64,000 nucleotides of DNA, from positions 868,001 to 932,000 of the forward strand of contig JABTUS010000001.1 of assembly GCA_015075305.1 (NCBI GenBank), given 5' to 3'. The notes under the pieces are model-generated. The model was not told the origin of the DNA. It saw only the letters and a list, made by a program, of their open reading frames with translations, and did no database searches. Every line of letters starts with the position of its first letter. Position 1 is the first letter of the stretch. This document shows positions 1-64,000 of this stretch, piece by piece. Both the position numbers and the translations under genes were made by a program. This stretch comes from Opitutaceae bacterium (lineage in GTDB: Bacteria > Verrucomicrobiota > Verrucomicrobiia > Opitutales > Opitutaceae).

Positions 1-1036
1 CAATGTTCAGCAGGGGATCGTCCTTGATGCCCAGCGATGCGAGCGCCTTGTAGAAGCTCGTCTTGATGATCTTGGCGCGTGGATCGTAGTTCTTGTAGAC
101 GCGGTGACCGAAGCCCATCAGTCGCTCGCCCTTGCCGGATTTCGCGGCGGCGATGAATTTCGTGCCGTCATCACCATCGGCATGAATGGCCTTGAGCATC
201 TCAATCACGGCCATGTTCGCTCCACCGTGCAAAGGGCCCCAGAGGGCGTTCACTCCAGCGGAAATCGAGGCGAAAAGATTGGAGCCCGCGGAGGCAACCA
301 TGCGCACCGTCGATGTTGAGCAGTTCTGCTCATGGTCCGCATGCAGGAGCAGGAAGAGATTGAGCGCTGAGGACACCTCGGGGGTTGCGACGTACTCGTG
401 GGAAGGCTCCGAGAACATCAGATGGAGAAAGTTGTCGCAGTAGCTCAACGAGCGTTTCGGATGATTCAGCGGAAGACCGCGGCTGATGCGATAGGAAGAG
501 GCTGCGAGCGTGCGGATCTTTGAGATTGCAATCGCAGATGCGTCCTCAAACTGCACCAGATCCTTCTGGTGGTTGTTGGTCGCGAGCTGCGGATGGTAGC
601 ACCCGAGGACGTTCATCATCACGGACAGCACCGCCATGGGATGCGACTCCCTGGGGAATCCGCGCAGTTGCTGCGTCATTCCTTCATGCAGGGGAGCATG
701 GCGTGTCAACAGGTCGGAAAACCGGGCGCGCTGCTCGGGGGTCGGCAGATCGCCATGGATGACCAGATAGGCCGTCTCGATGAAGTTGGACCTCTCCGCA
801 AGTTGTTCGATGGGATAACCGCGATACCGAAGGATGCCCTGCTCACCGTCGATGTATGTGATCGCGCTCTGGCAGGAACCGGTGTTGCTGAATCCTTCGT
901 CAAACGTGATGTACCCCGTCTCCGCGCGCAGCTTGGAAATGTCCACGGCCTTCTCAGCCTCGGTCCCAACAATCACCGGCAGGCTGAGCTCAGCATCGTC
1001 AATTTTCAGGGTAGCAGATTTCGCCATATTCGTCAT
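1..1036 (-). CDS. gltA: Citrate synthase, C-terminus cut by window edge
   Basis: Condenses acetyl-CoA and oxaloacetate to citrate, the entry step of the TCA cycle, in the cytoplasm. The translated minus strand shows the type II citrate synthase core: FDEGFSNTGSCQSAITYIDG near the N-terminus, the LHADHEQNCSTSTVRMV segment, then GPLHGGAN and MGFGHRVYKNYDPRA, which carry the conserved active-site histidines. The catalytic aspartate region lies beyond the window edge, so only about 345 residues are visible. Two in-frame ATGs are possible (1036 and 1027, MTNMAKSATL or MAKSATL) and neither has a clear ribosome binding site. It lies 150 bp downstream of hisH on the same strand but has no pathway link to it. 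Confidence 0.93.
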   Translation of the reverse strand, partial: MTNMAKSATLKIDDAELSLPVIVGTEAEKAVDISKLRAETGYITFDEGFSNTGSCQSAITYIDGEQGILRYRGYPIEQLAERSNFIETAYLVIHGDLPTPEQRARFSDLLTRHAPLHEGMTQQLRGFPRESHPMAVLSVMMNVLGCYHPQLATNNHQKDLVQFEDASAIAISKIRTLAASSYRISRGLPLNHPKRSLSYCDNFLHLMFSEPSHEYVATPEVSSALNLFLLLHADHEQNCSTSTVRMVASAGSNLFASISAGVNALWGPLHGGANMAVIEMLKAIHADGDDGTKFIAAAKSGKGERLMGFGHRVYKNYDPRAKIIKTSFYKALASLGIKDDPLLNI

Positions 1037-1152
1037 TAGACAGCAAAAACCGTCCGGCTTGCAAAGGAAAGTTGCCGGACTTTCCAGGCAATGCGCCGCA
1101 ATTAGGGGGAATGGTCGCAACGGTTAGGAAATGTTTGCTCCCTTCGTCGTCA

Positions 1153-1171
1153 AACTGGCCGTTCGCCAGTT
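1153..1171 (-). terminator. Hairpin 3' of hisH, weak terminator candidate
   Basis: A 7-bp perfect inverted repeat (AACTGGC/GCCAGTT, 5-nt loop) lies 15 bp past the hisH stop codon. On the minus strand it is not followed by a real T-run, so it may only be a processing or stability hairpin. Confidence 0.3.
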
Positions 1172-1186
1172 GACCCAAGTCTGCGC

Positions 1187-1819
1187 CTAGGCGGCCAGGT
1201 TGACAAAATTCCGGTAGATCTGCAGCCCCTTGCCCTGGCTCTTCTCGGGGTGAAACTGGGTCGCGAAAACGCTGCCACGGCTCACCGCGGCGCAAAAATC
1301 GCCACCGTAGTCACAAGCCGCCAGCGTCAGAGCGGGGTCATTCGGCACGCAGTGGTAGCTGTGAACGAAGTAGAACGCCTCCCCGTCAACGGCCAGATTC
1401 GCTGCCAGGGGCGCCTCTGGATGGAGGAAGCGGACGGTGTTCCAGCCCATGTGCGGAATCTTGAATTCTGGGGGGCGCCTGAATCGCACCACTTCGCCCG
1501 GAAAAATTCCCAGTCCCCGCACCCCGCCCTCCTCCGAACGTTCAAACAGCGCCTGCATGCCCAGGCAAACTCCGAGAAACGGTCGATCCTCCCGGATCCA
1601 GCCCGCGACGGAATCCGCCGCACCTGATGCACGGAGGGACGCCACACAGTCGCGCAGCGCGCCAACGCCTGGAAGCACAAGCCCTTCGGCTCCGCTCACT
1701 GATAGCTCCTGCGGCGTGCGCACAATCCTCACCAGACCGCCGGCAGCCTCCACCGCTTTTGTGACGCTGCGGAGGTTGCAGATTCCGGTGTCGATGACGG
1801 CAATAGTGGCGGCGGGCAT
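1187..1819 (-). CDS. hisH: Imidazole glycerol phosphate synthase, glutaminase subunit
   Basis: Class I glutamine amidotransferase that releases ammonia for HisF in the fifth step of histidine synthesis. The 210-residue protein from ATG 1819 starts with the family signature TIAVIDTGICNLRSV. It carries the nucleophile elbow GVCLGMQ with Cys85 and the His190/Glu192 pair in FHPEKSQ. An upstream in-frame extension to 1936 is rejected because family members begin right before this first beta strand. It follows hisB by 52 bp. Its partner hisF is not in this window, so the cluster is incomplete here. Confidence 0.95.
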   Translation of the reverse strand: MPAATIAVIDTGICNLRSVTKAVEAAGGLVRIVRTPQELSVSGAEGLVLPGVGALRDCVASLRASGAADSVAGWIREDRPFLGVCLGMQALFERSEEGGVRGLGIFPGEVVRFRRPPEFKIPHMGWNTVRFLHPEAPLAANLAVDGEAFYFVHSYHCVPNDPALTLAACDYGGDFCAAVSRGSVFATQFHPEKSQGKGLQIYRNFVNLAA

Positions 1820-1871
1820 GCGGGACGTTTGCTCTGTCGAACCACCAGGCGCGTTCAGGCGCGATGCAGGC

Positions 1872-2468
1872 TTAAAGTTTTCCCTTTGTCGAAGGAAGCC
1901 GGCCCGCCATCCGAGGATCGATCTGCGTCGCCTCATCCATTGCGCGGGAAAGCCCCTTGAAAATCGCCTCGGCCACGTGATGGGGTTCCTCGCCGTACTC
2001 GAGTTTCACATGAAGGTTGCAGGCCAGCGCATTGCTGAATGCCCGGCTGAATTCCTTGACCAGGATGAGATTGAAGTCGCGTACAAAGGCACCCGGCGCA
2101 TTGACATCATAAACGAGGCAGGCCCGCCCGCTCAGGTCCACCACCACGCGGGCCAGCGATTCATCCATGGGCAGAAAAAATGAGCCGTACCGCCGTATGC
2201 CGCGCTTGTCCCCCAACGCCTGTCGAAAAGCATCTCCAAGAACGAGGCCGACATCCTCGACGGTGTGATGGTAGTCGACATCGACATCACCCTTGCAGGA
2301 GACCTCAAGGTCGAACAGCCCATGCTTGGCGAAGAGGGTGAGCATGTGATCGAAAAACGGCACGCCCGTGTCGATTTTTGAGGTTCCGCTCCCATCGACA
2401 GCCAGAGCCAGCGTGATGTCCGTTTCCGCAGTTGTGCGCTTTACGACTGATTTTCGGAGCGTGTCCAT
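1872..2468 (-). CDS. hisB: Imidazoleglycerol-phosphate dehydratase
   Basis: Converts imidazoleglycerol phosphate to imidazoleacetol phosphate (step six of histidine synthesis) using bound Mn. The protein has 198 residues and is the monofunctional form: no HAD phosphatase domain is fused to it, unlike the enterobacterial HisB. Metal-binding motifs are visible as [17 protein letters not shown] and, near the C-terminus, [13 protein letters not shown]. The ATG at 2468 lies inside the end of hisC, a 28-bp overlap that suggests coupled translation. Confidence 0.97.
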
Positions 2469-3556
2469 TCGAGAAGTGCTTGATCGACGATGTTCATTTC
2501 CTCGTCGGTTCCGACGCTGATGCGAAGAAAGGAACCGGTCAAGGGATGGTTCGGAAATGCGCGGACCAGAACCCTGCGAGAGAACAGGAAATCATAGACG
2601 GATCGCGCAACCTGCCTCCCGCTACCGCCGTTGCGGTCCCGAGGTTCCACAAAAATGAAATTCGTGGAGGACTCGTAGCTGAACCAGCCAAATTCCCGAC
2701 TCCACTTGGTGCGGTAACGATCGCGGGTCGCGACCACCTTCCCGATCAACCGGTCATAGTAATCGCGGTCAGACAATGCCGCGATCGCGGCGGCCTGCGA
2801 GAGGCGGCTGACATTGTAGCTGTCGCGCACCCTGTCCAAGAGCTCCACCATCTCGGGACTGGCCAGTGCATATCCCACACGGATGCCAGCCAATGCATGG
2901 GCCTTGGACAATGTACGTACGACAACAAGCCGCGGATGCCGCGCCAGCAGGGGCACGGCATTTTCCTTCGCGAACGGCGCGTAGGCCTCATCCACGACGA
3001 GCACGCCCGCAAAGCGCTCCAGAATCCGCTCCAGTTCGGCGTTGGAGAAGGCGACACCCGTCGGTGCATTGGGCGAGGTCAGGAAGAACGCCCTGGCCGA
3101 TGATGCGGCGATCGCCTCCACAGGCAGGTGCATCGTGCGATCAAACTCAATCGCCGTGCTCCGCCCGTCCTGGAGTCCGATCAGCACGGGATAGAGCGAA
3201 TAGCTGGGAAAAGTGTAGCCGGTGTCAACGGATGGACCGCTGAAGCATCGCACCAGGAGGTTGAGAATCTCGTCCGAACCGTTGCCAACAAAGACATCCT
3301 TGGCCGTGAGGCCATGCCCGTGATAGGCCGCAATGGCCTCACGCAGGGGCTCGCTTGAGGGATTTGGATAGAGTCGCAGCGAAGCCCCATCCGCTCCAAT
3401 TTCACGGCGCAGCGCTTCAACGATCGCAGGGCTCGGCGGGTAACCCGACTCATTGGTATTGAGTTTTATCCATCCCGGGCCGGTTGGCTGGAGCCCGGGT
3501 ACATACCCATCCAGCCTCGCTATATGTGGCGAGACCAATGTTGAAATCATTGTCAT
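2441..3556 (-). CDS. hisC: Histidinol-phosphate aminotransferase
   Basis: PLP-dependent fold-type I aminotransferase making histidinol phosphate from imidazoleacetol phosphate. Seen are the substrate-site start [38 protein letters not shown] and the PLP lysine in [11 protein letters not shown] (about residue 218). I take ATG 3556 (371 residues); an in-frame TTG at 3562 would overlap the hisD stop as TTGA and is a possible alternative. The tail overlaps hisB by 28 bp, so hisD, hisC and hisB are almost certainly one transcript. Confidence 0.95.
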
Positions 3557-3558
3557 GT

Positions 3559-4854
3559 TCAACGAAGCCGGCAGGCGACGGAGCGACCATGCGCGTCGAG
3601 CTGTTCCATCTGGGCGAATGCGCCCACAACTGGAGCGGCTTTCCTGAGCGCCGTCTTGTCATAGTGAACCGTGCTCGTCCGTCGCATAAAATCATCCACC
3701 CGAAGTCCGCTGAAGAATCGTCCGGCGCGTCCGGTTGGCAAAACATGGCTTGGTCCGGCGGTGAAGTCTCCAAGCGCCGTCGGTGTATAGTTGCCAAGCA
3801 TCACGGCGCCTGCCGTCGTGACCTTCTGCAGCAGCGTTTTCTGCGCGGCATCCGACACCAGCAATTCAAGGTGCTCTGGAGCAACATGGTTGGCCACCTC
3901 GATCGCCTGCGAAATCGAAGACACCTCCACTCCAAGAAACCCCTGGTCCAGCACGAGTTGAATCCTTCCCACGCGAGAGAGCGACTTCACCTGAAGCCGG
4001 ATCTCAGCGAGGATGCCCTCGAGAACCGGCTTGGAAGTGGCGACGAGATAGATCTTCTCGCGTCCGCTTCCGTGCTCCGCCTGTGCAAGGAGATCCGATG
4101 CGGCAAATTCGGGATCAGCGGTTTCATCAGCGATGACCATCAGCTCGCTCGGTCCGGGAAGAAGATCCACTCCAACAACTCCGAACACCTGCCGCTTCGC
4201 TTCGCAGACGTATGCGTTCCCGGGGCCGTATATCTTGTCCACGGCAGGAATCGTCACGGTGCCGAAAGCCATCGCCCCAACTGCATGCACCCCGCCAATG
4301 CGATAGACCTCCGACACACCCACCCGATGGAGCGCTGCAAGCAAGCCATCCGCGACACGACCCTCCGCGTTGGACGGCGTAAAGACGGCGATTTCCGGGC
4401 ATCCCGCTATTCTGGCCAATGATGCCGTCATGAGAACCGTCGAAACCAACGGCACCTGGCCTCCAGGGACATAGAGGCCGACACGACGAATGGGATGAAA
4501 GCGTTCACCCACCATCCCGCCCTGGGGATTCTTCGCAGACCAGTCCTTCGGGCGGCTTTTCTCATGAAAGGCGACTATCGATTCGTGCGCCGCTGCAATC
4601 GCCTTGGCCTCCGCGGCTGGAAGGCGCTTGGAGGCTGCGAGGATCTCACTGTCCTTCACACGAAACAATCTCGCGGCCAATTTGGCTCCATCGAACTTCG
4701 CTGCATAATAGGCAAGTGCCTCATCGCCGCGCTGCCTGACATCCGCAAGGATGGCAGCCACCGAATCGGAAATCTCGCGAGGCACCAATGCGGTGCGGCA
4801 GAAACTGGAGAGGTCGTCGCGAAACGATTTGGCGGTGAACGAAAGTGTGCGCAC
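3559..4854 (-). CDS. hisD: Histidinol dehydrogenase
   Basis: Zn-dependent, NAD-linked enzyme oxidising L-histidinol to histidine in the last two steps of the pathway. Of 431 residues, diagnostic stretches are YVPGGQVPLVSTVLM, the long GPGNAYVCEAKRQVFG motif, DLLPGPSELMVIAD, AQAEHGSG with family zinc and substrate ligands, and HVAPEHLELL. The start is GTG at 4854; no in-frame ATG lies close by. It is the first his gene in the direction of transcription. Confidence 0.96.
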   Translation of the reverse strand: MRTLSFTAKSFRDDLSSFCRTALVPREISDSVAAILADVRQRGDEALAYYAAKFDGAKLAARLFRVKDSEILAASKRLPAAEAKAIAAAHESIVAFHEKSRPKDWSAKNPQGGMVGERFHPIRRVGLYVPGGQVPLVSTVLMTASLARIAGCPEIAVFTPSNAEGRVADGLLAALHRVGVSEVYRIGGVHAVGAMAFGTVTIPAVDKIYGPGNAYVCEAKRQVFGVVGVDLLPGPSELMVIADETADPEFAASDLLAQAEHGSGREKIYLVATSKPVLEGILAEIRLQVKSLSRVGRIQLVLDQGFLGVEVSSISQAIEVANHVAPEHLELLVSDAAQKTLLQKVTTAGAVMLGNYTPTALGDFTAGPSHVLPTGRAGRFFSGLRVDDFMRRTSTVHYDKTALRKAAPVVGAFAQMEQLDAHGRSVACRLR

Positions 4855-4959
4855 AGCAGGTTCTTGGGAAAAGTACTTCCTCGTACCCTAGCCGGCGTCA
4901 CCATTTGGCGGCAACGCTGAACACGCTTCCTCAATCGTGAAACTGGAGCCAGGCCTCAA

Positions 4960-5721
4960 TTAATTGGGTCCGGCGGGAATCGGCACGACGGAAGGCACCT
5001 GGAAAAGCTCGTCTGCAAACGATTCGTTGATGGCAATCGCTGTAAATTCTATGGTTACCAGCCTGGACCTTCCATCCTCCGTCTTCGTTTGCGTGACAAT
5101 CCTCTTCGGGAAACGAATGCCGCCTGTGATTATCTCTCCCTCTTCCCGGATTGTCCCGCCCTGTTCATTCTCAGTCAAAAGGAGCCTGCCGGTTGTCTGA
5201 TCGAAATACCGGGTAAACACGCTCCCTGTGTCGTGAACAAAGGACAATTTGCGAGCCATGAGCCCATCCAGATCCACCAAGCCCAGGTCATCGACCCGCC
5301 CACCCTTGCGTTCCAGTCCCCGATAAAATGCAAGGTTCTCCCAGGTGTTCGCTCGCAGTCGCTTCACCTGTTCCTTCTGCATCAGGCTCATGCGCCACCG
5401 CTCAGGATTGTGCAGGTCCTCGTACCGCTGCCAGGCTTCGTAATCGTCCAGCGCCGTGATTTCCCTGCGATCCGCTGTTGTTGTGACAATTCGCTGCCGG
5501 TACGGCTTCTGGAAGATGATTTCAATCGTGGCCTTCCGATGGTCGCCGGTCGTCAGTTCACCCTGAAAGTGCACCGTCCTGACAGCCTGCAGCGCTTCCT
5601 CGGATCCGAGCCAGGCCCTGGCCTGATTCACAACCGCCTTCACGTCTGCGGTTTGACAAAATGCCGTGCACACGCCCAAGGCGGAACAAAGGAGCAACGA
5701 CGCTGCACGAATGAGCCTCAT
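4960..5721 (-). CDS. Secreted LolA/LppX-like protein of unknown role
   Basis: A 253-residue protein with an N-terminal signal peptide (MRLIRAASLLLCSALGVCTAFCQ, cleavage probably near residue 23), so it is exported. The mature part reads as alternating beta strands such as TVHFQGELTTGDHRKATIEI, FDQTTGRLLL and GGIRFPKRIVTQTK, ending in DELFQVP. This layout is what I expect of the LolA/LppX lipoprotein-sorting-like half-barrel fold seen in many planctomycete and verrucomicrobial outer-membrane-associated proteins. No catalytic residues are evident. It lies between guaA and hisD, all on one strand, with no obvious functional link. The assignment is by fold pattern only. Confidence 0.6.
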   Translation of the reverse strand: MRLIRAASLLLCSALGVCTAFCQTADVKAVVNQARAWLGSEEALQAVRTVHFQGELTTGDHRKATIEIIFQKPYRQRIVTTTADRREITALDDYEAWQRYEDLHNPERWRMSLMQKEQVKRLRANTWENLAFYRGLERKGGRVDDLGLVDLDGLMARKLSFVHDTGSVFTRYFDQTTGRLLLTENEQGGTIREEGEIITGGIRFPKRIVTQTKTEDGRSRLVTIEFTAIAINESFADELFQVPSVVPIPAGPN

Positions 5722-5764
5722 GTCCTGTCAGACCCCAAATCCGATGAAAAGGTTTCGATCAACC

Positions 5765-7303
5765 TCATTCCCATTCAATCGTCGCCGGCGGCTTGGAACT
5801 GATGTCGAGCACCACCCGGGAAACGCCACTGACTTCATTGGTGATGCGGGACGAAATCAACTGGAGGAGATCATACGGCAGGCGGCTCCAGTCGGCCGTC
5901 ATGGCATCCTTGGATTCGACCACCCGCAGTGCAATCACATCCGCATAGTTGCGTTCATCGCCGATGACACCGACCGATCGCACGGGAAGGAAAACGGCGA
6001 ATGACTGCCAGACTTTCCAGTACCATCCGCTCGCCTTCATCTCCTCCTGCACGATCGCGTCAGCCTTGCGCAGGATATCGAGCCTTTCCTTCGTGATGTC
6101 ACCCACAACCCTGACGCCCAATCCCGGGCCGGGAAATGGCTGCCGCCAGACCACCTCACGGGGGAGCCCAAGCGCGGTGCCGACTGCACGCACCTCGTCC
6201 TTGAAGAGTTCCCGCAGCGGCTCGAGCAGCTTGAGCTTCATGCGCTCGGGAAGTCCGCCCACGTTGTGATGCGACTTGATCAGAGCCGCGGGGTTGTCGG
6301 CGATCGCCACCGATTCGATGACGTCCGGGTACAGCGTTCCTTGGGCGAGAAATTCGGCCGCACCCACCTGCCTGAGCGATTTTTCAAAGACGTGCACGAA
6401 TGTGTTGCCGATGATTTTTCGTTTCTTCTCCGGATCCACGACGCCCTTCAAGCGCCTCAAAAAAAGCGCCGATGCGTCGACAACCCGGAGATCGATCCTG
6501 AAATTGCGCTTGTACAGTCCGACCACGGCGTCGCGCTCACCCTGGCGCAGCAGTCCATTGTCCACGAAGACGCAGGTGAGCTGCCTGCCGATCGCCTTGT
6601 GAATCAATGCCGCGGCGACGGATGAATCAACCCCACCGGAGAGACCGAGAAGCACCCGCGCCTTTCCGACCCTGTTCCGGATGTCGTCAATCGCGTGTCC
6701 AATGAAATCCTTCGTCGTCCACGACTGTCCCGCACCGCAAACTTCCACGAGAAAGTTGCGGATCATGTCGGTGCCGTGCTCAGTGTGAAACACCTCGGGG
6801 TGAAACTGGATGCCGAAGAAGTTTCGTTTCCGGTCCTCAATCGCGGCGAATGAGGAGTTTTCCGTGGAACCTATCGCCATGAACCCGGGCGGCAGCGCGA
6901 TGAGCTTGTCTCCATGCGAATTCCACACCTTGAGTCTGCGGGGCAGTTTCGCGAAAAGCCTTCCCGGCCTGGTGATCCGGAGGTTGCCGTGTCCGTACTC
7001 CCTGCGGTCGCCCCTGGACACCCTGCCACCGAGAAGTTTTCCCATCAACTGAATGCCGTAGCATATGCCCAGCACGGGCACGCCGGCTTGAAAGATCCGC
7101 GGATCCGGCAAAGGCGCCCGGCGTGCAAAAACGCTGCTGGGTCCACCGGAGAGGACAATGCCGATGACACCATCCGCGACCAGCGTTTCCACGGGCGTGG
7201 AAAAGTGATAGATCTTGGAGAAGACCGAGCACTCCCTGATGCGACGCGCGATGATCTGCGTGTATTGTGATCCGAAGTCGAGGACTGCAATCGTCTGGGC
7301 CAT
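5765..7303 (-). CDS. guaA: GMP synthase (glutamine-hydrolysing)
   Basis: Makes GMP from XMP, ATP and glutamine. The 512-residue protein has both halves: an N-terminal class I amidotransferase domain ([10 protein letters not shown], nucleophile Cys81 in [19 protein letters not shown]) and a C-terminal ATP pyrophosphatase domain with P-loop [11 protein letters not shown]. The dimerisation region follows, with [13 protein letters not shown] and ending PPATIEWE, the canonical GuaA C-terminus. ATG 7303 is preferred over an in-frame TTG at 7312 because family members start MAxTIxVLDFG. Confidence 0.97.
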
Positions 7304-7398
7304 GGGAAACAAGAGCGACCCGCGGTCGCGGGATCAAGCGAGGAAGGTGTTTCGAAATCGCGAAGGTGTCGATCGCAAGCCGGGTCGAGGAAAACCGC

Positions 7399-7626
7399 TC
7401 AAAATCTCAGGCGAGCGTTCTCGTGGGCGCATCGAGGGCATGGAACGCGGTCGGCATCCGAGGCGGTCGCATAGAGGTGCCTGCATCGAACGCAGAAAAA
7501 CACGTGTTTCCGGCGCGGCCGGTCGAATCGCGTGCGATCGCGCCGGTCGTAATACAACCACAGACCCAGATAGAGGGCGGCAACCAGACCGCAATAGACG
7601 ACGACGGCACCCGTGAGGTCGAACAC
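7399..7626 (-). CDS. Small membrane-anchored zinc-ribbon protein
   Basis: A 75-residue protein with one N-terminal membrane helix (residues about 5-25, GAVVVYCGLVAALYLGLWLYY), a basic linker (DRRDRTRFDRPRRKH) and a compact zinc ribbon, CVRCRHLY followed by CPRCAHENARLRF. The Cys-x2-Cys pairs 17 residues apart should bind one zinc on the cytoplasmic side. The start is GTG at 7626. It lies 113 bp downstream of rplQ at the end of the ribosomal block and before guaA, so it may be read with either. I do not recognise a named family. The hydrophobic helix plus intact Cys pairs argue that it is a real gene. Confidence 0.6.
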   Translation of the reverse strand: MFDLTGAVVVYCGLVAALYLGLWLYYDRRDRTRFDRPRRKHVFFCVRCRHLYATASDADRVPCPRCAHENARLRF

Positions 7627-7698
7627 TGGCGCAGGTTGGCGACGGTCAGGTTTCCCGGCAACCTTTTCAGGGTGGGTGCCTCACGCTTCCACAGGAAA

Positions 7699-7718
7699 CA
7701 CGCCGGAAGACCGGCGCG
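7699..7718 (-). terminator. Candidate terminator after rplQ
   Basis: A 6-bp GC-rich stem (CGCCGG/CCGGCG, tetraloop) extended by two pairs past one mismatch lies 22 bp after the rplQ stop. The following minus-strand bases are TGTTTCC, a weak T-tract. It would close the long ribosomal block. Confidence 0.4.
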
Positions 7719-7739
7719 TTCGTGTGCAGCGCAGCCTGG

Positions 7740-8249
7740 TCAGGCCTGTGCCTCGGCGGCGGGAGCCGCCTCGGCCGCAGGAGAGGATTCAGCGGGCTTG
7801 TCGGACGAAACCGCCTTCGCGCCCCTGGCGCCCCGGCGACCTTTCGACTTCTTGTACCCAGGATCGTCGGCCCTGATCAGCTCGATCAGGGCCATCTCGG
7901 CGGCATCGCCGATTCGCTGGTTCCCGAGCTTGTAAATGCGCGTATATCCACCCGCGCGACCGGCGAACTCCTTGTGCTTCTCCTTGAAAAGGACGTCGAT
8001 GGCCGCTTCATCACGCACATCGCGGAGCGCGAGTCTGCGCAGGTGAAGCGCGGCGCTCTTCTCCTTGGCGACCGCGGCCTTTTTGGCCTTGGTGATGATC
8101 TTTTCGATGAATGGGCGCAGAGCCTTTGCCTTGGTCAGCGTGGTCTCGATGCGACCATGACGGATCAGGGAGGCGCCCATGTTCGACAACATGGCGGCGC
8201 GGTGTTCGCGGGTTACGCCAAGTGAGGCGCGGTGTTTATTGTGACGCAT
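7740..8249 (-). CDS. rplQ: 50S ribosomal protein L17
   Basis: Large-subunit protein near the peptide exit side of the ribosome. The start MRHNKHRASLGVTREHRAAML is the L17 signature, which fixes ATG 8249 instead of an upstream in-frame ATG. After the family core, which ends around TRIYKLGNQRIGDAAEMALIEL, the protein runs on for some 45 residues of Lys/Arg then Ala/Glu/Pro-rich sequence (total 169, against about 120 usual). That tail looks disordered. It is the last gene of the alpha-operon end, after rpoA. Confidence 0.95.
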   Translation of the reverse strand: MRHNKHRASLGVTREHRAAMLSNMGASLIRHGRIETTLTKAKALRPFIEKIITKAKKAAVAKEKSAALHLRRLALRDVRDEAAIDVLFKEKHKEFAGRAGGYTRIYKLGNQRIGDAAEMALIELIRADDPGYKKSKGRRGARGAKAVSSDKPAESSPAAEAAPAAEAQA

Positions 8250-8390
8250 GATGCTTGTGTTTGTTCGATCCCCGATCGGCAACCCGGTCGCAGCGTGGGG
8301 CGGCAGCGGGCGGCGCGAGGATCAGAAATGATGGGAGTGATCGACAGCGCACCGGGCCGTCCGCGAATGGCGGAGCGGCGCCCGGCGGGC

Positions 8391-9392
8391 TCAGGCTTCC
8401 TTCTTGGTATCGAGCAGACGTTCGTCGAACTTCATGCCAAGGGAGAGGCCGAGCGCCTCCAGTTTCTCCTTGATCTCGTTGAGCGACTTCTTGCCGAAAT
8501 TCCGGTACTTGAGCATCTCCTGCTCGGTCTTCATCGCCAGCTCACCAACGGTCGTGATATTGGCGTTGTTCAGGCAGTTGGCGGCGCGAACGGACAGTTC
8601 AATCTCGTTGACCGACATGTTCAGCAGCTTGCGCAGCTTGTTCTGCTCCTCGCTGACCTCCGACTGCTGGTTCTCAAATTCGTAGACCTCGTCGCTGACG
8701 CGATCGAACACATCGAGATGATGCTTGAGGATCGAGGCGGACTGCTTGAGCGCGTCATCCGGGGTGACACGGCCGTCGGTCCAGATTTCCAGGATCAGCT
8801 TGTCATAGTCGGTGATCTGGCCGACGCGCGTGTTTTCGACCGAATACTTGACCAGGCGCACGGGCGAGAACAGGGAGTCGATTGGAATGACACCGATCGC
8901 CTGCTCCTCCTTCTTGTTCTGCTCGCCGGGATAGTATCCACGGCCTGTCTTGATCTCGATTTCAGCCTCAAATGCACGCGGCTTGTCCAGCGTGCAGATC
9001 ACCTGCTCGGGATTGACGATCGTGATGTTCGCATCGGCCTGGATATCCGCCGCAGTGACGGCCCCCACGCGATTGACCCGGATGAGCAGGGTGACCGGCT
9101 CCCGCTTCTGGGAAACGATCAGGATCTTCTTGAGATTCAGAACGATGTCGGTGACATCCTCAACGACGCCATCGACGCTCTGGAACTCGTGATTGACGCC
9201 GTCGATCTTTATGGAACTGATGGCCGAGCCCTCGATGGAACTCAGCAGCACACGGCGCAATGAATTGCCCACGGTGTGCCCGTAGCCGGCTTCAAACGGT
9301 TCGGCGATGAACTTTGAGTAGGTGGCGGTGGCGCCTTCCTCGATCTTGGTGAGCTTGTTCGGGAGTTCGAACTTTCCGAGGCGTTTAGGCAT
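8391..9392 (-). CDS. rpoA: RNA polymerase alpha subunit
   Basis: Scaffold subunit of RNA polymerase; the dimer nucleates core assembly and the C-terminal domain contacts UP elements and activators. All 333 residues look intact. The N-terminal assembly domain shows EPFEAGYGHTVGNSLRRVLLSSIEG, and the C-terminal domain shows ELSVRAANCLNNANITTVGEL then LGLSLGM. The start is ATG 9392. It follows rpsD, from which it is separated by a hairpin with a T-rich tail at 9460-9476, so its level may be set independently. Confidence 0.97.
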   Translation of the reverse strand: MPKRLGKFELPNKLTKIEEGATATYSKFIAEPFEAGYGHTVGNSLRRVLLSSIEGSAISSIKIDGVNHEFQSVDGVVEDVTDIVLNLKKILIVSQKREPVTLLIRVNRVGAVTAADIQADANITIVNPEQVICTLDKPRAFEAEIEIKTGRGYYPGEQNKKEEQAIGVIPIDSLFSPVRLVKYSVENTRVGQITDYDKLILEIWTDGRVTPDDALKQSASILKHHLDVFDRVSDEVYEFENQQSEVSEEQNKLRKLLNMSVNEIELSVRAANCLNNANITTVGELAMKTEQEMLKYRNFGKKSLNEIKEKLEALGLSLGMKFDERLLDTKKEA

Positions 9393-9451
9393 GGAGATGT
9401 AGAGGGACGATGATTGACGCTAAAGGGACAGGACGATTTGACCGGAGGAGA

Positions 9452-9476
9452 AAATGAAAAGCCGGGAAATCCGGCT
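9452..9476 (-). terminator. Intrinsic-terminator-like hairpin between rpsD and rpoA
   Basis: Directly after the rpsD stop codon, the minus strand has AGCCGG, a 5-nt loop and CCGGCT, then TTTTCATTTTCT. A 6-bp GC-rich stem followed by this T-rich run fits a weak intrinsic terminator or attenuator ahead of rpoA. Confidence 0.5.
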
Positions 9477-9478
9477 GA

Positions 9479-10090
9479 TTAGAAGCGGGAGTAGAACTCG
9501 ACGATGAGTTGCTCGTTGATCGTCGTGTCCATTTCGTCGCGATTGGGCAGGCGATTCACGACGGCCTTGAACGCCTCGGCATTGAGCGTGAGCCAGCCGG
9601 GAACGTTGCGCATGCGGTTCTCCTCGAGATTGCGCGTGGCGATCTGGCGGGATGTCGGCGTATTCTTGATCTCGATCTCCTCGCCGGCGCGGACATTGTA
9701 GCTCGCGATGTCGACCTTGTGGCCGTTTACGCGGACATGGCCGTGATTGACCATCTGACGCGCGGCTGCGCGGCTCTTCGCAAATCCAAGAAGGTAGACA
9801 ACGCTGTCGAGACGCGTCTCGAGGAGCTGAAGGAAACGTTCACCGGTTACGCCGCGGCCGCTCTTGGCGATTTCGAAAACACGGCGGAACTGCCGCTCAA
9901 GCAGGCCGTAGGTGTAACGAAGCTTCTGCTTCTCGTTCAGTCCGACGGCATACTCGGACATCTTGCGGCGATTCTTCGGGCCGTGCTGGCCGGGAGGAAA
10001 TGGGCGGCGTTCGAAGGCTTTGGTGGCACCGAAGATCGGCTGTCCAAAGCGCCGATTCATGCGGGTGGTGGGACCGGTATAGCGAGCCAT
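9479..10090 (-). CDS. rpsD: 30S ribosomal protein S4
   Basis: Primary 16S rRNA-binding protein and, in enterobacteria, the translational repressor of the alpha operon. The 203-residue form from ATG 10090 begins MARYTGPTTRMNRRFGQ. It has the S4 RNA-binding domain (LETRLDSVVYLLGFAKSRAAARQMVNHGHVRVNG) and the conserved C-terminus QLIVEFYSR. Only one cysteine-free N-terminal arm is present, so this is the zinc-independent type. An upstream extension of the frame overlaps the intergenic region and is rejected. Confidence 0.96.
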   Translation of the reverse strand: MARYTGPTTRMNRRFGQPIFGATKAFERRPFPPGQHGPKNRRKMSEYAVGLNEKQKLRYTYGLLERQFRRVFEIAKSGRGVTGERFLQLLETRLDSVVYLLGFAKSRAAARQMVNHGHVRVNGHKVDIASYNVRAGEEIEIKNTPTSRQIATRNLEENRMRNVPGWLTLNAEAFKAVVNRLPNRDEMDTTINEQLIVEFYSRF

Positions 10091-10154
10091 GACTGCTAGG
10101 GATGAGTTTGATTGAAAAGTTGTGGGATGAAACGGTGACCGCGAGGGCGTCGGA

Positions 10155-10787
10155 TCAGACGCGGCGGCGCTTGGGCGGGCGGCAGCCGTTGTGCGGTATC
10201 GGCGTGACGTCGATGATCGAGGAAATTTCCAAACCAATCGCCTGGAGAGCGCGGACTGCGCTGTCGCGACCGAGTCCGGGTCCGGAAACGCGGATGACGA
10301 CGTCCTTCAGTCCATGGGACATCGCATTGCGCGCGGCATCCTGGGCGACGACCTGCGCCGCGTACGCGGTGGACTTGCGGGAGCCGCGGAAATTGCACTT
10401 TCCAGCGCTCGACCAGGCGATCACCTGCCCTTTTTGGTCGGTGATGGATACAATCGTGTTATTGAAGGAGGCCAGAACATTGACGATGCCCGACGTGACG
10501 TTCTTCGAGCCTTTCGCCTTGCGAACCTTGATGGCTCCCAACTCCTCCTTGAGAAGCTCCTCGGCCGTCGGCTGTCGGGCGACTCCTCCCACAAGCTCAA
10601 CCGGCTTGGCTGAGGCTGCAGACTCCGCGGCGGAAGCATCCCCCGCGGGTGCGGGGGCGCCGGCGGCGGCGTCAGCAGGCGCAGCCTTTGGCGCCTTGGG
10701 TTTCCTCTCAGCGGCGGGAGCGGCATCCGCGCTGGCGGTCGCCTTGGCGGATTTTTCTTTCTTCGGAGCAGATTTTTCTTCGGCCAT
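10155..10787 (-). CDS. rpsK: 30S ribosomal protein S11 with long Ala-rich N-terminal extension
   Basis: Small-subunit platform protein. The S11 core starts near residue 88 ([25 protein letters not shown]) and ends with [16 protein letters not shown], a perfect family C-terminus. Before it lies an unusual extension of about 86 residues. Its first part is Lys/Glu-rich ([15 protein letters not shown]), followed by Ala/Pro low-complexity sequence and a short helix-like piece ([13 protein letters not shown]). The total is 210 residues against roughly 130 usual. The start ATG 10787 lies 9 bp after the rpsM stop, and no ATG occurs near the core start, so the extension is probably translated. Confidence 0.95.
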
Positions 10788-10796
10788 GACGGAAAA

Positions 10797-11174
10797 TTAT
10801 TCTTTGGCTTTGGTGACGCCCACGGTCTTGCGCGGGCCCTTGCGGGTGCGCGCATTGGTGCTGGTGCGCTGGCCCCGCACGGGAAGGCTGCGGCGATGGC
10901 GGATACCGCGATAGCAGTTGATGGCCTGAAGGCGCTTGAGATTCGCGGCAATTTCGCGGCGAAGGTCACCTTCCACCACCCACTTGTGTTCAGTGATCAC
11001 ATGAAGGATGCGATTCAGGTTTTCCTCCGTGAGGTCCTGGGCACGAATATTGGGATCGATGCCGGCTTCCTTGACGATCTGGTCGGCACGGAGCGGCCCG
11101 ATGCCATAAATGTAGCGCAACGAATGGCCAACTTTCTTTTTGGCCGGAATTTCAACGCCGAGAAGACGAGGCAT
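10797..11174 (-). CDS. rpsM: 30S ribosomal protein S13
   Basis: Small-subunit head protein contacting the P-site tRNA and L5 (bridge B1b). The 125-residue sequence has [24 protein letters not shown] (helix-two-turn-helix), [19 protein letters not shown] and the basic tail [12 protein letters not shown]. It follows map directly. The usual infA and rpmJ genes are missing between the two: the 57-bp gap cannot hold either. Confidence 0.97.
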
Positions 11175-11231
11175 GGTGGATTGTGTTTAGCAGTTTGGAT
11201 TGAAGTTTGAAAAAAAATGATGGTGCGGCAG

Positions 11232-12056
11232 TCAATCAGCCGCAGGGGCGGAGGAGGCGGCTCCATGCGGCAGGGCATGGACCGTCGAATTCATGGGGAC
11301 CGGAAGCGTCAGTATTTCCGGCCCATTCTCAGTCGTGAGCACCGTGTGTTCGAAATGGGCTGAAGGCGATTTGTCCGCCGTCACCACCGTCCAGCCGTCC
11401 GCAAGCATGCGGGTCTTGAAGCCACCGAGATTCACCATCGGTTCGATTGCGAGTGTCATTCCAGGCTTTATCCGGTCACGCACCTCACGGCCGAAATTCG
11501 GGATCTGAGGTTCCTCGTGCATGCTGACACCGACACCGTGACCGACCATGTCGCGAACAACTCCGAAGCCACTGGCTTCAACATGGGTCTGGACAGCCTG
11601 TGAGATGTCCGAGATGCGATTGCCGACAACGGCCGCGGCGATGCCCAGGCGAAGCGCCTCTTCGGTGACATCAAGGAGTTTCCTCAGCTCCGGCCGGACC
11701 TTTCCGACCGGTACGGTGACGGCATTGTCGCCGATGTATCCGTGGTTGGATACAACGATGTCGATGGAAACGACATCACCATCGCTTAGGATCCGCCGCA
11801 GCGAGGGTATGCCATGGACAACCTCCTCGTTAACGGAGATGCAGGTGTGCGCCGGGTACCGGCGTGATCCCACCTGATAACCGAAGCAGGCGCTCCTGGC
11901 TCCCAAGCGGGCTATCGCGTTGCGCCCGGCCTCCTCCAGATCCTGAGTGCTGATGCCCGGCCGGACCATCGCCTTCAGTTCCTGAAGGACGGTCGCCGCA
12001 ATCCGGCACGATTCACGCATGTGAACGATCTGTTTTTCGGACTTGATCGGGATCAT
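11232..12056 (-). CDS. map: Methionine aminopeptidase, type I
   Basis: Removes the initiator methionine from nascent proteins with two metal ions. The 274-residue protein shows the substrate-site histidine in YPAHTCISVNEEVVHGIP, the metal ligands in DGDVVSIDIVVSNHGYIGDNAVT, GHGVGVSMHEEPQIPN and IEPMVN, and the last glutamate near EHTVLTTENGPEILT. The start ATG 12056 overlaps the stop of the upstream kinase-like gene as ATGA, implying coupled translation. A 25-residue Ala/Pro-rich tail follows the catalytic core. Confidence 0.95.
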   Translation of the reverse strand: MIPIKSEKQIVHMRESCRIAATVLQELKAMVRPGISTQDLEEAGRNAIARLGARSACFGYQVGSRRYPAHTCISVNEEVVHGIPSLRRILSDGDVVSIDIVVSNHGYIGDNAVTVPVGKVRPELRKLLDVTEEALRLGIAAAVVGNRISDISQAVQTHVEASGFGVVRDMVGHGVGVSMHEEPQIPNFGREVRDRIKPGMTLAIEPMVNLGGFKTRMLADGWTVVTADKSPSAHFEHTVLTTENGPEILTLPVPMNSTVHALPHGAASSAPAAD

Positions 12057-12502
12057 GCGGTGTGCGCTCGGCTGCCGGACTCGGCCAGCAGACCATGATT
12101 GCGATAGTGATCGACGAGACCGGAGGCGGATTCAAAAGCGTCGCCCGGGATGACGGCATCAAGGCATTCCTGGCGGGCCTCAAGCCATTCGTCAAAAACC
12201 AAAGCCTGGAGCAGCGTAGCCGGGAAGCCCCAGAGGACAAATCCCGCATCGGGTTTGCGCGACCAGAACCATTTCCGCATGATGGCGAGGATGGATGCGT
12301 CAGTCGCAGGGATCTGCGTCAACGCTGGCGGCGAAATCTCCAGCCTCAGCAATCCGGCCGGAGAGACGTGCTCAATATGATTCAAAGAACTGTCGTGTAA
12401 TGCTTCGCCCGCAAGGATCGATCGATGTGAACCGAGGACCACCAGCTTGGTTTTGGCCCGTAGGTTCAAACCAGCGAAGAGGTCGGAAAGTGAAGACTTC
12501 AC
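12053..12502 (-). CDS. Degenerate adenylate-kinase-like protein lacking P-loop and LID
   Basis: A 149-residue ORF in the slot between secY and map where adk normally lies. Several segments line up with adenylate kinase: NHIEHVSPAGLLRLEI (normally PHISTGDLLR), GFVLWGFPATLLQALVFDEWL (normally GFILDGFPRTxxQAExLDExL), LDAVI, and VDHYRNHGLL near the end (normally VxYYRxKGLL). The P-loop GxPGxGKGT is replaced by GSHRSILAG (residues 24-32) with no lysine, the GFPRT arginine is Ala, and the LID domain (about 60-70 residues) is missing. Phosphotransfer is therefore very unlikely. The frame is open, starts with GTG and overlaps map by 4 bp, so it may be kept as a non-catalytic protein or only for coupling. 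A functional adk must lie elsewhere. Confidence 0.7.
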   Translation of the reverse strand: MKSSLSDLFAGLNLRAKTKLVVLGSHRSILAGEALHDSSLNHIEHVSPAGLLRLEISPPALTQIPATDASILAIMRKWFWSRKPDAGFVLWGFPATLLQALVFDEWLEARQECLDAVIPGDAFESASGLVDHYRNHGLLAESGSRAHTA

Positions 12503-12516
12503 GACCGAAGTAAAGG

Positions 12517-14019
12517 CTAATTTCCGCTAAAGTGACGATAGGCCCAGATGCCCAACCCCAGCAAAAAGAGCCCCAGCATTGGGTATACGAGTTTCATGAC
12601 CGCTTCTGAGCTGAGTGCGTCGCTTGTTGCACTCGATACTCCGGCGCTGCGCGCACGGATGCGTCCCTTCTTGAGGAATCCATCGTAATGGCGTTGCAAC
12701 AGAAATGTCTCAACCTGGCGCATCGTGTCGAGAATGACACCCACGGTGATCAGCATGCCCGTTCCGCCAAAGAATATTGCGATGCGTTGCGGAACGTTGA
12801 GCTCGAAAAGGAGAACGTCCGGCATGACGGCTATGATGGTCAGAAAGATCGAGCCAGCCAGCGTCAGGCGCGTCATGATGAAGTCGAGGAACTGCGCCGT
12901 GGGTTCCCCAGGCCGGACCCCGGGGATGTAGCCGCCGTACTTTTTCAGGTCATCGGCAATTTGAATCGGCTTGAACATCACGGACACCCAGAAATAGCTG
13001 AAAAACAGGATCAGAAAGACCATGATCGCATAGTAGCTCCAGTGGCCGCGCAACAGATTGCTGGAAAAGTCGATCATCCAGCGCCAGTTCATCGCCGCAC
13101 CGAGCTGGGCGAATATCTGCTGGGGAAAAAGCAGGATCGCACTCGCAAAGATCACCGGCATGACTCCGGAATAGTTCACCTTCAACGGGAGGAAGGAACT
13201 CTGCCCTCCCATCACCTTGTTCCCCACCACCCGCTTGGCGTACTGAACCGGAATCTTCCGCTGGCCCTGCACCACCATGACGATGCCCATGGTCACCAGC
13301 ACAAACAGGGCGACCATGATGATTCCCTGCGGAAGGCCGAGACGATCGACGCCGATCGGTGCAAAAAAGAGCCGGTACGTGGCTGCAGCCGCTCCGGGAA
13401 TATCCGCCAGGATGCCTATGGTGATCAGGATTGAAACGCCATTGCCAATTCCGCGCTGCGTTATCTGCTCACCCAGCCACATCAGCAGAAGCGTGCCTGC
13501 CGTCATGAAAATGACGGAGGTGATCAGGAACGATGTCTTGCTGACTATGACGATCGATCCGTACTGGTTGATGTCGTAGCCGGGAAACAGGCGTCCGGGA
13601 TTCTCCAGTGCGAGAATCAGCAGCGTTCCCTGCACGACGCAGATGAGGACCGTCGCGTATCGCGTATACTGCGTCAGCTTCTGGCGTCCGACATCCCCCT
13701 CCTGCTGAAGCCGGCTCAGGCTCGGGACAACCGCGGTCATCAATTGAAACACGATCGCCGCACTGATGTAGGGCATGATCCCAAGCGCAAAGACGGCACC
13801 CTTCACGAGCGCGCCGCCGGTGAACATGTTGTACAGCCCGACCAGTGCGCTTGCCCCGCCGGTCGTCTGATCGGCGAAAAACGCCTGCAGCGGCTTGGGA
13901 TCAAGTCCCGGCAGCGGAATGTGCGCACCTACGCGGGCGACAAACAGGAGGGCAAGTGTGTAGAATATCCGGGAGCGGAGCTCCGGAATCTTCAGGGAGT
14001 TGGTGAACGCTGAAAACAC
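12517..14019 (-). CDS. secY: Protein translocase subunit SecY
   Basis: Pore subunit of the inner-membrane SecYEG channel. The 500-residue protein starts with GTG at 14019 (MFSAFTNSLKIPELRSRI, the usual SecY opening) and shows about ten hydrophobic helices, with ARVGAHIPLPGLD at the first loop, GIMPYISAAIVFQL in the plug region, and IPVQYAKRVVG and PGVRPGEPTAQFLD in cytoplasmic loops. It is longer than the roughly 440 typical, mainly from loop insertions and a Ser/Ala-rich stretch before the last helix. It follows rplO, from which it is separated by a strong terminator-like hairpin (14059-14084). Confidence 0.96.
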   Translation of the reverse strand: MFSAFTNSLKIPELRSRIFYTLALLFVARVGAHIPLPGLDPKPLQAFFADQTTGGASALVGLYNMFTGGALVKGAVFALGIMPYISAAIVFQLMTAVVPSLSRLQQEGDVGRQKLTQYTRYATVLICVVQGTLLILALENPGRLFPGYDINQYGSIVIVSKTSFLITSVIFMTAGTLLLMWLGEQITQRGIGNGVSILITIGILADIPGAAAATYRLFFAPIGVDRLGLPQGIIMVALFVLVTMGIVMVVQGQRKIPVQYAKRVVGNKVMGGQSSFLPLKVNYSGVMPVIFASAILLFPQQIFAQLGAAMNWRWMIDFSSNLLRGHWSYYAIMVFLILFFSYFWVSVMFKPIQIADDLKKYGGYIPGVRPGEPTAQFLDFIMTRLTLAGSIFLTIIAVMPDVLLFELNVPQRIAIFFGGTGMLITVGVILDTMRQVETFLLQRHYDGFLKKGRIRARSAGVSSATSDALSSEAVMKLVYPMLGLFLLGLGIWAYRHFSGN

Positions 14020-14054
14020 GGTTGGGAATCTGGAAACGCGATGGAGTTCAAACG

Positions 14055-14084
14055 ACGCAAAAAACCGCGCAGGTATGCGCGGTT
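14055..14084 (-). terminator. Strong intrinsic terminator-like hairpin between rplO and secY
   Basis: The minus strand has a perfect 9-bp stem AACCGCGCA/TGCGCGGTT with a 4-nt loop, directly followed by TTTTTTGCG (the last two Ts shared with the stem base). It starts 14 bp after the rplO stop and ends about 40 bp before secY. It is the best intrinsic terminator inside the ribosomal block and probably attenuates secY and downstream genes. Confidence 0.7.
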
Positions 14085-14098
14085 GAACCTTCGGCGTA

Positions 14099-14545
14099 TC
14101 AGGCTACGATTGCCTGTCCGCCGGCGGCTTCGATTTTTGCCTTGGCCGACGCTGAAAACTTCGCCGCGGTCACCTTGATCGCACGGCCTATCTCACCGTC
14201 ACCCAGAACTTTCAGGAAGGTCTCATCCTTGCGAATCAGTCCGCTGCGGGAAAGCACCGCTGCATCCACCTCGGTGAGCGAGGCGTCGAGCGAGGCAAGG
14301 TCACCGACATTGACAATGGCCGGTGCGACGCGGAATGCAGCCTGATTGAATCCCCTGTGCGGGAGCTTGCGGTAAAGCGGCATCTGACCGCCTTCAAATC
14401 CCGGACGGATGCTGCCACCGGAACGGGCCGTCTGACCCTTTCCTCCGCGCGTAGAGGTCTTCCCGTGGCCACCGCCTTCGCCGCAGCCGACACGTTTGCG
14501 ACGATGCACGGCACCGGGGACGTTCTTGAGTTCGTGAAGTTTCAT
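14099..14545 (-). CDS. rplO: 50S ribosomal protein L15
   Basis: Late-assembly large-subunit protein. The 148-residue sequence begins MKLHELKNVPGAVHRRKRVGCGEGGG, with the glycine-rich GKTSTRGGKGQTARSGG typical of L15, then FEGGQMPLYRKLPHRGF. ATG 14545 is chosen from the family start; an in-frame ATG 87 bp upstream would lie across the rpsE stop. No rpmD (L30) gene separates it from rpsE, unlike in many bacteria. Confidence 0.96.
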   Translation of the reverse strand: MKLHELKNVPGAVHRRKRVGCGEGGGHGKTSTRGGKGQTARSGGSIRPGFEGGQMPLYRKLPHRGFNQAAFRVAPAIVNVGDLASLDASLTEVDAAVLSRSGLIRKDETFLKVLGDGEIGRAIKVTAAKFSASAKAKIEAAGGQAIVA

Positions 14546-14628
14546 AAAGGATTCCTGGATGCGCCATTCCCGTTGCAACGGAAACGACTCGGATTGGACG
14601 AATGATTGGATGCGCGAAGATCTTCCGA

Positions 14629-15255
14629 TCAAGCCTTGCGCAATGCTGCGATGTCATCCGACAAACGCAGTTGGCGGAGCGCCGCAACAGTCGCATTGAC
14701 AACGGCGATGTGGTTCTTGGACCCCATCGATTTCGTCAGAACGTTTTTCACACCAGCCGCCTCGAGGACCGCTCGCACACCACCGCCCGCTATGAGGCCA
14801 GTGCCGGGAACCGCGGGCTTCAGCAGAACCTTGCCGCCATCAAAAGTACCGAAGACTTCGTGGGGAATGGTATCACCCTTGAGCTTCACGTTCACGAGCC
14901 GCTTTTTCGCATGTTCGGTGCTCTTGCGGATGGCATCAGGCACCTCGTTGGCCTTGCCCAGTCCGACGCCGATGTTGCCCTTCTGGTCCCCAACGACCGC
15001 AAGGGCTGAAAAGCTGAAGCGACGTCCACCCTTAACCACCTTTGCGCAGCGGTTGATGAAGACGACCTTCTCAAGCATCTCCGGCCCATCGCCCTTTGGA
15101 GCGGAGTTGTCGCGGCGATCACGCCGTGGACCCGAGCCATCCCGGCGAGGACCACGTCCGTCGCCGGGGCGGTTTGAACGTCGTGCAGCAGGGCGAACTT
15201 CGGTCGCGGGGGCGACGGGGGTTGATTCAGTGGTGGAAACAGGATCAGTGCTCAT
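14629..15255 (-). CDS. rpsE: 30S ribosomal protein S5 with basic N-terminal extension
   Basis: Decoding-fidelity protein of the small subunit. The family core starts near residue 60 ([23 protein letters not shown]) and contains [15 protein letters not shown] and the second-domain motif [15 protein letters not shown]. The first 58 residues are an added Thr/Pro stretch followed by Arg/Gly/Asp-rich repeats ([15 protein letters not shown]), likely disordered and RNA-binding. The total is 208 residues against about 165 usual. ATG 15255 lies 11 bp after the rplR stop. Confidence 0.96.
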
Positions 15256-15266
15256 GAGCAGGGAGG

Positions 15267-15629
15267 TTAAAACACCAGTCCGCCTTCGCGGGCGGCTTCG
15301 GCAAAGCCCTTGACCTTGCCGTGATAGCGGGCGCCACTGCGGTCAAAAATCACAGCGGAAAGACCCGCAGACTTGGCTTTGTCGGCAAACGCCGAGCCGA
15401 GTACCTTCGCTCCGGCGAGGTTGGCCTTGATGTTTTGTTTGCGGAGAGAGGGGTCGAGGCTCGACAGAAACACGAGCGTGGCACCTGCTGAGTCGTCGAT
15501 GGCCTGCGCGTAAATATGCTTGGCGCTGAATTTTACGCTCAAACGCGGACGAGCTGTGGTACCGTTGACCTTCTTCCGGATGCGCCAGCGGCGCTTTTGG
15601 AGAAGGTCGGCTTTTTGAATGGTGTTCAT
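15267..15629 (-). CDS. rplR: 50S ribosomal protein L18
   Basis: Binds 5S rRNA in the central protuberance together with L5 and L25. The 120-residue protein shows the basic start [24 protein letters not shown], then [10 protein letters not shown], and ends with [25 protein letters not shown], the 5S-binding family tail. It follows rplF after an 89-bp gap with no clear element. Confidence 0.96.
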
Positions 15630-15718
15630 TGAAACAAATTAGAATTGAATGTGGCCCGTTCCGAGGAAGTAAGCGGATTCTCCCACAGGAGAACGGTTCC
15701 GGCATTCGCGTTTGGAGC

Positions 15719-16258
15719 TTAGGCGACGGTCTTGCCTTCCTTGCGACGGACGCGCTCGCCAACAATACGCACACCCTTGCCCTTGTAGGGCTCCGGCGGA
15801 TAATAGCTGCGGATTTCCGCGGTCACGGCGCCGACGAGCTGCTTGTCAGCTCCCTCAATCTTCAGCTTGGTTTGATCCGTGATGGTGATCTTGATGCCCT
15901 CGGGAATATCGAACAAAATGGGGTGGGAATAGCCGAGGGAGAAATCGATCTGCTTTCCCTTTTGCGTGGCCTTGAAGCCGACCCCCTGAATCTCGAGCTC
16001 CTTTTCAAAGCCCACCGACACACCTTTCACCATGCCGGCGACCACGGAACGGGCCGTGCCGAACATTGCCCGGGAAAACCGGGTGTCTTCGGTGGGCTCG
16101 AAACGAACTTTCTTGTCGGAGACTGAAATCTTCACGACAGGCGCGAACGTCTTGTTCACCTTTCCCTTGGGACCTTCGACATGCACCGTGTTGCCCGGCT
16201 TGACGTCGACCTTGACCTTGTCGGGGATGGAAACGGGTAGTTTGCCAATGCGACTCAT
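15719..16258 (-). CDS. rplF: 50S ribosomal protein L6
   Basis: Large-subunit protein near the GTPase centre. The 179-residue protein from ATG 16258 opens MSRIGKLPVSIPDKVKVDV and has the duplicated L6 fold, ending with the signature PEPYKGKGVRIVGERVRRKEGK. The longer upstream reading to 16324 is rejected because it enters the rpsH coding region. It lies 17 bp from the rpsH stop, so it is cotranscribed. Confidence 0.96.
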   Translation of the reverse strand: MSRIGKLPVSIPDKVKVDVKPGNTVHVEGPKGKVNKTFAPVVKISVSDKKVRFEPTEDTRFSRAMFGTARSVVAGMVKGVSVGFEKELEIQGVGFKATQKGKQIDFSLGYSHPILFDIPEGIKITITDQTKLKIEGADKQLVGAVTAEIRSYYPPEPYKGKGVRIVGERVRRKEGKTVA

Positions 16259-16275
16259 AATGTTGCGCTCCTCGG

Positions 16276-16668
16276 TTACCAGACGTTGCAGATCAATTCG
16301 CCACCGACCTTGTTGCGGCGGCAATCCTGGCCCTTCATAAGGCCACTGGCGGTGGACAGGATGCTGATGCCGAGTCCATTCAGGACACGGGGAATTTCGG
16401 CGTATCCGTAGTAGAGGCGGCGACCGGGCGTGGACACACGGTCAAGATTCGTGATCGCTGGCACCTCGTTCACGTACTTGAGCTTCACCACGAGCGTCTT
16501 GTGGCCCAGTTCGTCCGTGCCATCGGAATAGTCCGCAACGAAACCTTCGGCCTTCAGAATCGCGGCGATGCCCTCCTTCATCTTGGAATGAGGCGCGACG
16601 GCCTCCGCCTTCCTTGCCGCCGACGCATTGCGAAGGCGCGTTAAAAAATCGCTGATCGGATCAGTCAT
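16276..16668 (-). CDS. rpsH: 30S ribosomal protein S8
   Basis: Primary 16S rRNA-binding protein and the usual spc-operon translational repressor in E. coli. The 130-residue protein opens MTDPISDFLTRLRNA and contains YYGYAEIPRVLNGLGISILSTASG, then ends GGELICNVW; the C-terminal CNVW matches the S8 consensus. ATG 16668 is set by the family start; the reading frame upstream has no similarity to S8. Confidence 0.96.
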   Translation of the reverse strand: MTDPISDFLTRLRNASAARKAEAVAPHSKMKEGIAAILKAEGFVADYSDGTDELGHKTLVVKLKYVNEVPAITNLDRVSTPGRRLYYGYAEIPRVLNGLGISILSTASGLMKGQDCRRNKVGGELICNVW

Positions 16669-16753
16669 GGTTGGATGGATTTGGCTGGCTGCCGGATCAT
16701 ATCCTGCACCGCACAGGCGATGCGACCTCCGGCAAGCTAGAGAATGAGAGAAT

Positions 16754-17059
16754 TTACCAGGATGATTTCGTGACTCCCGGGATCTTGCCCGCCAGGGCGA
16801 GTTCGCGGAACTGGATGCGCGACACCCCGAACTTGCTGATGTAGGCGCGTGGGCGGCCACTCATTGAGCAGCGATTGCGCACGCGAGTCGGGGACGAGTT
16901 GCGGGGAAGCTTCTGCAGTTTCTTCTGAGCGGCAAAGAATTCTTCGTCACTCGTGCCCGGATTGACCAGAATGGCCTTCAGTTCCGCTCGCTTGGCGGCA
17001 AACTTTGTGGAGAGCTTCTTGCGCTTTTCATTGCGCTGAATGGCGGAGGTTTTCGGCAT
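16754..17059 (-). CDS. rpsN: 30S ribosomal protein S14, zinc-independent form
   Basis: Head protein of the small subunit. The 101-residue long form lacks the CxxC...CxxC zinc knuckle (only one cysteine, in [18 protein letters not shown]). It is thus the C-minus paralogue that works without zinc. It ends with the conserved [16 protein letters not shown]. It lies between rpsH and rplE in the usual spc order. Confidence 0.96.
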
Positions 17060-17076
17060 GACAGGGAGGCGTTGAA

Positions 17077-17646
17077 TTAAGCGGCTGCCGCCTTTGCGGC
17101 TTCTGAACGGCGGAAGGGCATGCCCAGCAGTCTGAGCAGTTCACGGCCCGCATCATCCGTTCCGGCCGAGGTTACGATCGTGATGTCCAACCCCATGGAC
17201 TTTTTGACGTTCTCCACGGTGATTTCCGGGAAGATCGTGAAATCGGCTATGCCGAGGTTGTAATTTCCCCGCCCATCGAGCTTGGTTGGCACGCCACGAA
17301 AGTCACGGATCGTCGGCAAGGCAACAGCCAGCAGGCGATATAGGAATTCCCACATGCTGTCTCCCCGCAAGGTGACATACGCCCCCACCACCTGCCCCTG
17401 GCGAAGCTTGAAGTTGGCAATGGCCTTTTTGGACTTCGCGAGCACGGGTTTCTGACCGGCAATCAAGCCGAGATCCCGGGAGACATCTGTGATAAGATTC
17501 TTGTCGGCGTCCGAATCAATGCCCGTATTGAGAACGATTTTGATCAGGCGCGGAACCTGATGCTTGTTTTCATAGCCCCGGCTCTTCTTGAGCTCGGGAA
17601 CCACGGTATTGACGTAGAACTGTTTGAGTGAAGGTGAGGCGCTCAT
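17077..17646 (-). CDS. rplE: 50S ribosomal protein L5
   Basis: 5S rRNA-binding protein of the central protuberance that bridges to S13. The sequence includes [53 protein letters not shown] and [16 protein letters not shown] use ATG 17646 (189 residues) because the upstream in-frame start at 17658 is GTG and adds only MAHL. A short Ala-rich tail follows the core. Confidence 0.95.
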
Positions 17647-17759
17647 GAGATGGGCCACCGGGTTTCCAAGCCGGCAGCGGATGAGTGATGATGAGATGAG
17701 AGAAAAGGATTAATTAGGCCATTGTCCGCCGTGCGGTGGCAAGAGCGTTCTGGCCAAAA

Positions 17760-18038
17760 TCAAGTTGCAACCGTGGCTGACGTCGTCGGGCGACGCTTGC
17801 TGGCGTCATAACGCGACTTCAATTGAAGGTTCGACGCATGAATTGAACCTTCGCGCTCCGCTATGGTGCCATTCGGATGCTCCTGCGATTTCTTCAGGTG
17901 TCGCTTGATCATGGCAACACCTTCGACCCGAGCACGTTGCTTGTCGGAAACAAGCTCGAGGATCTTGCCGCTCTTGCCCTTGTGGGATCCGGCGATGACG
18001 ACGACGTCGTCGCCGCGTTTGAGATGGGATTTCGACAT
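17760..18038 (-). CDS. rplX: 50S ribosomal protein L24
   Basis: Assembly-initiator protein near the exit tunnel. The 92-residue protein opens with the KOW motif (LKRGDDVVVIAGSHKGKSGKILEL) and continues VEGVAMIKRHLKKSQEHPNGTIAEREGSIHASNL, the L24 signature. It lies 11 bp after rplN and 113 bp before rplE; that gap has no clear structured element. Confidence 0.95.
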   Translation of the reverse strand: MSKSHLKRGDDVVVIAGSHKGKSGKILELVSDKQRARVEGVAMIKRHLKKSQEHPNGTIAEREGSIHASNLQLKSRYDASKRRPTTSATVAT

Positions 18039-18049
18039 GGTCGTGTGAG

Positions 18050-18415
18050 TTACAGCACCTCGGGGGCGAGCGAGATGATTTTCATGAAGTTCTTGGCGCG
18101 AAGTTCCCGGGCCACCGGTCCGAAGATGCGGGTGCCGCGCGGATTGCCATCCGCGCCGATGATGACGATCGCATTGGAATCGAATCGCAGGTAACTGCCG
18201 TCTGAGCGGCGAACTGGAGCGCGCGTGCGAACGACAACCGCCTTCGCAACCTCGCCCTTTTTCACTGTTGCATCGGTCGTGCTTTCCTTGATGTGGACCG
18301 TGACGATATCGCCAACGCCGGCCGTGGCGGTATTCTGCCCCTTGCGGGAAATGTATGCGGCCTTGCGGGCACCGGTGTTGTCGGCGACTTCTAGAATGGA
18401 GCGGAGTTGGATCAT
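18050..18415 (-). CDS. rplN: 50S ribosomal protein L14
   Basis: Intersubunit-face protein that binds the ribosome silencing factor in other bacteria. The 121-residue protein starts [19 protein letters not shown] and has [31 protein letters not shown] and [13 protein letters not shown], all near-invariant in L14. It stands between rpsQ and rplX in the canonical spc order. Confidence 0.97.
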
Positions 18416-18450
18416 GACGTACCTCCTGGAGGTTGAGGATTCAATTGTGA

Positions 18451-18801
18451 TCAGTCCTTTGACGCTGCGGACGCGTTGGGAACTGTCTTCTTTGTGGGCA
18501 CTGCAGCGGCGACATCGGTTTCGCTGATGGCGACGGCGTCTGACGTGGCTGCCCGGGAAACGATGCTGACGATCCGCCAGCGCTTCAAGCGACTGAGCGG
18601 GCGGGTCCCCATCACCTGCACCTTGTCACCAACACGCGTGTCATTCTTCTCGTCATGAACGTGCAGCACGGTCTGACGATTGATCACCTTGTGGTAGCGC
18701 GGATGCGGCGTCTTGTAGGGAATCGTTACCTTGACAGACTTGTCGCCGGAACGGCTGGTTACTATCCCGGTGACGGTTTTTCGAGAATTGCGAGTGGACA
18801 T
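18451..18801 (-). CDS. rpsQ: 30S ribosomal protein S17 with C-terminal tail
   Basis: Early 16S-binding protein. The OB-fold core ([62 protein letters not shown]) fills the first 80 residues. A tail of about 35 residues rich in Ala, Val, Thr and Ser follows, making 116 residues against about 85 usual. It is 4 bp from rpmC, so translation is probably coupled. Confidence 0.95.
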
Positions 18802-18805
18802 GGCT

Positions 18806-19006
18806 TTAGGCGGCTTTTGCGCCCTTCCTGGCGCTGGCTGCAGTCATCAGGCGGGCGATGGTCTTCCGAAGTGAGCGAATCTCGTGGGTCTTTTCGACCT
18901 GCCCCGTGTGTTTGCGCAGGCGCATCTGAAGGAGCGCCTCGCGGGATTCGCGAAGCTTGGTCTCAATTTCAGCCGGAGTGAGTTCCTTGATTTCTTTCGC
19001 TGTCAT
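18806..19006 (-). CDS. rpmC: 50S ribosomal protein L29
   Basis: Small two-helix protein at the tunnel exit, where signal recognition particle and trigger factor dock. The 66-residue protein ([20 protein letters not shown], then [13 protein letters not shown]) matches L29 in length and heptad pattern. It sits between rplP and rpsQ. Confidence 0.95.
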
Positions 19007-19039
19007 GGCGGCGTGTTTTGATGGTTTTCTGGCAGCGGA

Positions 19040-19462
19040 CTAGGCGGCCGCATTCTCGCGCACGATGAATCGGCAGCGGAAAGGAAGTTTCGCATCGGCC
19101 AGGCGGAAGGCCTCCTTTGCGATGCTCGCCGGAACACCGGAAAGCTCGAAAAGGACGGCGCCGGGTTTGATGATCGCGACGTAGTACTCGACCGGACCCT
19201 TGCCCTGACCCATGCGGACCTCGGCCGGTTTCTTGGTGATGGGCTTGTGAGGGAATATTCGAATCCAGAGTTTCCCTTTGCGCTTCAAGTGGCGGGAGAT
19301 CGTGACGCGGGCAGCCTCGATCTGCTGGCCGGTCATGGGTCCACGGGAAAGGGACTGAAGCCCGAAGTCGCCGAAGGCAAGGGTGTTGCCGCGCTTGGCA
19401 TTTCCAGCGCGGGATCCCTTCTGGGACTTGCGATATTTGGTACGGGAAGGAGCGAGAGCCAT
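19040..19462 (-). CDS. rplP: 50S ribosomal protein L16
   Basis: Protein at the A-site tRNA elbow, essential for assembly of the peptidyl-transferase centre. The 140-residue protein has [49 protein letters not shown] and [19 protein letters not shown], all standard. The conserved arginine region that is hydroxylated in E. coli (PITxKPxExRMGxGKG) is intact. ATG 19462. Confidence 0.97.
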
Positions 19463-19509
19463 GGCTAGCTAGGTTTGTAAATTTGGAATCCTGAATTTGA
19501 GATCGAACC

Positions 19510-20145
19510 TCAAACGGTCGCGTCGGCTTCCTTTTTGCAGATCCAGCATTTGACGCCGATCTTGCCATAAACGGTCTGGGCTTCAGAAAACCCGTAATCG
19601 ATGCTTTCACGCATGGTATGCAGGGGCACGCGTCCCTTGCGCTGCCATTCGCGACGGGCGATATCGGCGCCGCCGAGGCGGCCTGAACACTGGATGCGGA
19701 TGCCCTCGGCACCAAGCGCCATCGCCATTTCAACGGCCTTCTTCATTGCGCGCCGGAAAGCGATGCGGCGTTCCAGTTGGAGAGCGACGTTCTCGGCAAC
19801 GAGCTGCGCCTCGATCTCCGGCTTCTTAACCTCCTGGATGTCGAGAAGGATCTCCTTGCCGGTGAGCTTTGCCAGCTCCTCCTTGATTTTCTCCACCTCC
19901 TGGCCCTTGCGTCCGATGACGACTCCAGGACGGGCGGTGTAGATCTTTACGCGGACGCGGTTGGACGCGCGCTCGATGAAGATGCGCGGGACTGATGCCT
20001 GCTTCAGTTTCTCCATCAACTTCTGGCGGATGATCTGATCCTCGAGAAGCAGTTTGGGGAAATCCTTTTTCGTCGCAAACCAGCGGGACTGCCAGTTACG
20101 GCGTACCGCGAGGCGGAAACCTACGGGATTGGTCTTTTGGCCCAT
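19510..20145 (-). CDS. rpsC: 30S ribosomal protein S3
   Basis: Part of the mRNA entry tunnel and helicase. The 211-residue protein starts [23 protein letters not shown], has the KH motif [17 protein letters not shown], and ends near [18 protein letters not shown] with a short acidic-basic tail (KEADATV). It overlaps neither neighbour and is 8 bp after rplV. Confidence 0.97.
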
Positions 20146-20153
20146 GGTGTGTG

Positions 20154-20495
20154 TTAGTTGGCGTCTCCGTCGGTGAGGACGATGGTAATGTGGGACATCT
20201 TCTTCCGGCGCGGCATCGCTGTGCCGCGGGCACCGGCCTTGAATCGCTTGAGCACGGGGCCCTGGTCGACAATCGCGGATTTCACGATCAACGCATCAGC
20301 CGAGAGATTGTTGTTGTTTTCCGCGTTCGCGATCGCGCTCTTCAGCGTCTTTGCGATGAGGCGGGCGCTCTTGCGCGGGATCACGCCGAGAAGGTCGACG
20401 GCGTCAGGAGCAGTGCGCCCCTGAATGGTACGGGCCACCTCGCGCACCTTCTTGGGTGACATGCGAGCGTAGCGGGTGATGGCTTGAACTTCCAT
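20154..20495 (-). CDS. rplV: 50S ribosomal protein L22
   Basis: Lines the narrowest part of the exit tunnel. The 113-residue protein shows [35 protein letters not shown] and [22 protein letters not shown]-like C-terminal sequence that fits L22 ([20 protein letters not shown]). A 151-bp gap separates it from rpsS, longer than other gaps in this stretch; a GC-rich partial palindrome near 20607-20630 lies there without a T-run. Confidence 0.95.
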
Positions 20496-20646
20496 GATGA
20501 CAATGTGGATTCCCTCGTCCTGCGAGGGCGACAGCGGGAGTTGCGTGGAGCGGACTCCTCTGCCCTTTGTTCGATTGATGATTGAAGTTTGATTCTGCTG
20601 GTGTCAGCCGGCCGGGCTGGCGGGCGGCTCTCACCAGGAAACGGGC

Positions 20647-20925
20647 TTAGATTTCCTTCCGGGTCATGCCACCGTGCGCCTTGAAGACACGTGTGGGGGC
20701 AAATTCGCCAAGCTTGTGACCCACCATGTTCTCAGTCACGTAAACGGCGACAAACGCCTTTCCGTTATGAACATTGAACGTAAGCCCGACAAAGTCGGGG
20801 GTGATCGTGGATCGGCGGGACCAGGTCTGGATCGGCTTCTTGTGTGAGCCGGATTTCTGCGCTTTTTCGACTTTCTCCGAGAGGTGATAGTCTACGAAGA
20901 AGCCTTTTTTGATGGAACGGGCCAT
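20647..20925 (-). CDS. rpsS: 30S ribosomal protein S19
   Basis: Head protein paired with S13. The 92-residue sequence [44 protein letters not shown] and [20 protein letters not shown] is diagnostic of S19. Gene order rplB-rpsS-rplV is standard for the S10 operon. Confidence 0.97.
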
Positions 20926-20949
20926 GGTAGCGAAGGTAGCTGGATTGGA

Positions 20950-21825
20950 TTACTTCTTGTTGCGCGGCGGACGGCCGTTGTGACGAACCAGAATCTGGGA
21001 GCTCGTCGGTTTTGACCGACGGCGCGTGGGAAAGCCCTTCGCCAACTGACCCCAGGGGGACACCAAGTGCTGGCGACCGCCACCACCCTTTGACTTGCCC
21101 TGTCCACCGCCATTGGGGTGGTCAACAGGATTCATGGCCATGCCACGGACGCGCGGGCGGCGCCCAAGCCAGCGATTGCGACCGGCCTTGCCGAGCGACT
21201 CGTTGGTGTGATCGGCATTGCCGACCTCCCCGATGGTGGCCCGGCAGCGGGCATTCACCATGCGGATTTCCCCCGACGGCATCTTGAGCTGTGCGACGCC
21301 ATCGTCGACCGCCACCAGCTCGATCGATGTGCCGGCAGTCCGTCCGAGCTGCGCGCCCCGGCCCGGATAGAGCTCCACGCAATGCAGCTTGGTCGCCGGC
21401 GGAATCAGTTCGAGCGGGAAGTTGTTTCCAACCAGGAAGTCGTTTGTCGTAGCCTTGCTCGCCGCGACAATGGTCGTCCCAACCTCGAGGGAGAGCGGGG
21501 CGATGATGTAACGCTTTTCCGCACCGGCATCCTGATACTGGACCAGCGCAATGTGGGCGGTGCGATTGGGATCGTATTCAAGGGCGATCACCTTGGCGGG
21601 CACGTCGAGCTTGTCGCTGCGCCGGAAGTCAATGATCCGGTAGAGCTGCTTGTGGCCGCCTCCCCGGCGGCGCGACGTGATCCGACCGTAGACATTGCGC
21701 CCGCCGGTCTTCGGCTTTGGTTCGGTGAGTGCACGCTCCGGACGCTTCTTGCTCAGGGAGGGATTCCGATTGAGCAGGGTGAAGCGCTGGGATGGTGTGA
21801 GTGGACGAAAGGGTTTCAGTGCCAT
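20950..21825 (-). CDS. rplB: 50S ribosomal protein L2
   Basis: One of the most conserved ribosomal proteins, needed for subunit association and peptidyl transfer. The 291-residue sequence opens MALKPFRPLTPSQRF and carries GRITSRRRGGGHKQLYRIIDF. The invariant C-terminal VRGMAMNPVDHPNGGGQG includes the histidine implicated in catalysis. It is about 15 residues longer than typical. ATG 21825. Confidence 0.97.
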   Translation of the reverse strand: MALKPFRPLTPSQRFTLLNRNPSLSKKRPERALTEPKPKTGGRNVYGRITSRRRGGGHKQLYRIIDFRRSDKLDVPAKVIALEYDPNRTAHIALVQYQDAGAEKRYIIAPLSLEVGTTIVAASKATTNDFLVGNNFPLELIPPATKLHCVELYPGRGAQLGRTAGTSIELVAVDDGVAQLKMPSGEIRMVNARCRATIGEVGNADHTNESLGKAGRNRWLGRRPRVRGMAMNPVDHPNGGGQGKSKGGGGRQHLVSPWGQLAKGFPTRRRSKPTSSQILVRHNGRPPRNKK

Positions 21826-21854
21826 GGGATGTTTCTCCTGATGGAGGTTCGCGA

Positions 21855-22136
21855 TCAGACGAGTTCGATCTTGTCGCCGGCCTTGAGCGTCACGATGGCC
21901 TTCTTGAAATCGGAGGTCCTGCCGGGCCTGCCCGAACGGCCGCGTTTGTTCTTTCCGCTGTAGTTCTGGATGTTAACGCGGGTTACGCTGACCTTGAAAG
22001 CCTGCTCGACGGCACTCCTCACCGCGCCCTTGGTGGCATCCGGGTACACCTCGAACGTGTACTGCCCAAGATCGGAGGATGCCTTCGTGGCCTTTTCCGT
22101 CAAACGGACAACTTTGAGAATCGAATGAGAGTTCAT
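21855..22136 (-). CDS. rplW: 50S ribosomal protein L23
   Basis: Tunnel-exit protein that docks trigger factor and SRP. The 93-residue protein from ATG 22136 reads ILKVVRLTEKATKASSDLGQYTFEV, then KGAVRSAVEQAFKVSVTRVNIQNY and ends GDKIELV. It starts 1 bp after the rplD stop, so the longer upstream reading, which runs into rplD, is rejected. Confidence 0.95.
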   Translation of the reverse strand: MNSHSILKVVRLTEKATKASSDLGQYTFEVYPDATKGAVRSAVEQAFKVSVTRVNIQNYSGKNKRGRSGRPGRTSDFKKAIVTLKAGDKIELV

Positions 22137-22137
22137 C

Positions 22138-22773
22138 TTAGTTCTGAGCCCCCTTAACGCGGGCGAGGACGGCATCCATGGCCGCCGCGCTGAGGATGAT
22201 TTTCTTGTAATGTGCCAGATCGAGCGTGTTGAGCTTCGAAGCCTCCTGAAGCGAAACGCGGGCCAGGTTGCGTGCGGCGCGCGCACTCTCGGGCGCAAAC
22301 GGCGCATCGACGAGCAGAAGCCTGCCCTTTGGCTCGATGCGTTTGACGACCTCGCTGGCGGTCCGGGTCTTCGCCGTGGGAAACGAGACACTGTCGATGA
22401 CAACGAGTTCTCCCGCCGCGGCGCGATCGTACAGGGCGCGGCTGAAGGCAAGATCCCTGACCTTGCTGTTGATCTTCTTCGAAAAGTCGCGCGGACGCGG
22501 ACCAAACACCACTCCACCGCCCACCCAGAGTGGCGAGCGAATGGATCCGGCACGTGCGCGCCCGGTGCCCTTCTGTCTCCACGGCTTTTTTCCGCCTCCG
22601 GAAACCTCACCGCGGGTCTTTGTCGAACGAGTGCCCTGCCGCTGATTGGCGCGGATGGCAACTATGACTTCCTTGACGGCCTGAACACCCTTGTCTCCCT
22701 CAAAAACCGGGAGATTGGGGAAGTCCTGTTCGCGGGATGTGGTGCCGTCTGAACTGTAAACTTTCAGCTTCAT
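22138..22773 (-). CDS. rplD: 50S ribosomal protein L4
   Basis: Tunnel-constriction protein; in enterobacteria it also represses its own S10 operon. The 211-residue protein has RQGTRSTKTRGEVSGGGKKPWRQKGTGRARAGS, GVVFGPRPRDFSKKIN and a C-terminal Rossmann-like half. Synteny with rplC upstream and rplW downstream is canonical. Confidence 0.96.
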   Translation of the reverse strand: MKLKVYSSDGTTSREQDFPNLPVFEGDKGVQAVKEVIVAIRANQRQGTRSTKTRGEVSGGGKKPWRQKGTGRARAGSIRSPLWVGGGVVFGPRPRDFSKKINSKVRDLAFSRALYDRAAAGELVVIDSVSFPTAKTRTASEVVKRIEPKGRLLLVDAPFAPESARAARNLARVSLQEASKLNTLDLAHYKKIILSAAAMDAVLARVKGAQN

Positions 22774-22793
22774 TGCTATGGGATGATCGAAGG

Positions 22794-23447
22794 TTAGGCG
22801 CTCGCTTTCGGCTGGCCCTTGATTGCGGTGCGCACGATGACGTCATCGCCGTTGGCACCCGGAATGGCGCCTTTCACGAGAAGAATGTTCTTTTCGGGAA
22901 GCACCTTGACGATGCGCAGATTCTGAACCGTGCGGCGCTCAGTGCCCATGTGGCCGGGCATTGCCTGGTTCTTCCAGGAGCGACCGGGTGTCTGTCTCAT
23001 GCCGATGGAACCGATGCGGCGATGAAACATGGACCCGTGCGAGGCCGGACCGCCGGCGACGCGCCAGCGACGAACCACTCCCTGAAAGCCCTTGCCCTTG
23101 GTGATGCCTGTCACATCGACAAACTGGCCTTCCTTGAAGGTTTCGACTGTAATGACGTCACCCTGCTTGAGGGAGGTCCTTTCCGCCAGGCGAACCTCGC
23201 CAAGGACACGCGGGGCAGAAGCAAGGCCGGCCTTCTTTGCATGACCGAGCTCGGCTTTGGATGCGTTCTTCTCCTTCTGCTGGGAGAAGCCCAGTTGGAC
23301 GGCATGATAACCGTCTGCCTCCTGGGTCTTGATCTGGACCACGGCACAGGGTCCAGCTTCAACCACGGTGACGGGGACCAGGACGTTTTGGGCGTCGTAG
23401 ACCTGCGTCATTCCGAGTTTTTTACCGATGAGTGTACTGATCGACAT
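22794..23447 (-). CDS. rplC: 50S ribosomal protein L3
   Basis: Early-assembly protein reaching to the peptidyl-transferase centre. The 217-residue protein shows LIGKKLGMTQVYD, DVTGITKGKGFQGVVRRWRVAGGPASHGSMFHRRIGSIG and PGHMGTERRTVQNLRIVKV, all L3 hallmarks including the loop glutamine region that is methylated in E. coli. A 107-bp gap precedes it after rpsJ. Confidence 0.97.
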   Translation of the reverse strand: MSISTLIGKKLGMTQVYDAQNVLVPVTVVEAGPCAVVQIKTQEADGYHAVQLGFSQQKEKNASKAELGHAKKAGLASAPRVLGEVRLAERTSLKQGDVITVETFKEGQFVDVTGITKGKGFQGVVRRWRVAGGPASHGSMFHRRIGSIGMRQTPGRSWKNQAMPGHMGTERRTVQNLRIVKVLPEKNILLVKGAIPGANGDDVIVRTAIKGQPKASA

Positions 23448-23554
23448 GGGCTAAGCGGTAGGTGGAAAATTTCCGTTTAAGTTGCCTACATTAGCGATTC
23501 CGGCTTGGCACCGGAGTGGCCGCTAAACTGTTGGTTGATTCTGCCGGGCGCAGA

Positions 23555-23863
23555 TTAAACGTTGATGGTGATATCCACGCCGGAAGGCAGGTTGAGCTTC
23601 TTGAGCTCATCCACCGTCTGCGCGGTTGGTTCGATGATATCGATGAGACGCTTGTGAGTGCGAGTCTCAAACTGCTCCATCGACTTCTTGTCCACATGCG
23701 GCGAGCGGTTGACGGACAGCTTGTCGATGCGTGTGGGCAAAGGAATGGGGCCTGAGACGCGTGCGCCTGAGCGCTTGGCGGTCTCAACGATCTCAAGGGC
23801 GGACTGGTCGATGACTCGATAGTCGAAACCCTGAAGCTTGATGCGGATGCGTTGGCCTTTCAT
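23555..23863 (-). CDS. rpsJ: 30S ribosomal protein S10
   Basis: Ribosomal head protein that also partners NusB in antitermination. The 102-residue protein [63 protein letters not shown] is a textbook S10. It follows fusA by 17 bp; tuf is not between them, and the only tuf in this window is at 38880. Confidence 0.97.
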
Positions 23864-23880
23864 GGCAAATGATGCTGAAA

Positions 23881-26067
23881 TTAAGTACGAGCGGGAGCCT
23901 TGACAGACGACTCCACGATCTTGGTGAGGAGCGAGTTTGGAACTTGCTCAAAATGCGACGGTGTAATGGACGCGCTCGCCCGACCCTTGGAGAGGGAACG
24001 GATGTCGGTGACGTAACCAAAGAGGGATTCGAGCGGCACATTCGCGGATACGATGCAGGCACCGTTCTTGTTTTCCATGCCCTGAATCTGACCGCGGCGG
24101 CGATTGATGTCGCCCATCAGGTCTCCCTGGTATTCATCCGGCGTCGTCAGTTCGACACCCATGATCGGCTCGAGAAGGATCGGCTTGGCCTGCCTCATCG
24201 CCTCCTTGAAGGCAAAGATGCCGGCCATCTTGAATGCCAGCTCGGAAGAATCGACCTCGTGGAACGAACCGTCGATGATGCGAACAATGACGTCGACGAC
24301 CGGGTAGCCGGCGACAACACCATTGTTTGCGCCCTCGAGAATGCCTTCGGTCGACGGCTTGATGAATTCCTTCGGGATAACGCCGCCAACGATCTCGTTG
24401 ACGACCTCGACACCCTTGCCCTTTTCGTTGGGCTCAATCTTCACGACGACATGGCCATACTGTCCCTTGCCGCCGGATTGACGGATGAACTTCCCTTCGC
24501 CCTGCGCCGGAACCGTGACAGTCTCGCGATAGGCGATCTGCGGCTTTCCAACGGTCGCCTCGACCTTGAACTCGCGCTTCATTCGGTCGACGATGATTTC
24601 AAGGTGAAGTTCACCCATGCCCGCAAGGATGGTCTGACCCGTGTCGGTATCGGTCTTTACTCTAAGCGTCGGGTCCTCGGCCACCAGCCGCTGAAGCGCT
24701 GTGCCAAGCTTCTCCTGGTCACTCTTCGAGTTCGGCTCGATTGACATCGCGATGACGGGCTCCGGGAACGACGGCGGCTCAAGCCGGATGTCGTAGTCCT
24801 CATCGCAAAGCGTATCGCCGGTGATGACATCTTTCACGCCCACGAGCGCGCAGATGTCGCCAGAATAGGCGGCATCGATTTCCTCGCGATCCATCGCGCG
24901 CATGAGCACAAGTCTGGAGACTCGCTCGGAGCGGCGGGTGCGTGGATTGTAGAGGGACATGCCCTTGGTGACCTTTCCGGTGTAAACACGGTAGAACACG
25001 AGCTTGCCGACAAAGGGATCGGTCCAGAGTTTGAACGCGAGACCAGCCAGCTTGCCCTTGTCGTCGACAGTCGCCTCGACCTCGTTGCCATCGCTGTCCT
25101 GACCCTTCATCGGTGGAACATCGATCGGGTCCGGCAGGTAGTTGACGACGCAATCGAGCAGGCGCTGGATGCCCTTTTTCTTGAAGGCAGAACCGGGGAC
25201 GACACCCGTAAACTTCATCGAGCAGGTTGCCCTGCGAACGGCAATGATGAGCTCTTCGGTCTCGATCTCCTGTCCTTCTAGATACTTGGAGGCAATGACG
25301 TCGTCGAAATCGGAAACCGCCTCGATCAGGCGCTCGCGGTACTTTTTCGCCTCGTCCGCATATTCAGCGGGAATGGGCGAAGTGACCGGAACCATGCCAA
25401 GCTCGTCGGTTGTGTCGGCAAACACGTACGCCAGGTTCTGCACGAGATCGATGACCCCGTTGAAATTTTCCTCCTTGCCGATGGGAATATAGAGGGGATG
25501 TGCGTTGGCCTTCAGCTTCTCGCGCATCTCGTCGATGGCCCGGAAAAAATTCGCGCCGGTGCGATCCATCTTGTTGACGAATGCAATTCGCGGGACGCCG
25601 TACTTGTTGGCCTGGCGCCAGACAGTCTCGGACTGCGGCTGCACGCCGGCGACCGCGCAGAAAACCGCAATCGCGCCGTCGAGCACACGCATGGAGCGCT
25701 CCACCTCTGCGGTGAAATCGACGTGACCGGGGGTATCGATGATATTGATGCGCTGCTTGATTCCCTTCCAGGGACCGTAGGAGGCGTTCCAGGCGCACGA
25801 AATGGCTGCAGCAGTGATCGTGATGCCGCGCTCGCGCTCCTGCTCCATCCAGTCGGTCACCGCGGTGCCTTCATGCACCTCGCCCATCTTGTGGACCGCG
25901 CCGGAATAAAAGAGGATGCGCTCGCTCGTGGTGGTCTTGCCGGCATCAATGTGGGCGGCGATGCCGATATTGCGCGTCCACTCCAGCGGGAAGGACCGCT
26001 CGCGTGCGTTGGCAGGTGAAACCTTGTTCTTGTCGGTGACGACACCGATGCTGATCTGCGATGACAT
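23881..26067 (-). CDS. fusA: Translation elongation factor G
   Basis: GTPase that moves tRNA and mRNA through the ribosome and helps recycling. The 728-residue protein has a short N-terminal extension before the G domain. It then shows G1 [17 protein letters not shown], switch motifs [22 protein letters not shown]3 DTPGHVDFT and G4 NKMDR, with domain IV around [18 protein letters not shown] place the start at ATG 26067 because AAGGA lies about 10 bp upstream; the in-frame GTG at 26085 overlaps the rpsG stop. This looks like the ordinary housekeeping EF-G. Confidence 0.96.
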
Positions 26068-26078
26068 GCTCTTGGTCC

Positions 26079-26552
26079 TTACCACCTCAGGTGGGCAAAC
26101 GCTCGGTTGGCCTGGGCCATCTTGTGCGTGTCTTCCTTCTTCTTCACAACCGAACCCGTGTTGTTGTAGGCGTCGACGATCTCGGCCGCCAGGGCATCGC
26201 GCATCGGCACACCCTTGCGTGTCCCGGCAGCGGATACCAGCCAGCGCAGGGCAAGGCTCTCCTGGCGTTCGAACGAAATTTCGATGGGCACCTGATAGGT
26301 CGCTCCACCGACCCGGCGGCTCTTGACCTCGAGACGCGGGCGGGCGTTCTCCATGGCGCCGATCAGCAGATCGACGGGATCACCCTTCTCAAGCTTCTCG
26401 GAAACCTTCTCAAAGGCACCGTAAACAATGCGCTCAGCGAGATTCTTCTTCCCGCTTTTCATGATGACATTGACGAGGTGCGCAACCAAGGGGCTCTTGT
26501 AGCGAATGTCCGGCTCAATGCCGCGCTTATCTGCTCTGTGACGACGTGACAT
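26079..26552 (-). CDS. rpsG: 30S ribosomal protein S7
   Basis: 16S-binding protein that nucleates head assembly. The 157-residue sequence MSRRHRADKRGIEPDIRYKSPLVAHLVNVIMKSGKK, then RRVGGATYQVPIEI, RWLVSAA and the C-terminal HKMAQANRAFAHLRW are conserved S7 blocks. It ends 11 bp before fusA and starts 23 bp after rpsL, the standard str arrangement. Confidence 0.97.
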   Translation of the reverse strand: MSRRHRADKRGIEPDIRYKSPLVAHLVNVIMKSGKKNLAERIVYGAFEKVSEKLEKGDPVDLLIGAMENARPRLEVKSRRVGGATYQVPIEISFERQESLALRWLVSAAGTRKGVPMRDALAAEIVDAYNNTGSVVKKKEDTHKMAQANRAFAHLRW

Positions 26553-26575
26553 GGTCTAAATTCTCCTTGTCGGGG

Positions 26576-26959
26576 TTATTTCTTCGCCGCCTTCGGGCGT
26601 TTCACACCATACTTTGAGCGACTCCGACGGCGTTTCTCGACACCCGTCGCATCAAGCGTTCCGCGAACAATATGGTAGCGCACACCAGGCAAATCCTTCA
26701 CGCGGCCGCCGCGAATCAGCACAATCGAGTGCTCCTGCAGATTGTGCCCCTCGTCCGGGATGTAAGAAATCACCTCGTTGCCATTGGTAAGCCGGACCTT
26801 GGCCACCTTGCGGATGGCCGAATTGGGCTTCTTCGGAGTGCGGGTCATAACCTGCACACAAACACCGCGACGGAAAGGATTCCCATCCAGGGCCGGCGAC
26901 TTGGACTTCACACGGATGTTCCGGCGGCCTTTGCGCACGAGTTGGTTGATGGTCGGCAT
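26576..26959 (-). CDS. rpsL: 30S ribosomal protein S12
   Basis: Decoding-centre protein, site of streptomycin-resistance mutations. The 127-residue protein starts [15 protein letters not shown] and contains the two critical loops [17 protein letters not shown] (with the wild-type Lys) and [20 protein letters not shown] 26959 is chosen by homology; the in-frame extension to 27025 adds non-conserved sequence. Confidence 0.97.
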
Positions 26960-27205
26960 ACTAGATTGATGGTCTCGGAAATGGCGAAAAGACGCGGAAC
27001 GTACCAACGCGGACAGATGCGGCAAGAAGAATCTAAAAGAAACTCTCGCTCCCTCTGAAAATTGGCCGAATCACCTCAAAAAAGCACCTTGGCGAATCCA
27101 TCAAAAACATCAATGTCGGCGGGGGGTATTCCCTGCCCTCCATTGGAGACTCAAGCTTCCATTCGTCTCCATGGCGCGGCCAGCGTCGCAATCACAGTCA
27201 ATAAG

Positions 27206-27234
27206 AAAATCGCCCGGTCTCGAAAGACCGGGCG
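27206..27234 (-). terminator. Second hairpin in the rpoC-rpsL gap
   Basis: A perfect 10-bp stem CGCCCGGTCT/AGACCGGGCG with a 4-base loop. On the minus strand it is followed by ATTTTCTT, so it could terminate read-through from rpoC or act as an attenuator in the rpsL leader; on the plus strand the following AATAAT gives no T-run. Confidence 0.55.
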
Positions 27235-27346
27235 AATAATAGCCCGGAGCTAGGCTCAACAGGCTATTTTGGCGGGAGGGATGTAAAGTAGAGTGCCGAT
27301 ACCGGAAACTCGCAAGACCTAATTTCGCCGTTTCTCGATTGAAAGT

Positions 27347-27379
27347 AACAAAAAACCGCAACCCAAATGGGTTGCGGTT
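27347..27379 (-). terminator. Intrinsic terminator of rpoBC
   Basis: An 11-bp perfect stem AACCGCAACCC/GGGTTGCGGTT with a 4-nt loop, 26 bp after the rpoC stop, followed on the minus strand by TTTTTGTTAC. This is the classic rho-independent layout at the expected place. Confidence 0.8.
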
Positions 27380-27405
27380 AGAGAGTTAGCACTCAGCAAT
27401 CAGGA

Positions 27406-30400
27406 TCAGGCTGAAGTCGCTGCGGGCGCGGCCACCGCTTCTTCCAAAACTGCAGCCGGGCTTTCGGTGGAGACAGACTCCTCGCCGAATGGGAGGCTGA
27501 TACGGAGTTGCTTGTAGGTAGGCAACCCTGTGCCAGCAGGAATCAGGTGACCCATGATGACGTTTTCCTTGAAGCCCTTCAACATGTCGACCTTCCCCAG
27601 CGTCGAAGCGTCCGTTAGGACCCTCGTCGTTTCTTGGAACGATGCCGCTGAAATGAAGGATTCCGTTTCAAGCGAAGCCTTGGTGATGCCAAGCAGGATT
27701 GGCTCAGCCTCGGCTGGCTTTCCGCCGGCCTCCTCGATCCGCCTGTTGTTGGCTAGGAACGCAGCCCGATCCACCTGTTCGCCCCAGAAGTATTCGCTGT
27801 CACCGGGATCGGTTATGCGAACCTTTCTCAACATCTGGCGAATGATGATCTCGATGTGCTTGTCGTTGATGGTCACACCCTGCAACCGATAGACACCCTG
27901 AACCTGTGCGATTAGAAAATCGTACAATGCACTGGGTCCGAGGATTTCAAGGATCTCGTGCGGATCAGCAGAGCCTTCAGTCAGGTGCTGCCCCTTGTGA
28001 ACAACATCGCCGGGCTGCACGATGATCTGTTTGCCCGTCTGAATAAGGTGCTCTTCTTCCTGAGCGGTTTCATCATTCTTGACGACGAGCTTGCGCTTGC
28101 CGCGAACGGTTCCCTCGAAGGAAACGATGCCATCGATGCGCGCCATCTCGGCGGCATCCTTGGGGCGTCGCGCCTCGAAGAGTTCCGCAACTCGTGGCAG
28201 ACCACCGGTGATATCCTTGGTCTTGGATGCCTGGCGCGGCGTCTTGGCAAGGAGTGCACCGGGAGCGATGACATCAGCCTCGTTCACCACGATCTGCGCG
28301 CCAACCGGAATGGAATAGGCGGCCAGCGGGCGATTGGAACCATCCCTGACTTCAATCTGGGGATTGAGGTCCTCCTTGTGTTCGATGACCACGGTGGCAA
28401 TGCGACCGGACGATTCGTCAAGTTCGCGCTTTACCGTGACGCCTGGAATCATGTCCTTGAACACCAGCGTGCCTCCCTTTTCGGAAAGCACAGGCACGTT
28501 GTATGGATCCCATTGTGCCAGCAGGGCTCCTTTTTCAATTTCCTCGCCATCTCCAACATGGAGGAAGGATCCCACAACGATATTGTGCGATTCCAGCTCC
28601 TTCTGGTCGGAGTCCAACAGGACGATCGAGCCCGTCTTGTTGAGCACGATGTTGCCTCCGTCAGCGGTCTGCACCAGGCGCAGGCCACGATACTTGATGA
28701 TGCCAGCCGACCGGACGCGGATTTCGGGAGTCTTGAATCCGCCTGACGCAACGCCGCCAATATGGAACGTACGCATCGTGAGCTGGGTTCCCGGCTCGCC
28801 GATGGACTGCGCCGCGATGATCCCGACAGAGTCGCCGATCTTCGCCATGCGATTCGTCGCGGGATTGATGCCGTAGCTGCGTGCATCGATGCCATGAGGG
28901 CTGATCGACGTCAGCGGGGACATGACCTTCACCCGCTCGATTCCTGACTCGACGATGGCTGTTGCAAGTTCCTCGGTGATGAGTTCGCCGGATCCAATCA
29001 GTCGCTCCGCTGGATTCAATGGATTGAAGACATCGTCGCTGGAGCAGCGACCCACTATGCGTTCGCGCAGACCAACCATTTCATCGTCACCCTCATAGAT
29101 GGCTTTCTTCCAGATGCCGTCCCGCGATCCGGAATCGTCCTCGGCGATGATGACATCCATCGCGACATCACACAGCTTGCGTGTCATGTAGCCCGCGTCG
29201 GCGGTCTTCAGTGCCGTGTCCGCCAGGCCCTTGCGCGCACCGTGCGTGGAGATGAAATACTCAAGAACCGTCAGGCCTTCGCGGAACGAGGACAGAATCG
29301 GGCGTTCAATGATTTCTCCCGACGGCTTGGCCATGAGTCCGCGCGTGCCGCAGAGCTGGCGGACCTGCTGCTTGTTTCCGCGGGCACCGGAATCCATCAT
29401 GATGTAGACGGGATTCACCTCGTTGCGCCCCTCGTTGCTTTCAAGCTTGGAGAACACCGCCTTGGCAATCCTGTCGGTCGCACCGGTCCAGATGTCGACG
29501 ACCTTGTTGTAGCGTTCGCCATCGGTGATGATGCCCTTGTTGAACTGGCCTTCGACTTCCGAGATCTTCCTGCGGGAATCCGCCACGATCTCCCGCTTGT
29601 CCTCCGGGATGATCATGTCGTCGATTCCAATCGAGATGCCGGCCTGAAAGGCGGTCTGGAAGCCGAGTTCCTTGAGTCGGTCAAGCATGTCGACCGTGAC
29701 ACTGTTGCCGGCCACCTTGTAGGTGTTCAGAATCAAATCGCCCAGCTTGCTCTTGGGCACCGGGAAATTGACAAAGCCTAGTCCGGCCGGCCAGAGCTGG
29801 TTGAAGATGACGCGTCCGACTGTCGTACGAAGAACCTTCTTATCAGAATTTCCATACACGGTCTCGCGGCCGAAGTCCGGATTTGGAATGTCGACCCAGT
29901 CATGCACACGAAGCGCGCCATCGGCCTTTGCGTAAAGGACCTCCTGCAGACCGCTGAGAAGGGGCGTGCGCTGCTCCTTGGTCGGCTTCCTGCGGGGTTC
30001 GATCGTCAGGTAATACGCTCCCAGGACGATGTCCTGTGACGGCGTGAGAATTGGTTTACCGGACGATGGCGAGAAGATGTTGTTCGTCGACATCATCAGG
30101 AGCTTGCACTCGAGCACGGCTTCCAGCGAAAGCGGCACATGCACCGCCATCTGGTCGCCGTCGAAGTCCGCATTGTAGGCGGTGCAGACAAGCGGGTGCA
30201 CACGGATGGCCTCGCCCTCAATCAGGACGGGCTCGAAGGCCTGGATCGACAGACGGTGCAGGGTTGGTGCGCGGTTGAGCAACACGGGATGCCCCTTGGT
30301 AACCTCCTCAAGGATGTCCCAGACCTCCGGCGACTTCTTCTCAATCATCTTGCGGGCGCCACGCACCGTGTGGACAAAGCCGAGTTCCTTGAGGCGCCGG

Positions 30401-31578
30401 ATGATGAACGGCTCAAAAAGGACAAGCGCCATCTTCTTGGGAAGGCCGCATTGGTTCAGCTTGAGCTCCGGTCCGATGACGATGACGGAACGGCCCGAAT
30501 AGTCGACGCGCTTGCCAAGAAGGTTCTGGCGGAAACGCCCCTGCTTGCCCTTGAGCATGTCGGAAAGCGACTTGAGCGGACGATTGCCCGCACCCGTCAC
30601 CGGCCGGCCATGACGGCCATTGTCAAAGAGGGCATCCGCGGCCTCCTGCAGCATGCGCTTTTCGTTGTGAATGATCACATCGGGCGTCTTGAGCTGCATG
30701 AGATTCCGCAGACGGTTGTTGCGGTTGATCACACGGCGGTAGAGATCGTTGAGATCGGACGTCGCAAAACGGCCGCCCTCAAGCGGAACAAGCGGGCGCA
30801 GGTCGGGAGGAATCACCGGCAGCACCTCCAGAACCATCCATTCCGGGCGTGACTTGGAGTGGATGAATCCCTGGATGACCTTGAGGCGCTTTGACAGCTT
30901 CTTCTTGATCTGCTTCGAACGGGTCGCGCGCATCTGCTCCTGGAGTTCAGCCACCGTGGCCGGCAAATCCATTCCCTTCAGCGCCTCGCGCACCGCCTCG
31001 GCACCCATCTTGGCGACAAATGAATCGTCGCCGTATTCATCGAGCGCCTGGCGATATTCCGTGTCGGTGAGCAGCTGTTTGTGCTCGAGCGGGGTCTTGC
31101 CCGGGTCAATCACCATGAAATTCTCATAGTAAATGACGCGCTCCAGGGAGCGGGCGGTCATGTCGAGCAGCAGGCCAAGACGGCTTGGCATGCTCTTCAG
31201 GAACCAGATGTGGGCGACGGGAACCGCCAGTTCGATGTGGCCCATGCGCTCGCGCCGGACGCGGGCGATGGTCACTTCGACGCCGCAGCGGTCACAAACC
31301 ACATCCTTGTACTTGATGCGCTTGTACTTTCCGCAGGCGCACTCGTAGTCGCGAACCGGACCGAAGATCTTCTGGCAGAAAAGCCCACCCGGCTCGGGCT
31401 TGAATGTGCGGTAATTGATCGTTTCGGGATTCTTGACCTCTCCCTTCGACCATGCGCGGATTGTTTCCGGAGAGGCGACGGTGATTGAAACACAGTCGAA
31501 CTGATTCTCGTCGAGACCGAGCGCAGAACGAACCTCGTCGCGGCTGGAGGCGGCGGTTTCAGCTGGTTGGATGCTCAT
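27406..31578 (-). CDS. rpoC: RNA polymerase beta' subunit
   Basis: Catalytic subunit of RNA polymerase. The 1,390-residue protein shows the zinc-binding ribbon ([20 protein letters not shown], about residues 80-100), the active-site Mg loop [14 protein letters not shown], the bridge-helix and trigger-loop region [16 protein letters not shown] and [17 protein letters not shown], and the second zinc cluster residues around CDVAMDVI and [13 protein letters not shown] 31578 has AGGG 9 bases upstream. It is 57 bp after rpoB. A short Ala-rich tail follows the last conserved motif. Confidence 0.98.
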
Positions 31579-31635
31579 TTGATTTTCCCTTGAATTTGAT
31601 TAAATGGAATGGATTGCACGAAGGACTCGTGCGTA

Positions 31636-34600
31636 TCAGGCGCCCAGACCCAGCGCATCCCGCTTTGCGAGCTTGATGTCGAGGCCCAGTGACTGGATTT
31701 CCTTGATGAGGACGTTGAAGGACTCGGGTGTGCCGGCCACCAGGGTGTTATCGCCCTTGACGAGTGACTCGTAGATCTTGGTGCGGCCCTGCACGTCGTC
31801 AGATTTGACGGTGAGCAGTTCCTGAAGCGTGTGGGCGGCTCCATAGGCCTCGAGCGCCCAGACCTCCATTTCGCCGAATCGCTGGCCGCCGTACTGCGCC
31901 TTGCCGCCAAGCGGCTGCTGCGTGACGAGTGAGTAGGGCCCGACCGCACGCGCATGGATCTTGTGGGACACAAGGTGGTTGAGCTTCATCATGTAGATGT
32001 AGCCGACCACGACCTCCTGGTCGATTTTCTCGCCCGTGCGTCCATCGAACAGCGTGCTCTTCCCGGAGTTCGGCAGGCCGCCCTGCTTCAGGTAGTCGCG
32101 CACCTTCTTCTCGGGGATGCCGTCGAACACCGGAGTCGCCACCTTGATTCCGAGCTTCTTGCATGCCCAGCCCAGATGGGTTTCGAGGACCTGCCCCACG
32201 TTCATGCGCGATGGCACGCCCAGGGGATTCAGGCAGATTTCAACCGCCGTGCCATCCGGCAGGAACGGCATGTCCTCTTCCGGAACGATCTTGGCGACGA
32301 CGCCCTTGTTTCCGTGGCGACCCGCCATCTTGTCACCGACCTCGAGCTTCTGCTTCGTGGCGATGTAGACCTTCACCTGCTTGATCGCGCCGGTTCCGGA
32401 GTCCTCACCCGCCTCCACGCCTTGGATCTTGCGTTCGCGGTCGCCCTCGAGCTCGTCAAACTTGCCCTGATAGGAACCGATGATCTCCATGATCTTGATT
32501 CGAACCGGCGACGGATCGATCTCGACGTGCTTGGAGACTGCGGCGAGCTTGCGAAGCAGCGTCTTGGTGATCTTGCGGTTCGCCGGGATGATGATTTCAC
32601 CCGTCTGCCCATTGACCACGTCGAGCGGAATTTTCTCACCAAGCAGTATGTTGGAGAGCGCCTCGGTGAGGGACTCGCGAAGCTTGTCCATCTCCGTCTT
32701 GTAGTCCTCCTGGATCTGCTTGATCTGGCGGCGGCGGTCGGATGGCGAAAGCTTCTCCTGCTGATTGTCGATCCGCGAGGAGACCTTGACGTCCATGATG
32801 ATGCCGGAAACGCCCGAAGGCACCACCAGCGACGTGTCCTTCACGTCAGCGGCTTTTTCGCCGAAGATCGCACGGAGGAGCTTTTCCTCGGGAGCGAGTT
32901 CAGTCTCGGATTTCGGAGTGATCTTGCCGACAAGGATGTCCCCCGGCTTCACCTCGGCGCCAATGCGGATGACACCGTTGTGATCGAGATTCTTGAGGGC
33001 CTCTTCGCCCACATTCGGAATGTCTCGAGTGATTTCCTCGGGGCCAAGCTTGGTGTCGCGCGCGGTTACCTCGAACTCCTGGATATGGATCGAAGTGAAG
33101 ATGTCCTCCTTCAGCACCTTCTCCGAAATCAGGATCGCGTCCTCGAAGTTGTAGCCGTTCCACGGCATGAAGGCGACGAGCACGTTTCGGCCGAGAGCCA
33201 TCTCGCCCTTGTCGGTGGACGGTCCGTCGGCAATGACGTCGCCCACCTTGACCTTCTGCCCCTTCCTGACGATCGGCTTCTGGTTGAAGCAGGTGCCCGC
33301 GTTCGATCGCATGAACTTGCGCAGCTCATAGACGGCCACGCCGTTTTTGGAATCGCTCTTGGGATGCTTGTCGAAATTTTTTGGAATCTCTCCGTCGCGC
33401 GTCGTGACAATGCGCTTCGCATCGACGGATGCGACTATTCCGGAATCCTCCGCCACGACGACGATCTTTGAGTCGCGTGCGACACGCTCCTCGATCCCGG
33501 TTCCGACAAAGGGTGCCTCAGCCTGAAGCAACGGCACACCCTGGCGCTGCATGTTCGCACCCATGAGCGCACGATTCGCATCGTCGTGCTCAAGGAACGG
33601 AATCATGCCGGCTGCGATCGAGATGACCTGCTTTGGAGACACATCCATCAGGTGGACTTCACTTGCCGGAACCTCGAGGAAGTTGCCGTCCTGACGAACG
33701 GTGACCTTGCCGACAAAGTTGCCCTTGTCATCGATCTCGGCATTCGCCTGCGCGATCACCTTGCCCTCCTCCTGGTCGGCTGTGAGATAGTCGATCTTGT
33801 CCGTGGCGCGTCCATCCTTCACCACGCGATAGGGCGACTCGATGAACCCGAATTCGTTGACGCGTGCATAGGTGGACAGCGAGTTGATGAGACCGATGTT
33901 CGGTCCTTCAGGTGTTTCGATCGGGCAGATCCGCCCGTAGTGGGAGGGATGAACGTCGCGCACCTCAAAGCCAGCGCGGTCGCGATTGAGCCCCCCGGGT
34001 CCGAGGGCGGAGAGACGCCGCTTGTGCGTCACCTCGGCCAGCGGATTGATCTGATCCATGAACTGGGAAAGCTGGGAACGCGCGAAGAAATCGCGGATGA
34101 CTGTCGTGAGAGCCTTTGGATTGATCAGCTTCTGCGGCGTGATCGAGTCGACGCTCTGATCGTACATTGTCATGCGCTCGCGCACCAGTCTCTCCGTGCG
34201 GGCAAGACCCACGCGGCACTGGTTGGCGAGAAGTTCGCCAACTGTGCGAACGCGACGGGAACCGAGGTGGTCGATGTCATCCACCACCCCCTCGCCGCGC
34301 TTGAGACGAACCAGATACTTCGTCGCACCCACGACGTCACCAGCCTCGAGAATCCGCTGTTCGAGGTCGACCTTGAGTCCGAGCTTCTGATTGACCTTGT
34401 AGCGGCCCACACGACCGAGATCGTAGCGCTTCGGATCGAAGAACAGGCGCTTCAGCAGGGCCTTGGCATTGGCGGTCGTCGGAGGCTCGCCCGGGCGCAG
34501 GCGCTTGTAGATCTCCTTGAGGGCCTCCTCCTCATTGCGCGTGGGATCCTTCTTGAGCGCGCGGATGATCGCGCCTTCGTCGGCCGCGGTGTCGATCACG

Positions 34601-35430
34601 CGGATTGCATTGATGTCATGTTTCTCGAACGTGCGGACAATCGCCTTGGTCAACGGTTCAAAGGCGCGTGCGAGCACGACGCCCTGCTGGGCGTCAATTG
34701 CATCTTCGACGAGCACCAGGGTGCTGACGTTCTCCATGTCGAGCGCCTTGGAGACCTTGAGCTCCTGGATCTCGTAGAAGAGATTCAGGATGTCGATGTC
34801 CGCGCTGTATCCCACTGCGCGCAGCAGCGTCGTGATGAGAAACTTCCTGCGGCGGCGACGGCGATCGAGATAGACGTAAAGGAGGTCATTGTTGTCGAAC
34901 TGGACCTCGAGCCAGGTGCCCCGGTCGGGAATGATGCGGAACGAATGGAGCAGCTTGCCGTTCGGATGCGGTGTGACCTCGAACGCGATGCCCGGGGACC
35001 GGTGGAGCTGGGAGACCACCACGCGTTCGGCGCCGTTGATGATGAAGGAGCCGCGCTCCGTCACCATGGGGATTTCGCCCATGTAGATCTCCTCATCCTT
35101 GATGAAGTCCTCCTCCCGGAGGCGAAGCTTCACGTAGAGCGGGACAGAGTAGGTGATTCCATCCCGGATGCACTCGATCTCGCTGTTCTTCGGCTCACCG
35201 ATTGCATAGGAGACATACTCGAGCACCAGTCGCCCGTCATAGGACTCGATCGGAAAAACCTCGCGAAAGACAGCCTCCAGTCCCTGGTTCTTTCGTTGCC
35301 TGTCGGGAGTGCCCTTCTGCAGGTACTCCAGATAGGAGCTGATTTGCAGCTCAATGAGATTGGGCGGCTGGATAACTTCGCGAAGCTTTCCGAAGTTAAT
35401 GCGGTCTGCGTGATTGCTACGATCGGCCAT
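31636..35430 (-). CDS. rpoB: RNA polymerase beta subunit
   Basis: Catalytic subunit of RNA polymerase. At 1,264 residues it has the rifampicin region ([31 protein letters not shown] with local variation), [32 protein letters not shown], the [14 protein letters not shown] motif and the C-terminal clamp [23 protein letters not shown] choose ATG 35430 ([15 protein letters not shown]), because the next upstream start at 35454 is TTG. A 183-bp gap with a hairpin precedes it after rplL. Confidence 0.97.
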
Positions 35431-35551
35431 GGGAATTCCCGAGTTGAATGACAAAGCTGCTACAAGTGAAAGGAAACACTCAGATGCGTGTGTTCAGAGG
35501 CACGATCCGGTTCGTCGACGGATCCAGTGCCATGACTAACAAAGAACATAT

Positions 35552-35596
35552 TACGAAAAAGGCAAAGGACAGGCCACGCTGAAGTGCGGCCTGTCC
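35552..35596 (-). terminator. Attenuator-like hairpin between rplL and rpoB
   Basis: On the minus strand GGACAGGCC and GGCCTGTCC form a 9-bp stem (35567-35596, interrupted inner helix with a 4-nt apical loop), then TTTGCCTTTTTCG. It lies in the place of the known partial terminator that lowers rpoB relative to rplL in E. coli. Confidence 0.6.
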
Positions 35597-35637
35597 CGAA
35601 GAAATCGCGGTATTGAGCGAGTTTAACGCCAAACTTC

Positions 35638-36024
35638 TTACTTTAGCTGAACCTTGGCACCGGCGGCCTCGAGCTTCTTCTTGATCTCCTCGGCTTCGGC
35701 CTTCGCCACGTTTTCCTTCACCGGTTTGGGCGCACCGTCAACGAGGTCCTTCGCTTCCTTCAGGCCGAGGCCGGTGATCGCGCGGACCTCCTTGATGACG
35801 CCAATCTTGTTCGCACCGGCTTCAGCCAGAACGATTGTGAATTCCGTCTGCTCAACCGCAGCAGCGGCGGCCGGAGCCGCAGCTCCACCCGCTGGCGCAG
35901 CTGCAACGGCAGCGGCGGCGGAAACTCCCCACTTGCCTTCGAGATCCTTGACGAGGGCGGCGAGGTCGAGAATCGACTGGCCGGACAGCCATTCGATGAC
36001 TTGGTCTTTGGTGATGTTGCTCAT
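35638..36024 (-). CDS. rplL: 50S ribosomal protein L7/L12
   Basis: Stalk protein that recruits translation GTPases, present in several copies per ribosome. The 128-residue acidic protein has the N-terminal dimer domain, an Ala/Pro-rich hinge (residues about 37-57) and the C-terminal factor-binding domain ([44 protein letters not shown]). Layout and length are standard. Confidence 0.97.
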
Positions 36025-36172
36025 TTGACAGTCTCCTGAAGCGGATAGCGGTTCAATGGGAACTCGTTTAAGGGACGTATCCCCTAGCCTGCTTCGTTAG
36101 AGGTTTTGGGATCGCCGATGCGGGCGCTTGCACGCCTTGGCGGCGAAAAGTTTATCGGTTGATGATTGTTTT

Positions 36173-36667
36173 TCAGGAAGCGGCAGCCGGAGACTCCTTC
36201 TTGACCCTGGCATCCAACACGCGAACGAAGGATGCCGCGGTGCTCGTGAAGAGACCGAGCAATTGTGCGCGCAGCACGTCGAATGGCGGCAGTTCAGCAA
36301 TCTGCTCCAGCTCTCCAGCCGAGATGATCTTGCGGTCGATGACGCCAACCTTGACCTCAAGCTTCTTTTTCTCGTCGAAGAACCTCTTGAGGACCTTTGC
36401 GACGCCTGCCGGGTTCTTGCCACCCACGACAACCGCCGTGGGACCGGACAGACTGCTTTCGATCTCAGGCAGGCCGAGCGCCTTGGCAGCGACACGCAGC
36501 GAGCTGTTCTTGACGACATGATATTCGGCCTTCTCAGTCGCGAGCTGGGACCGGAGTTCAGCGACATCCGCCACGGTGACCTTGGAGAAATTGGCGAGGA
36601 TCACGTAGTCGCTCTTCTTGAGGTGCGACTCGACCTCTGAAATGAGGTATTGTTTTTCTGCTCTCAT
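36173..36667 (-). CDS. rplJ: 50S ribosomal protein L10
   Basis: Stalk base that anchors L7/L12 dimers. The 164-residue protein has MRAEKQYLISEVESHLKKSDYVILANFSKVTVADVAELRSQL, the segment AEYHVVKNSSLRVAAKALG and a helical C-terminus that binds L12. It starts 18 bp after rplA and lies 148 bp before rplL. Confidence 0.96.
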   Translation of the reverse strand: MRAEKQYLISEVESHLKKSDYVILANFSKVTVADVAELRSQLATEKAEYHVVKNSSLRVAAKALGLPEIESSLSGPTAVVVGGKNPAGVAKVLKRFFDEKKKLEVKVGVIDRKIISAGELEQIAELPPFDVLRAQLLGLFTSTAASFVRVLDARVKKESPAAAS

Positions 36668-36685
36668 GATAGGATCGGTCTCCGC

Positions 36686-37381
36686 TTAGAACTTGGAATA
36701 CTCCGTCGTGGCGAGGCGGACTGAAGGGCTCTGTGATGACGACAGCGCCACGTTCTTGATGTATACGCCCTTGAAGGCCGCAGGCTTGGCCTTGCCAACC
36801 GCATCGATGACGGCCGCCGCGTTCTCAAGGATCTGCTCAGCGCTAAAAGACCGCTTGCCGACGCCAACCCCAATGTTGGCGGCCTTGTCCATCTTGAACT
36901 CGACGCGCCCAGCCTTCACCGCCTTGATTCCTCCTGCAATATCGTCGGTGACAGTGCCGGACTTGGGATTCGGCATCAGGCCCTTGGGGCCGAGAACCCG
37001 GGCGATCGTTCGCACGGTCTTCATGGCCTCGGTGGTCGCGATGGCGACATCGAAGTCCAGCCAGCCCTCGTTGATCTTGGCCATCATGTCCTGAAGACCC
37101 GCATGATCAGCGCCTGCATCAAGCGCCGCCTTGGCGTTGTCCGTGAAAACAAGGACGCGCACTTTCTTGCCGGACCCGTTTGGCAGTGGCGTGGTTCCAC
37201 GGATCATCTGGTCTCCCGCTGTCGGGTCGACGCCGAGGCGAAAGGAAAGTTCGACAGTCTCGTCAAACTTCGCCTTGGGGAATTTCTGAAGGATGTCCAC
37301 GGCTTCCTTGAGCGCGTACTCCTTCGTCAGATCGGCGGCCTGTTGGGCGCCCCGATATCGTTTGCTTTTTTTGGCAGGCAT
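36686..37381 (-). CDS. rplA: 50S ribosomal protein L1
   Basis: Mobile L1-stalk protein at the E site and, in E. coli, repressor of rplKA. The 231-residue protein has AVDILQKFPKAKFDETVELSFRLGVDPTAGDQMIRGTTPLPNGSGK and VLGPKGLMPNPKSGTVTDDI, both signature L1 stretches. A short Ser-rich tail follows. Confidence 0.96.
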   Translation of the reverse strand: MPAKKSKRYRGAQQAADLTKEYALKEAVDILQKFPKAKFDETVELSFRLGVDPTAGDQMIRGTTPLPNGSGKKVRVLVFTDNAKAALDAGADHAGLQDMMAKINEGWLDFDVAIATTEAMKTVRTIARVLGPKGLMPNPKSGTVTDDIAGGIKAVKAGRVEFKMDKAANIGVGVGKRSFSAEQILENAAAVIDAVGKAKPAAFKGVYIKNVALSSSQSPSVRLATTEYSKF

Positions 37382-37474
37382 TTTTTCTCCTCGCGGTTCA
37401 AGCGTCCAATGGGGACTCCCGCATGGATGGTTTTGAGTACGGCGAAAACGAGTTCCGCCAGATTGAGTTGCAGA

Positions 37475-37900
37475 TCAGTCGACGACATCAATGCCCATGT
37501 TGCGGGCGGTGCCGGCAATGACCTTGATTCCAGACTCCTCGTCCTTCGCGTTCATGTCCTTCGCCTTGAGCCTGTAGATTTCGGCGAGCTGCTTGCGGGT
37601 GACCTTGCCCACCTTGTCCTGGTTGGGCTTGGCGGAACCCGATGCGATGTTCGCCGCCTTCTTGAGCAGAACGGAAGCGGGAGGGGATTTGAGAATGAAG
37701 GTGAAGCTCTTGTCAGAATAGACAGTGATCACCACCGGGAGGATCATCCCATTCTGGTCCTTCGTGCGCGCGTTGAACTCCTTGCAAAACGCCATGATAT
37801 TGACACCCTGCGCGCCGAGTGCGGGACCGACCGGCGGCGCCGGATTTGCGGCTCCGGCGGGGAGTTGTAGGCGAACGTAACCTTGGATCTTCTTGGCCAT
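37475..37900 (-). CDS. rplK: 50S ribosomal protein L11
   Basis: Stalk-base protein of the GTPase centre, needed for stringent response sensing by RelA and target of thiostrepton-type antibiotics. The 141-residue protein shows [34 protein letters not shown] and the C-terminal [13 protein letters not shown] 93-bp gap separates it from rplA. Confidence 0.97.
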
Positions 37901-37923
37901 GATTGAAGTGCGTGAAAATTGCC

Positions 37924-38502
37924 TTATTCGGTCATTCGTTGAACCTGCCAGTACTCGAGTTCGACAGGTGTGAAGCGGCCGAAAATGGAAACGGAAATCT
38001 TGAGCTTGCCGCGTTCGGGATCGATTTCGTCAATGCGCCCGGTGAGATTGGAGAATGCGCCGTCAGTCACCTTGACCTCTTCACCAACCTCGTATTGCAC
38101 CTTGGGGACTTCCTTGCCGGAAGCCGCCTCGATGCGCGCACGGATTTCTGTTATTTCCTCCTCGCGCAACGCCGCCGGGCGCTCGCCACCCACAAAACCG
38201 ATCACCCCGCCAACCTCCTTGACGAAGTACCATGGCTTGTTGATGACCTTGCCGTCCTCACCGTACAAGCGCATCTGGATGAAAACGTAGCCAGGATACA
38301 GCTTGCGGGTCTTTGTGGTCTTCTTCCCACCCTTTACTTCAGAGACGATCTCGGTCGGCAGCAGAACCTCGAATATGTAGTCATCCAGTTCCTCGGCCTT
38401 CTTGAACTTCTCTATGTAGAGCTTCACCTTCCCCTCCTGGCCGGAAAGCGTGTGAAGGGCGAACCACTGGGAGCCAACGGGAGCTGATGTGGAGGATGCC
38501 AT
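37924..38502 (-). CDS. nusG: Transcription antitermination/pausing factor NusG
   Basis: Binds RNA polymerase beta' clamp and links transcription to Rho or to ribosomes. The 192-residue protein has the NGN domain ([40 protein letters not shown]) and a C-terminal KOW domain ([38 protein letters not shown]) ending in QVQRMTE. It starts 7 bp after secE, and rplK follows 23 bp downstream. Confidence 0.97.
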
Positions 38503-38509
38503 GTCGATT

Positions 38510-38713
38510 CTAGCTCACCCAGGAAGTAATGAGGTCAACCACTTGCAGCAGCGCAAAGTCGCTTATGCTTGTGAAGACACCCAGCAACACAGTGGCAAGA
38601 ATGACCACAATCGTGGAGTCCCTGAGCTCCGTCTTGGTCGGCCAGGCGGCTTTCTTGAGCTCGTCGATCATCTCCCCGAAGAAGATGCGCACTGTGCCAA
38701 ACGGATTTTTCAT
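38510..38713 (-). CDS. secE: Protein translocase subunit SecE
   Basis: Small essential subunit clamping SecY. The 67-residue single-helix form MKNPFGTVRIFFGEMIDELKKAAWPTKTELRDSTIVVILATVLLG shows the amphipathic cytoplasmic helix followed by the conserved WPTKxEL-type motif and one membrane span. The short length is normal outside Enterobacteria. It is cotranscribed with nusG. Confidence 0.95.
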   Translation of the reverse strand: MKNPFGTVRIFFGEMIDELKKAAWPTKTELRDSTIVVILATVLLGVFTSISDFALLQVVDLITSWVS

Positions 38714-38723
38714 GAAGGATTGG

Positions 38724-38799
38724 TGGCAGGGGCGGAGGGAATCGAACCCCCAACCAACGGTTTTGGAGACCGCTACTCTACCAATTGAGCTACACCCCT
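38724..38799 (-). tRNA. tRNA-Trp (anticodon CCA)
   Basis: A complete cloverleaf on the minus strand: acceptor AGGGGTG/CGCCCCT, D-stem GCTC/GAGT, anticodon stem GCGGT/ACCGT with loop CTCCAAA, T-stem GGGGG/CCCTC with TTCGATT loop, and an encoded CCA end. It lies between tuf and secE, its usual place. Confidence 0.97.
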
Positions 38800-38879
38800 G
38801 TGGATAGTATTTTTAGACGATGCAGCCGAGGCCCGGCAGGGAGCCTCGGCATGAGAGTTGGGACTTCAATCGGAAACGA

Positions 38880-40070
<1,191 letters not shown>

Positions 40071-40169
40071 AAGAATGGGCGCGAGTTATATGAATGGAAT
40101 TGTAAGTGCTTGATGACCCTTGGATTTTACGTCGCCTTTAGGGAATCCGACGTCTCTTAGCGTTTGACC

Positions 40170-40245
40170 TGGAGCCCAGAACCGGATTTGAACCGGCGAC
40201 CTCGTCCTTACCAAGGACGTGCTCTGCCAACTGAGCTATCTGGGC
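40170..40245 (-). tRNA. tRNA-Thr (anticodon GGT)
   Basis: Complete minus-strand cloverleaf: acceptor GCCCAGA/TCTGGGC, D-stem GCTC/GAGC, anticodon stem CGTCC/GGACG with loop TTGGTAA (anticodon GGT), T-stem GCCGG/CCGGT and an encoded CCA end. It lies 99 bp upstream of tuf, as in many bacteria that start the tuf transcript with tRNAs. Confidence 0.96.
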
Positions 40246-40285
40246 AGACCAAAAGACTGTGGGTCAAAAAACGAAAAGAGCGCGA

Positions 40286-40314
40286 AAAGTGCGCTTCGGT
40301 TGGGACATCGTCAA
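40286..40314 (-). promoter_or_regulatory. Candidate promoter for tRNA-Thr/tuf
   Basis: On the minus strand TTGACG (40309-40314) is followed after 17 bp by CACTTT. The -35 box is good, the -10 poor. It would start transcription about 35-40 bp before the tRNA. Position is right but the sequence support is weak. Confidence 0.25.
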
Positions 40315-40356
40315 CTGCAATCTTTCCTGTTTCGTTAAAATGCAGCCATTCAACGC

Positions 40357-41130
40357 TCAAGGTCCCAATCGCAGGCGATAGGTGCCCGGTCTCAATCCAA
40401 TTCCCATCCGCAGTCGTTCCGTCAGGTAATTCCTGAAGTAACCGTCGCACTCGTCCTCCCCTGAACTGATCACCAACGCGAGGCTTCCCATCAAACCCTT
40501 GCGGTCAATGATCGCCATCCATTCCATCGGCCGCCAGTCTCCTTCCGGCGCGCCCGGCCTCTTCGAAAGTATCATAGCCAGGGGAACGCCACCGCCGGCT
40601 GGCACAATTTCCAGATACCCCAATCGATCCGACAAAGGAGCAAAATTCCTGTCTTCCTGGCCAATTGCACGATAGGGATTGGGCTCCCTCCCCACATGCA
40701 GCCCGTCAGGAGGGGATTTTGGCAGGTTGATGACCTCGGGAAAATGAAGTTCAATGCGCTCCGGCAGATTGAAGAGCTTGGGAGGATAGCTCGAAAGATT
40801 GCCTTGGGAGGCCATCTGCAGTGTTCGTGGTCGGATTGCGAATCCCGCGTTGTTTATGGTGGGCAGAAAAAGGGGCGTCGGATCAAACAGATCAACCTCG
40901 GCCTTCATCGTCTGGCTCAATCCCACGCTCATGCCGACCTTGTCGCGCCTTGCCAGCGCAGGAGGATTCGAATCGGGGAATCTGATCAGCGAAAGCACAA
41001 CGACAAAGATCAGCATCAATCCGCCCCCTAATCCAAACCATCCCATCACCCGCAGGCCCCGGCGACGGCGTTCACCACCATGCGCAGTGCGTCGATCTCC
41101 ATTCGAAGCGTTTGGCGCCTCTTCGTTCAT
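40357..41130 (-). CDS. TonB-position membrane protein of unknown family
   Basis: A 257-residue protein downstream of ExbB- and ExbD-like genes, where TonB usually lies. It begins with about 32 residues rich in Asn, Arg and Gly (MNEEAPNASNGDRRTAHGGERRRRGLRV), then one membrane helix (MGWFGLGGGLMLIFVVVLSLI) and a periplasmic part of about 200 residues. The linker is Pro-containing but has no long Pro-Lys stretch, and the C-terminus (ECDGYFRNYLTERLRMGIGLRPGTYRLRLGP) only loosely recalls a TonB-like YP...L pattern. ATG 41130 overlaps the upstream stop as ATGA. I call it TonB-like only by position and topology. Confidence 0.55.
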   Translation of the reverse strand: MNEEAPNASNGDRRTAHGGERRRRGLRVMGWFGLGGGLMLIFVVVLSLIRFPDSNPPALARRDKVGMSVGLSQTMKAEVDLFDPTPLFLPTINNAGFAIRPRTLQMASQGNLSSYPPKLFNLPERIELHFPEVINLPKSPPDGLHVGREPNPYRAIGQEDRNFAPLSDRLGYLEIVPAGGGVPLAMILSKRPGAPEGDWRPMEWMAIIDRKGLMGSLALVISSGEDECDGYFRNYLTERLRMGIGLRPGTYRLRLGP

Positions 41131-41624
41131 TTCGACCGATTCTGAGGATCCAGCGACATGACGGAGCCTGACCGCGCGCCTGCCGTTGGCTCGGCGGCCA
41201 GCAAGATTACAAGACCAGCCTTGTCCGCCGCACTGACTATTTCCGTAAAATCCCCCAATGCCAGACCCGTGTCTGTTCTCAAAAGCAGACGCGCCCCGGG
41301 GTGCTGCCGGCCCTTGTCGAGGAGCCATTGCCGGATTTCCGCAAACGTGTACTTCCCGTCCTCAGTAAAGACGAGGTCCGGTCCCGCGACGCTTATGACA
41401 ATCGACGTGGCGGCCCCAAGGTGAATCGCCTGCGACACAACTGGTAGCCTGAACCGACCATCGTGCGATTGATTCGACACGACAATTCCAGGAGATATCA
41501 CAAAGCGGGAGCCAAATATCGCAAAAAACAGGCAGGTGAGTCCCGCGTTGACGAAGTGCAGCCACTCGACGCCGGTCGACGGTTTTCGCACTCGGGAGAG
41601 AAGATCGAGGGGGCGGGTGACCAT
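41127..41624 (-). CDS. ExbD/TolR-like protein with Asn in place of the membrane Asp
   Basis: ExbD/TolR proteins form the peptidoglycan-side stator dimer inside the ExbB/TolQ pentamer. This 165-residue protein has one N-terminal membrane helix (WLHFVNAGLTCLFFAIFGSRFV) followed by a small periplasmic domain (SIVISVAGPDLVFTEDGKYTFAEIRQWLLDKG...RLLLRTDTGL) that matches the ExbD domain pattern. The essential helix Asp (normally in a xxDVxLxLLIFF context) is Asn here (FVNAGL). I choose ATG 41624 with AAGG upstream; TTG 41651 would overlap the ExbB-like stop. Confidence 0.75.
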   Translation of the reverse strand: MVTRPLDLLSRVRKPSTGVEWLHFVNAGLTCLFFAIFGSRFVISPGIVVSNQSHDGRFRLPVVSQAIHLGAATSIVISVAGPDLVFTEDGKYTFAEIRQWLLDKGRQHPGARLLLRTDTGLALGDFTEIVSAADKAGLVILLAAEPTAGARSGSVMSLDPQNRSK

Positions 41625-41647
41625 GTCGTAGCCTTGATCCAGTGCGC

Positions 41648-42277
41648 TCAAACTGTCGCCCGGTACTCGGTCAGCAGGTACTTCATGATGTCATTTGCCG
41701 CCCACTCGACATCGCGCACAAGCGCACGCACGCGCCCCGTCAGGAAATGATAGGCAAGTTGCGCGGGAATCCCCACCATCAAACTCCCAACCGCGCAGAT
41801 GAGTGCCTGCCACATGCCGGTCGCGAGCGCATTGGCCGTCGCATACTGGCCGCCTTCCATGAACTTCATGAAAGTGGTGATCATGCCCAGCAAAGTTCCC
41901 AGTATTCCAACCAACGGTGCTATCTGCGCCAGCGCCGCGATGAATCCGAGCCGGCGCTCAAGAACGGGAATCTCCACCAAAGCGGCCTCCTGAACCGCGT
42001 AGCGCAATCTCGCCTCATCCGCATTGGCGTGCAGCAGGGCGGCCTTCACGACCGCAGCCACCGGTCCGGGCGTTTCCTCGCAAACTGTCATGGCTTCAAT
42101 CAGTCTGCGCTTCGCCAGAATGTTGCGCACTCCGTCGACAAATGCGGTGGACCTGATCTGCCCCCGGTGAAGGAAAAGCGTCCTTTCAACAAAAAGCACC
42201 ACGCCGATGACAGCCATCAGCAGGATGACATACATCATCGGTCCGCCGCGGGAAAAAAACGAAAAGTCGAAGGTCAT
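41648..42277 (-). CDS. ExbB/TolQ-like proton channel subunit, altered pore residues
   Basis: MotA/TolQ/ExbB family membrane protein of 209 residues. An N-terminal helix (MMYVILLMAVIGVVLFVERTLFL) is followed by a long cytoplasmic loop and two helices. These contain APLVGILGTLLGMITTF, keeping the conserved Thr, and GMWQALICAVGSLMVGIPAQLAYHF. In the last helix the canonical Glu and Thr of GIAEALxATAxG are Gln and Ala. The gene follows the TPR gene by 37 bp and overlaps the possible TTG start of the ExbD-like gene. Family membership is clear, energy coupling is not. Confidence 0.85.
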   Translation of the reverse strand: MTFDFSFFSRGGPMMYVILLMAVIGVVLFVERTLFLHRGQIRSTAFVDGVRNILAKRRLIEAMTVCEETPGPVAAVVKAALLHANADEARLRYAVQEAALVEIPVLERRLGFIAALAQIAPLVGILGTLLGMITTFMKFMEGGQYATANALATGMWQALICAVGSLMVGIPAQLAYHFLTGRVRALVRDVEWAANDIMKYLLTEYRATV

Positions 42278-42314
42278 GGTTCAGGATCGGATAAATGAAG
42301 GCGCAGGTGGCTTC

Positions 42315-44990
42315 TCAATCAACCTTGGCGGGAGTGGTCGCAGGCTCCACCTCGACGCCAAAACGGGCGAGTCTGCCGCTTGCAATGCTTTCGCCCGGCA
42401 GGTGGCGGTCGACCATCAGCATGTACGCTTCACGGGCCTGCTCAAGTTTGCCGTCAGTCTCCAGGAGTTCGCCAAGCCCAAGGAGCGTGCGGGAGAGGAA
42501 ATAGCGCCCGCCACCCGTCAATTGTGCGGCCCTGTGCTCATCCAGAAGGAATGGCGTGACCACCTGCTGCCACCACACAACTTCCGCGCGGCGCTTCGAC
42601 TCCGCATTGCCCCGCCTCACCAGCAGCAGCCCGAGATTGTACCCCGCCTCGATGCGAAGTTCCGGGCCGGCCTCGGCCTGGTCAACGAGTCGCTCGTAAA
42701 TCGCAAGCGCCGCCTCGGCATGGTTGCTCAGCTGACCCTGCGCAAGTGAACTCCCGTTCGCCTGAGCGTTGTGCGCTGCGGCCAGCGCCAGATAAGCGTA
42801 AAGTACATCCGGATGCCGCGGAAAATTGTTCACCAGAAGCTCGTAGATCTGCTGCGCGGGATTGAACTCATTCAACAAACGGAGGAGGTCGCCCTGCTTG
42901 AGCCGCGCGTAGAACACCAGATCGCTGTCCGGATAGGCCTTCAGCAGATCCTCAAGCAGCCGGTAGGCCTCGTGGTAATAGGTGTCCTGCCCCCGCTTTT
43001 CCGCATACAAGGCCGCCTGAAAAAGCGCGAACGGCGCGTAGCGGTGCTTCGGGAAGTCATCCCTCAGTTTAACCAGCAGGCTTTGCGCATCGACATACCG
43101 GTTCTGATTCGCCGCGCGCTCGGCTTCAAGCAGGTACGACTCCACGGCGGCATCACTCTGTGGAAAGTCCGTTCGCAGCTTGCGCAGGATCTCCAACCCC
43201 TGCGCTTCCTGTCCCTGGAGGTGAAAATGGGCGTCCGCCTCCACAAGACGCGCCGTGCTTGCTATCTCAGTCCTCAACGCGGGATCGACCCCGTCCAGGC
43301 TGCCCAGCAGCTCGTCCACAAAAACGAGGGTTTGACTGGGTTCGCCCACCTCGAGCGACAATCGCGCGCGCAGCCAGGCCATCCGCACACGAAGATCCTC
43401 GGGGAGCCCCGATCCCGCGGTGACTGTCGAACTCTTGAGCAGATGATCGACACGATTGTAGGCCGCCCGGGTCGACACTTCTCCCGCAGCGCGCATCGCC
43501 CTCGCAAGATTCCACTCAGCCTGCCAGCGGTTGGTTTCGTCCAGTCGTGGATCCTTCACCGCCTCATCAAGTAGCGCGGCCGCGGCGTTCAGCCGTTCCG
43601 GGTTCAACTGCGCGGACTCAATCTCTGAATAGATTCTCTGAAAAATCAGCGCACCCGGATTGACTTCCGGCGGCACGTCCTCGAGAGCGGTCGCGTAGGC
43701 ATCGGCTGCCAGCCGATAGTCAGGCGCACGGAAATAGGCTTCGGCGATAAGCACGCCGAGTTCCGCCCGTACGACGGCCATTTCCGGTCCCGACAACGCT
43801 GCGCGCGCCTGGGATGCATAGTCCGCCGCCCGGCGATACTGCGGATACTCCCACGCGACCTTGACAAGAATGCCCAGCGCGTGCGGCTTGAGCCGCGACC
43901 CGGGAAATGCCTCCAGCATTCGCTTCGCATCCGCCTCGGCATCCCGGTAACGCTTGTCCGCAAGATTCAACTCGGCGCGCTGCAGGAGCAGTTCCTCGAG
44001 TATGGGATGCGGCGTTGCGGAACCGATCAGCCGGTCAAGCTCACCTCGAAAGCCAGTCTGCCTCGCATCTCTCGCAAGCAGCAGCAATGCCACCCGCTGC
44101 TTCTCCCGATCGCCCGACGACGCGAGCAGCTGCATCAGCGCGTTCCTCCCCACCGGATCGCCGGCACCCGCGATCAGTCCAAGCAGCAGCTGCAGATCAT
44201 CAGCCACACCCTTTTCCTCTATCGGCAGCGCCTGGATGTGCTGCCGCAGAAAATCCACAGCCTCGTTCCGCCGTCCAAGACCATTGAGCGCAACCGCAAT
44301 CTGACGCATGGCAATGTAGCCGGCCGCCGTACCCGGACTGCGCTGAAGCCGCGAACGCATTTCCGCCAGCGCCGATTCTGTAAACACTCCGGAAATCAGA
44401 TCAATCTCCCGCAATGCGAGGGTGAATCGCGCGCGCTGCAGATCCGTCACCGCCAGCGCCAGCGCCTGCTGATAAAAGGCGCCCGCCTTCGCATCTCCGG
44501 CAATCTGTCCCTGCGCAAAATGGAACCAGCCGCGATCAATGCGATCCAGGCCATCCTCGTTCACCGCCCTCAGCTCGCGACGCGCCTCGTCCGCCCGCTT
44601 CAGCACGATGCAGGCAAGCGCCAGCCTGAGGTGATAGCCATCCGTCGGCGGCCCGGCAAACGTGCGCAATGCGTCCTCAACATCCGCCGCCCGACCATCA
44701 TCCAGAAGCGCGGTGGCCAGTTGGAGCGCAATGTCGTTCCTCCGCTCAACCGCATCAGGCTGGATTTCCGCGAGTTGCGCACGGAAAACCTCGATGGCCA
44801 CCGACGGCAGGCCCAGACCCAGCGCACGCCAGCCAGCCAGGTCATGCAGCGCCGCCCTGCCCGCCTCCGGAAACTGGACCACTTGAGCGGGCACCAAAGG
44901 CGCCTCCACCCCCGGCGCGGTTTGGGCGCCGCCTCCTGCAGGTGGGAAAACGGCCAGCAATCCAAGTCCGCAAAACAACGACAATCGCAT
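42315..44990 (-). CDS. Secreted tetratricopeptide-repeat protein
   Basis: An 891-residue protein with a signal peptide (MRLSLFCGLGLLAVFPPAGGGAQT) and helical repeats throughout. Examples of TPR-like helix pairs are YRDAEADAKRMLEAFPGSRLKPHALGILVKVAWEYPQYRRAADYA, YRLAADAYATAL, FPQSDAAVESYLLEAE, FPKHRYAPFALFQAALYAEKRG and HAEAALAIYERLVDQAEAGPELRIEAGYNLGLLLVRRG. It probably sits in the periplasm as a protein-interaction scaffold. It heads an operon with the ExbB-, ExbD- and TonB-position genes, an arrangement known from several Gram-negative phyla. ATG 44990 is preferred to a TTG at 45035. Confidence 0.8.
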   Translation of the reverse strand: MRLSLFCGLGLLAVFPPAGGGAQTAPGVEAPLVPAQVVQFPEAGRAALHDLAGWRALGLGLPSVAIEVFRAQLAEIQPDAVERRNDIALQLATALLDDGRAADVEDALRTFAGPPTDGYHLRLALACIVLKRADEARRELRAVNEDGLDRIDRGWFHFAQGQIAGDAKAGAFYQQALALAVTDLQRARFTLALREIDLISGVFTESALAEMRSRLQRSPGTAAGYIAMRQIAVALNGLGRRNEAVDFLRQHIQALPIEEKGVADDLQLLLGLIAGAGDPVGRNALMQLLASSGDREKQRVALLLLARDARQTGFRGELDRLIGSATPHPILEELLLQRAELNLADKRYRDAEADAKRMLEAFPGSRLKPHALGILVKVAWEYPQYRRAADYASQARAALSGPEMAVVRAELGVLIAEAYFRAPDYRLAADAYATALEDVPPEVNPGALIFQRIYSEIESAQLNPERLNAAAALLDEAVKDPRLDETNRWQAEWNLARAMRAAGEVSTRAAYNRVDHLLKSSTVTAGSGLPEDLRVRMAWLRARLSLEVGEPSQTLVFVDELLGSLDGVDPALRTEIASTARLVEADAHFHLQGQEAQGLEILRKLRTDFPQSDAAVESYLLEAERAANQNRYVDAQSLLVKLRDDFPKHRYAPFALFQAALYAEKRGQDTYYHEAYRLLEDLLKAYPDSDLVFYARLKQGDLLRLLNEFNPAQQIYELLVNNFPRHPDVLYAYLALAAAHNAQANGSSLAQGQLSNHAEAALAIYERLVDQAEAGPELRIEAGYNLGLLLVRRGNAESKRRAEVVWWQQVVTPFLLDEHRAAQLTGGGRYFLSRTLLGLGELLETDGKLEQAREAYMLMVDRHLPGESIASGRLARFGVEVEPATTPAKVD

Positions 44991-45090
44991 GAGAATTGAG
45001 CAGCCCAACGTGCGTGCAATTGATGCGGGACGCAAGCTTCACAGGGTGTCGCTTGCCGCAGCGCTCCGATGGGACCAATCTGGCCCATCC

Positions 45091-45519
45091 ATGGAACCCT
45101 CCATTCGCCAGCAAACGATGCTCGATGACTTCCTGATCATCGAGGATCCGCAGGAGCGCCTGGGCGCGGTGGTGGACAACGGTCGCAACGCTCCGCCGTT
45201 GTCCGCAGAGTTTCGCATTGATGAAAACCGCGTCGCGGGATGTCAGTCGGAGGTCTGGCTGATCATCCGGACCGACGGGGATGCCTGCACTTTCCAAGGC
45301 GACAGTGATTCCCCCCTGGTTCGCGGACTTGTCCATCTGACATGCCGATTCTTCTCGGGTGAATCCACTGCCGACGTTGCCCGGTCCGCGGAATCGATCG
45401 ATCCTGTTTCCCTGCTTGGACTCTCAAGAAATCTTTCATCGACGCGCATCAATGGCCTTGCCGCTGTGCGTCGAAGGATCCGGCAGCTTGCCGCCGCTGC
45501 ATCGTCCTCAACTCCGTGA
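45091..45519 (+). CDS. SufE-like cysteine desulfuration protein
   Basis: Accepts persulfide sulfur from a SufS-type cysteine desulfurase for Fe-S cluster assembly. The 142-residue protein shows MLDDFLIIEDPQERLGAVVDNGR, PLSAEFRIDENRVAGCQSEVWL with the catalytic Cys, and IDPVSLLGLSRNLSSTRINGLAAVRRRIR, the SufE pattern. No sufS is next to it. It diverges from the TPR gene with 100 bp between. Its stop overlaps the GTG start of the TatD-like gene. Confidence 0.9.
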   Translation: MEPSIRQQTMLDDFLIIEDPQERLGAVVDNGRNAPPLSAEFRIDENRVAGCQSEVWLIIRTDGDACTFQGDSDSPLVRGLVHLTCRFFSGESTADVARSAESIDPVSLLGLSRNLSSTRINGLAAVRRRIRQLAAAASSSTP

Positions 45520-46379
45520 GATACTTCGACGCCCATGTCCATCTGCAGGATTCGTGCCTCAGGAACCACTGGCCGGTCCTGTCGAAGACATTGCCGAGCC
45601 ACGGGCTCGTCGAGGCGGTCTGCAATGGAACCTCACGCAATGACTGGCCGGCGGTCGCCGCACTCGCGCGCCAATGCGAATGGATCCGGCCGGCTTTTGG
45701 GCTCCACCCCTGGCATGTGGGCAACGCACGCGAAGGTTGGCTGGACGAACTCCGCGCGTTTCTCCTCGCGGACGGTACGGCCGTCGTGGGCGAAATCGGC
45801 CTGGATCGATGGATCCTCGACTCAGCGCGCGCTGACGATGCGCGTCTGACAGGCCTTGAGCGCGCCTCACTGGAAGCGCAGGAGGCTGCATTCATCGCCC
45901 AGCTTGAGCTTTCAACAGAACTCAAGCGCCCGCCGACAATTCACTGCCTTCACGCGTGGAACCGGATCGAGCAGATTCTCAGTCATTCCCACCGGCCTTC
46001 AACCGGGTTTCTCCTTCATGCATTCTCCGGTCCCCCCGATCGGGTGAAAGTCTTCCTCGAACTTGGGGCATACTTCTCCTTCAACGGATATTTCCTTGCT
46101 CCAAGGCACGCCGCTGTGCGCGACGTCTTTGCGAGCATTCCGCTCGAACGACTGCTCGTCGAAACCGACGCACCCGCGATGCCGTTTCCTGAAAGCCACC
46201 GCAAGCACGCCCTGCCCGCGCAACCGAATGAGCCGGCGCCCATCCACCCCGCAAACATCGAGGTCGCTTATGCCGCCCTTGCAGAACTCCGCGGCATGTC
46301 CGTCGCCTCGCTGTCAGGCGTGATCGAGCGCAACTTCCGCCGGCTGTTCGACCATCTCGGACGCGGCCTCAATGGATAG
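45516..46379 (+). CDS. TatD-family metal-dependent hydrolase
   Basis: A TIM-barrel hydrolase; members act as 3'-5' exonucleases or D-aminoacyl-tRNA deacylases. The 287-residue protein keeps the metal ligands: FDAHVHLQ (His-x-His), VGEIGLD (Glu), PPTIHCLHAW (His), LLHAFSG (His) and VETDAPAM (Asp). GTG 45516 overlaps the previous stop codon as GTGA, so the two genes are translationally coupled. It converges on clpB with an 18-bp gap lacking a hairpin. Confidence 0.9.
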   Translation: MRYFDAHVHLQDSCLRNHWPVLSKTLPSHGLVEAVCNGTSRNDWPAVAALARQCEWIRPAFGLHPWHVGNAREGWLDELRAFLLADGTAVVGEIGLDRWILDSARADDARLTGLERASLEAQEAAFIAQLELSTELKRPPTIHCLHAWNRIEQILSHSHRPSTGFLLHAFSGPPDRVKVFLELGAYFSFNGYFLAPRHAAVRDVFASIPLERLLVETDAPAMPFPESHRKHALPAQPNEPAPIHPANIEVAYAALAELRGMSVASLSGVIERNFRRLFDHLGRGLNG

Positions 46380-46397
46380 CCGTCGAAACTGGATTGA

Positions 46398-48980
46398 TCA
46401 TGCCATCACCAGTTCGTCGTCCTTGACCTTGAACCTAACCTCGCCGCCCTCTCTCACCTCGCCGGCAATAAGGGCGCGGGCTAGCTTGGTCTCAATGTTG
46501 CGCTGCAGGAAACGTCTCAATGGTCGCGCGCCGAATACCGGATCGTAGCCCTTCTCGCCGACCCAGGCCTTCGCCTTCTCGTCGAGCGCGACCGTTACAC
46601 GGCGATCGGCCAGGCGCTTGTTCAGGTCGGCCAGCAGCAGGTCAACGATTGTCGTGATCTCCTCCAGCGTGAGCGGCTTGAACAGAATCGTCTCGTCGAT
46701 GCGGTTCAGGAATTCCGGCCGGAACGCCTTGCGCAGCTCCGCCATGACGCTTTCGCGCACGCTTTCGGGAATCGTGCTGCCGGTCACGCCGTCCAGCAGG
46801 AAGCGCGAGCCGATGTTCGACGTCATGATGATGATCGTGTTCTTGAAATCCACCGTGCGTCCCTGCGAGTCTGTGACGCGTCCGTCATCAAGCACTTGTA
46901 GCAGAACATTGAATACATCCGGATGCGCCTTTTCGACCTCGTCGAAAAGCACGACCGCGTAGGGCTTGCGCCGCACCGCCTCGGTCAGCTGCCCGCCCTC
47001 ATCATAGCCGACGTAGCCGGGAGGGGCGCCGATCATGCGCGCGACACTGTGCTTTTCCATGTATTCGGACATGTCTATCCGGATCATCGCGGCTTCGCTG
47101 TCGAAGAGGGTTTCCGCAAGCGTCTTTGCGAGCTCGGTTTTGCCGACACCCGTCGGTCCGAGGAACAGGAAGCTGCCGACCGGCCGGCGCGGATCCTTTA
47201 TGCCCGCGCGCGCACGCAGGATGGCATCGCTCGTCAACTGCACCGCCTCCTCCTGCCCGATCACGCGTTCATGCAGCTCGTCGCCCAGGCGAAGCAGTTT
47301 CTCCTTCTCTCCCTCGACCAGGCGGGAGACCGGCACGCCGGACCACTTGGCCACGATTTCAGCCACTTCTTCGGACGAGACCTCCTCCTTGAAGAGCTCC
47401 GTCTTGGCCTCGGCCTTCTCCAGCTTCTTGAGTTCCGCCTCCAGTTGCGGAATGCGTCCATGGCGAAGCTCCGCGAGCTTGTTGAGGTCATAGGCACGCT
47501 CCGCCTTTTCCACTTCCACTCGGGCCGCGTCGATTTCCTCGCGCACCTTGCGGACGCGCTCGACCGACGCCTTCTCCTTCTCCCATTTCGCACGCAGGGC
47601 GGACGCCTGGGTGCGCGCATCCGCGAGCTCCCTGCGAAGCGCATCGAGCCGGTGTCGCGAGCCTTCATCCTTCTCCAGCTTCAACGCCGCCTCCTCGATC
47701 TCGAGTTGAAGCACACGGCGCTGCAACGCGTCGAGTTCCTGCGGCGCGCTGTCCATTTCCGTGCGGATCATCGCGCAGGCCTCGTCGACAAGGTCGATCG
47801 CCTTGTCCGGCAGGAAGCGGTCTGAAATGTACCGGTTGGAAAGCGTGACCGCCGAAACGAGGGCGTTGTCCTGGATGCGCACGCCATGGTGCAGTTCAAA
47901 CCGCTCGCGCAGGCCGCGGAGGATCGAAATCGCGTCCTCCACCGACGGCGGTTCCACCAGCACGGGCTGAAACCGGCGTTCAAGCGCCGCATCCTTCTCG
48001 ATGTGCTGCCGGTACTCGTCGAGCGTCGTCGCGCCGATGCAGTGCAGCTCGCCTCGGGCGAGCATCGGCTTGAGCAGGTTCCCGGCGTCCATGGCACCCT
48101 CCGTCTTCCCAGCTCCGACGATGGTGTGCAGTTCGTCGACGAAAAGAATGATGCGACCGTCGCTCTGCTTCACCTCGGACAGCACCGCCTTGAGCCTCTC
48201 CTCAAATTCGCCGCGATACTTCGCGCCGGCGATCAGCGCGCCCATGTCGAGCGAGAAGATCGTCTTGTCCTTGAGACCCTCCGGCACGTCACCGCGCACG
48301 ATCCGCTGGGCCAGACCTTCGACAATCGCGGTCTTCCCCACGCCAGGTTCGCCGATCAGCACGGGGTTGTTCTTTGTCCGGCGCGACAGGATGCGGACGG
48401 TCCGGCGAATCTCGTCGTCGCGCCCGATCACCGGATCGAGCTTTCCCTTTCTCGCCTGAGCGACGAGGTCGATGCCATACTTCTCCAGCGCCGCATAGGT
48501 CGCTTCCGGATTGTCCGAAGTCACACGCTGATTTCCGCGAATCTCCTTCAGCGCATTCAGCACCTTGGCGCGATCGAGGCCAAAGGACTTGAGGTACTTT
48601 GCGAAGGACTCGGGCTTGGCCACCTCCACGAGTCCCAGGAATAGATGCTCAACGGAAACAAACTCATCCTTCAGTTTCTTTGCCTCGGCCTCGGCCCGCG
48701 TCAGCGCGTCGTTCACAGCCTGGGTGACGTAGATCTTCGAGGTGTCAACGCTGCCGCTGACCTTCGGAAGCCGGTCAAGTTCGCGCGCGGCCGCCAGTTC
48801 GAGCGCACTCGTGGTGAGGCCCGTCTTTTCGATCAACGCCGGTACAATCCCCTTTTCCTGCGTTAAAAGCGCAAAGAGCAGGTGCCAGGTGTCGACTTCA
48901 TTGTTTGAACGGCGGCGAGCCTCGGACTGGGCGTCAGTCAGCGCCTGACGCGACATCGTGGTGAGCGTGGAAGGGTCCAT
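46398..48980 (-). CDS. clpB: Protein disaggregase ClpB
   Basis: Hsp100 chaperone that threads aggregated proteins with DnaK. The 860-residue protein has the N-domain ([28 protein letters not shown]), first AAA+ ([52 protein letters not shown]), the coiled-coil M-domain ([16 protein letters not shown] through [20 protein letters not shown]) and second AAA+ ([50 protein letters not shown]). The M-domain separates it from ClpA and ClpC. ATG 48980 is set by the family start [10 protein letters not shown]. Confidence 0.96.
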
Positions 48981-49127
48981 GATTTTATGATTGCCCTCTG
49001 CATTCCCCGTTCCACCACCCGCTCCTGCGAAGGAAGTCCGGCAAGAGTGGCAGTCTGTCACGCCATCGCGTCATTCTCCCTCGAAGTGTGCCACAACGCC
49101 GCACCCGGAATAAATGCACCCGCCATC

Positions 49128-51581
49128 TCAGCGTGGCTGCAACTCATAGACTTCAACAAGCCCCACACCCGGACGGGCGGCTTGGTTCGTCGATAGATCT
49201 TCGAACGGCCGGACTACAACCGTGTAACCGCCAGGTGGCAGATCAACAATCATCGCGGGCTCCACGGGCTTCATTTCCGGAATGCCCAGGGACTTGATTG
49301 CGTCAAAAACCATCTGCTCGGAATACTGGTCAACCGTTCCGCGAACCAGGACAGGACCGTTCGTCAGACGAGTATTGCGGGAATCCCAGTCGTCATTCTC
49401 AAGGAGCAATTCTCCGCGGGAGTCATGGAGCCACATTTTCGGATCCGGCATCCCGTCGGACACACCGAAGTTCAAGAGCGTCTGACCGAGCGTTCGGATG
49501 AGAATCCGTTTTGTGAAGGATGGCGATCCGGGATCGGGATTGATGACAAAGCCGGCGATGATGGGATTGTCCGTGTCCGCATAGGCACGGGTGGAGAGGT
49601 TGATCAGGCGCGTACCTCCCACCCCGTCGATTTCATAGGCCTCCACGAGCGCGGTGCCCGTCGCTCCGCCCACGCCCTCAATATTGGCGGTGTAGCCTCC
49701 TGGCGGGAGGATGCAGAACAAGGCGGAATCCCGACCACCGGCCGCGAAGGGGAAACCGGCCCGCCGCGTCTGTTCGGCAGCGGGTTGATCGCCCCAATTG
49801 TCGTTGACCGCAAACGGAGTCGTCTCGCCCTGACGGTAAAGCCGCAGAATCGGATCAAGCAACGCGCCGCTGACCCCAAATGGAATCAGCGAAGGTCCCG
49901 CAGCCCGCACGAGGACAGCCTTGTCCGCGCTTCCCGTGATGACAAAACCCCCGATGAGTTGGCGCGATCCCGTTCCCACGAGGGCGCGCGTGGAAACGTT
50001 GATCAGTGTGCCCGCCGAGTACGGAATCTGAGGGGATGCCCGATAGTTAGCCACCGAAAAGGCCGTTTGCCGAACTGTTCGCGCATTGTCGGACTCGCCC
50101 GGCAGGCCGGCTGGGATTCCCAGCGCCACCGGTTCGCGCAAGATTCCAGTCGAGCTTCCGGTGTTCAGATTGGAAAGCACCAGGTTAGGATTGGAAAAAT
50201 AAGGCACCCGCGAGCCCGGTGCATATGCCATGATGTCGCGAAACTGGCGATTCTGCCCCGTGCTGTCCTGGGCAAAAAAGCGGTAGCCATAGCTGTACGG
50301 AAAGGCTCCCGGTCCCTTGGCATTCTCACGATCGTGAGCACAGCCGAAATTGTGCCCCAGTTCGTGCGACAGCACGTGCGACGAGTTCATCGATCCGAAT
50401 CGAACAACCGAGAAACCATAGTAACAGTTCGTGAGGGACTGTGGTTCATCCATGAGATAGGCTATGCCCGCGGATCCGCCAGTGTCTCCGGCCTCGATCC
50501 CCAGCGATACCAGATCGGCCGCCACCTGATCCCGCAACGCATGAATCTGATCAAGCACCCCATCGGTCGTCCCCCTGAGCGAGCCCAGTGTCGCCGAGTA
50601 GCTGACACTGGATTCGTCCAACGCCACCTCATTCGCCGAGGCGAGTTCAATTCTGACAGGAATCTGGCTGCTGGAGAAATCGGCGTTCGTGCCGGCGATC
50701 GTCAGATCGACGATGCTGCCAACCTGGTCGACGCCATACGACTTTTTCACGGCGGTCGTATAAAGAAACAGGAGGCGCACCTTTACTCCGCCGGCGGAAT
50801 CCAACGCCATCGGCGCAAGCGCAGAACGGACCTCATCGCCACTCAGGTCTTTTTCACCTCCAGCAGAAAGTGACTGCATTGCGATCCCTTCCATATTGGA
50901 CACCACCTGTCCTCCACACTCACCCAGCCGGGCCGGATCAACCTTCCAAATCTGTCCGAGCGGACCCTCCGCACTGGCAATCGATCGCAACTGATACTCG
51001 CCGAGCGCCGGATCGAGGATCTGCGCGGAAACAGCGTCCTCGTTCACCGCAATCAGTACCCGGCTTTGGTCGCGCCCCTCGATATCTCCGCTGACGACAA
51101 ATCGCCGGGGCCCGAGGCTTTCAGCGCGGGCTACACGCATGGTGACCACCGATCCGTCGGGCATGGGCAATGAAAACCGACCGGTCCCCGGGGGCATCCA
51201 GGCTGGAGATCGTTTTCCCAGCAAGAGTTCGCGATTCAGCGCTAGGTAGTGAACGCGATCGGTAGCCGCATCCAGCTTCGCTTCAATCTCCGCGGCGTCG
51301 ATCGGCGGGCTGACGTAGGCAAACAAGGCATTGCCGCGGAAATCCGGCGGCGGAGCGTTCCCGACAGCAGGTGCAGCAGCTCCTTCAAAACTGACCATCT
51401 TCTCGGAATCGGCGGTGGTGCCGTTCCGTGAGTTCACAGACGCTTCCGACCGATGAACCCGTTTGGTTTGTCCAGGGCCCGGCTCCTGAAGTCCTTTCAA
51501 GGCGGACCAAACCACCATAGTCAGGAAGCTCACCAACAAACCGATCGAGACGATCGTCCCACGGAAATTGCCTCTAGCCAC
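49128..51581 (-). CDS. Secreted metzincin-type zinc metalloprotease with tandem C-terminal domains
   Basis: An 817-residue exported protein. Residues 7-28 are a signal or anchor helix. The catalytic site HELGHNFGCAHD (about residues 406-417) is a metzincin HExxHxxGxxHD motif as in reprolysin/M12-like enzymes, with YGFSVVRFGSMN before and FRDIMAYAPG (Met-turn) after. A propeptide-like region precedes it (FVVSGDIEGRDQSRVLIAV, GEYQLRSI). The C-terminal part has two tandem copies of a beta-rich unit that start with LINVSTRALVGTG and LINLSTRAYADTD and end in VEAYEI or VEVYEL; this unit recurs in many secreted verrucomicrobial proteins. Start GTG 51581. Confidence 0.85.
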   Translation of the reverse strand: MARGNFRGTIVSIGLLVSFLTMVVWSALKGLQEPGPGQTKRVHRSEASVNSRNGTTADSEKMVSFEGAAAPAVGNAPPPDFRGNALFAYVSPPIDAAEIEAKLDAATDRVHYLALNRELLLGKRSPAWMPPGTGRFSLPMPDGSVVTMRVARAESLGPRRFVVSGDIEGRDQSRVLIAVNEDAVSAQILDPALGEYQLRSIASAEGPLGQIWKVDPARLGECGGQVVSNMEGIAMQSLSAGGEKDLSGDEVRSALAPMALDSAGGVKVRLLFLYTTAVKKSYGVDQVGSIVDLTIAGTNADFSSSQIPVRIELASANEVALDESSVSYSATLGSLRGTTDGVLDQIHALRDQVAADLVSLGIEAGDTGGSAGIAYLMDEPQSLTNCYYGFSVVRFGSMNSSHVLSHELGHNFGCAHDRENAKGPGAFPYSYGYRFFAQDSTGQNRQFRDIMAYAPGSRVPYFSNPNLVLSNLNTGSSTGILREPVALGIPAGLPGESDNARTVRQTAFSVANYRASPQIPYSAGTLINVSTRALVGTGSRQLIGGFVITGSADKAVLVRAAGPSLIPFGVSGALLDPILRLYRQGETTPFAVNDNWGDQPAAEQTRRAGFPFAAGGRDSALFCILPPGGYTANIEGVGGATGTALVEAYEIDGVGGTRLINLSTRAYADTDNPIIAGFVINPDPGSPSFTKRILIRTLGQTLLNFGVSDGMPDPKMWLHDSRGELLLENDDWDSRNTRLTNGPVLVRGTVDQYSEQMVFDAIKSLGIPEMKPVEPAMIVDLPPGGYTVVVRPFEDLSTNQAARPGVGLVEVYELQPR

Positions 51582-51863
51582 AGCGGAAAAGGGTGCTCAT
51601 TCGGAAGTAAGGAGACCAGAGCTCCACTTGTTTCGCAAGTAGCTCCCCACATAAGCGTGCCCAGAGATCCAGTTCACCCTTCTGGCAGCCAGAATTGAGT
51701 CGATATTCCCATGCAAAATGCACTTAAGATACGACCCATCGCGCAAAGGTCCTGCGCGAAACTGACCTCCACGCTTCATGGTGACGAGACACATCAGTGC
51801 CAACAACGCCCTTTCGCACCGCACCCAGCTCAACTGCGACAGGCCTTCCTTTTATAAGGATTA

Positions 51864-52655
51864 ATGTACAAAAATAAGCGAGTTGCGGTTGTCATGCCGG
51901 CCTACAACGCAGAGCGCACGTTGCGGGCAACTTATGACGAAGTGGTCGATCAGGGAATCGTCGACGACATAGTTTTGGTCGACGACCGAAGCCGCGACGC
52001 GACGGTGGCTTTGGCCCGCTCGCTGCCGGGAGTGACGGTGCACGTTCACGACAGAAATCTGGGCTACGGCGGCAACCAGAAAACCTGCTACCGCCTCGCG
52101 CTGGAAAAGGGCGCCGATATCATCATCATGGTTCACCCCGACTATCAATATACGCCGAAACTGATCCCGGCGATGGCCAGTATGATAGCGAACGGGCTTC
52201 ATGATTTTGTGGTCGGCTCTCGCATATTGGGAGGCTTTGCCCTCAAAGGCGGCATGCCCTGGTGGAAATACTTCTCGAACCGCTTCCTGACCGCCGCGCA
52301 GAATCTATTGATGGGGGCGAAACTCTCCGAATATCACACCGGTTACCGCGCCTACTCACGCTCGCTGCTCGAAAGGATGAGTCTCGACGGACTTTCCAAC
52401 GACTTCATTTTCGACAACCAGTTCATCGCCCAGGCGCTTTGGCACGGCTGCATGATCGGCGAAGTCAGCTGCCCGACAAAATATTTCGCTGAAGCATCCT
52501 CCATCAATTTCCGACGCAGCACCATTTACGGATTCGGATGCCTCGGAGTCGCCGGCCGCTTTTTTCTCGCCCGCCGCCTAGGCCTGCCCCGCCCCGCCTA
52601 CCTTTCAGGCCCGAAAACGAATTCGCAGGTGCGCGCGGACAGCACAGACGCGTAA
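51864..52655 (+). CDS. Family 2 glycosyltransferase
   Basis: A 263-residue GT-A enzyme of the DPM1/polyprenyl-phosphate sugar transferase type. It shows AVVMPAYNAERTL, DIVLVDDRSRDATVALA (nucleotide-binding Asp), NLGYGGNQKTCYRLAL and MVHPDYQYTP for the catalytic DxD-like site, then the EYHTGYRAYSR acceptor region. There is no C-terminal membrane pair, so it may be a soluble enzyme. ATG 51864 has AGGA just upstream. A hairpin without a T-run (52655-52672) follows its stop. Confidence 0.88.
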   Translation: MYKNKRVAVVMPAYNAERTLRATYDEVVDQGIVDDIVLVDDRSRDATVALARSLPGVTVHVHDRNLGYGGNQKTCYRLALEKGADIIIMVHPDYQYTPKLIPAMASMIANGLHDFVVGSRILGGFALKGGMPWWKYFSNRFLTAAQNLLMGAKLSEYHTGYRAYSRSLLERMSLDGLSNDFIFDNQFIAQALWHGCMIGEVSCPTKYFAEASSINFRRSTIYGFGCLGVAGRFFLARRLGLPRPAYLSGPKTNSQVRADSTDA

Positions 52656-53077
52656 CCGCCCGGCATGGCGGTGAGCTCTCGTTAAGCCCGATGCGCCGTT
52701 CGAAATCTGCTTGGGCCATCTTCCTCCCGGTGTCCATCTCCTGCATTCGGCGGGAGGTCTCAGTGCGCCACGCCACATTCCGCTTAAAGCTTGGGTTTCA
52801 TGCGAATCCGAATCAGGCGCGCAGGCAGGATTCATCAGGCCAATGCCGGTCTGGCAAGTCGTGAGCCGACAAGCACAGCTGCGGAAGTGGGGTTGCTCGA
52901 TTCTCAATCTTTCCGAGCTTGGTTCCTCCGTTAACCACAAACATTAGGGGCTGATCCCACGGCTGTCTGAATTAGGGTGATTCTGGCGTTTCTAAGACAT
53001 TTGAGAATAGCGATTAACGATGATTTTGATGTGTCATCGATTTGATTTCTGGGGCCAAGTGATCCGCTATTTCGCGG
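52656..53077. other. 422-bp region between GT2 gene and IS4 remnant
   Basis: I see no supportable gene. Short open frames here lack ribosome binding sites and known similarity. A 6-bp GC hairpin lies next to the GT2 stop. The last 100 bp, with ATTAGGGTGATT and a CCGCTATTTCGCGG hairpin just before the ATG, are probably the upstream end of the IS4-type element. Confidence 0.35.
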
Positions 53078-53457
53078 ATGAATACCGGCAAAACCGCTCT
53101 GGCCCAAGTGCTCGCAGGCATCAGCGGGAAAGAGTTTTCGCGTTGCTCCTCGCGATATCCAATGCGTCGCGACACTCCGGCGCTTTCCGCTTACGATCAC
53201 TTTGCCACGATGGTCTTCGCACAGCTCACCTATCGCGAGAGCCTGCGCGACATCGAGGTCTGTTTGAATGCGCGTCGAGGGTTGCTTTATCATGCCGGAA
53301 TTCGCGGCACGGTGAAACGCTGCAATCTGGCTTACGCGAACGAGCATCGCGACTGGCGCCTGTTCGCCGAAGTGGCGGGAGTGTTGATGCGCCGGGCGCG
53401 ACGGATGTATGCGGGCGATCCAACGCCGCTCGACTTGGACGCCGATCTGTTCGCGAC
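53078..53457 (+). pseudogene. IS4-family transposase, N-terminal fragment
   Basis: About 125 residues of the N-terminal part of an IS4-type (DUF4372-carrying) transposase. It reads MNTGKTALAQVLAGISGKEF, then YDHFATMVFAQLTYRESLRDIEVCLNARRGLLYHAGIRGTVKRCNLAYANEHRDWRLFAEVAGVLMRRARRMYAG and stops matching after LDLDADLFA. The catalytic LDSTTI...Y-E core is absent; at about 53457 the sequence switches to an IS3 remnant on the other strand. Not functional. Confidence 0.8.
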
Positions 53458-53602
53458 CATCGTCGGAGCACAAGCCCATCCAACAGCCCTGCGACTCCAC
53501 GCATCGAGGATGCCCTGCTCTCGCATCAGACGCGTGCAGCGGCGTCTGCTCGTGCGCACACCTTCCTCCTTGAGATCGGCGACGCTGCGGGGCGCTCCGT
53601 AG
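53458..53602 (-). pseudogene. IS3-family orfB, distal fragment with internal deletion
   Basis: Reading minus strand: APRSVADLKEEGVRTSRRRCTRLMREQGI runs straight into LDAWSRRAVGWACAPTM. The first part is the OrfB helix-turn-helix region, the second the catalytic domain around the second Asp neighbourhood (LDxxSRRxVGW). About 90 residues between them are deleted, including the first catalytic Asp. The fragment is the continuation of the orfB start at 57114-57271, now separated by the inserted transposon. Confidence 0.8.
53598..53602. repeat. Target site duplication CGTAG, left copy
   Basis: Five bases CGTAG directly precede the transposon's TGTCCCGCG end. The identical bases follow its right end at 57109-57113. 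Deleting the element and one copy restores the IS3 orfB codons ...GGAAACTACGGAGCGCCC (GNYGAP). Confidence 0.9.
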
Positions 53603-53623
53603 TGTCCCGCGTCACGGAGTTTC
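53603..53623 (+). repeat. Left terminal inverted repeat
   Basis: TGTCCCGCGTCACGGAGTTT (first 20 bases) pairs with the right end read inward, TGTTCCGCGTCACGGTGTTT; two mismatches in 21. Confidence 0.85.
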
Positions 53624-53682
53624 CTGAAGACGGGAGTGGATTTGGTCAGGGTGGGAGCGACAGTGGTCTGAAGGATCGGGTT

Positions 53683-53694
53683 TGGAGCGTGGCG
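53683..53694 (+). repeat. Left subterminal repeat
   Basis: TGGAGCGTGGCG begins 80 bp inside the left end. Its partner TGGAGCGTGACG lies in inverted orientation at 57016-57027, the same distance from the right end. Such paired sites fit transposase-binding repeats. Confidence 0.55.
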
Positions 53695-53746
53695 GGGTTG
53701 GGGTGAAGAGGGCGTAAGAGGGAGAGGAGGATTAAGAGGTTGGGGA

Positions 53747-54331
53747 ATGCAGCGGATCCACCCACGGCGCTGGGTCCTGAGCAATACATCGAGGACGGAG
53801 GCCCATCGGCAGGTGCGTGGTGAAGGATTGTGTCCGCGGTGTGGAAAGGGTCGGTTGCAACGGCATGGATTTTACAGTCGTGGCGTGACAGGGTGGCGGG
53901 GCAGGGCTGCTGGGTGCTGGTGGCATCGATTCATCTGCGCAGCGTGCAGGGGTACGGTGAGCCTGCCGGGATTCGCGTTGTCGTACCGGCTGGTTGCAGG
54001 TTTCGACGTTTGAAGCGTTTCTCGAGGAGTTCTGGCGAAGGGAAGTGCAGCGGTGGCTGTCGGTGCTGGAGGACTATCGTCGGCGGATGCTTGGCTACGC
54101 GACGGGCTTTGGCGGCGGGTGGGATGCGGCTTGGGCCGTGCACCTCCGGCGAGCAGCAGGGCGATGTGGCCCTGGCTGAAAGCGGCGTGCGGTGGATTGA
54201 CCTCCGCCGCACGCCGACTGGTAGCCGAGTTCAGGACAACCCTGTTTCGGCAGTACCAGTGCCATCAGCCAGCGGGGTGTGGTGAACACCACGGTTGGCC
54301 GGAGAGACCGGGTTCGAACGTGAAGGAGTAG
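53747..54331 (+). pseudogene. Transposon zinc-ribbon protein, frameshifted
   Basis: From ATG 53747 the first frame gives CPRCGKGRLQRHGFYSRGVTGWRGRAAG and then FICAACRGTVSLPGFALSYRLV, a two-knuckle zinc ribbon like the DUF6431-type proteins that accompany such elements. The reading then shifts: FEAFLEEFWRREVQRWLSVLEDYRRRML is in the next frame (about 54000-54130) and MWPWLKAACGGLTSAARRLVAEFRTTLFRQYQCHQP in a third (about 54160-54270). An ancestral protein of about 190 residues is thus broken at least twice. It probably helped target or DNA recognition. Confidence 0.6.
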
Positions 54332-54385
54332 CAGCCCACACAACGAAAATATCGCGATCGTGAACCGGGCGGTGAAACGCTTTCG

Positions 54386-55591
54386 GTGAAAATCTCCTTC
54401 GGAAGAGGAATCACGGGAAGCGAGGGCGCTGGCGCGCTTCGCCGCCGTTCAGGCGGTGATGCAGGCGGTCCGGAACGGACTGCCGTTGATGCGGCAGCGC
54501 AACAGGCCGCGCAGCAGGCCTGGGACAGGCAGCTGTATTCGGCCGCGACGATCGAGGACTGGTACTACGACTACAGGCACGGTGTTTGCCGCGCTGCACA
54601 GTCAAAGGCGTTGTGACCGGGAAAATCGAAGGCGATGGATTCGGCCGCGGTGGAGGCGTTGTGCAGACTGAGGCGGGAGCATCCGGGCCTGACACTCAAA
54701 GCCCTGGCGGAGGAGTTGGTGCGGCAGGGGATCCTGGAGCGCGGCAGTGTGAGCGAAAGCACGCTGCGGAGGCGGCTGGTGGAGGCGGGATTGGACCGGC
54801 GCAGCGTGCGGGCCGGTTCGGGTCTTAGCGGGGGGCCGACGAAGGCCTTCGAACTGCCGCTGCCGAATCTATTGTGGATGGCCGACTGCATGCACGGGCC
54901 GACGCTGAGGACCGGGGGGAATGCAGGGGCGCAGCGCACGTATTTGTTCGCGCTGCTCGACGACTGCTCGCGGCTGTGCGTGCACGGGCAGTTTTACGAG
55001 CACGAACGCCTGGAGGGTTTCCTGGATGCGCTGCGGCGGGCGCTCCAGACCCGCGGGCTGCCGGAGAAACTCTACACGGACAATGGAGCGGCGTTCCGCA
55101 GCCAGCATCTGGCGGTCGTGTGTGCGAACCTCGGCATCCGCCTGATCCACGCGAAGCCGTACCACAGCTGGTCGAAGGGCAAGATCGAGCGGTTCTTTTC
55201 CACGGTGCAGACCCAGTTCCTCCCGCCGCTGGTGTTCACGCCGGTGCACTCCATCGACGAATTGAACCGGCGGTTCTGGCGGTGGCTGGAGAGCGGGTAC
55301 CATCAACACGTGCACTCGGCCCTGGCCGGCGAGGCACCGGCGCAGCGCTTCGCACGGCTGGGCACGGCGTTGAGGCTGCTGGATGCGAACGCGCCACTCG
55401 ACCGCTTGTTCTTCATGCGGGTGGAGCGGCGGGTGCGCAAGGATGCGACCTTCTCGCTGGAAGCGGGCCTTTGGGAGGTGGCGGCGCATCTGCGCGGGCA
55501 GCTCATCACGGTGCGTTTCGATCCGGTGAGCCCTGGCGGGTGGAGGTCTGGCTGGGCGAAGGCGGTTCATCAGGCTGGCGGTGCGCTGTGA
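54386..55591 (+). pseudogene. DD35E rve-type transposase, N-terminus frameshifted
   Basis: The catalytic part is intact from 54635 to 55591 (318 residues). HTH-like sequence LTLKALAEELVRQGILERGSVSESTLRRRL precedes the RNase H-fold core, which carries the triad Asp84 (WMADCMHG), Asp149 (YTDNGAAF) and Glu185 (KGKIERFF). The last two are 35 residues apart, the DD35E spacing of retroviral-type integrases, TniA, TnsB and IS481-like enzymes. Upstream, pieces of the N-terminal domain (ARFAAVQAVMQAVRNGLPL; QQAWDRQLYSAATIEDWYYDYRHG; FAALHSQRR) lie in different frames between 54386 and 54635, so the full protein is no longer made unless translation restarts at ATG 54635. Confidence 0.75.
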
Positions 55592-55632
55592 CAAGCACCG
55601 CAACGCGAAAATCCCCTTCGTGACCAACGACT

Positions 55633-56473
55633 ATGAGCGCGAAACCCACTGAAGCCCCGGCGCTGGACCTGGCGCTCAAGACGCTGTGGGGTGCCAGCCG
55701 ATGGCCGGGGATGGCCGACGGCGGGGTGGTCCTTGCCCACCCCGCCTGGCAGGAGGCGTACCGACGACTCGACCAACTGGCCGTTGTGCGCGCCAGCGGT
55801 GTCCTTCACGGGCCCAATGGCGTGGGGAAAAGCACCCTGTTGCACCGCTGGAGCGAACGGTTGAGCCCCAAGCAGTATCGCTTCGTGCGGATGACGCACG
55901 GCTCGCTGGCCCACTCCGATCTGCTGCGTCACCTGGTGAAACTCGGTGGCCGGGAGCCGAAGTACCGCAAGGGCGACAACGTCGGCCTGCTGAGCGAACT
56001 GTGGCAGGAGTGGGCTCCGGTGTGGCCGGTGCTCGTCATCGAGGAGGCGCAGGATCTGTCCGTGGCGCACTGGAAGAACTGCGCCTGCTCACCTGCGCCC
56101 GCACCGACGCGGCCCCGCCGTTCTCCTGATCCTCTGCGGGGACGAGGATCTGCTTCGGTCGCACTGGAACTGAGATACCAGACGCGCCACGGTGTCGCGG
56201 CTGGGCTTCTGCCTTCATCTGCCCCCCTGGCCCGCGGAGAAGTTTTCGAGTACCTGCGAGCGCACGGCCGAGGTCGGCATCCTCCAGCCCGCTTGGGCCG
56301 GCCGCCGAAACCCTGCTGCTGCAATCAGGACAGGGGCTGCCGCGCACGCTCAACGCCCTTTGCAGCGCGCCATGGAGCAGGCAGCCCTGGCGAACCGGCG
56401 CGTTGTCACCACCGCGGATGTCCAGTTCGCCCTCGATGCGCTGCCGTGGCTGGCGCGAATCCGTCCGTCGTGA
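55633..56473 (+). pseudogene. Transposon AAA+ ATPase (TniB/ExeA-like), frameshifted
   Basis: The first 145 residues are clean: VLHGPNGVGKSTLLHRW (Walker A, residues about 60-68) and WPVLVIEEAQDL (Walker B with Glu-Glu-Ala-Gln). After about 56070 the frame breaks: LEELRLLTCARTDAAPPFS, LILCGDEDLLRSHW, LRYQTRHGV and NRRVVTTADVQFALDALPWLA appear in different frames. The pieces are the expected sensor and lid parts of an AAA+ ATPase of the type paired with TniA-like transposases for target selection. It starts 41 bp after the transposase stop, so the two formed an operon. Confidence 0.7.
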
Positions 56474-56479
56474 GGCACC

Positions 56480-56968
56480 ATGCAACCGGCCAGCCCCCAC
56501 GTCCGTCGTACCTGCCCTGCTCGAGGAAATCCGCCGCTTCTATGCCCAAGCCAGGCGCGCACCTTCCATCGCGACCGGCGCATGCTGCTTTACGCGCTGG
56601 GCTGGCCGGCGACCTGGCTGGAGCACCGCGCGCTCACACGTGCCTCGGCCCGCTACACCACGCTGATCACCGACCGCCTCGACGACATCGCCGCGCACGG
56701 TGATCCCGCCCGTGCGGCCCATACTTTCCGGCGTATCTGCTCAAATGCGTCCGGGGATTGGTTCCAGCATCCGGCGACGAACTCGACGCTGAACTCAAAC
56801 ACATCCGAAACGCCCTCGATCAAATCTCGCCTCACCCTCGCTCGCCGCCCTGACGGTCCGGCGGGACGCCACCACCTCGCATTGCTCGCGGCCGCTCATC
56901 GGCTGCTCCACGCAACGCGGCAGCGCCAACGCCAGCCCGCCGCCGACCGCCAGCTGTCGCTGTTTTGA
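56480..56968 (+). pseudogene. Transposon small accessory ORF, frameshifted
   Basis: A remnant of the fourth gene of the element. RRMLLYALGWPATWLEHRALTRASARYTTLITDRLDDIAAHGDPAR is clear helical sequence, followed, after a frame shift near 56725, by AYLLKCV-, GDELDAELKHIRNALDQI-like sequence in another frame. I do not know a named function; similar short ORFs follow the AAA gene in related transposons by my recollection of the family, which I could not check here. Confidence 0.45.
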
Positions 56969-57015
56969 TCTCCGCCGCGATCAACGTGGCGTCACACCGC
57001 GTCGCTTTTCCATCA

Positions 57016-57027
57016 CGTCACGCTCCA
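57016..57027 (-). repeat. Right subterminal repeat
   Basis: Minus-strand TGGAGCGTGACG, 81 bp inside the right end. It matches TGGAGCGTGGCG near the left end at 11 of 12 bases in mirror orientation. Confidence 0.55.
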
Positions 57028-57087
57028 CCCGGAGCACCCGCAAACAGCTCTACTCCCGTGCCGCATTTATCACGAAAAAACGTTCCT

Positions 57088-57108
57088 GAAACACCGTGAC
57101 GCGGAACA
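57088..57108 (-). repeat. Right terminal inverted repeat
   Basis: Minus strand TGTTCCGCGTCACGGTGTTT, inward from 57108, the partner of the left repeat at 53603. The plus strand therefore ends in ...GCGGAACA. Confidence 0.85.
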
Positions 57109-57113
57109 CGTAG
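57109..57113. repeat. Target site duplication CGTAG, right copy
   Basis: CGTAG directly after the right transposon end, identical to 53598-53602. Confidence 0.9.
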
Positions 57114-57271
57114 TTTCCCCGACTCGCGCGATGCGACGCGATGATGCGCGTGGCCAATGCGGCATCTTCCCTCTGTCGCTCAGTGACGGGGCTGGTCAAC
57201 CATCGGTGATATCCGCTTCGCGACACGCCCACTACGGCGCACAGTTGGCTGATTGAGTGCTCGCCCGTCAT
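57114..57271 (-). pseudogene. IS3-family orfB, N-terminal fragment
   Basis: MTGEHSISQLCAVVGVSRSGYHRWLTSP, then ALATRIIASHRASRGNY: the N-terminal segment of IS3 OrfB. It is cut by the transposon right after the codons for GNY; beyond that the frame reads into transposon-end sequence. Its ATG overlaps the orfA stop codon (ATGA), so ribosomes may restart rather than slip. Confidence 0.8.
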
Positions 57272-57621
57272 CGCCTTGATCCGGGCATACTTCTCTCAGG
57301 CGTTTCGGAGAGGATGCCCAGTGATTTTTTTAGGATGATCTCCCTCTCCCGCAAACGGGCGTTCTCGGCCCGCAGCCTGATGATTTCCTCATCCTTTTGC
57401 TCGGGCGTCATACCGCCCTTCACTCCCGAGGCGCTTGATGGCGTCGGGGCATACTGCCGCCTCCATGCATGCAGCAGGCTGTCTCGGATATCCAGTTGCT
57501 CAGCGACTTGCCGAATCGATCGATCTCCCTTCAGCGTCAGCTGCACCGCATTGCGTTTGTACGTCTCGTCAAACTCCCTCCGAATCCGGCGGGAGCTACC
57601 TGTCATTTGGTTGTCATTCAT
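57268..57621 (-). CDS. IS3-family transposase OrfA
   Basis: A 117-residue protein with the HTH domain of IS3 OrfA (RREFDETYKRNAVQLTLKGDRSIRQVAEQLDIRDSLLHAWRRQYA) and a leucine-zipper-like coil (KDEEIIRLRAENARLREREIILKKSLGIL). It looks intact, but its orfB partner is destroyed, so no active transposase can be made here. ATG 57621 gives the usual OrfA start; an in-frame start at 57654 adds 11 residues. Confidence 0.85.
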   Translation of the reverse strand: MNDNQMTGSSRRIRREFDETYKRNAVQLTLKGDRSIRQVAEQLDIRDSLLHAWRRQYAPTPSSASGVKGGMTPEQKDEEIIRLRAENARLREREIILKKSLGILSETPERSMPGSRR

Positions 57622-57768
57622 GGTGTCTTTCACGACCACCTTCACCACTGCCACGTCCTGGGGGGATGGTCGATTCCTGCGGCAAGCTTTTCGCTCCTGT
57701 CCTCGGAATCGACCAATCCTTCCTCCGGCTACGCAGCTGACTGTCCACTAAACCGAGGCAATCACAGA

Positions 57769-57906
57769 GAGTTTACGTTTCCGACCGCTGGCGGTCGAGT
57801 GCGGCTTTCTGTGACCGAAGATGCGTTGACACCGTACGGGGGGCTGGTGCCTTGGGCGGCGTATACCAAACATATAGGCATCGCCGAGAACCTTGCGGCA
57901 ACCTGA
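57769..57906 (+). pseudogene. IS1380-type transposase, N-terminal fragment
   Basis: Forty-five residues, EFTFPTAGGRVRLSVTEDALTPYGGLVPWAAYTKHIGIAENLAA, match the start of IS1380-type transposases (beta strand, then TPYGGL and a helix). There is no clear start codon, and it ends where the IS1634-like remnant begins on the other strand. Confidence 0.5.
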
Positions 57907-58483
57907 CCGAACAGCGCCTCTTTCTGGGCAAGCAGTAGATCGAGGCATCGGTAGAGTGTGGCAGGTTGTGCGGAGCGTTCATCGACGCCGAGCAGATCCG
58001 GCAGGGCGCTCGTGCCAAACCACTGCCGGTGCAGCCGCCATTCGGACCCCGGTGCCAGCAGTCGATAGATCGCAAGAACGCGCAGCACCTTTTCCCAGTC
58101 CGTTCCTCCCGGCTGCAGCCGAACCTCTCGCGGAAAAACTCATCGAGATGAAGCTGCCGCCACAGCGAATCGGCCAGCCAGCACGCTCCCCACTGCCGCG
58201 GACGCTCCAGACTCATTGCGCTCAACCTCACCCGCACCGCGTCCACCTCGCCAGACGTCAGCTCTCGATCCTCCGGCCACAAGGCCATCTGCCTCATCGT
58301 TCCGCTGTTTTCATCGAGCACGCTCACCGCTTTCTCCCACGACTCCTTTTTGTCGGTCGTTCACCTCCCGAGATAAAGCACATGATGATGCACCACGCGT
58401 CCTCCTACCCGCCGACTCTCCACGATCGACCAGCTGCGGTGACCCTTCCCATTCTTGCGCCGAACCCGACACTTCAAGTGCAT
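57890..58483 (-). pseudogene. IS1634-type transposase, N-terminal fragment, frameshifted
   Basis: From ATG 58483: MHLKCRVRRKNGKGHRSWSIVESRRVGGRVVHHHVLYLG, then EVNDRQ in a shifted frame, then KESWEKAVSVLDE, the IS1634 opening. Two opposite small indels near 58360-58380 explain the shift. SLERPRQWGACWLADSLWRQLHLDEFFRERFG follows, and after another shift near 58090 comes YRLLAPGSEWRLHRQWFGTSALPDLLGVD...LYRCLDLLLAQKEALFGQVAARFS. The catalytic half is missing. Confidence 0.75.
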
Positions 58484-58753
58484 GCACTCACTTTACCTTC
58501 CCACGCTCACCTTGCATAGAGGGTAGGTCGGGCCTACACGCCCTTTTGAAAAATCCACCCCTGCCTCGCAGACACTTACGCACCAATACCACCCAAAAAT
58601 CGTCAATTCATCACTCCAGTTGGCGAAGCCGGGGTAACTGGACAGCCGTGGATGAAGGAGATACTCGCTCTCGCCCACTGTTATTGCAAGAACATGCGAT
58701 TTTGCTCGAAATCTCCGTCGAACCCGCCAAAATACTCCAAATCCCAAGAATCT
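58484..58753. other. 270-bp region upstream of the histidine kinase
   Basis: Contains the outer end of the IS1634 remnant and the kinase's leader. I see one small palindrome (GTAGGTCGGGCCTAC, about 58526-58540) but no clear promoter and no gene. Confidence 0.3.
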
Positions 58754-60760
58754 ATGAGCCCCATCCTCAACGCTACGACAATCGCCGCAACTACCCTGTC
58801 CGCCCTATTCGTACTGCTTTCGAATCACAGGCGACGTGGGAACCGTGCCCTTTCACTTGGCATTTTTCTCGTTGGAGTTTGGACAGCCTTTCGCTATACA
58901 AGTGTACTGAATCCGCACAATAGCACATGGTTTTATTTATGTCTATCCATAGGCCCACTCATATTAGCCCAATTGATTATCTGCGTTGAATGCATATCCT
59001 ACGACAGAATCCTACCTCGCGATCCACTGCTTATAATAATACTTTCGATTGCATTAACCCTGCCACTCTTACCTTGGCAAAATTCATTTGCATATACCGA
59101 AAATCATGCCATAAGGAACGGCATCGGATACTATACGTATATAATTCTAAGCCTTTTATGCTATTTCGGCTCGTGCATATTGTGGACTATCCGAATCTTC
59201 CGCTTGGGCAAACCAGCAAACACCGAACTCCGCGTCTTGGTCTACCCCTCAATAGTTCTCGGCGTATCGATTTGCGTACTGATGCTCATACGGCCCATTG
59301 TTCGAGAGAAAATGCCGAGCGAATCATCTCACCTACTTGTGCTTGGGTTTGTCATATACCTATCATATAGTTTCATAACCTCCTCAGTGCTCGACACTCG
59401 TCACTTCTTTCGAGTTGCCGCCAGAGCATCACTAACAATCATTTCTTCGGTTACAATAGTATATGCAATTCATAAGCTTCTTCCTGTAACAATGTCTCTT
59501 TGGGCAATTGCACTCATGGCTAGCACGCTTGCGTTGCTCATGAGACGAACCATTTCGGAATTGAACGCGAGGTGGGTGAGATCTAGCAATATAGAGGTGC
59601 TCGCACAGTCATGTGTCATCGATACAATTAACACTACCATCTGTGAATCACAATTGACTACTAGGCTTCGTGAGATCTTGAGCCAATGGGGAACATCGCG
59701 AGCTTATGTTTCTTCATCGCTCAATGACTATTTCGACATCGACGAGCTGCCTTCAAGTCTGGCAAAATCACTAGCGAATGAACTTAAAGCAAGTCAATGG
59801 CTAACTCCAAAGCGCGTGCGCAAGATGTCGGGAAACGCCGTCCACCACTCGTTAATTCAATTTCTTGCTAGAAACAAACTTGGGATTGTGGTATCCAGCA
59901 GAGGGCCATCTCCAGTTGTTATCGCGCTTGAGAGACGCGCTAATTTGAAACCGTTTACCCGTGTTGAGGCGGAGCAACTACTGGAGTTTGCCTCACTCGC
60001 AGAACTCGCGTTTGTGAAAGTGCGACTGCTCGCGCAGCTAGCCCATTCAGATCGGCTGGCCACCTTGGGGACTCTATGCGCAAGTTTTGCGCATGAGATT
60101 CGAAACCCTCTTTTTGCAATCAGGACATTCGCGCAATTGCTGCCATCCCACTATGAAAGCCCGGAATTTAGGCTGCGGTTCTCCAAGACTGTAGATGAGG
60201 AAGCAGGCAGAATGGAGATGTTACTGACCGACATGATGGACCTGTCAAAACCTCGCCAACTGCATCTCGAACCGACCCATATTAATGAACTTCTCTTGAG
60301 CATGTTCGACGTAATCTCGCACCGAGGACGTACTCTGGATACGGTGCTCGAGTACGCTATGGATTCCACCCACGATTTTGTCGAAACAGACCCCACCGCT
60401 ATCAAGCAGATCATTTTGAATCTGTCCGCAAATGCCATTCAAGCACAGAAGGAGTCTCGACGTGCACGCATGCTGAAGATCGCCACATCCAACACTCCCC
60501 ATGGATTAGAAATCGCGGTCAGTGACAATGGCCCCGGCATTCCGCCGCGAATGCGTAAGAAGCTGTTTGTCCATTATCAAACAGGAAAGACCGATGGCAA
60601 CGGGCTTGGTCTGTCGATATGCCGAGAACTCGTAACCAACCTGGGGGGCAACTTGTCCTTAGATCCCTACGTTCACGGGATTGGTGCAACTTTTAGAATC
60701 GTTTTACCGATGACACAGGATCCATCGTCCAATACCACAAACGCCAAACCGGCAACCTGA
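58754..60760 (+). CDS. Orphan membrane sensor histidine kinase
   Basis: A 668-residue kinase. The N-terminal 280 residues hold about eight membrane helices (for example AATTLSALFVLLSNH, LCLSIGPLILAQLIICV, LLIIILSIALTLPLL, YTYIILSLLCYFGSCILW). A GAF-like region follows (about 310-420). The kinase core has the H-box SFAHEIRNPLFAIRTFAQ with His447, N-box NLSANAIQA, G1 DNGPGIP and G2 GNGLGLSICRELV. The layout resembles PrsK-type kinases of exopolysaccharide/PEP-CTERM systems, but this is architecture only. No response regulator is adjacent. Codons are visibly more AT-rich than the flanking genes, suggesting transfer. Start ATG 58754; a longer frame starting at 58652 lacks support. Confidence 0.88.
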   Translation: MSPILNATTIAATTLSALFVLLSNHRRRGNRALSLGIFLVGVWTAFRYTSVLNPHNSTWFYLCLSIGPLILAQLIICVECISYDRILPRDPLLIIILSIALTLPLLPWQNSFAYTENHAIRNGIGYYTYIILSLLCYFGSCILWTIRIFRLGKPANTELRVLVYPSIVLGVSICVLMLIRPIVREKMPSESSHLLVLGFVIYLSYSFITSSVLDTRHFFRVAARASLTIISSVTIVYAIHKLLPVTMSLWAIALMASTLALLMRRTISELNARWVRSSNIEVLAQSCVIDTINTTICESQLTTRLREILSQWGTSRAYVSSSLNDYFDIDELPSSLAKSLANELKASQWLTPKRVRKMSGNAVHHSLIQFLARNKLGIVVSSRGPSPVVIALERRANLKPFTRVEAEQLLEFASLAELAFVKVRLLAQLAHSDRLATLGTLCASFAHEIRNPLFAIRTFAQLLPSHYESPEFRLRFSKTVDEEAGRMEMLLTDMMDLSKPRQLHLEPTHINELLLSMFDVISHRGRTLDTVLEYAMDSTHDFVETDPTAIKQIILNLSANAIQAQKESRRARMLKIATSNTPHGLEIAVSDNGPGIPPRMRKKLFVHYQTGKTDGNGLGLSICRELVTNLGGNLSLDPYVHGIGATFRIVLPMTQDPSSNTTNAKPAT

Positions 60761-60774
60761 ATACTGCTAATCTT

Positions 60775-61326
60775 TCACCAACGCCTTTGCGCACCATCTG
60801 GTGTGAACATGATCCCTCTGGGCAGTCGGTCAAGGGGAGTGAATAGTTCCTCAACGGTGATCGAATGCTCTGTGGCGTTGGTTGCCAAAAATCGTACTTT
60901 AATTGAGATATTGGCACGTGCGAACCCTTGACCGGTACCGTGTAATGTTATTTTTCTAGGAGTACGACCTGAAGGGATGCCATTGACTACAACAACCGCA
61001 CCCGCCGGATTGGATTCAAGGAAGATCGCAAATTCTCCCGGCGCAAGAGTCGGTGGAGCAATTTCCTTCATTTCTTCCTCCCGAACGGTCCTCTCTGAAG
61101 ACGGGGAGCTCGCAGGTGGCACCTGAATAGAGGGCTCAACCACTTTGTGCTGAGCGATTTCGTGTGACTCTGGCAGCGGCTCATAATTAGCCGAGCTAGG
61201 CGTGGAGCGCGGTGTAGTCGAAAATGTACCGCAACCCTGCATGACAAGCATTGTTAGCGCTGAAAGCGCCAACCTCGCTTCCCAGTGCCACAGACTCCAG
61301 TGCTTCTCCACTATCGCAAGTTCCAA
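60775..61326 (-). CDS. PEGA-domain lipoprotein
   Basis: A 183-residue protein with a type II signal peptide: hydrophobic ALSALTMLVMQGC with a lipobox-like VMQGC at Cys32. A Ser/Pro-rich linker follows (about residues 35-90), then a beta sandwich APGEFAIFLESNPAGAVVVVNGIPSGRTPRKI, the PEGA pattern (surface-layer-like repeat binding cell-wall polymers). The start is uncertain: TTG 61326 or GTG 61311; both keep the signal peptide. It converges with the kinase gene, 14 bp apart, and lies 4 bp downstream of the small gene 61331-61555. Confidence 0.65.
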   Translation of the reverse strand: MELAIVEKHWSLWHWEARLALSALTMLVMQGCGTFSTTPRSTPSSANYEPLPESHEIAQHKVVEPSIQVPPASSPSSERTVREEEMKEIAPPTLAPGEFAIFLESNPAGAVVVVNGIPSGRTPRKITLHGTGQGFARANISIKVRFLATNATEHSITVEELFTPLDRLPRGIMFTPDGAQRRW

Positions 61327-61330
61327 TTCA

Positions 61331-61555
61331 TTAGCCTTCTTCGATATCGGACAGCGAGGAACTAGAGTTATCGCTTCGAATCAAGCGCATAACGTTCTGG
61401 ATAAAACTAATCGCATATTCCTGCATCAAGTCAACATCGCTTGCTGGCCCAGGAAGAAAATTCACAGGTACATCCAATGCCGACATTGCGCGAAACTCCT
61501 GCTTCGGTCGTGAGTCAAACACCGTCAGGCAATGCTCAAACTTTCCCTCGCACAT
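61331..61555 (-). CDS. Small protein of unknown function
   Basis: Seventy-four residues (MCEGKFEHCLTVFDSRPKQEF, then ending RSDNSSSSLSDIEEG) with an acidic, Ser-rich tail. No domain recognised. It lies immediately upstream of the lipoprotein gene and 23 bp from the divergent MoxR gene, so both must share the short gap for promoters. It may be real because of the tight spacing to the lipoprotein gene, but it could also be a leader peptide or a false call. Confidence 0.45.
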   Translation of the reverse strand: MCEGKFEHCLTVFDSRPKQEFRAMSALDVPVNFLPGPASDVDLMQEYAISFIQNVMRLIRSDNSSSSLSDIEEG

Positions 61556-61578
61556 GTTCGTGATTCCTGCGAGGGTTG

Positions 61579-62556
61579 ATGCGCCTTTACTCTATGCTCT
61601 CCGGTCCCGCTTGGTCACAGAAACTGCGTGATGAAATCGCCCTGGCCGTCATCGGTCAGGATCTGGTCGTAGAACGTCTCCTTGTCGCTTTGTTATCGAA
61701 TGGGCACGTCCTTCTGGAGGGAATGCCCGGCCTCGCCAAGACCCTCCTCATCAAATCATTGGGCACCACCTTGGGCGTGCAGTTTGAACGCATCCAATTC
61801 ACCCCCGATCTCCTCCCAAGCGATGTCGTCGGCACGATGATCTTTTCCCCAAAAGACGGTACTTTCCAGGTCCACCGAGGTCCGATTTTCGCCAATCTTG
61901 TCCTAGCTGATGAGATCAACCGCGCCCCGGCAAAGGTTCAAAGCGCACTACTGGAGGGCATGCAGGAGCGGCAGGTTACAATAGGCGGAAGCACTCACCC
62001 GCTCCCGGAGCCATTCCTCGTCATGGCCACTCAGAATCCTGTGGAACAAGAAGGCACCTATCCGCTGCCCGAGGCACAAACTGACCGATTTCTTTTCAAG
62101 CTGCTTGTCGGCTATCCCTCCGCGGATGAGGAGGCGTTGATGCTGGCCCGGTGGGGACAGTTGACAAAGAATCCGACTTTGAAGGCAGTCTCCAGTGGAG
62201 ACGAACTCCTCTCGCTGCGCACATGCGTCGACCAGATCCATGTCTCTCCTGCGGTGGAGGCATACATCCTCGCACTGGTCCGCGCAACGCGGGCATTGAC
62301 GGTTGCCGATGACAAGGGATTCCGCCTTCTCACTTTCGGCGCGTCTCCCCGGGCATCCCTTGCTCTCTACACGGCCAGCCGGGCCCTCTCATGGCTCCGT
62401 GGAACTGATTATGTCAGCCCCGCCCTTGTGCAGGAAATCGCACCCGATGTGCTGCGCCACCGCATTGGACTGACGTATGAGGCGGAAGCCGTCGAGCAAA
62501 CGACTGACAAAATCATCACACAGGTTTTGGAGAAGACCGCCGTGCCCGTTCTTTAG
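61579..62556 (+). CDS. MoxR-family AAA+ ATPase
   Basis: Chaperone-like ATPase that, with a VWA protein, inserts metals or remodels protein complexes. The 325-residue protein has Walker A GMPGLAKTLL (about 48-57), the MoxR signature RIQFTPDLLPSDVVGT, Walker B NLVLADEINRAPAKVQSALLEGMQERQVT, sensor MATQNPVEQEGTYPLPEAQTDRF and C-terminal SPRASLALYTASRA. ATG 61579 follows GAGGG; a TTG lies one codon upstream. It heads a MoxR-DUF58-VWA cluster. Confidence 0.95.
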   Translation: MRLYSMLSGPAWSQKLRDEIALAVIGQDLVVERLLVALLSNGHVLLEGMPGLAKTLLIKSLGTTLGVQFERIQFTPDLLPSDVVGTMIFSPKDGTFQVHRGPIFANLVLADEINRAPAKVQSALLEGMQERQVTIGGSTHPLPEPFLVMATQNPVEQEGTYPLPEAQTDRFLFKLLVGYPSADEEALMLARWGQLTKNPTLKAVSSGDELLSLRTCVDQIHVSPAVEAYILALVRATRALTVADDKGFRLLTFGASPRASLALYTASRALSWLRGTDYVSPALVQEIAPDVLRHRIGLTYEAEAVEQTTDKIITQVLEKTAVPVL

Positions 62557-62597
62557 GTCATGTTCGAGTTCCAGACAACGATTACAGGTTTAGGTCC

Positions 62598-63530
62598 GTG
62601 ACAGCCAGACTCAATAGTCCAAGCGCATCGTCAACGGCTTCCTCCCTCGCCCTCCTGCGCCAATTGGAGTGGCGGGTTCGGCATGCCGTGGAGAATGTTC
62701 TGAGCGGGGAATATCGATCCGCACTCAGAGGTCGCGGAATGGAATTCGACCAAGTGGTCCGTTACGAATTTGGAGACGATGTCCGCGATATCGACTGGAA
62801 TGTCACCGCACGCCTGGGAGAACCGTATCGAAAAAAGTACATCGAGGAACGCGAGGTCACGGTGCTGGTTCTTTTCGAGGACACCCCAAGCCTTCAGTTT
62901 GGTTCCGGTGTCACCTCAAAACGCGACGCCCTGCTCGAACTGGCCGGACTGGTCATGATGCTGGGCGCCATTAACCGGGATCGCGTGGGTTTCGTGCACG
63001 CTACTCCGAAAGGTTATTACTTCCGTGAGCCTGTTCGCAATCGTGGGGCCATCATGTATTCAGCTGCAACCCTGCTTGCAAGCCCGCCTCCTTCGATGGT
63101 CTCCATGACTTTCGATGCAAATCCCGGGCAGCCTGTTCTCGATATCCCCTGGAAACTACTATCGCGAGCAGCTCCAAAGCACTCCGTCTTCATCTGGCTC
63201 GGCGACTTTCCCCCCCGCTCGAGTCCACCTGGCTGGACAATCTTCAATCGGCGCTTCCAGACATTGGGGTTTCGCATTGACGACCCATGGGAGCATGAAC
63301 TGCCACATGGAGAGCAATTCAGCGCATTCGATCCCACCCAGGGTCGTCTGGTCACAATTGAGGGATCTGCGGATGAACGCGATGCGCTGGCGGAATGGGG
63401 CAGGCGGCGCGACGACGCATGGTTCCGCCTTTTTCCCGATCCGCAATCTCGCCTGATTGTCTCAACTGAGGACAATCGATTGGAGGCGCTGGTCAGTTTC
63501 TTTCGATCACGAATGCGAGCGCGTCGATGA
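62598..63530 (+). CDS. DUF58 domain protein of the MoxR/Bat cluster
   Basis: A 310-residue DUF58 protein with the typical beginning LLRQLEWRVRHAVENVLSGEYRSALRGRGMEFDQVVRYEFGDDVRDIDWNVTARLGEPYRKKYIEEREVTV and a degenerate VWA-like fold (LVLFEDTPSL). Start GTG 62598, 41 bp after moxR. The stop overlaps the next gene's ATG. Such proteins are thought to link the MoxR ATPase to membrane VWA partners. Confidence 0.93.
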   Translation: MTARLNSPSASSTASSLALLRQLEWRVRHAVENVLSGEYRSALRGRGMEFDQVVRYEFGDDVRDIDWNVTARLGEPYRKKYIEEREVTVLVLFEDTPSLQFGSGVTSKRDALLELAGLVMMLGAINRDRVGFVHATPKGYYFREPVRNRGAIMYSAATLLASPPPSMVSMTFDANPGQPVLDIPWKLLSRAAPKHSVFIWLGDFPPRSSPPGWTIFNRRFQTLGFRIDDPWEHELPHGEQFSAFDPTQGRLVTIEGSADERDALAEWGRRRDDAWFRLFPDPQSRLIVSTEDNRLEALVSFFRSRMRARR

Positions 63531-64000
63531 GCGATCTCACCCTCCATTCTCCCTCATGGCTTGCGCTCCTGCTGGCGCTTCCTCTCCTTGCGTGGCTCCG
63601 CCGCAGGCGCCCGGTCAGCGTGCTTTTCGTCCCATTCGCCGCATCCTGGCATCGACGCCCGCGTTTCACCCCATCACGCCTGCCCGGGTTCCTTGCGATT
63701 GCCGGACTGGCCCTGCTCATAGTCGCGGCTGCCCGCCCTCAGCGAATCGATGAACGACGCGAGACCAAGTCCCAGGGATACGATCTGATTCTGGCGATTG
63801 ACTTGTCAGGCTCGATGCTTTCGGAGGATTTTGAACGCAATGGCCAGCGGATAAACCGACTTCAGGTCATCAAGCCCGTCATCCAGGCGTTCATCAGCAG
63901 GCGCCCTGCCGACCGCATTGGGATCGTCATTTTTTCCGGTCGCGCCTACACCCTGTCTCCCCTGACTTTTGATCATGACTGGCTGGCTCGTCAGGTGGAG
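63527..64000 (+). CDS. VWA-domain membrane protein (BatA-like), cut by window edge
   Basis: Visible part is 158 residues. Two membrane helices (SWLALLLALPLLAWL and FLAIAGLALLIVAAA) bracket a basic segment, and the VWA domain starts with DLILAIDLSGSMLSEDF, the MIDAS motif DxSxS. It continues RPADRIGIVIFSGRAYTLSPLT to the window edge. ATG 63527 overlaps the DUF58 stop as ATGA. Topology and order match the BatA-type subunit. Confidence 0.93.
   Translation, partial: MSDLTLHSPSWLALLLALPLLAWLRRRRPVSVLFVPFAASWHRRPRFTPSRLPGFLAIAGLALLIVAAARPQRIDERRETKSQGYDLILAIDLSGSMLSEDFERNGQRINRLQVIKPVIQAFISRRPADRIGIVIFSGRAYTLSPLTFDHDWLARQVE

Follow-up and report, generated by a model that had tools for sequence, protein, structure and literature searches.

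A degenerate adenylate kinase gene between secY and map in Opitutaceae, possibly retained for an RNA element within its coding sequence

Between secY and map, in the place of the adenylate kinase gene (adk) of the spc operon, an Opitutaceae bacterium carries an open frame that resembles adenylate kinase (Adk) and has lost the P-loop of the enzyme, which raises the question of why such a gene has been kept. The DNA analyzed was a window of 64,000 nt (assembly GCA_015075305.1, contig JABTUS010000001.1, positions 868,001-932,000 of the forward strand). The pseudo-adenylate-kinase frame, here termed adkL, lies on the minus strand at window positions 12053-12502 (149 codons, with a GTG start at 12502 and a stop codon ending at 12053). 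It starts 14 nt 3' of the stop codon of secY, its upstream neighbor (12517-14019, minus strand), and shares an ATGA overlap with map, encoding methionine aminopeptidase (11232-12056, minus strand); the open 149-codon frame reported for the adk slot in a first-pass annotation is thus real. That annotation considered the frame a kinase remnant selected for a new, non-catalytic role such as nucleotide sensing, or simply for translational coupling; selection on the frame held up, whereas nucleotide sensing and plain translational coupling did not. The gap between map and rpsM (window 11175-11231) is 57 nt long and contains neither infA nor rpmJ, and two tRNA genes are present on the minus strand of the window, at 38727-38799 and 40173-40245.

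adkL descends from the adk of the spc operon and is a member of the Adk superfamily by descent. The kinship is weak in the single sequence and certain once relatives are included. The window protein alone scored 18.4 bits (E 0.0025) with the Pfam ADK model (PF00406), not reaching the curated cut-off of 26.8, and had a best E of 4.9e-5 with the NCBIfam adk models; some orthologues exceed the PF00406 cut-off (e.g., 49 bits in genome G028). The slot gene of locus L036 encodes a complete Adk of 227 aa with P-loop (GPPGAGKGT), GFPR and LID, and the window protein is identical to it at 42 of 109 positions (39%). A profile from 18 sequences (the window protein and main-clade remnants, with L033-L036 excluded) reached solved Adks with an E of 3.1e-6. 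The structure model of adkL, built from an alignment that included L036, had a mean pLDDT of 77.3, dropping below 50 where the P-loop used to be (residues 28-38) and reaching 92-97 (means of ten-residue blocks) over residues 71-120, which form a confident Adk-like core; its strands and helices follow one another in the Adk order. The best match in the structural comparison was 5g40 (Z 12.0, rmsd 3.5, 128 aligned), all 50 entries shown being Adks, and the best E of a Foldseek search with the model was 3.4e-5. Structure prediction, which the first-pass annotation had proposed as a check, therefore finds an Adk core.

The loss of P-loop, catalytic arginine and LID, claimed on first reading, is borne out for the P-loop, the LID and the arginine of GFPR. 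The site of the P-loop motif GxxGxGK[ST] reads GSHRSILAG in the window protein, and L036 is the only one of 59 slot proteins with a P-loop. adkL has no LID: strand 4 leads directly into the final helix, and aligning the protein with L036 shows the LID segment, arginines included, to be absent. Residues were counted over 55 remnants (L016, L034, L036 and L065 excluded). The arginine of GFPR has become alanine in 53 of these, and the arginine of the LLR motif is retained in 25, the window protein among them; we take the two to be the AMP-phosphate arginines R88 and R36, respectively, in E. coli numbering. L033 and L035 have lost the P-loop, yet still contain GFPRN or GFPRT. That adkL might act as a residual nucleotide sensor or kinase could be argued from the glutamine after GFPxTLL (PATLL), presumably the adenine-contacting Gln92 (E. 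coli numbering), which is retained in 52 of the 55 remnants; with P-loop and LID gone, alanine in place of the GFPR arginine and so patchy a retention of the LLR arginine, such an activity is scarcely credible, and the earlier suggestion of nucleotide sensing is left unsupported.

A scan of genome contigs yielded 35 loci, two of which (L005 and L031) are from one MAG, and 30 of the 57 searched genomes had a match, the window's own genome counted. Removal of identical proteins left the 59 distinct slot proteins, every one encoded between secY and map. The window's family is represented by 37 genomes, of which 29 have the slot gene; in one other (G035) a contig end cuts the gene off after 80 codons, three (G016, G020 and G027) have secY followed by rpsM with neither adkL nor map between them, and from four (G001, G019, G022 and G023) no secY was obtained. 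Other families of the order contribute 20 genomes; 17 of these had a secY locus, one of which (L117) stops at a contig end before the slot; no adk follows secY in the 16 readable loci, where map comes directly after secY in 15 and rpsM in one (L111). Two further matches (G031, contig C31, and G055) are located outside the slot. None of the 29 slot matches has an internal stop; stop codons and neutral decay in the relatives examined, which the first-pass annotation had named as evidence against its reading, were both looked for and neither was seen. In a SecY plus Map tree, L036 is nested in the clade of sampled family members (support 0.969) and lies outside the clade uniting L033 and L035 with the main remnants (support 0.997). 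L034 and L065 are likewise without a P-loop, and the tree gives little support to where they branch with respect to L036 (the clades that surround them having 0.379 and 0.735), so that the number of independent P-loop losses is uncertain, being two or three by the drawn tree.

The strongest signal in adkL, missed by the first-pass annotation, is a frozen nucleotide sequence. Codon analyses covered 46 of the 56 remnant genes, namely those with usable secY and map. Between neighboring pairs, adkL showed 993 synonymous changes where map and secY predicted 1623 (ratio 0.61, z -20.6); the control ratios were 0.86 for map against secY and 1.15 for secY against map, so part of the synonymous offset of adkL is gene-specific, and the deficit is nonetheless localized. 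The ratio of observed to expected synonymous changes fell to 0.13 in alignment codons 31-40, the SLN..EHV block (block A; GTTCTTTGAATCATATTGAGCACGTCTCTCC, 12360-12390, minus strand), and was 0.36 in codons 41-50, 0.34 and 0.45 within codons 71-90 and 0.47 in codons 1-10; elsewhere in the same gene it reached 1.00 (codons 61-70), 0.97 (101-110) and 0.95 (111-120). In the pair L037-L002, 10 of 59 four-fold sites differ in adkL, as against 66 of 129 in map and 141 of 262 in secY, with YN00 estimates of dS of 0.335, 1.17 and 1.52, respectively. adkL is constrained at the nucleotide level.

Several of the frozen codons are rare ones. The counts cover those slot genes, out of 59, that contain the respective motif (depending on the motif, it is absent in L018, L033-L036, L062 and L065): Ser39 is encoded by TCT in 56 of 56 (usage 0.03 of the Ser codons in secY and map of the analyzed genomes) and Ala95 by GCT in 54 of 54 (usage in the neighbors 0.08), and the codons TTG (56 of 56; neighbor usage 0.12), AAA (53 of 53; 0.27) and GAT (53 of 53; 0.39) are equally fixed. 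The RKPDAG codons are frozen in block B (TGGTCGCGCAAACCCGATGCGGG, 12243-12265, minus strand), which includes a small hairpin, CCCG-AUG-CGGG, and the PATLLQA codons in block C (CCCGGCTACGCTGCTCCAGGC, 12204-12224, minus strand). The string GTTCTTTG occurs in 58 of the 59 slot genes, L034 and L065 included despite their diverged flanking residues, and CTTTAC occurs near the adkL start in 56 of 59; in the window the latter is part of CTTTACTTCGGT (12504-12515, minus strand), located in the gap that separates secY from adkL. In L098, L100 and L101, three family members that have neither adkL nor map there, CTTTAC also directly follows the secY stop. A block A pattern, which misses slot members with internal base differences (e.g., L045-L048), gave a single match, in the slot, in 22 of the 57 genomes and none in the other 35, so by this pattern none of the 57 has a second copy of the element. 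At L120, L121, L127 and L131, loci of other orders where an Adk match separates secY from map, 0 of 5 motif strings were found. The short secY-map gaps of other families contain GTTCTTTGA in L107 and GTTCTTTG in L115, which may be chance.

Block A of L036 shares 5-6 of 7-8 codons with five main-clade members, compared with 12-19 of 44-58 in the rest of the gene, which suggests, as far as sequence comparison can, that block A is older than the loss of the kinase. In L033 and L035 the frame is retained and blocks B and C are missing, and L033-L035 shows no synonymous deficit (29 of 65 four-fold sites differing in adkL versus 47 of 123 and 117 of 231 in the neighbors).

Translational coupling alone, as the first-pass annotation had offered it, does not account for the frozen nucleotides. 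A relic or spacer that merely passes translation from secY to map would agree with the tight coupling on both sides and the lost kinase residues, and map directly follows secY in 15 of the 16 readable loci of the order's other families. Those families manage without a slot gene, however, and frozen codons and the constraint on the protein described below would both be superfluous in a spacer, as would frames free of stops in all 29 slot matches; this reading is very improbable.

The protein is also under selection. Outside the frozen blocks (codons 11-30, 61-70 and 101-138, where the synonymous ratio of observed to expected is 0.63-1.00), counting methods gave a dN/dS of 0.37 (bootstrap 0.27-0.47) over 14 close pairs, and the same pairs gave 0.14 for map and 0.08 for secY, so the adkL protein is constrained, though much freer than Map or SecY. 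For L033-L035, without blocks B and C, dN/dS was 0.18 over the whole gene and 0.13 in the outside-block codons. Together with the absence of stops from the slot matches, these values uphold the earlier claim of selection on the frame. Tyr133 and Gly137, located in the less constrained C-terminal part, are conserved in 55 of 55 remnants. It might hence be asked whether the pseudoenzyme is itself the main product, as a small protein that binds Map, SecY, a 421-aa Adk (see below) or the ribosome, in the way that guanylate-kinase domains of MAGUK proteins turned into binding modules, and the dN/dS values, including those of L033-L035, the two invariant C-terminal residues and the confidently modeled core would all fit. 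Such a protein would leave the frozen synonymous sites and rare codons unexplained, its dN/dS is far above that of map and secY, and the most conserved residues fall within the frozen blocks, which makes their conservation ambiguous; as the principal reason for keeping the gene, a protein role is rather unlikely. A role of the protein and simple coupling of translation both fail to explain the frozen nucleotides; a site in RNA and one in DNA are considered below.

One hairpin shows covariation. It lies between block A and GGAGA (12337-12364, minus strand; arms 12364-12358 and 12343-12337) and carries compensatory changes across the family. Its statistics were computed on 46 non-redundant sequences, 10 near-identical ones of 56 having been removed, and on pairs selected after inspection of the alignment: 88.8% of cells are paired (24-61% in slid versions), and the covariation score is 0.172 (at most 0.128 in slid versions), with 0 of 500 shuffles as high. 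The 17 double-changed cells were reached by 0 of 500 shuffles but by two slid versions, and the number of pair types was equaled by 47 of 500 shuffles. When substitutions were re-placed on the tree (L033 and L035 removed as being without the element, and pair 43-56 added), 8 compensatory events were counted, whereas 300 simulations of the null averaged 1.28 and never exceeded 6 (p 0.003); paired cells alone gave p 0.050 under the same null. With two constant G.U pairs set aside, there are 72 G.U cells and 13 A.C cells, which favors the sense strand, although the excess leans to that strand by construction because the structure was derived on it.

Beyond this hairpin, a wider fold is proposed. 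A long-range helix would join a 5' arm at 12335-12329 to 12260-12254 (minus strand), the former overlapping GGAGATTTCGCC (12330-12341, minus strand; GGAGATTTCGCG in most members); in the window sequence itself 2 of its 6 pairs are non-standard, and across the family it had 1 compensatory event (p 0.063), the remaining helices varying too little to give a covariation signal. Block C is the proposed partner of block A, and TGACGAATGG (12185-12194, minus strand), which is nearly invariant and so gives no covariation, is proposed to close the fold by pairing with GUUC.UUG of block A. The core of 23 members folded more stably than synonymous-codon shuffles, with a mean z of -1.53 (map -0.32, secY -0.51), z being below -2 in only 7 of the 23. 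The consensus fold of the alignment had -15.3 kcal/mol with a covariation term of just -0.33, and RNAalifold values were near equal on both strands (-94 sense, -96 antisense). L041, the source of one compensatory change, folds alone with a different partner of block A, and the minimum-energy fold of L021 does not form the hairpin; the segments of L033-L036 are no more stable than shuffles, though each has some stem after block A. No Rfam match at the gathering score was obtained for the slot and eight relatives, the best weak hit having 16.3 bits against a cut-off of 47.7.

Two other sources of nucleotide constraint were tried and rejected. For mimicry of rRNA, the element of three members was compared with the 16S of a relative (L139), as none was found in the own assembly, and with own 23S stretches (L138 and L140), and 7-49 of 60 shuffles scored as high. 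For an overlapping gene, the other forward and antisense frames of 58 slot genes stop at scattered places, none being open in all. The CCCG-AUG-CGGG hairpin contains an ATG in frame +1, which in several members is soon followed by a stop.

A DNA-level site inside the gene, a promoter or operator driving map and the alpha operon, would be in keeping with the persistence of GTTCTTTG in 58 of 59 slot genes, even amid the diverged flanks of L034 and L065, and with GTTCTTTGA in the secY-map gap of L107, a locus from another family. The constraint spans about 200 nt, however, the compensatory pairs indicate RNA, and a search by simple consensus found neither promoter nor terminator in 11900-12700, with other promoter types falling outside the sigma-70-like consensus used; a DNA site is accordingly regarded as improbable.

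The check for a complete adk elsewhere in the genome, also proposed at first reading, gave one candidate: the sole Pfam ADK match outside the slot of the own genome (at E 0.001) is a protein of 421 aa (L001:715-1980, minus strand, contig C8) with an intact P-loop (GGAPGAGKGT) and DGFPRT, which covers nearly the whole short-LID Adk model. Its approximately 140 C-terminal residues beyond the kinase part gave no separate match in Pfam or NCBIfam. ADK matches above the family cut-off occur in 55 of the 57 relatives (the exceptions being G050, 64% complete, and G005, 91% complete), and in 40 of the 57 a match lies within an open frame of 402-466 aa. Tandem double-Adk frames, with two ADK matches in 413-576 aa, occur in seven of the 57 (G012, G015, G021, G022, G029, G032 and G056; loci L068-L073 and L075). 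The long Adk may have replaced the slot enzyme; G005, which belongs to the window's genus and has the slot gene, contains no ADK match at all, so this takeover is not seen everywhere.

We consider it close to an even chance (roughly 0.47) that the pseudo-Adk gene is held by selection on an mRNA element embedded in it, with the protein selected more weakly. On this explanation, the adk of the Opitutaceae spc operon stayed in its inherited position and lost catalysis, probably once the cell could rely on another Adk (the 421-aa protein with an intact P-loop), and adkL would be kept because its mRNA holds a conserved element of about 200 nt consisting of block A, the hairpin, and blocks B and C. 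The element, on the sense strand and ahead of map, rpsM, rpsK, rpsD, rpoA and rplQ, would most likely control translation or stability of this distal part in cis, e.g., by binding a ribosomal protein or some other factor. Passage of ribosomes through adkL into map would keep the frame open, and the residual Adk-fold protein would itself be under weaker purifying selection. More tentatively, the element may have arisen inside a working adk and outlived the kinase, which was replaced elsewhere, so that the still-translated scaffold would be a new cis-regulatory RNA of Opitutaceae, acting on map and the alpha operon, within a dual-coded pseudoenzyme. A literature search, covering titles and the starts of abstracts and thus no proof of absence, found no description of an adkL gene or RNA in the secY-map slot.

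Should the mRNA element be the reason for its retention, adkL would show how a dead gene can persist in a highly conserved bacterial operon, with selection on nucleotides outlasting selection on catalysis. It would also provide a concrete candidate RNA regulator for Verrucomicrobiota, the frozen codons of which are targets for synonymous mutation. More generally, caution is advised, as conserved residues of a pseudoenzyme can be a by-product of nucleotide constraint.

Three known systems invite comparison. With the Adk of the spc operon (PF00406), adkL shares the slot, the Adk fold and the 39% identity over 109 columns seen with L036, whereas it differs from a functional Adk in its length of 149 aa, in being without P-loop, LID and GFPR arginine, and in its nucleotide-frozen blocks. 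The guanylate-kinase-like domains of MAGUK proteins have an NMP-kinase fold, lost catalysis and became binding modules. Like adkL, they are derivatives of an NMP-kinase fold that are conserved for another role after the loss of catalysis; unlike adkL, they are eukaryotic and derive from guanylate kinase, and we know of no RNA element embedded in them. Some ribosomal proteins autoregulate through sites in mRNA, among them S8 on the spc mRNA and S4 on the alpha mRNA. The candidate element resembles such sites as a structured piece of mRNA in a ribosomal protein operon, upstream of the genes that it would regulate, and differs from them in lying within a degenerate enzyme gene, with no Rfam match and no rRNA mimicry found.
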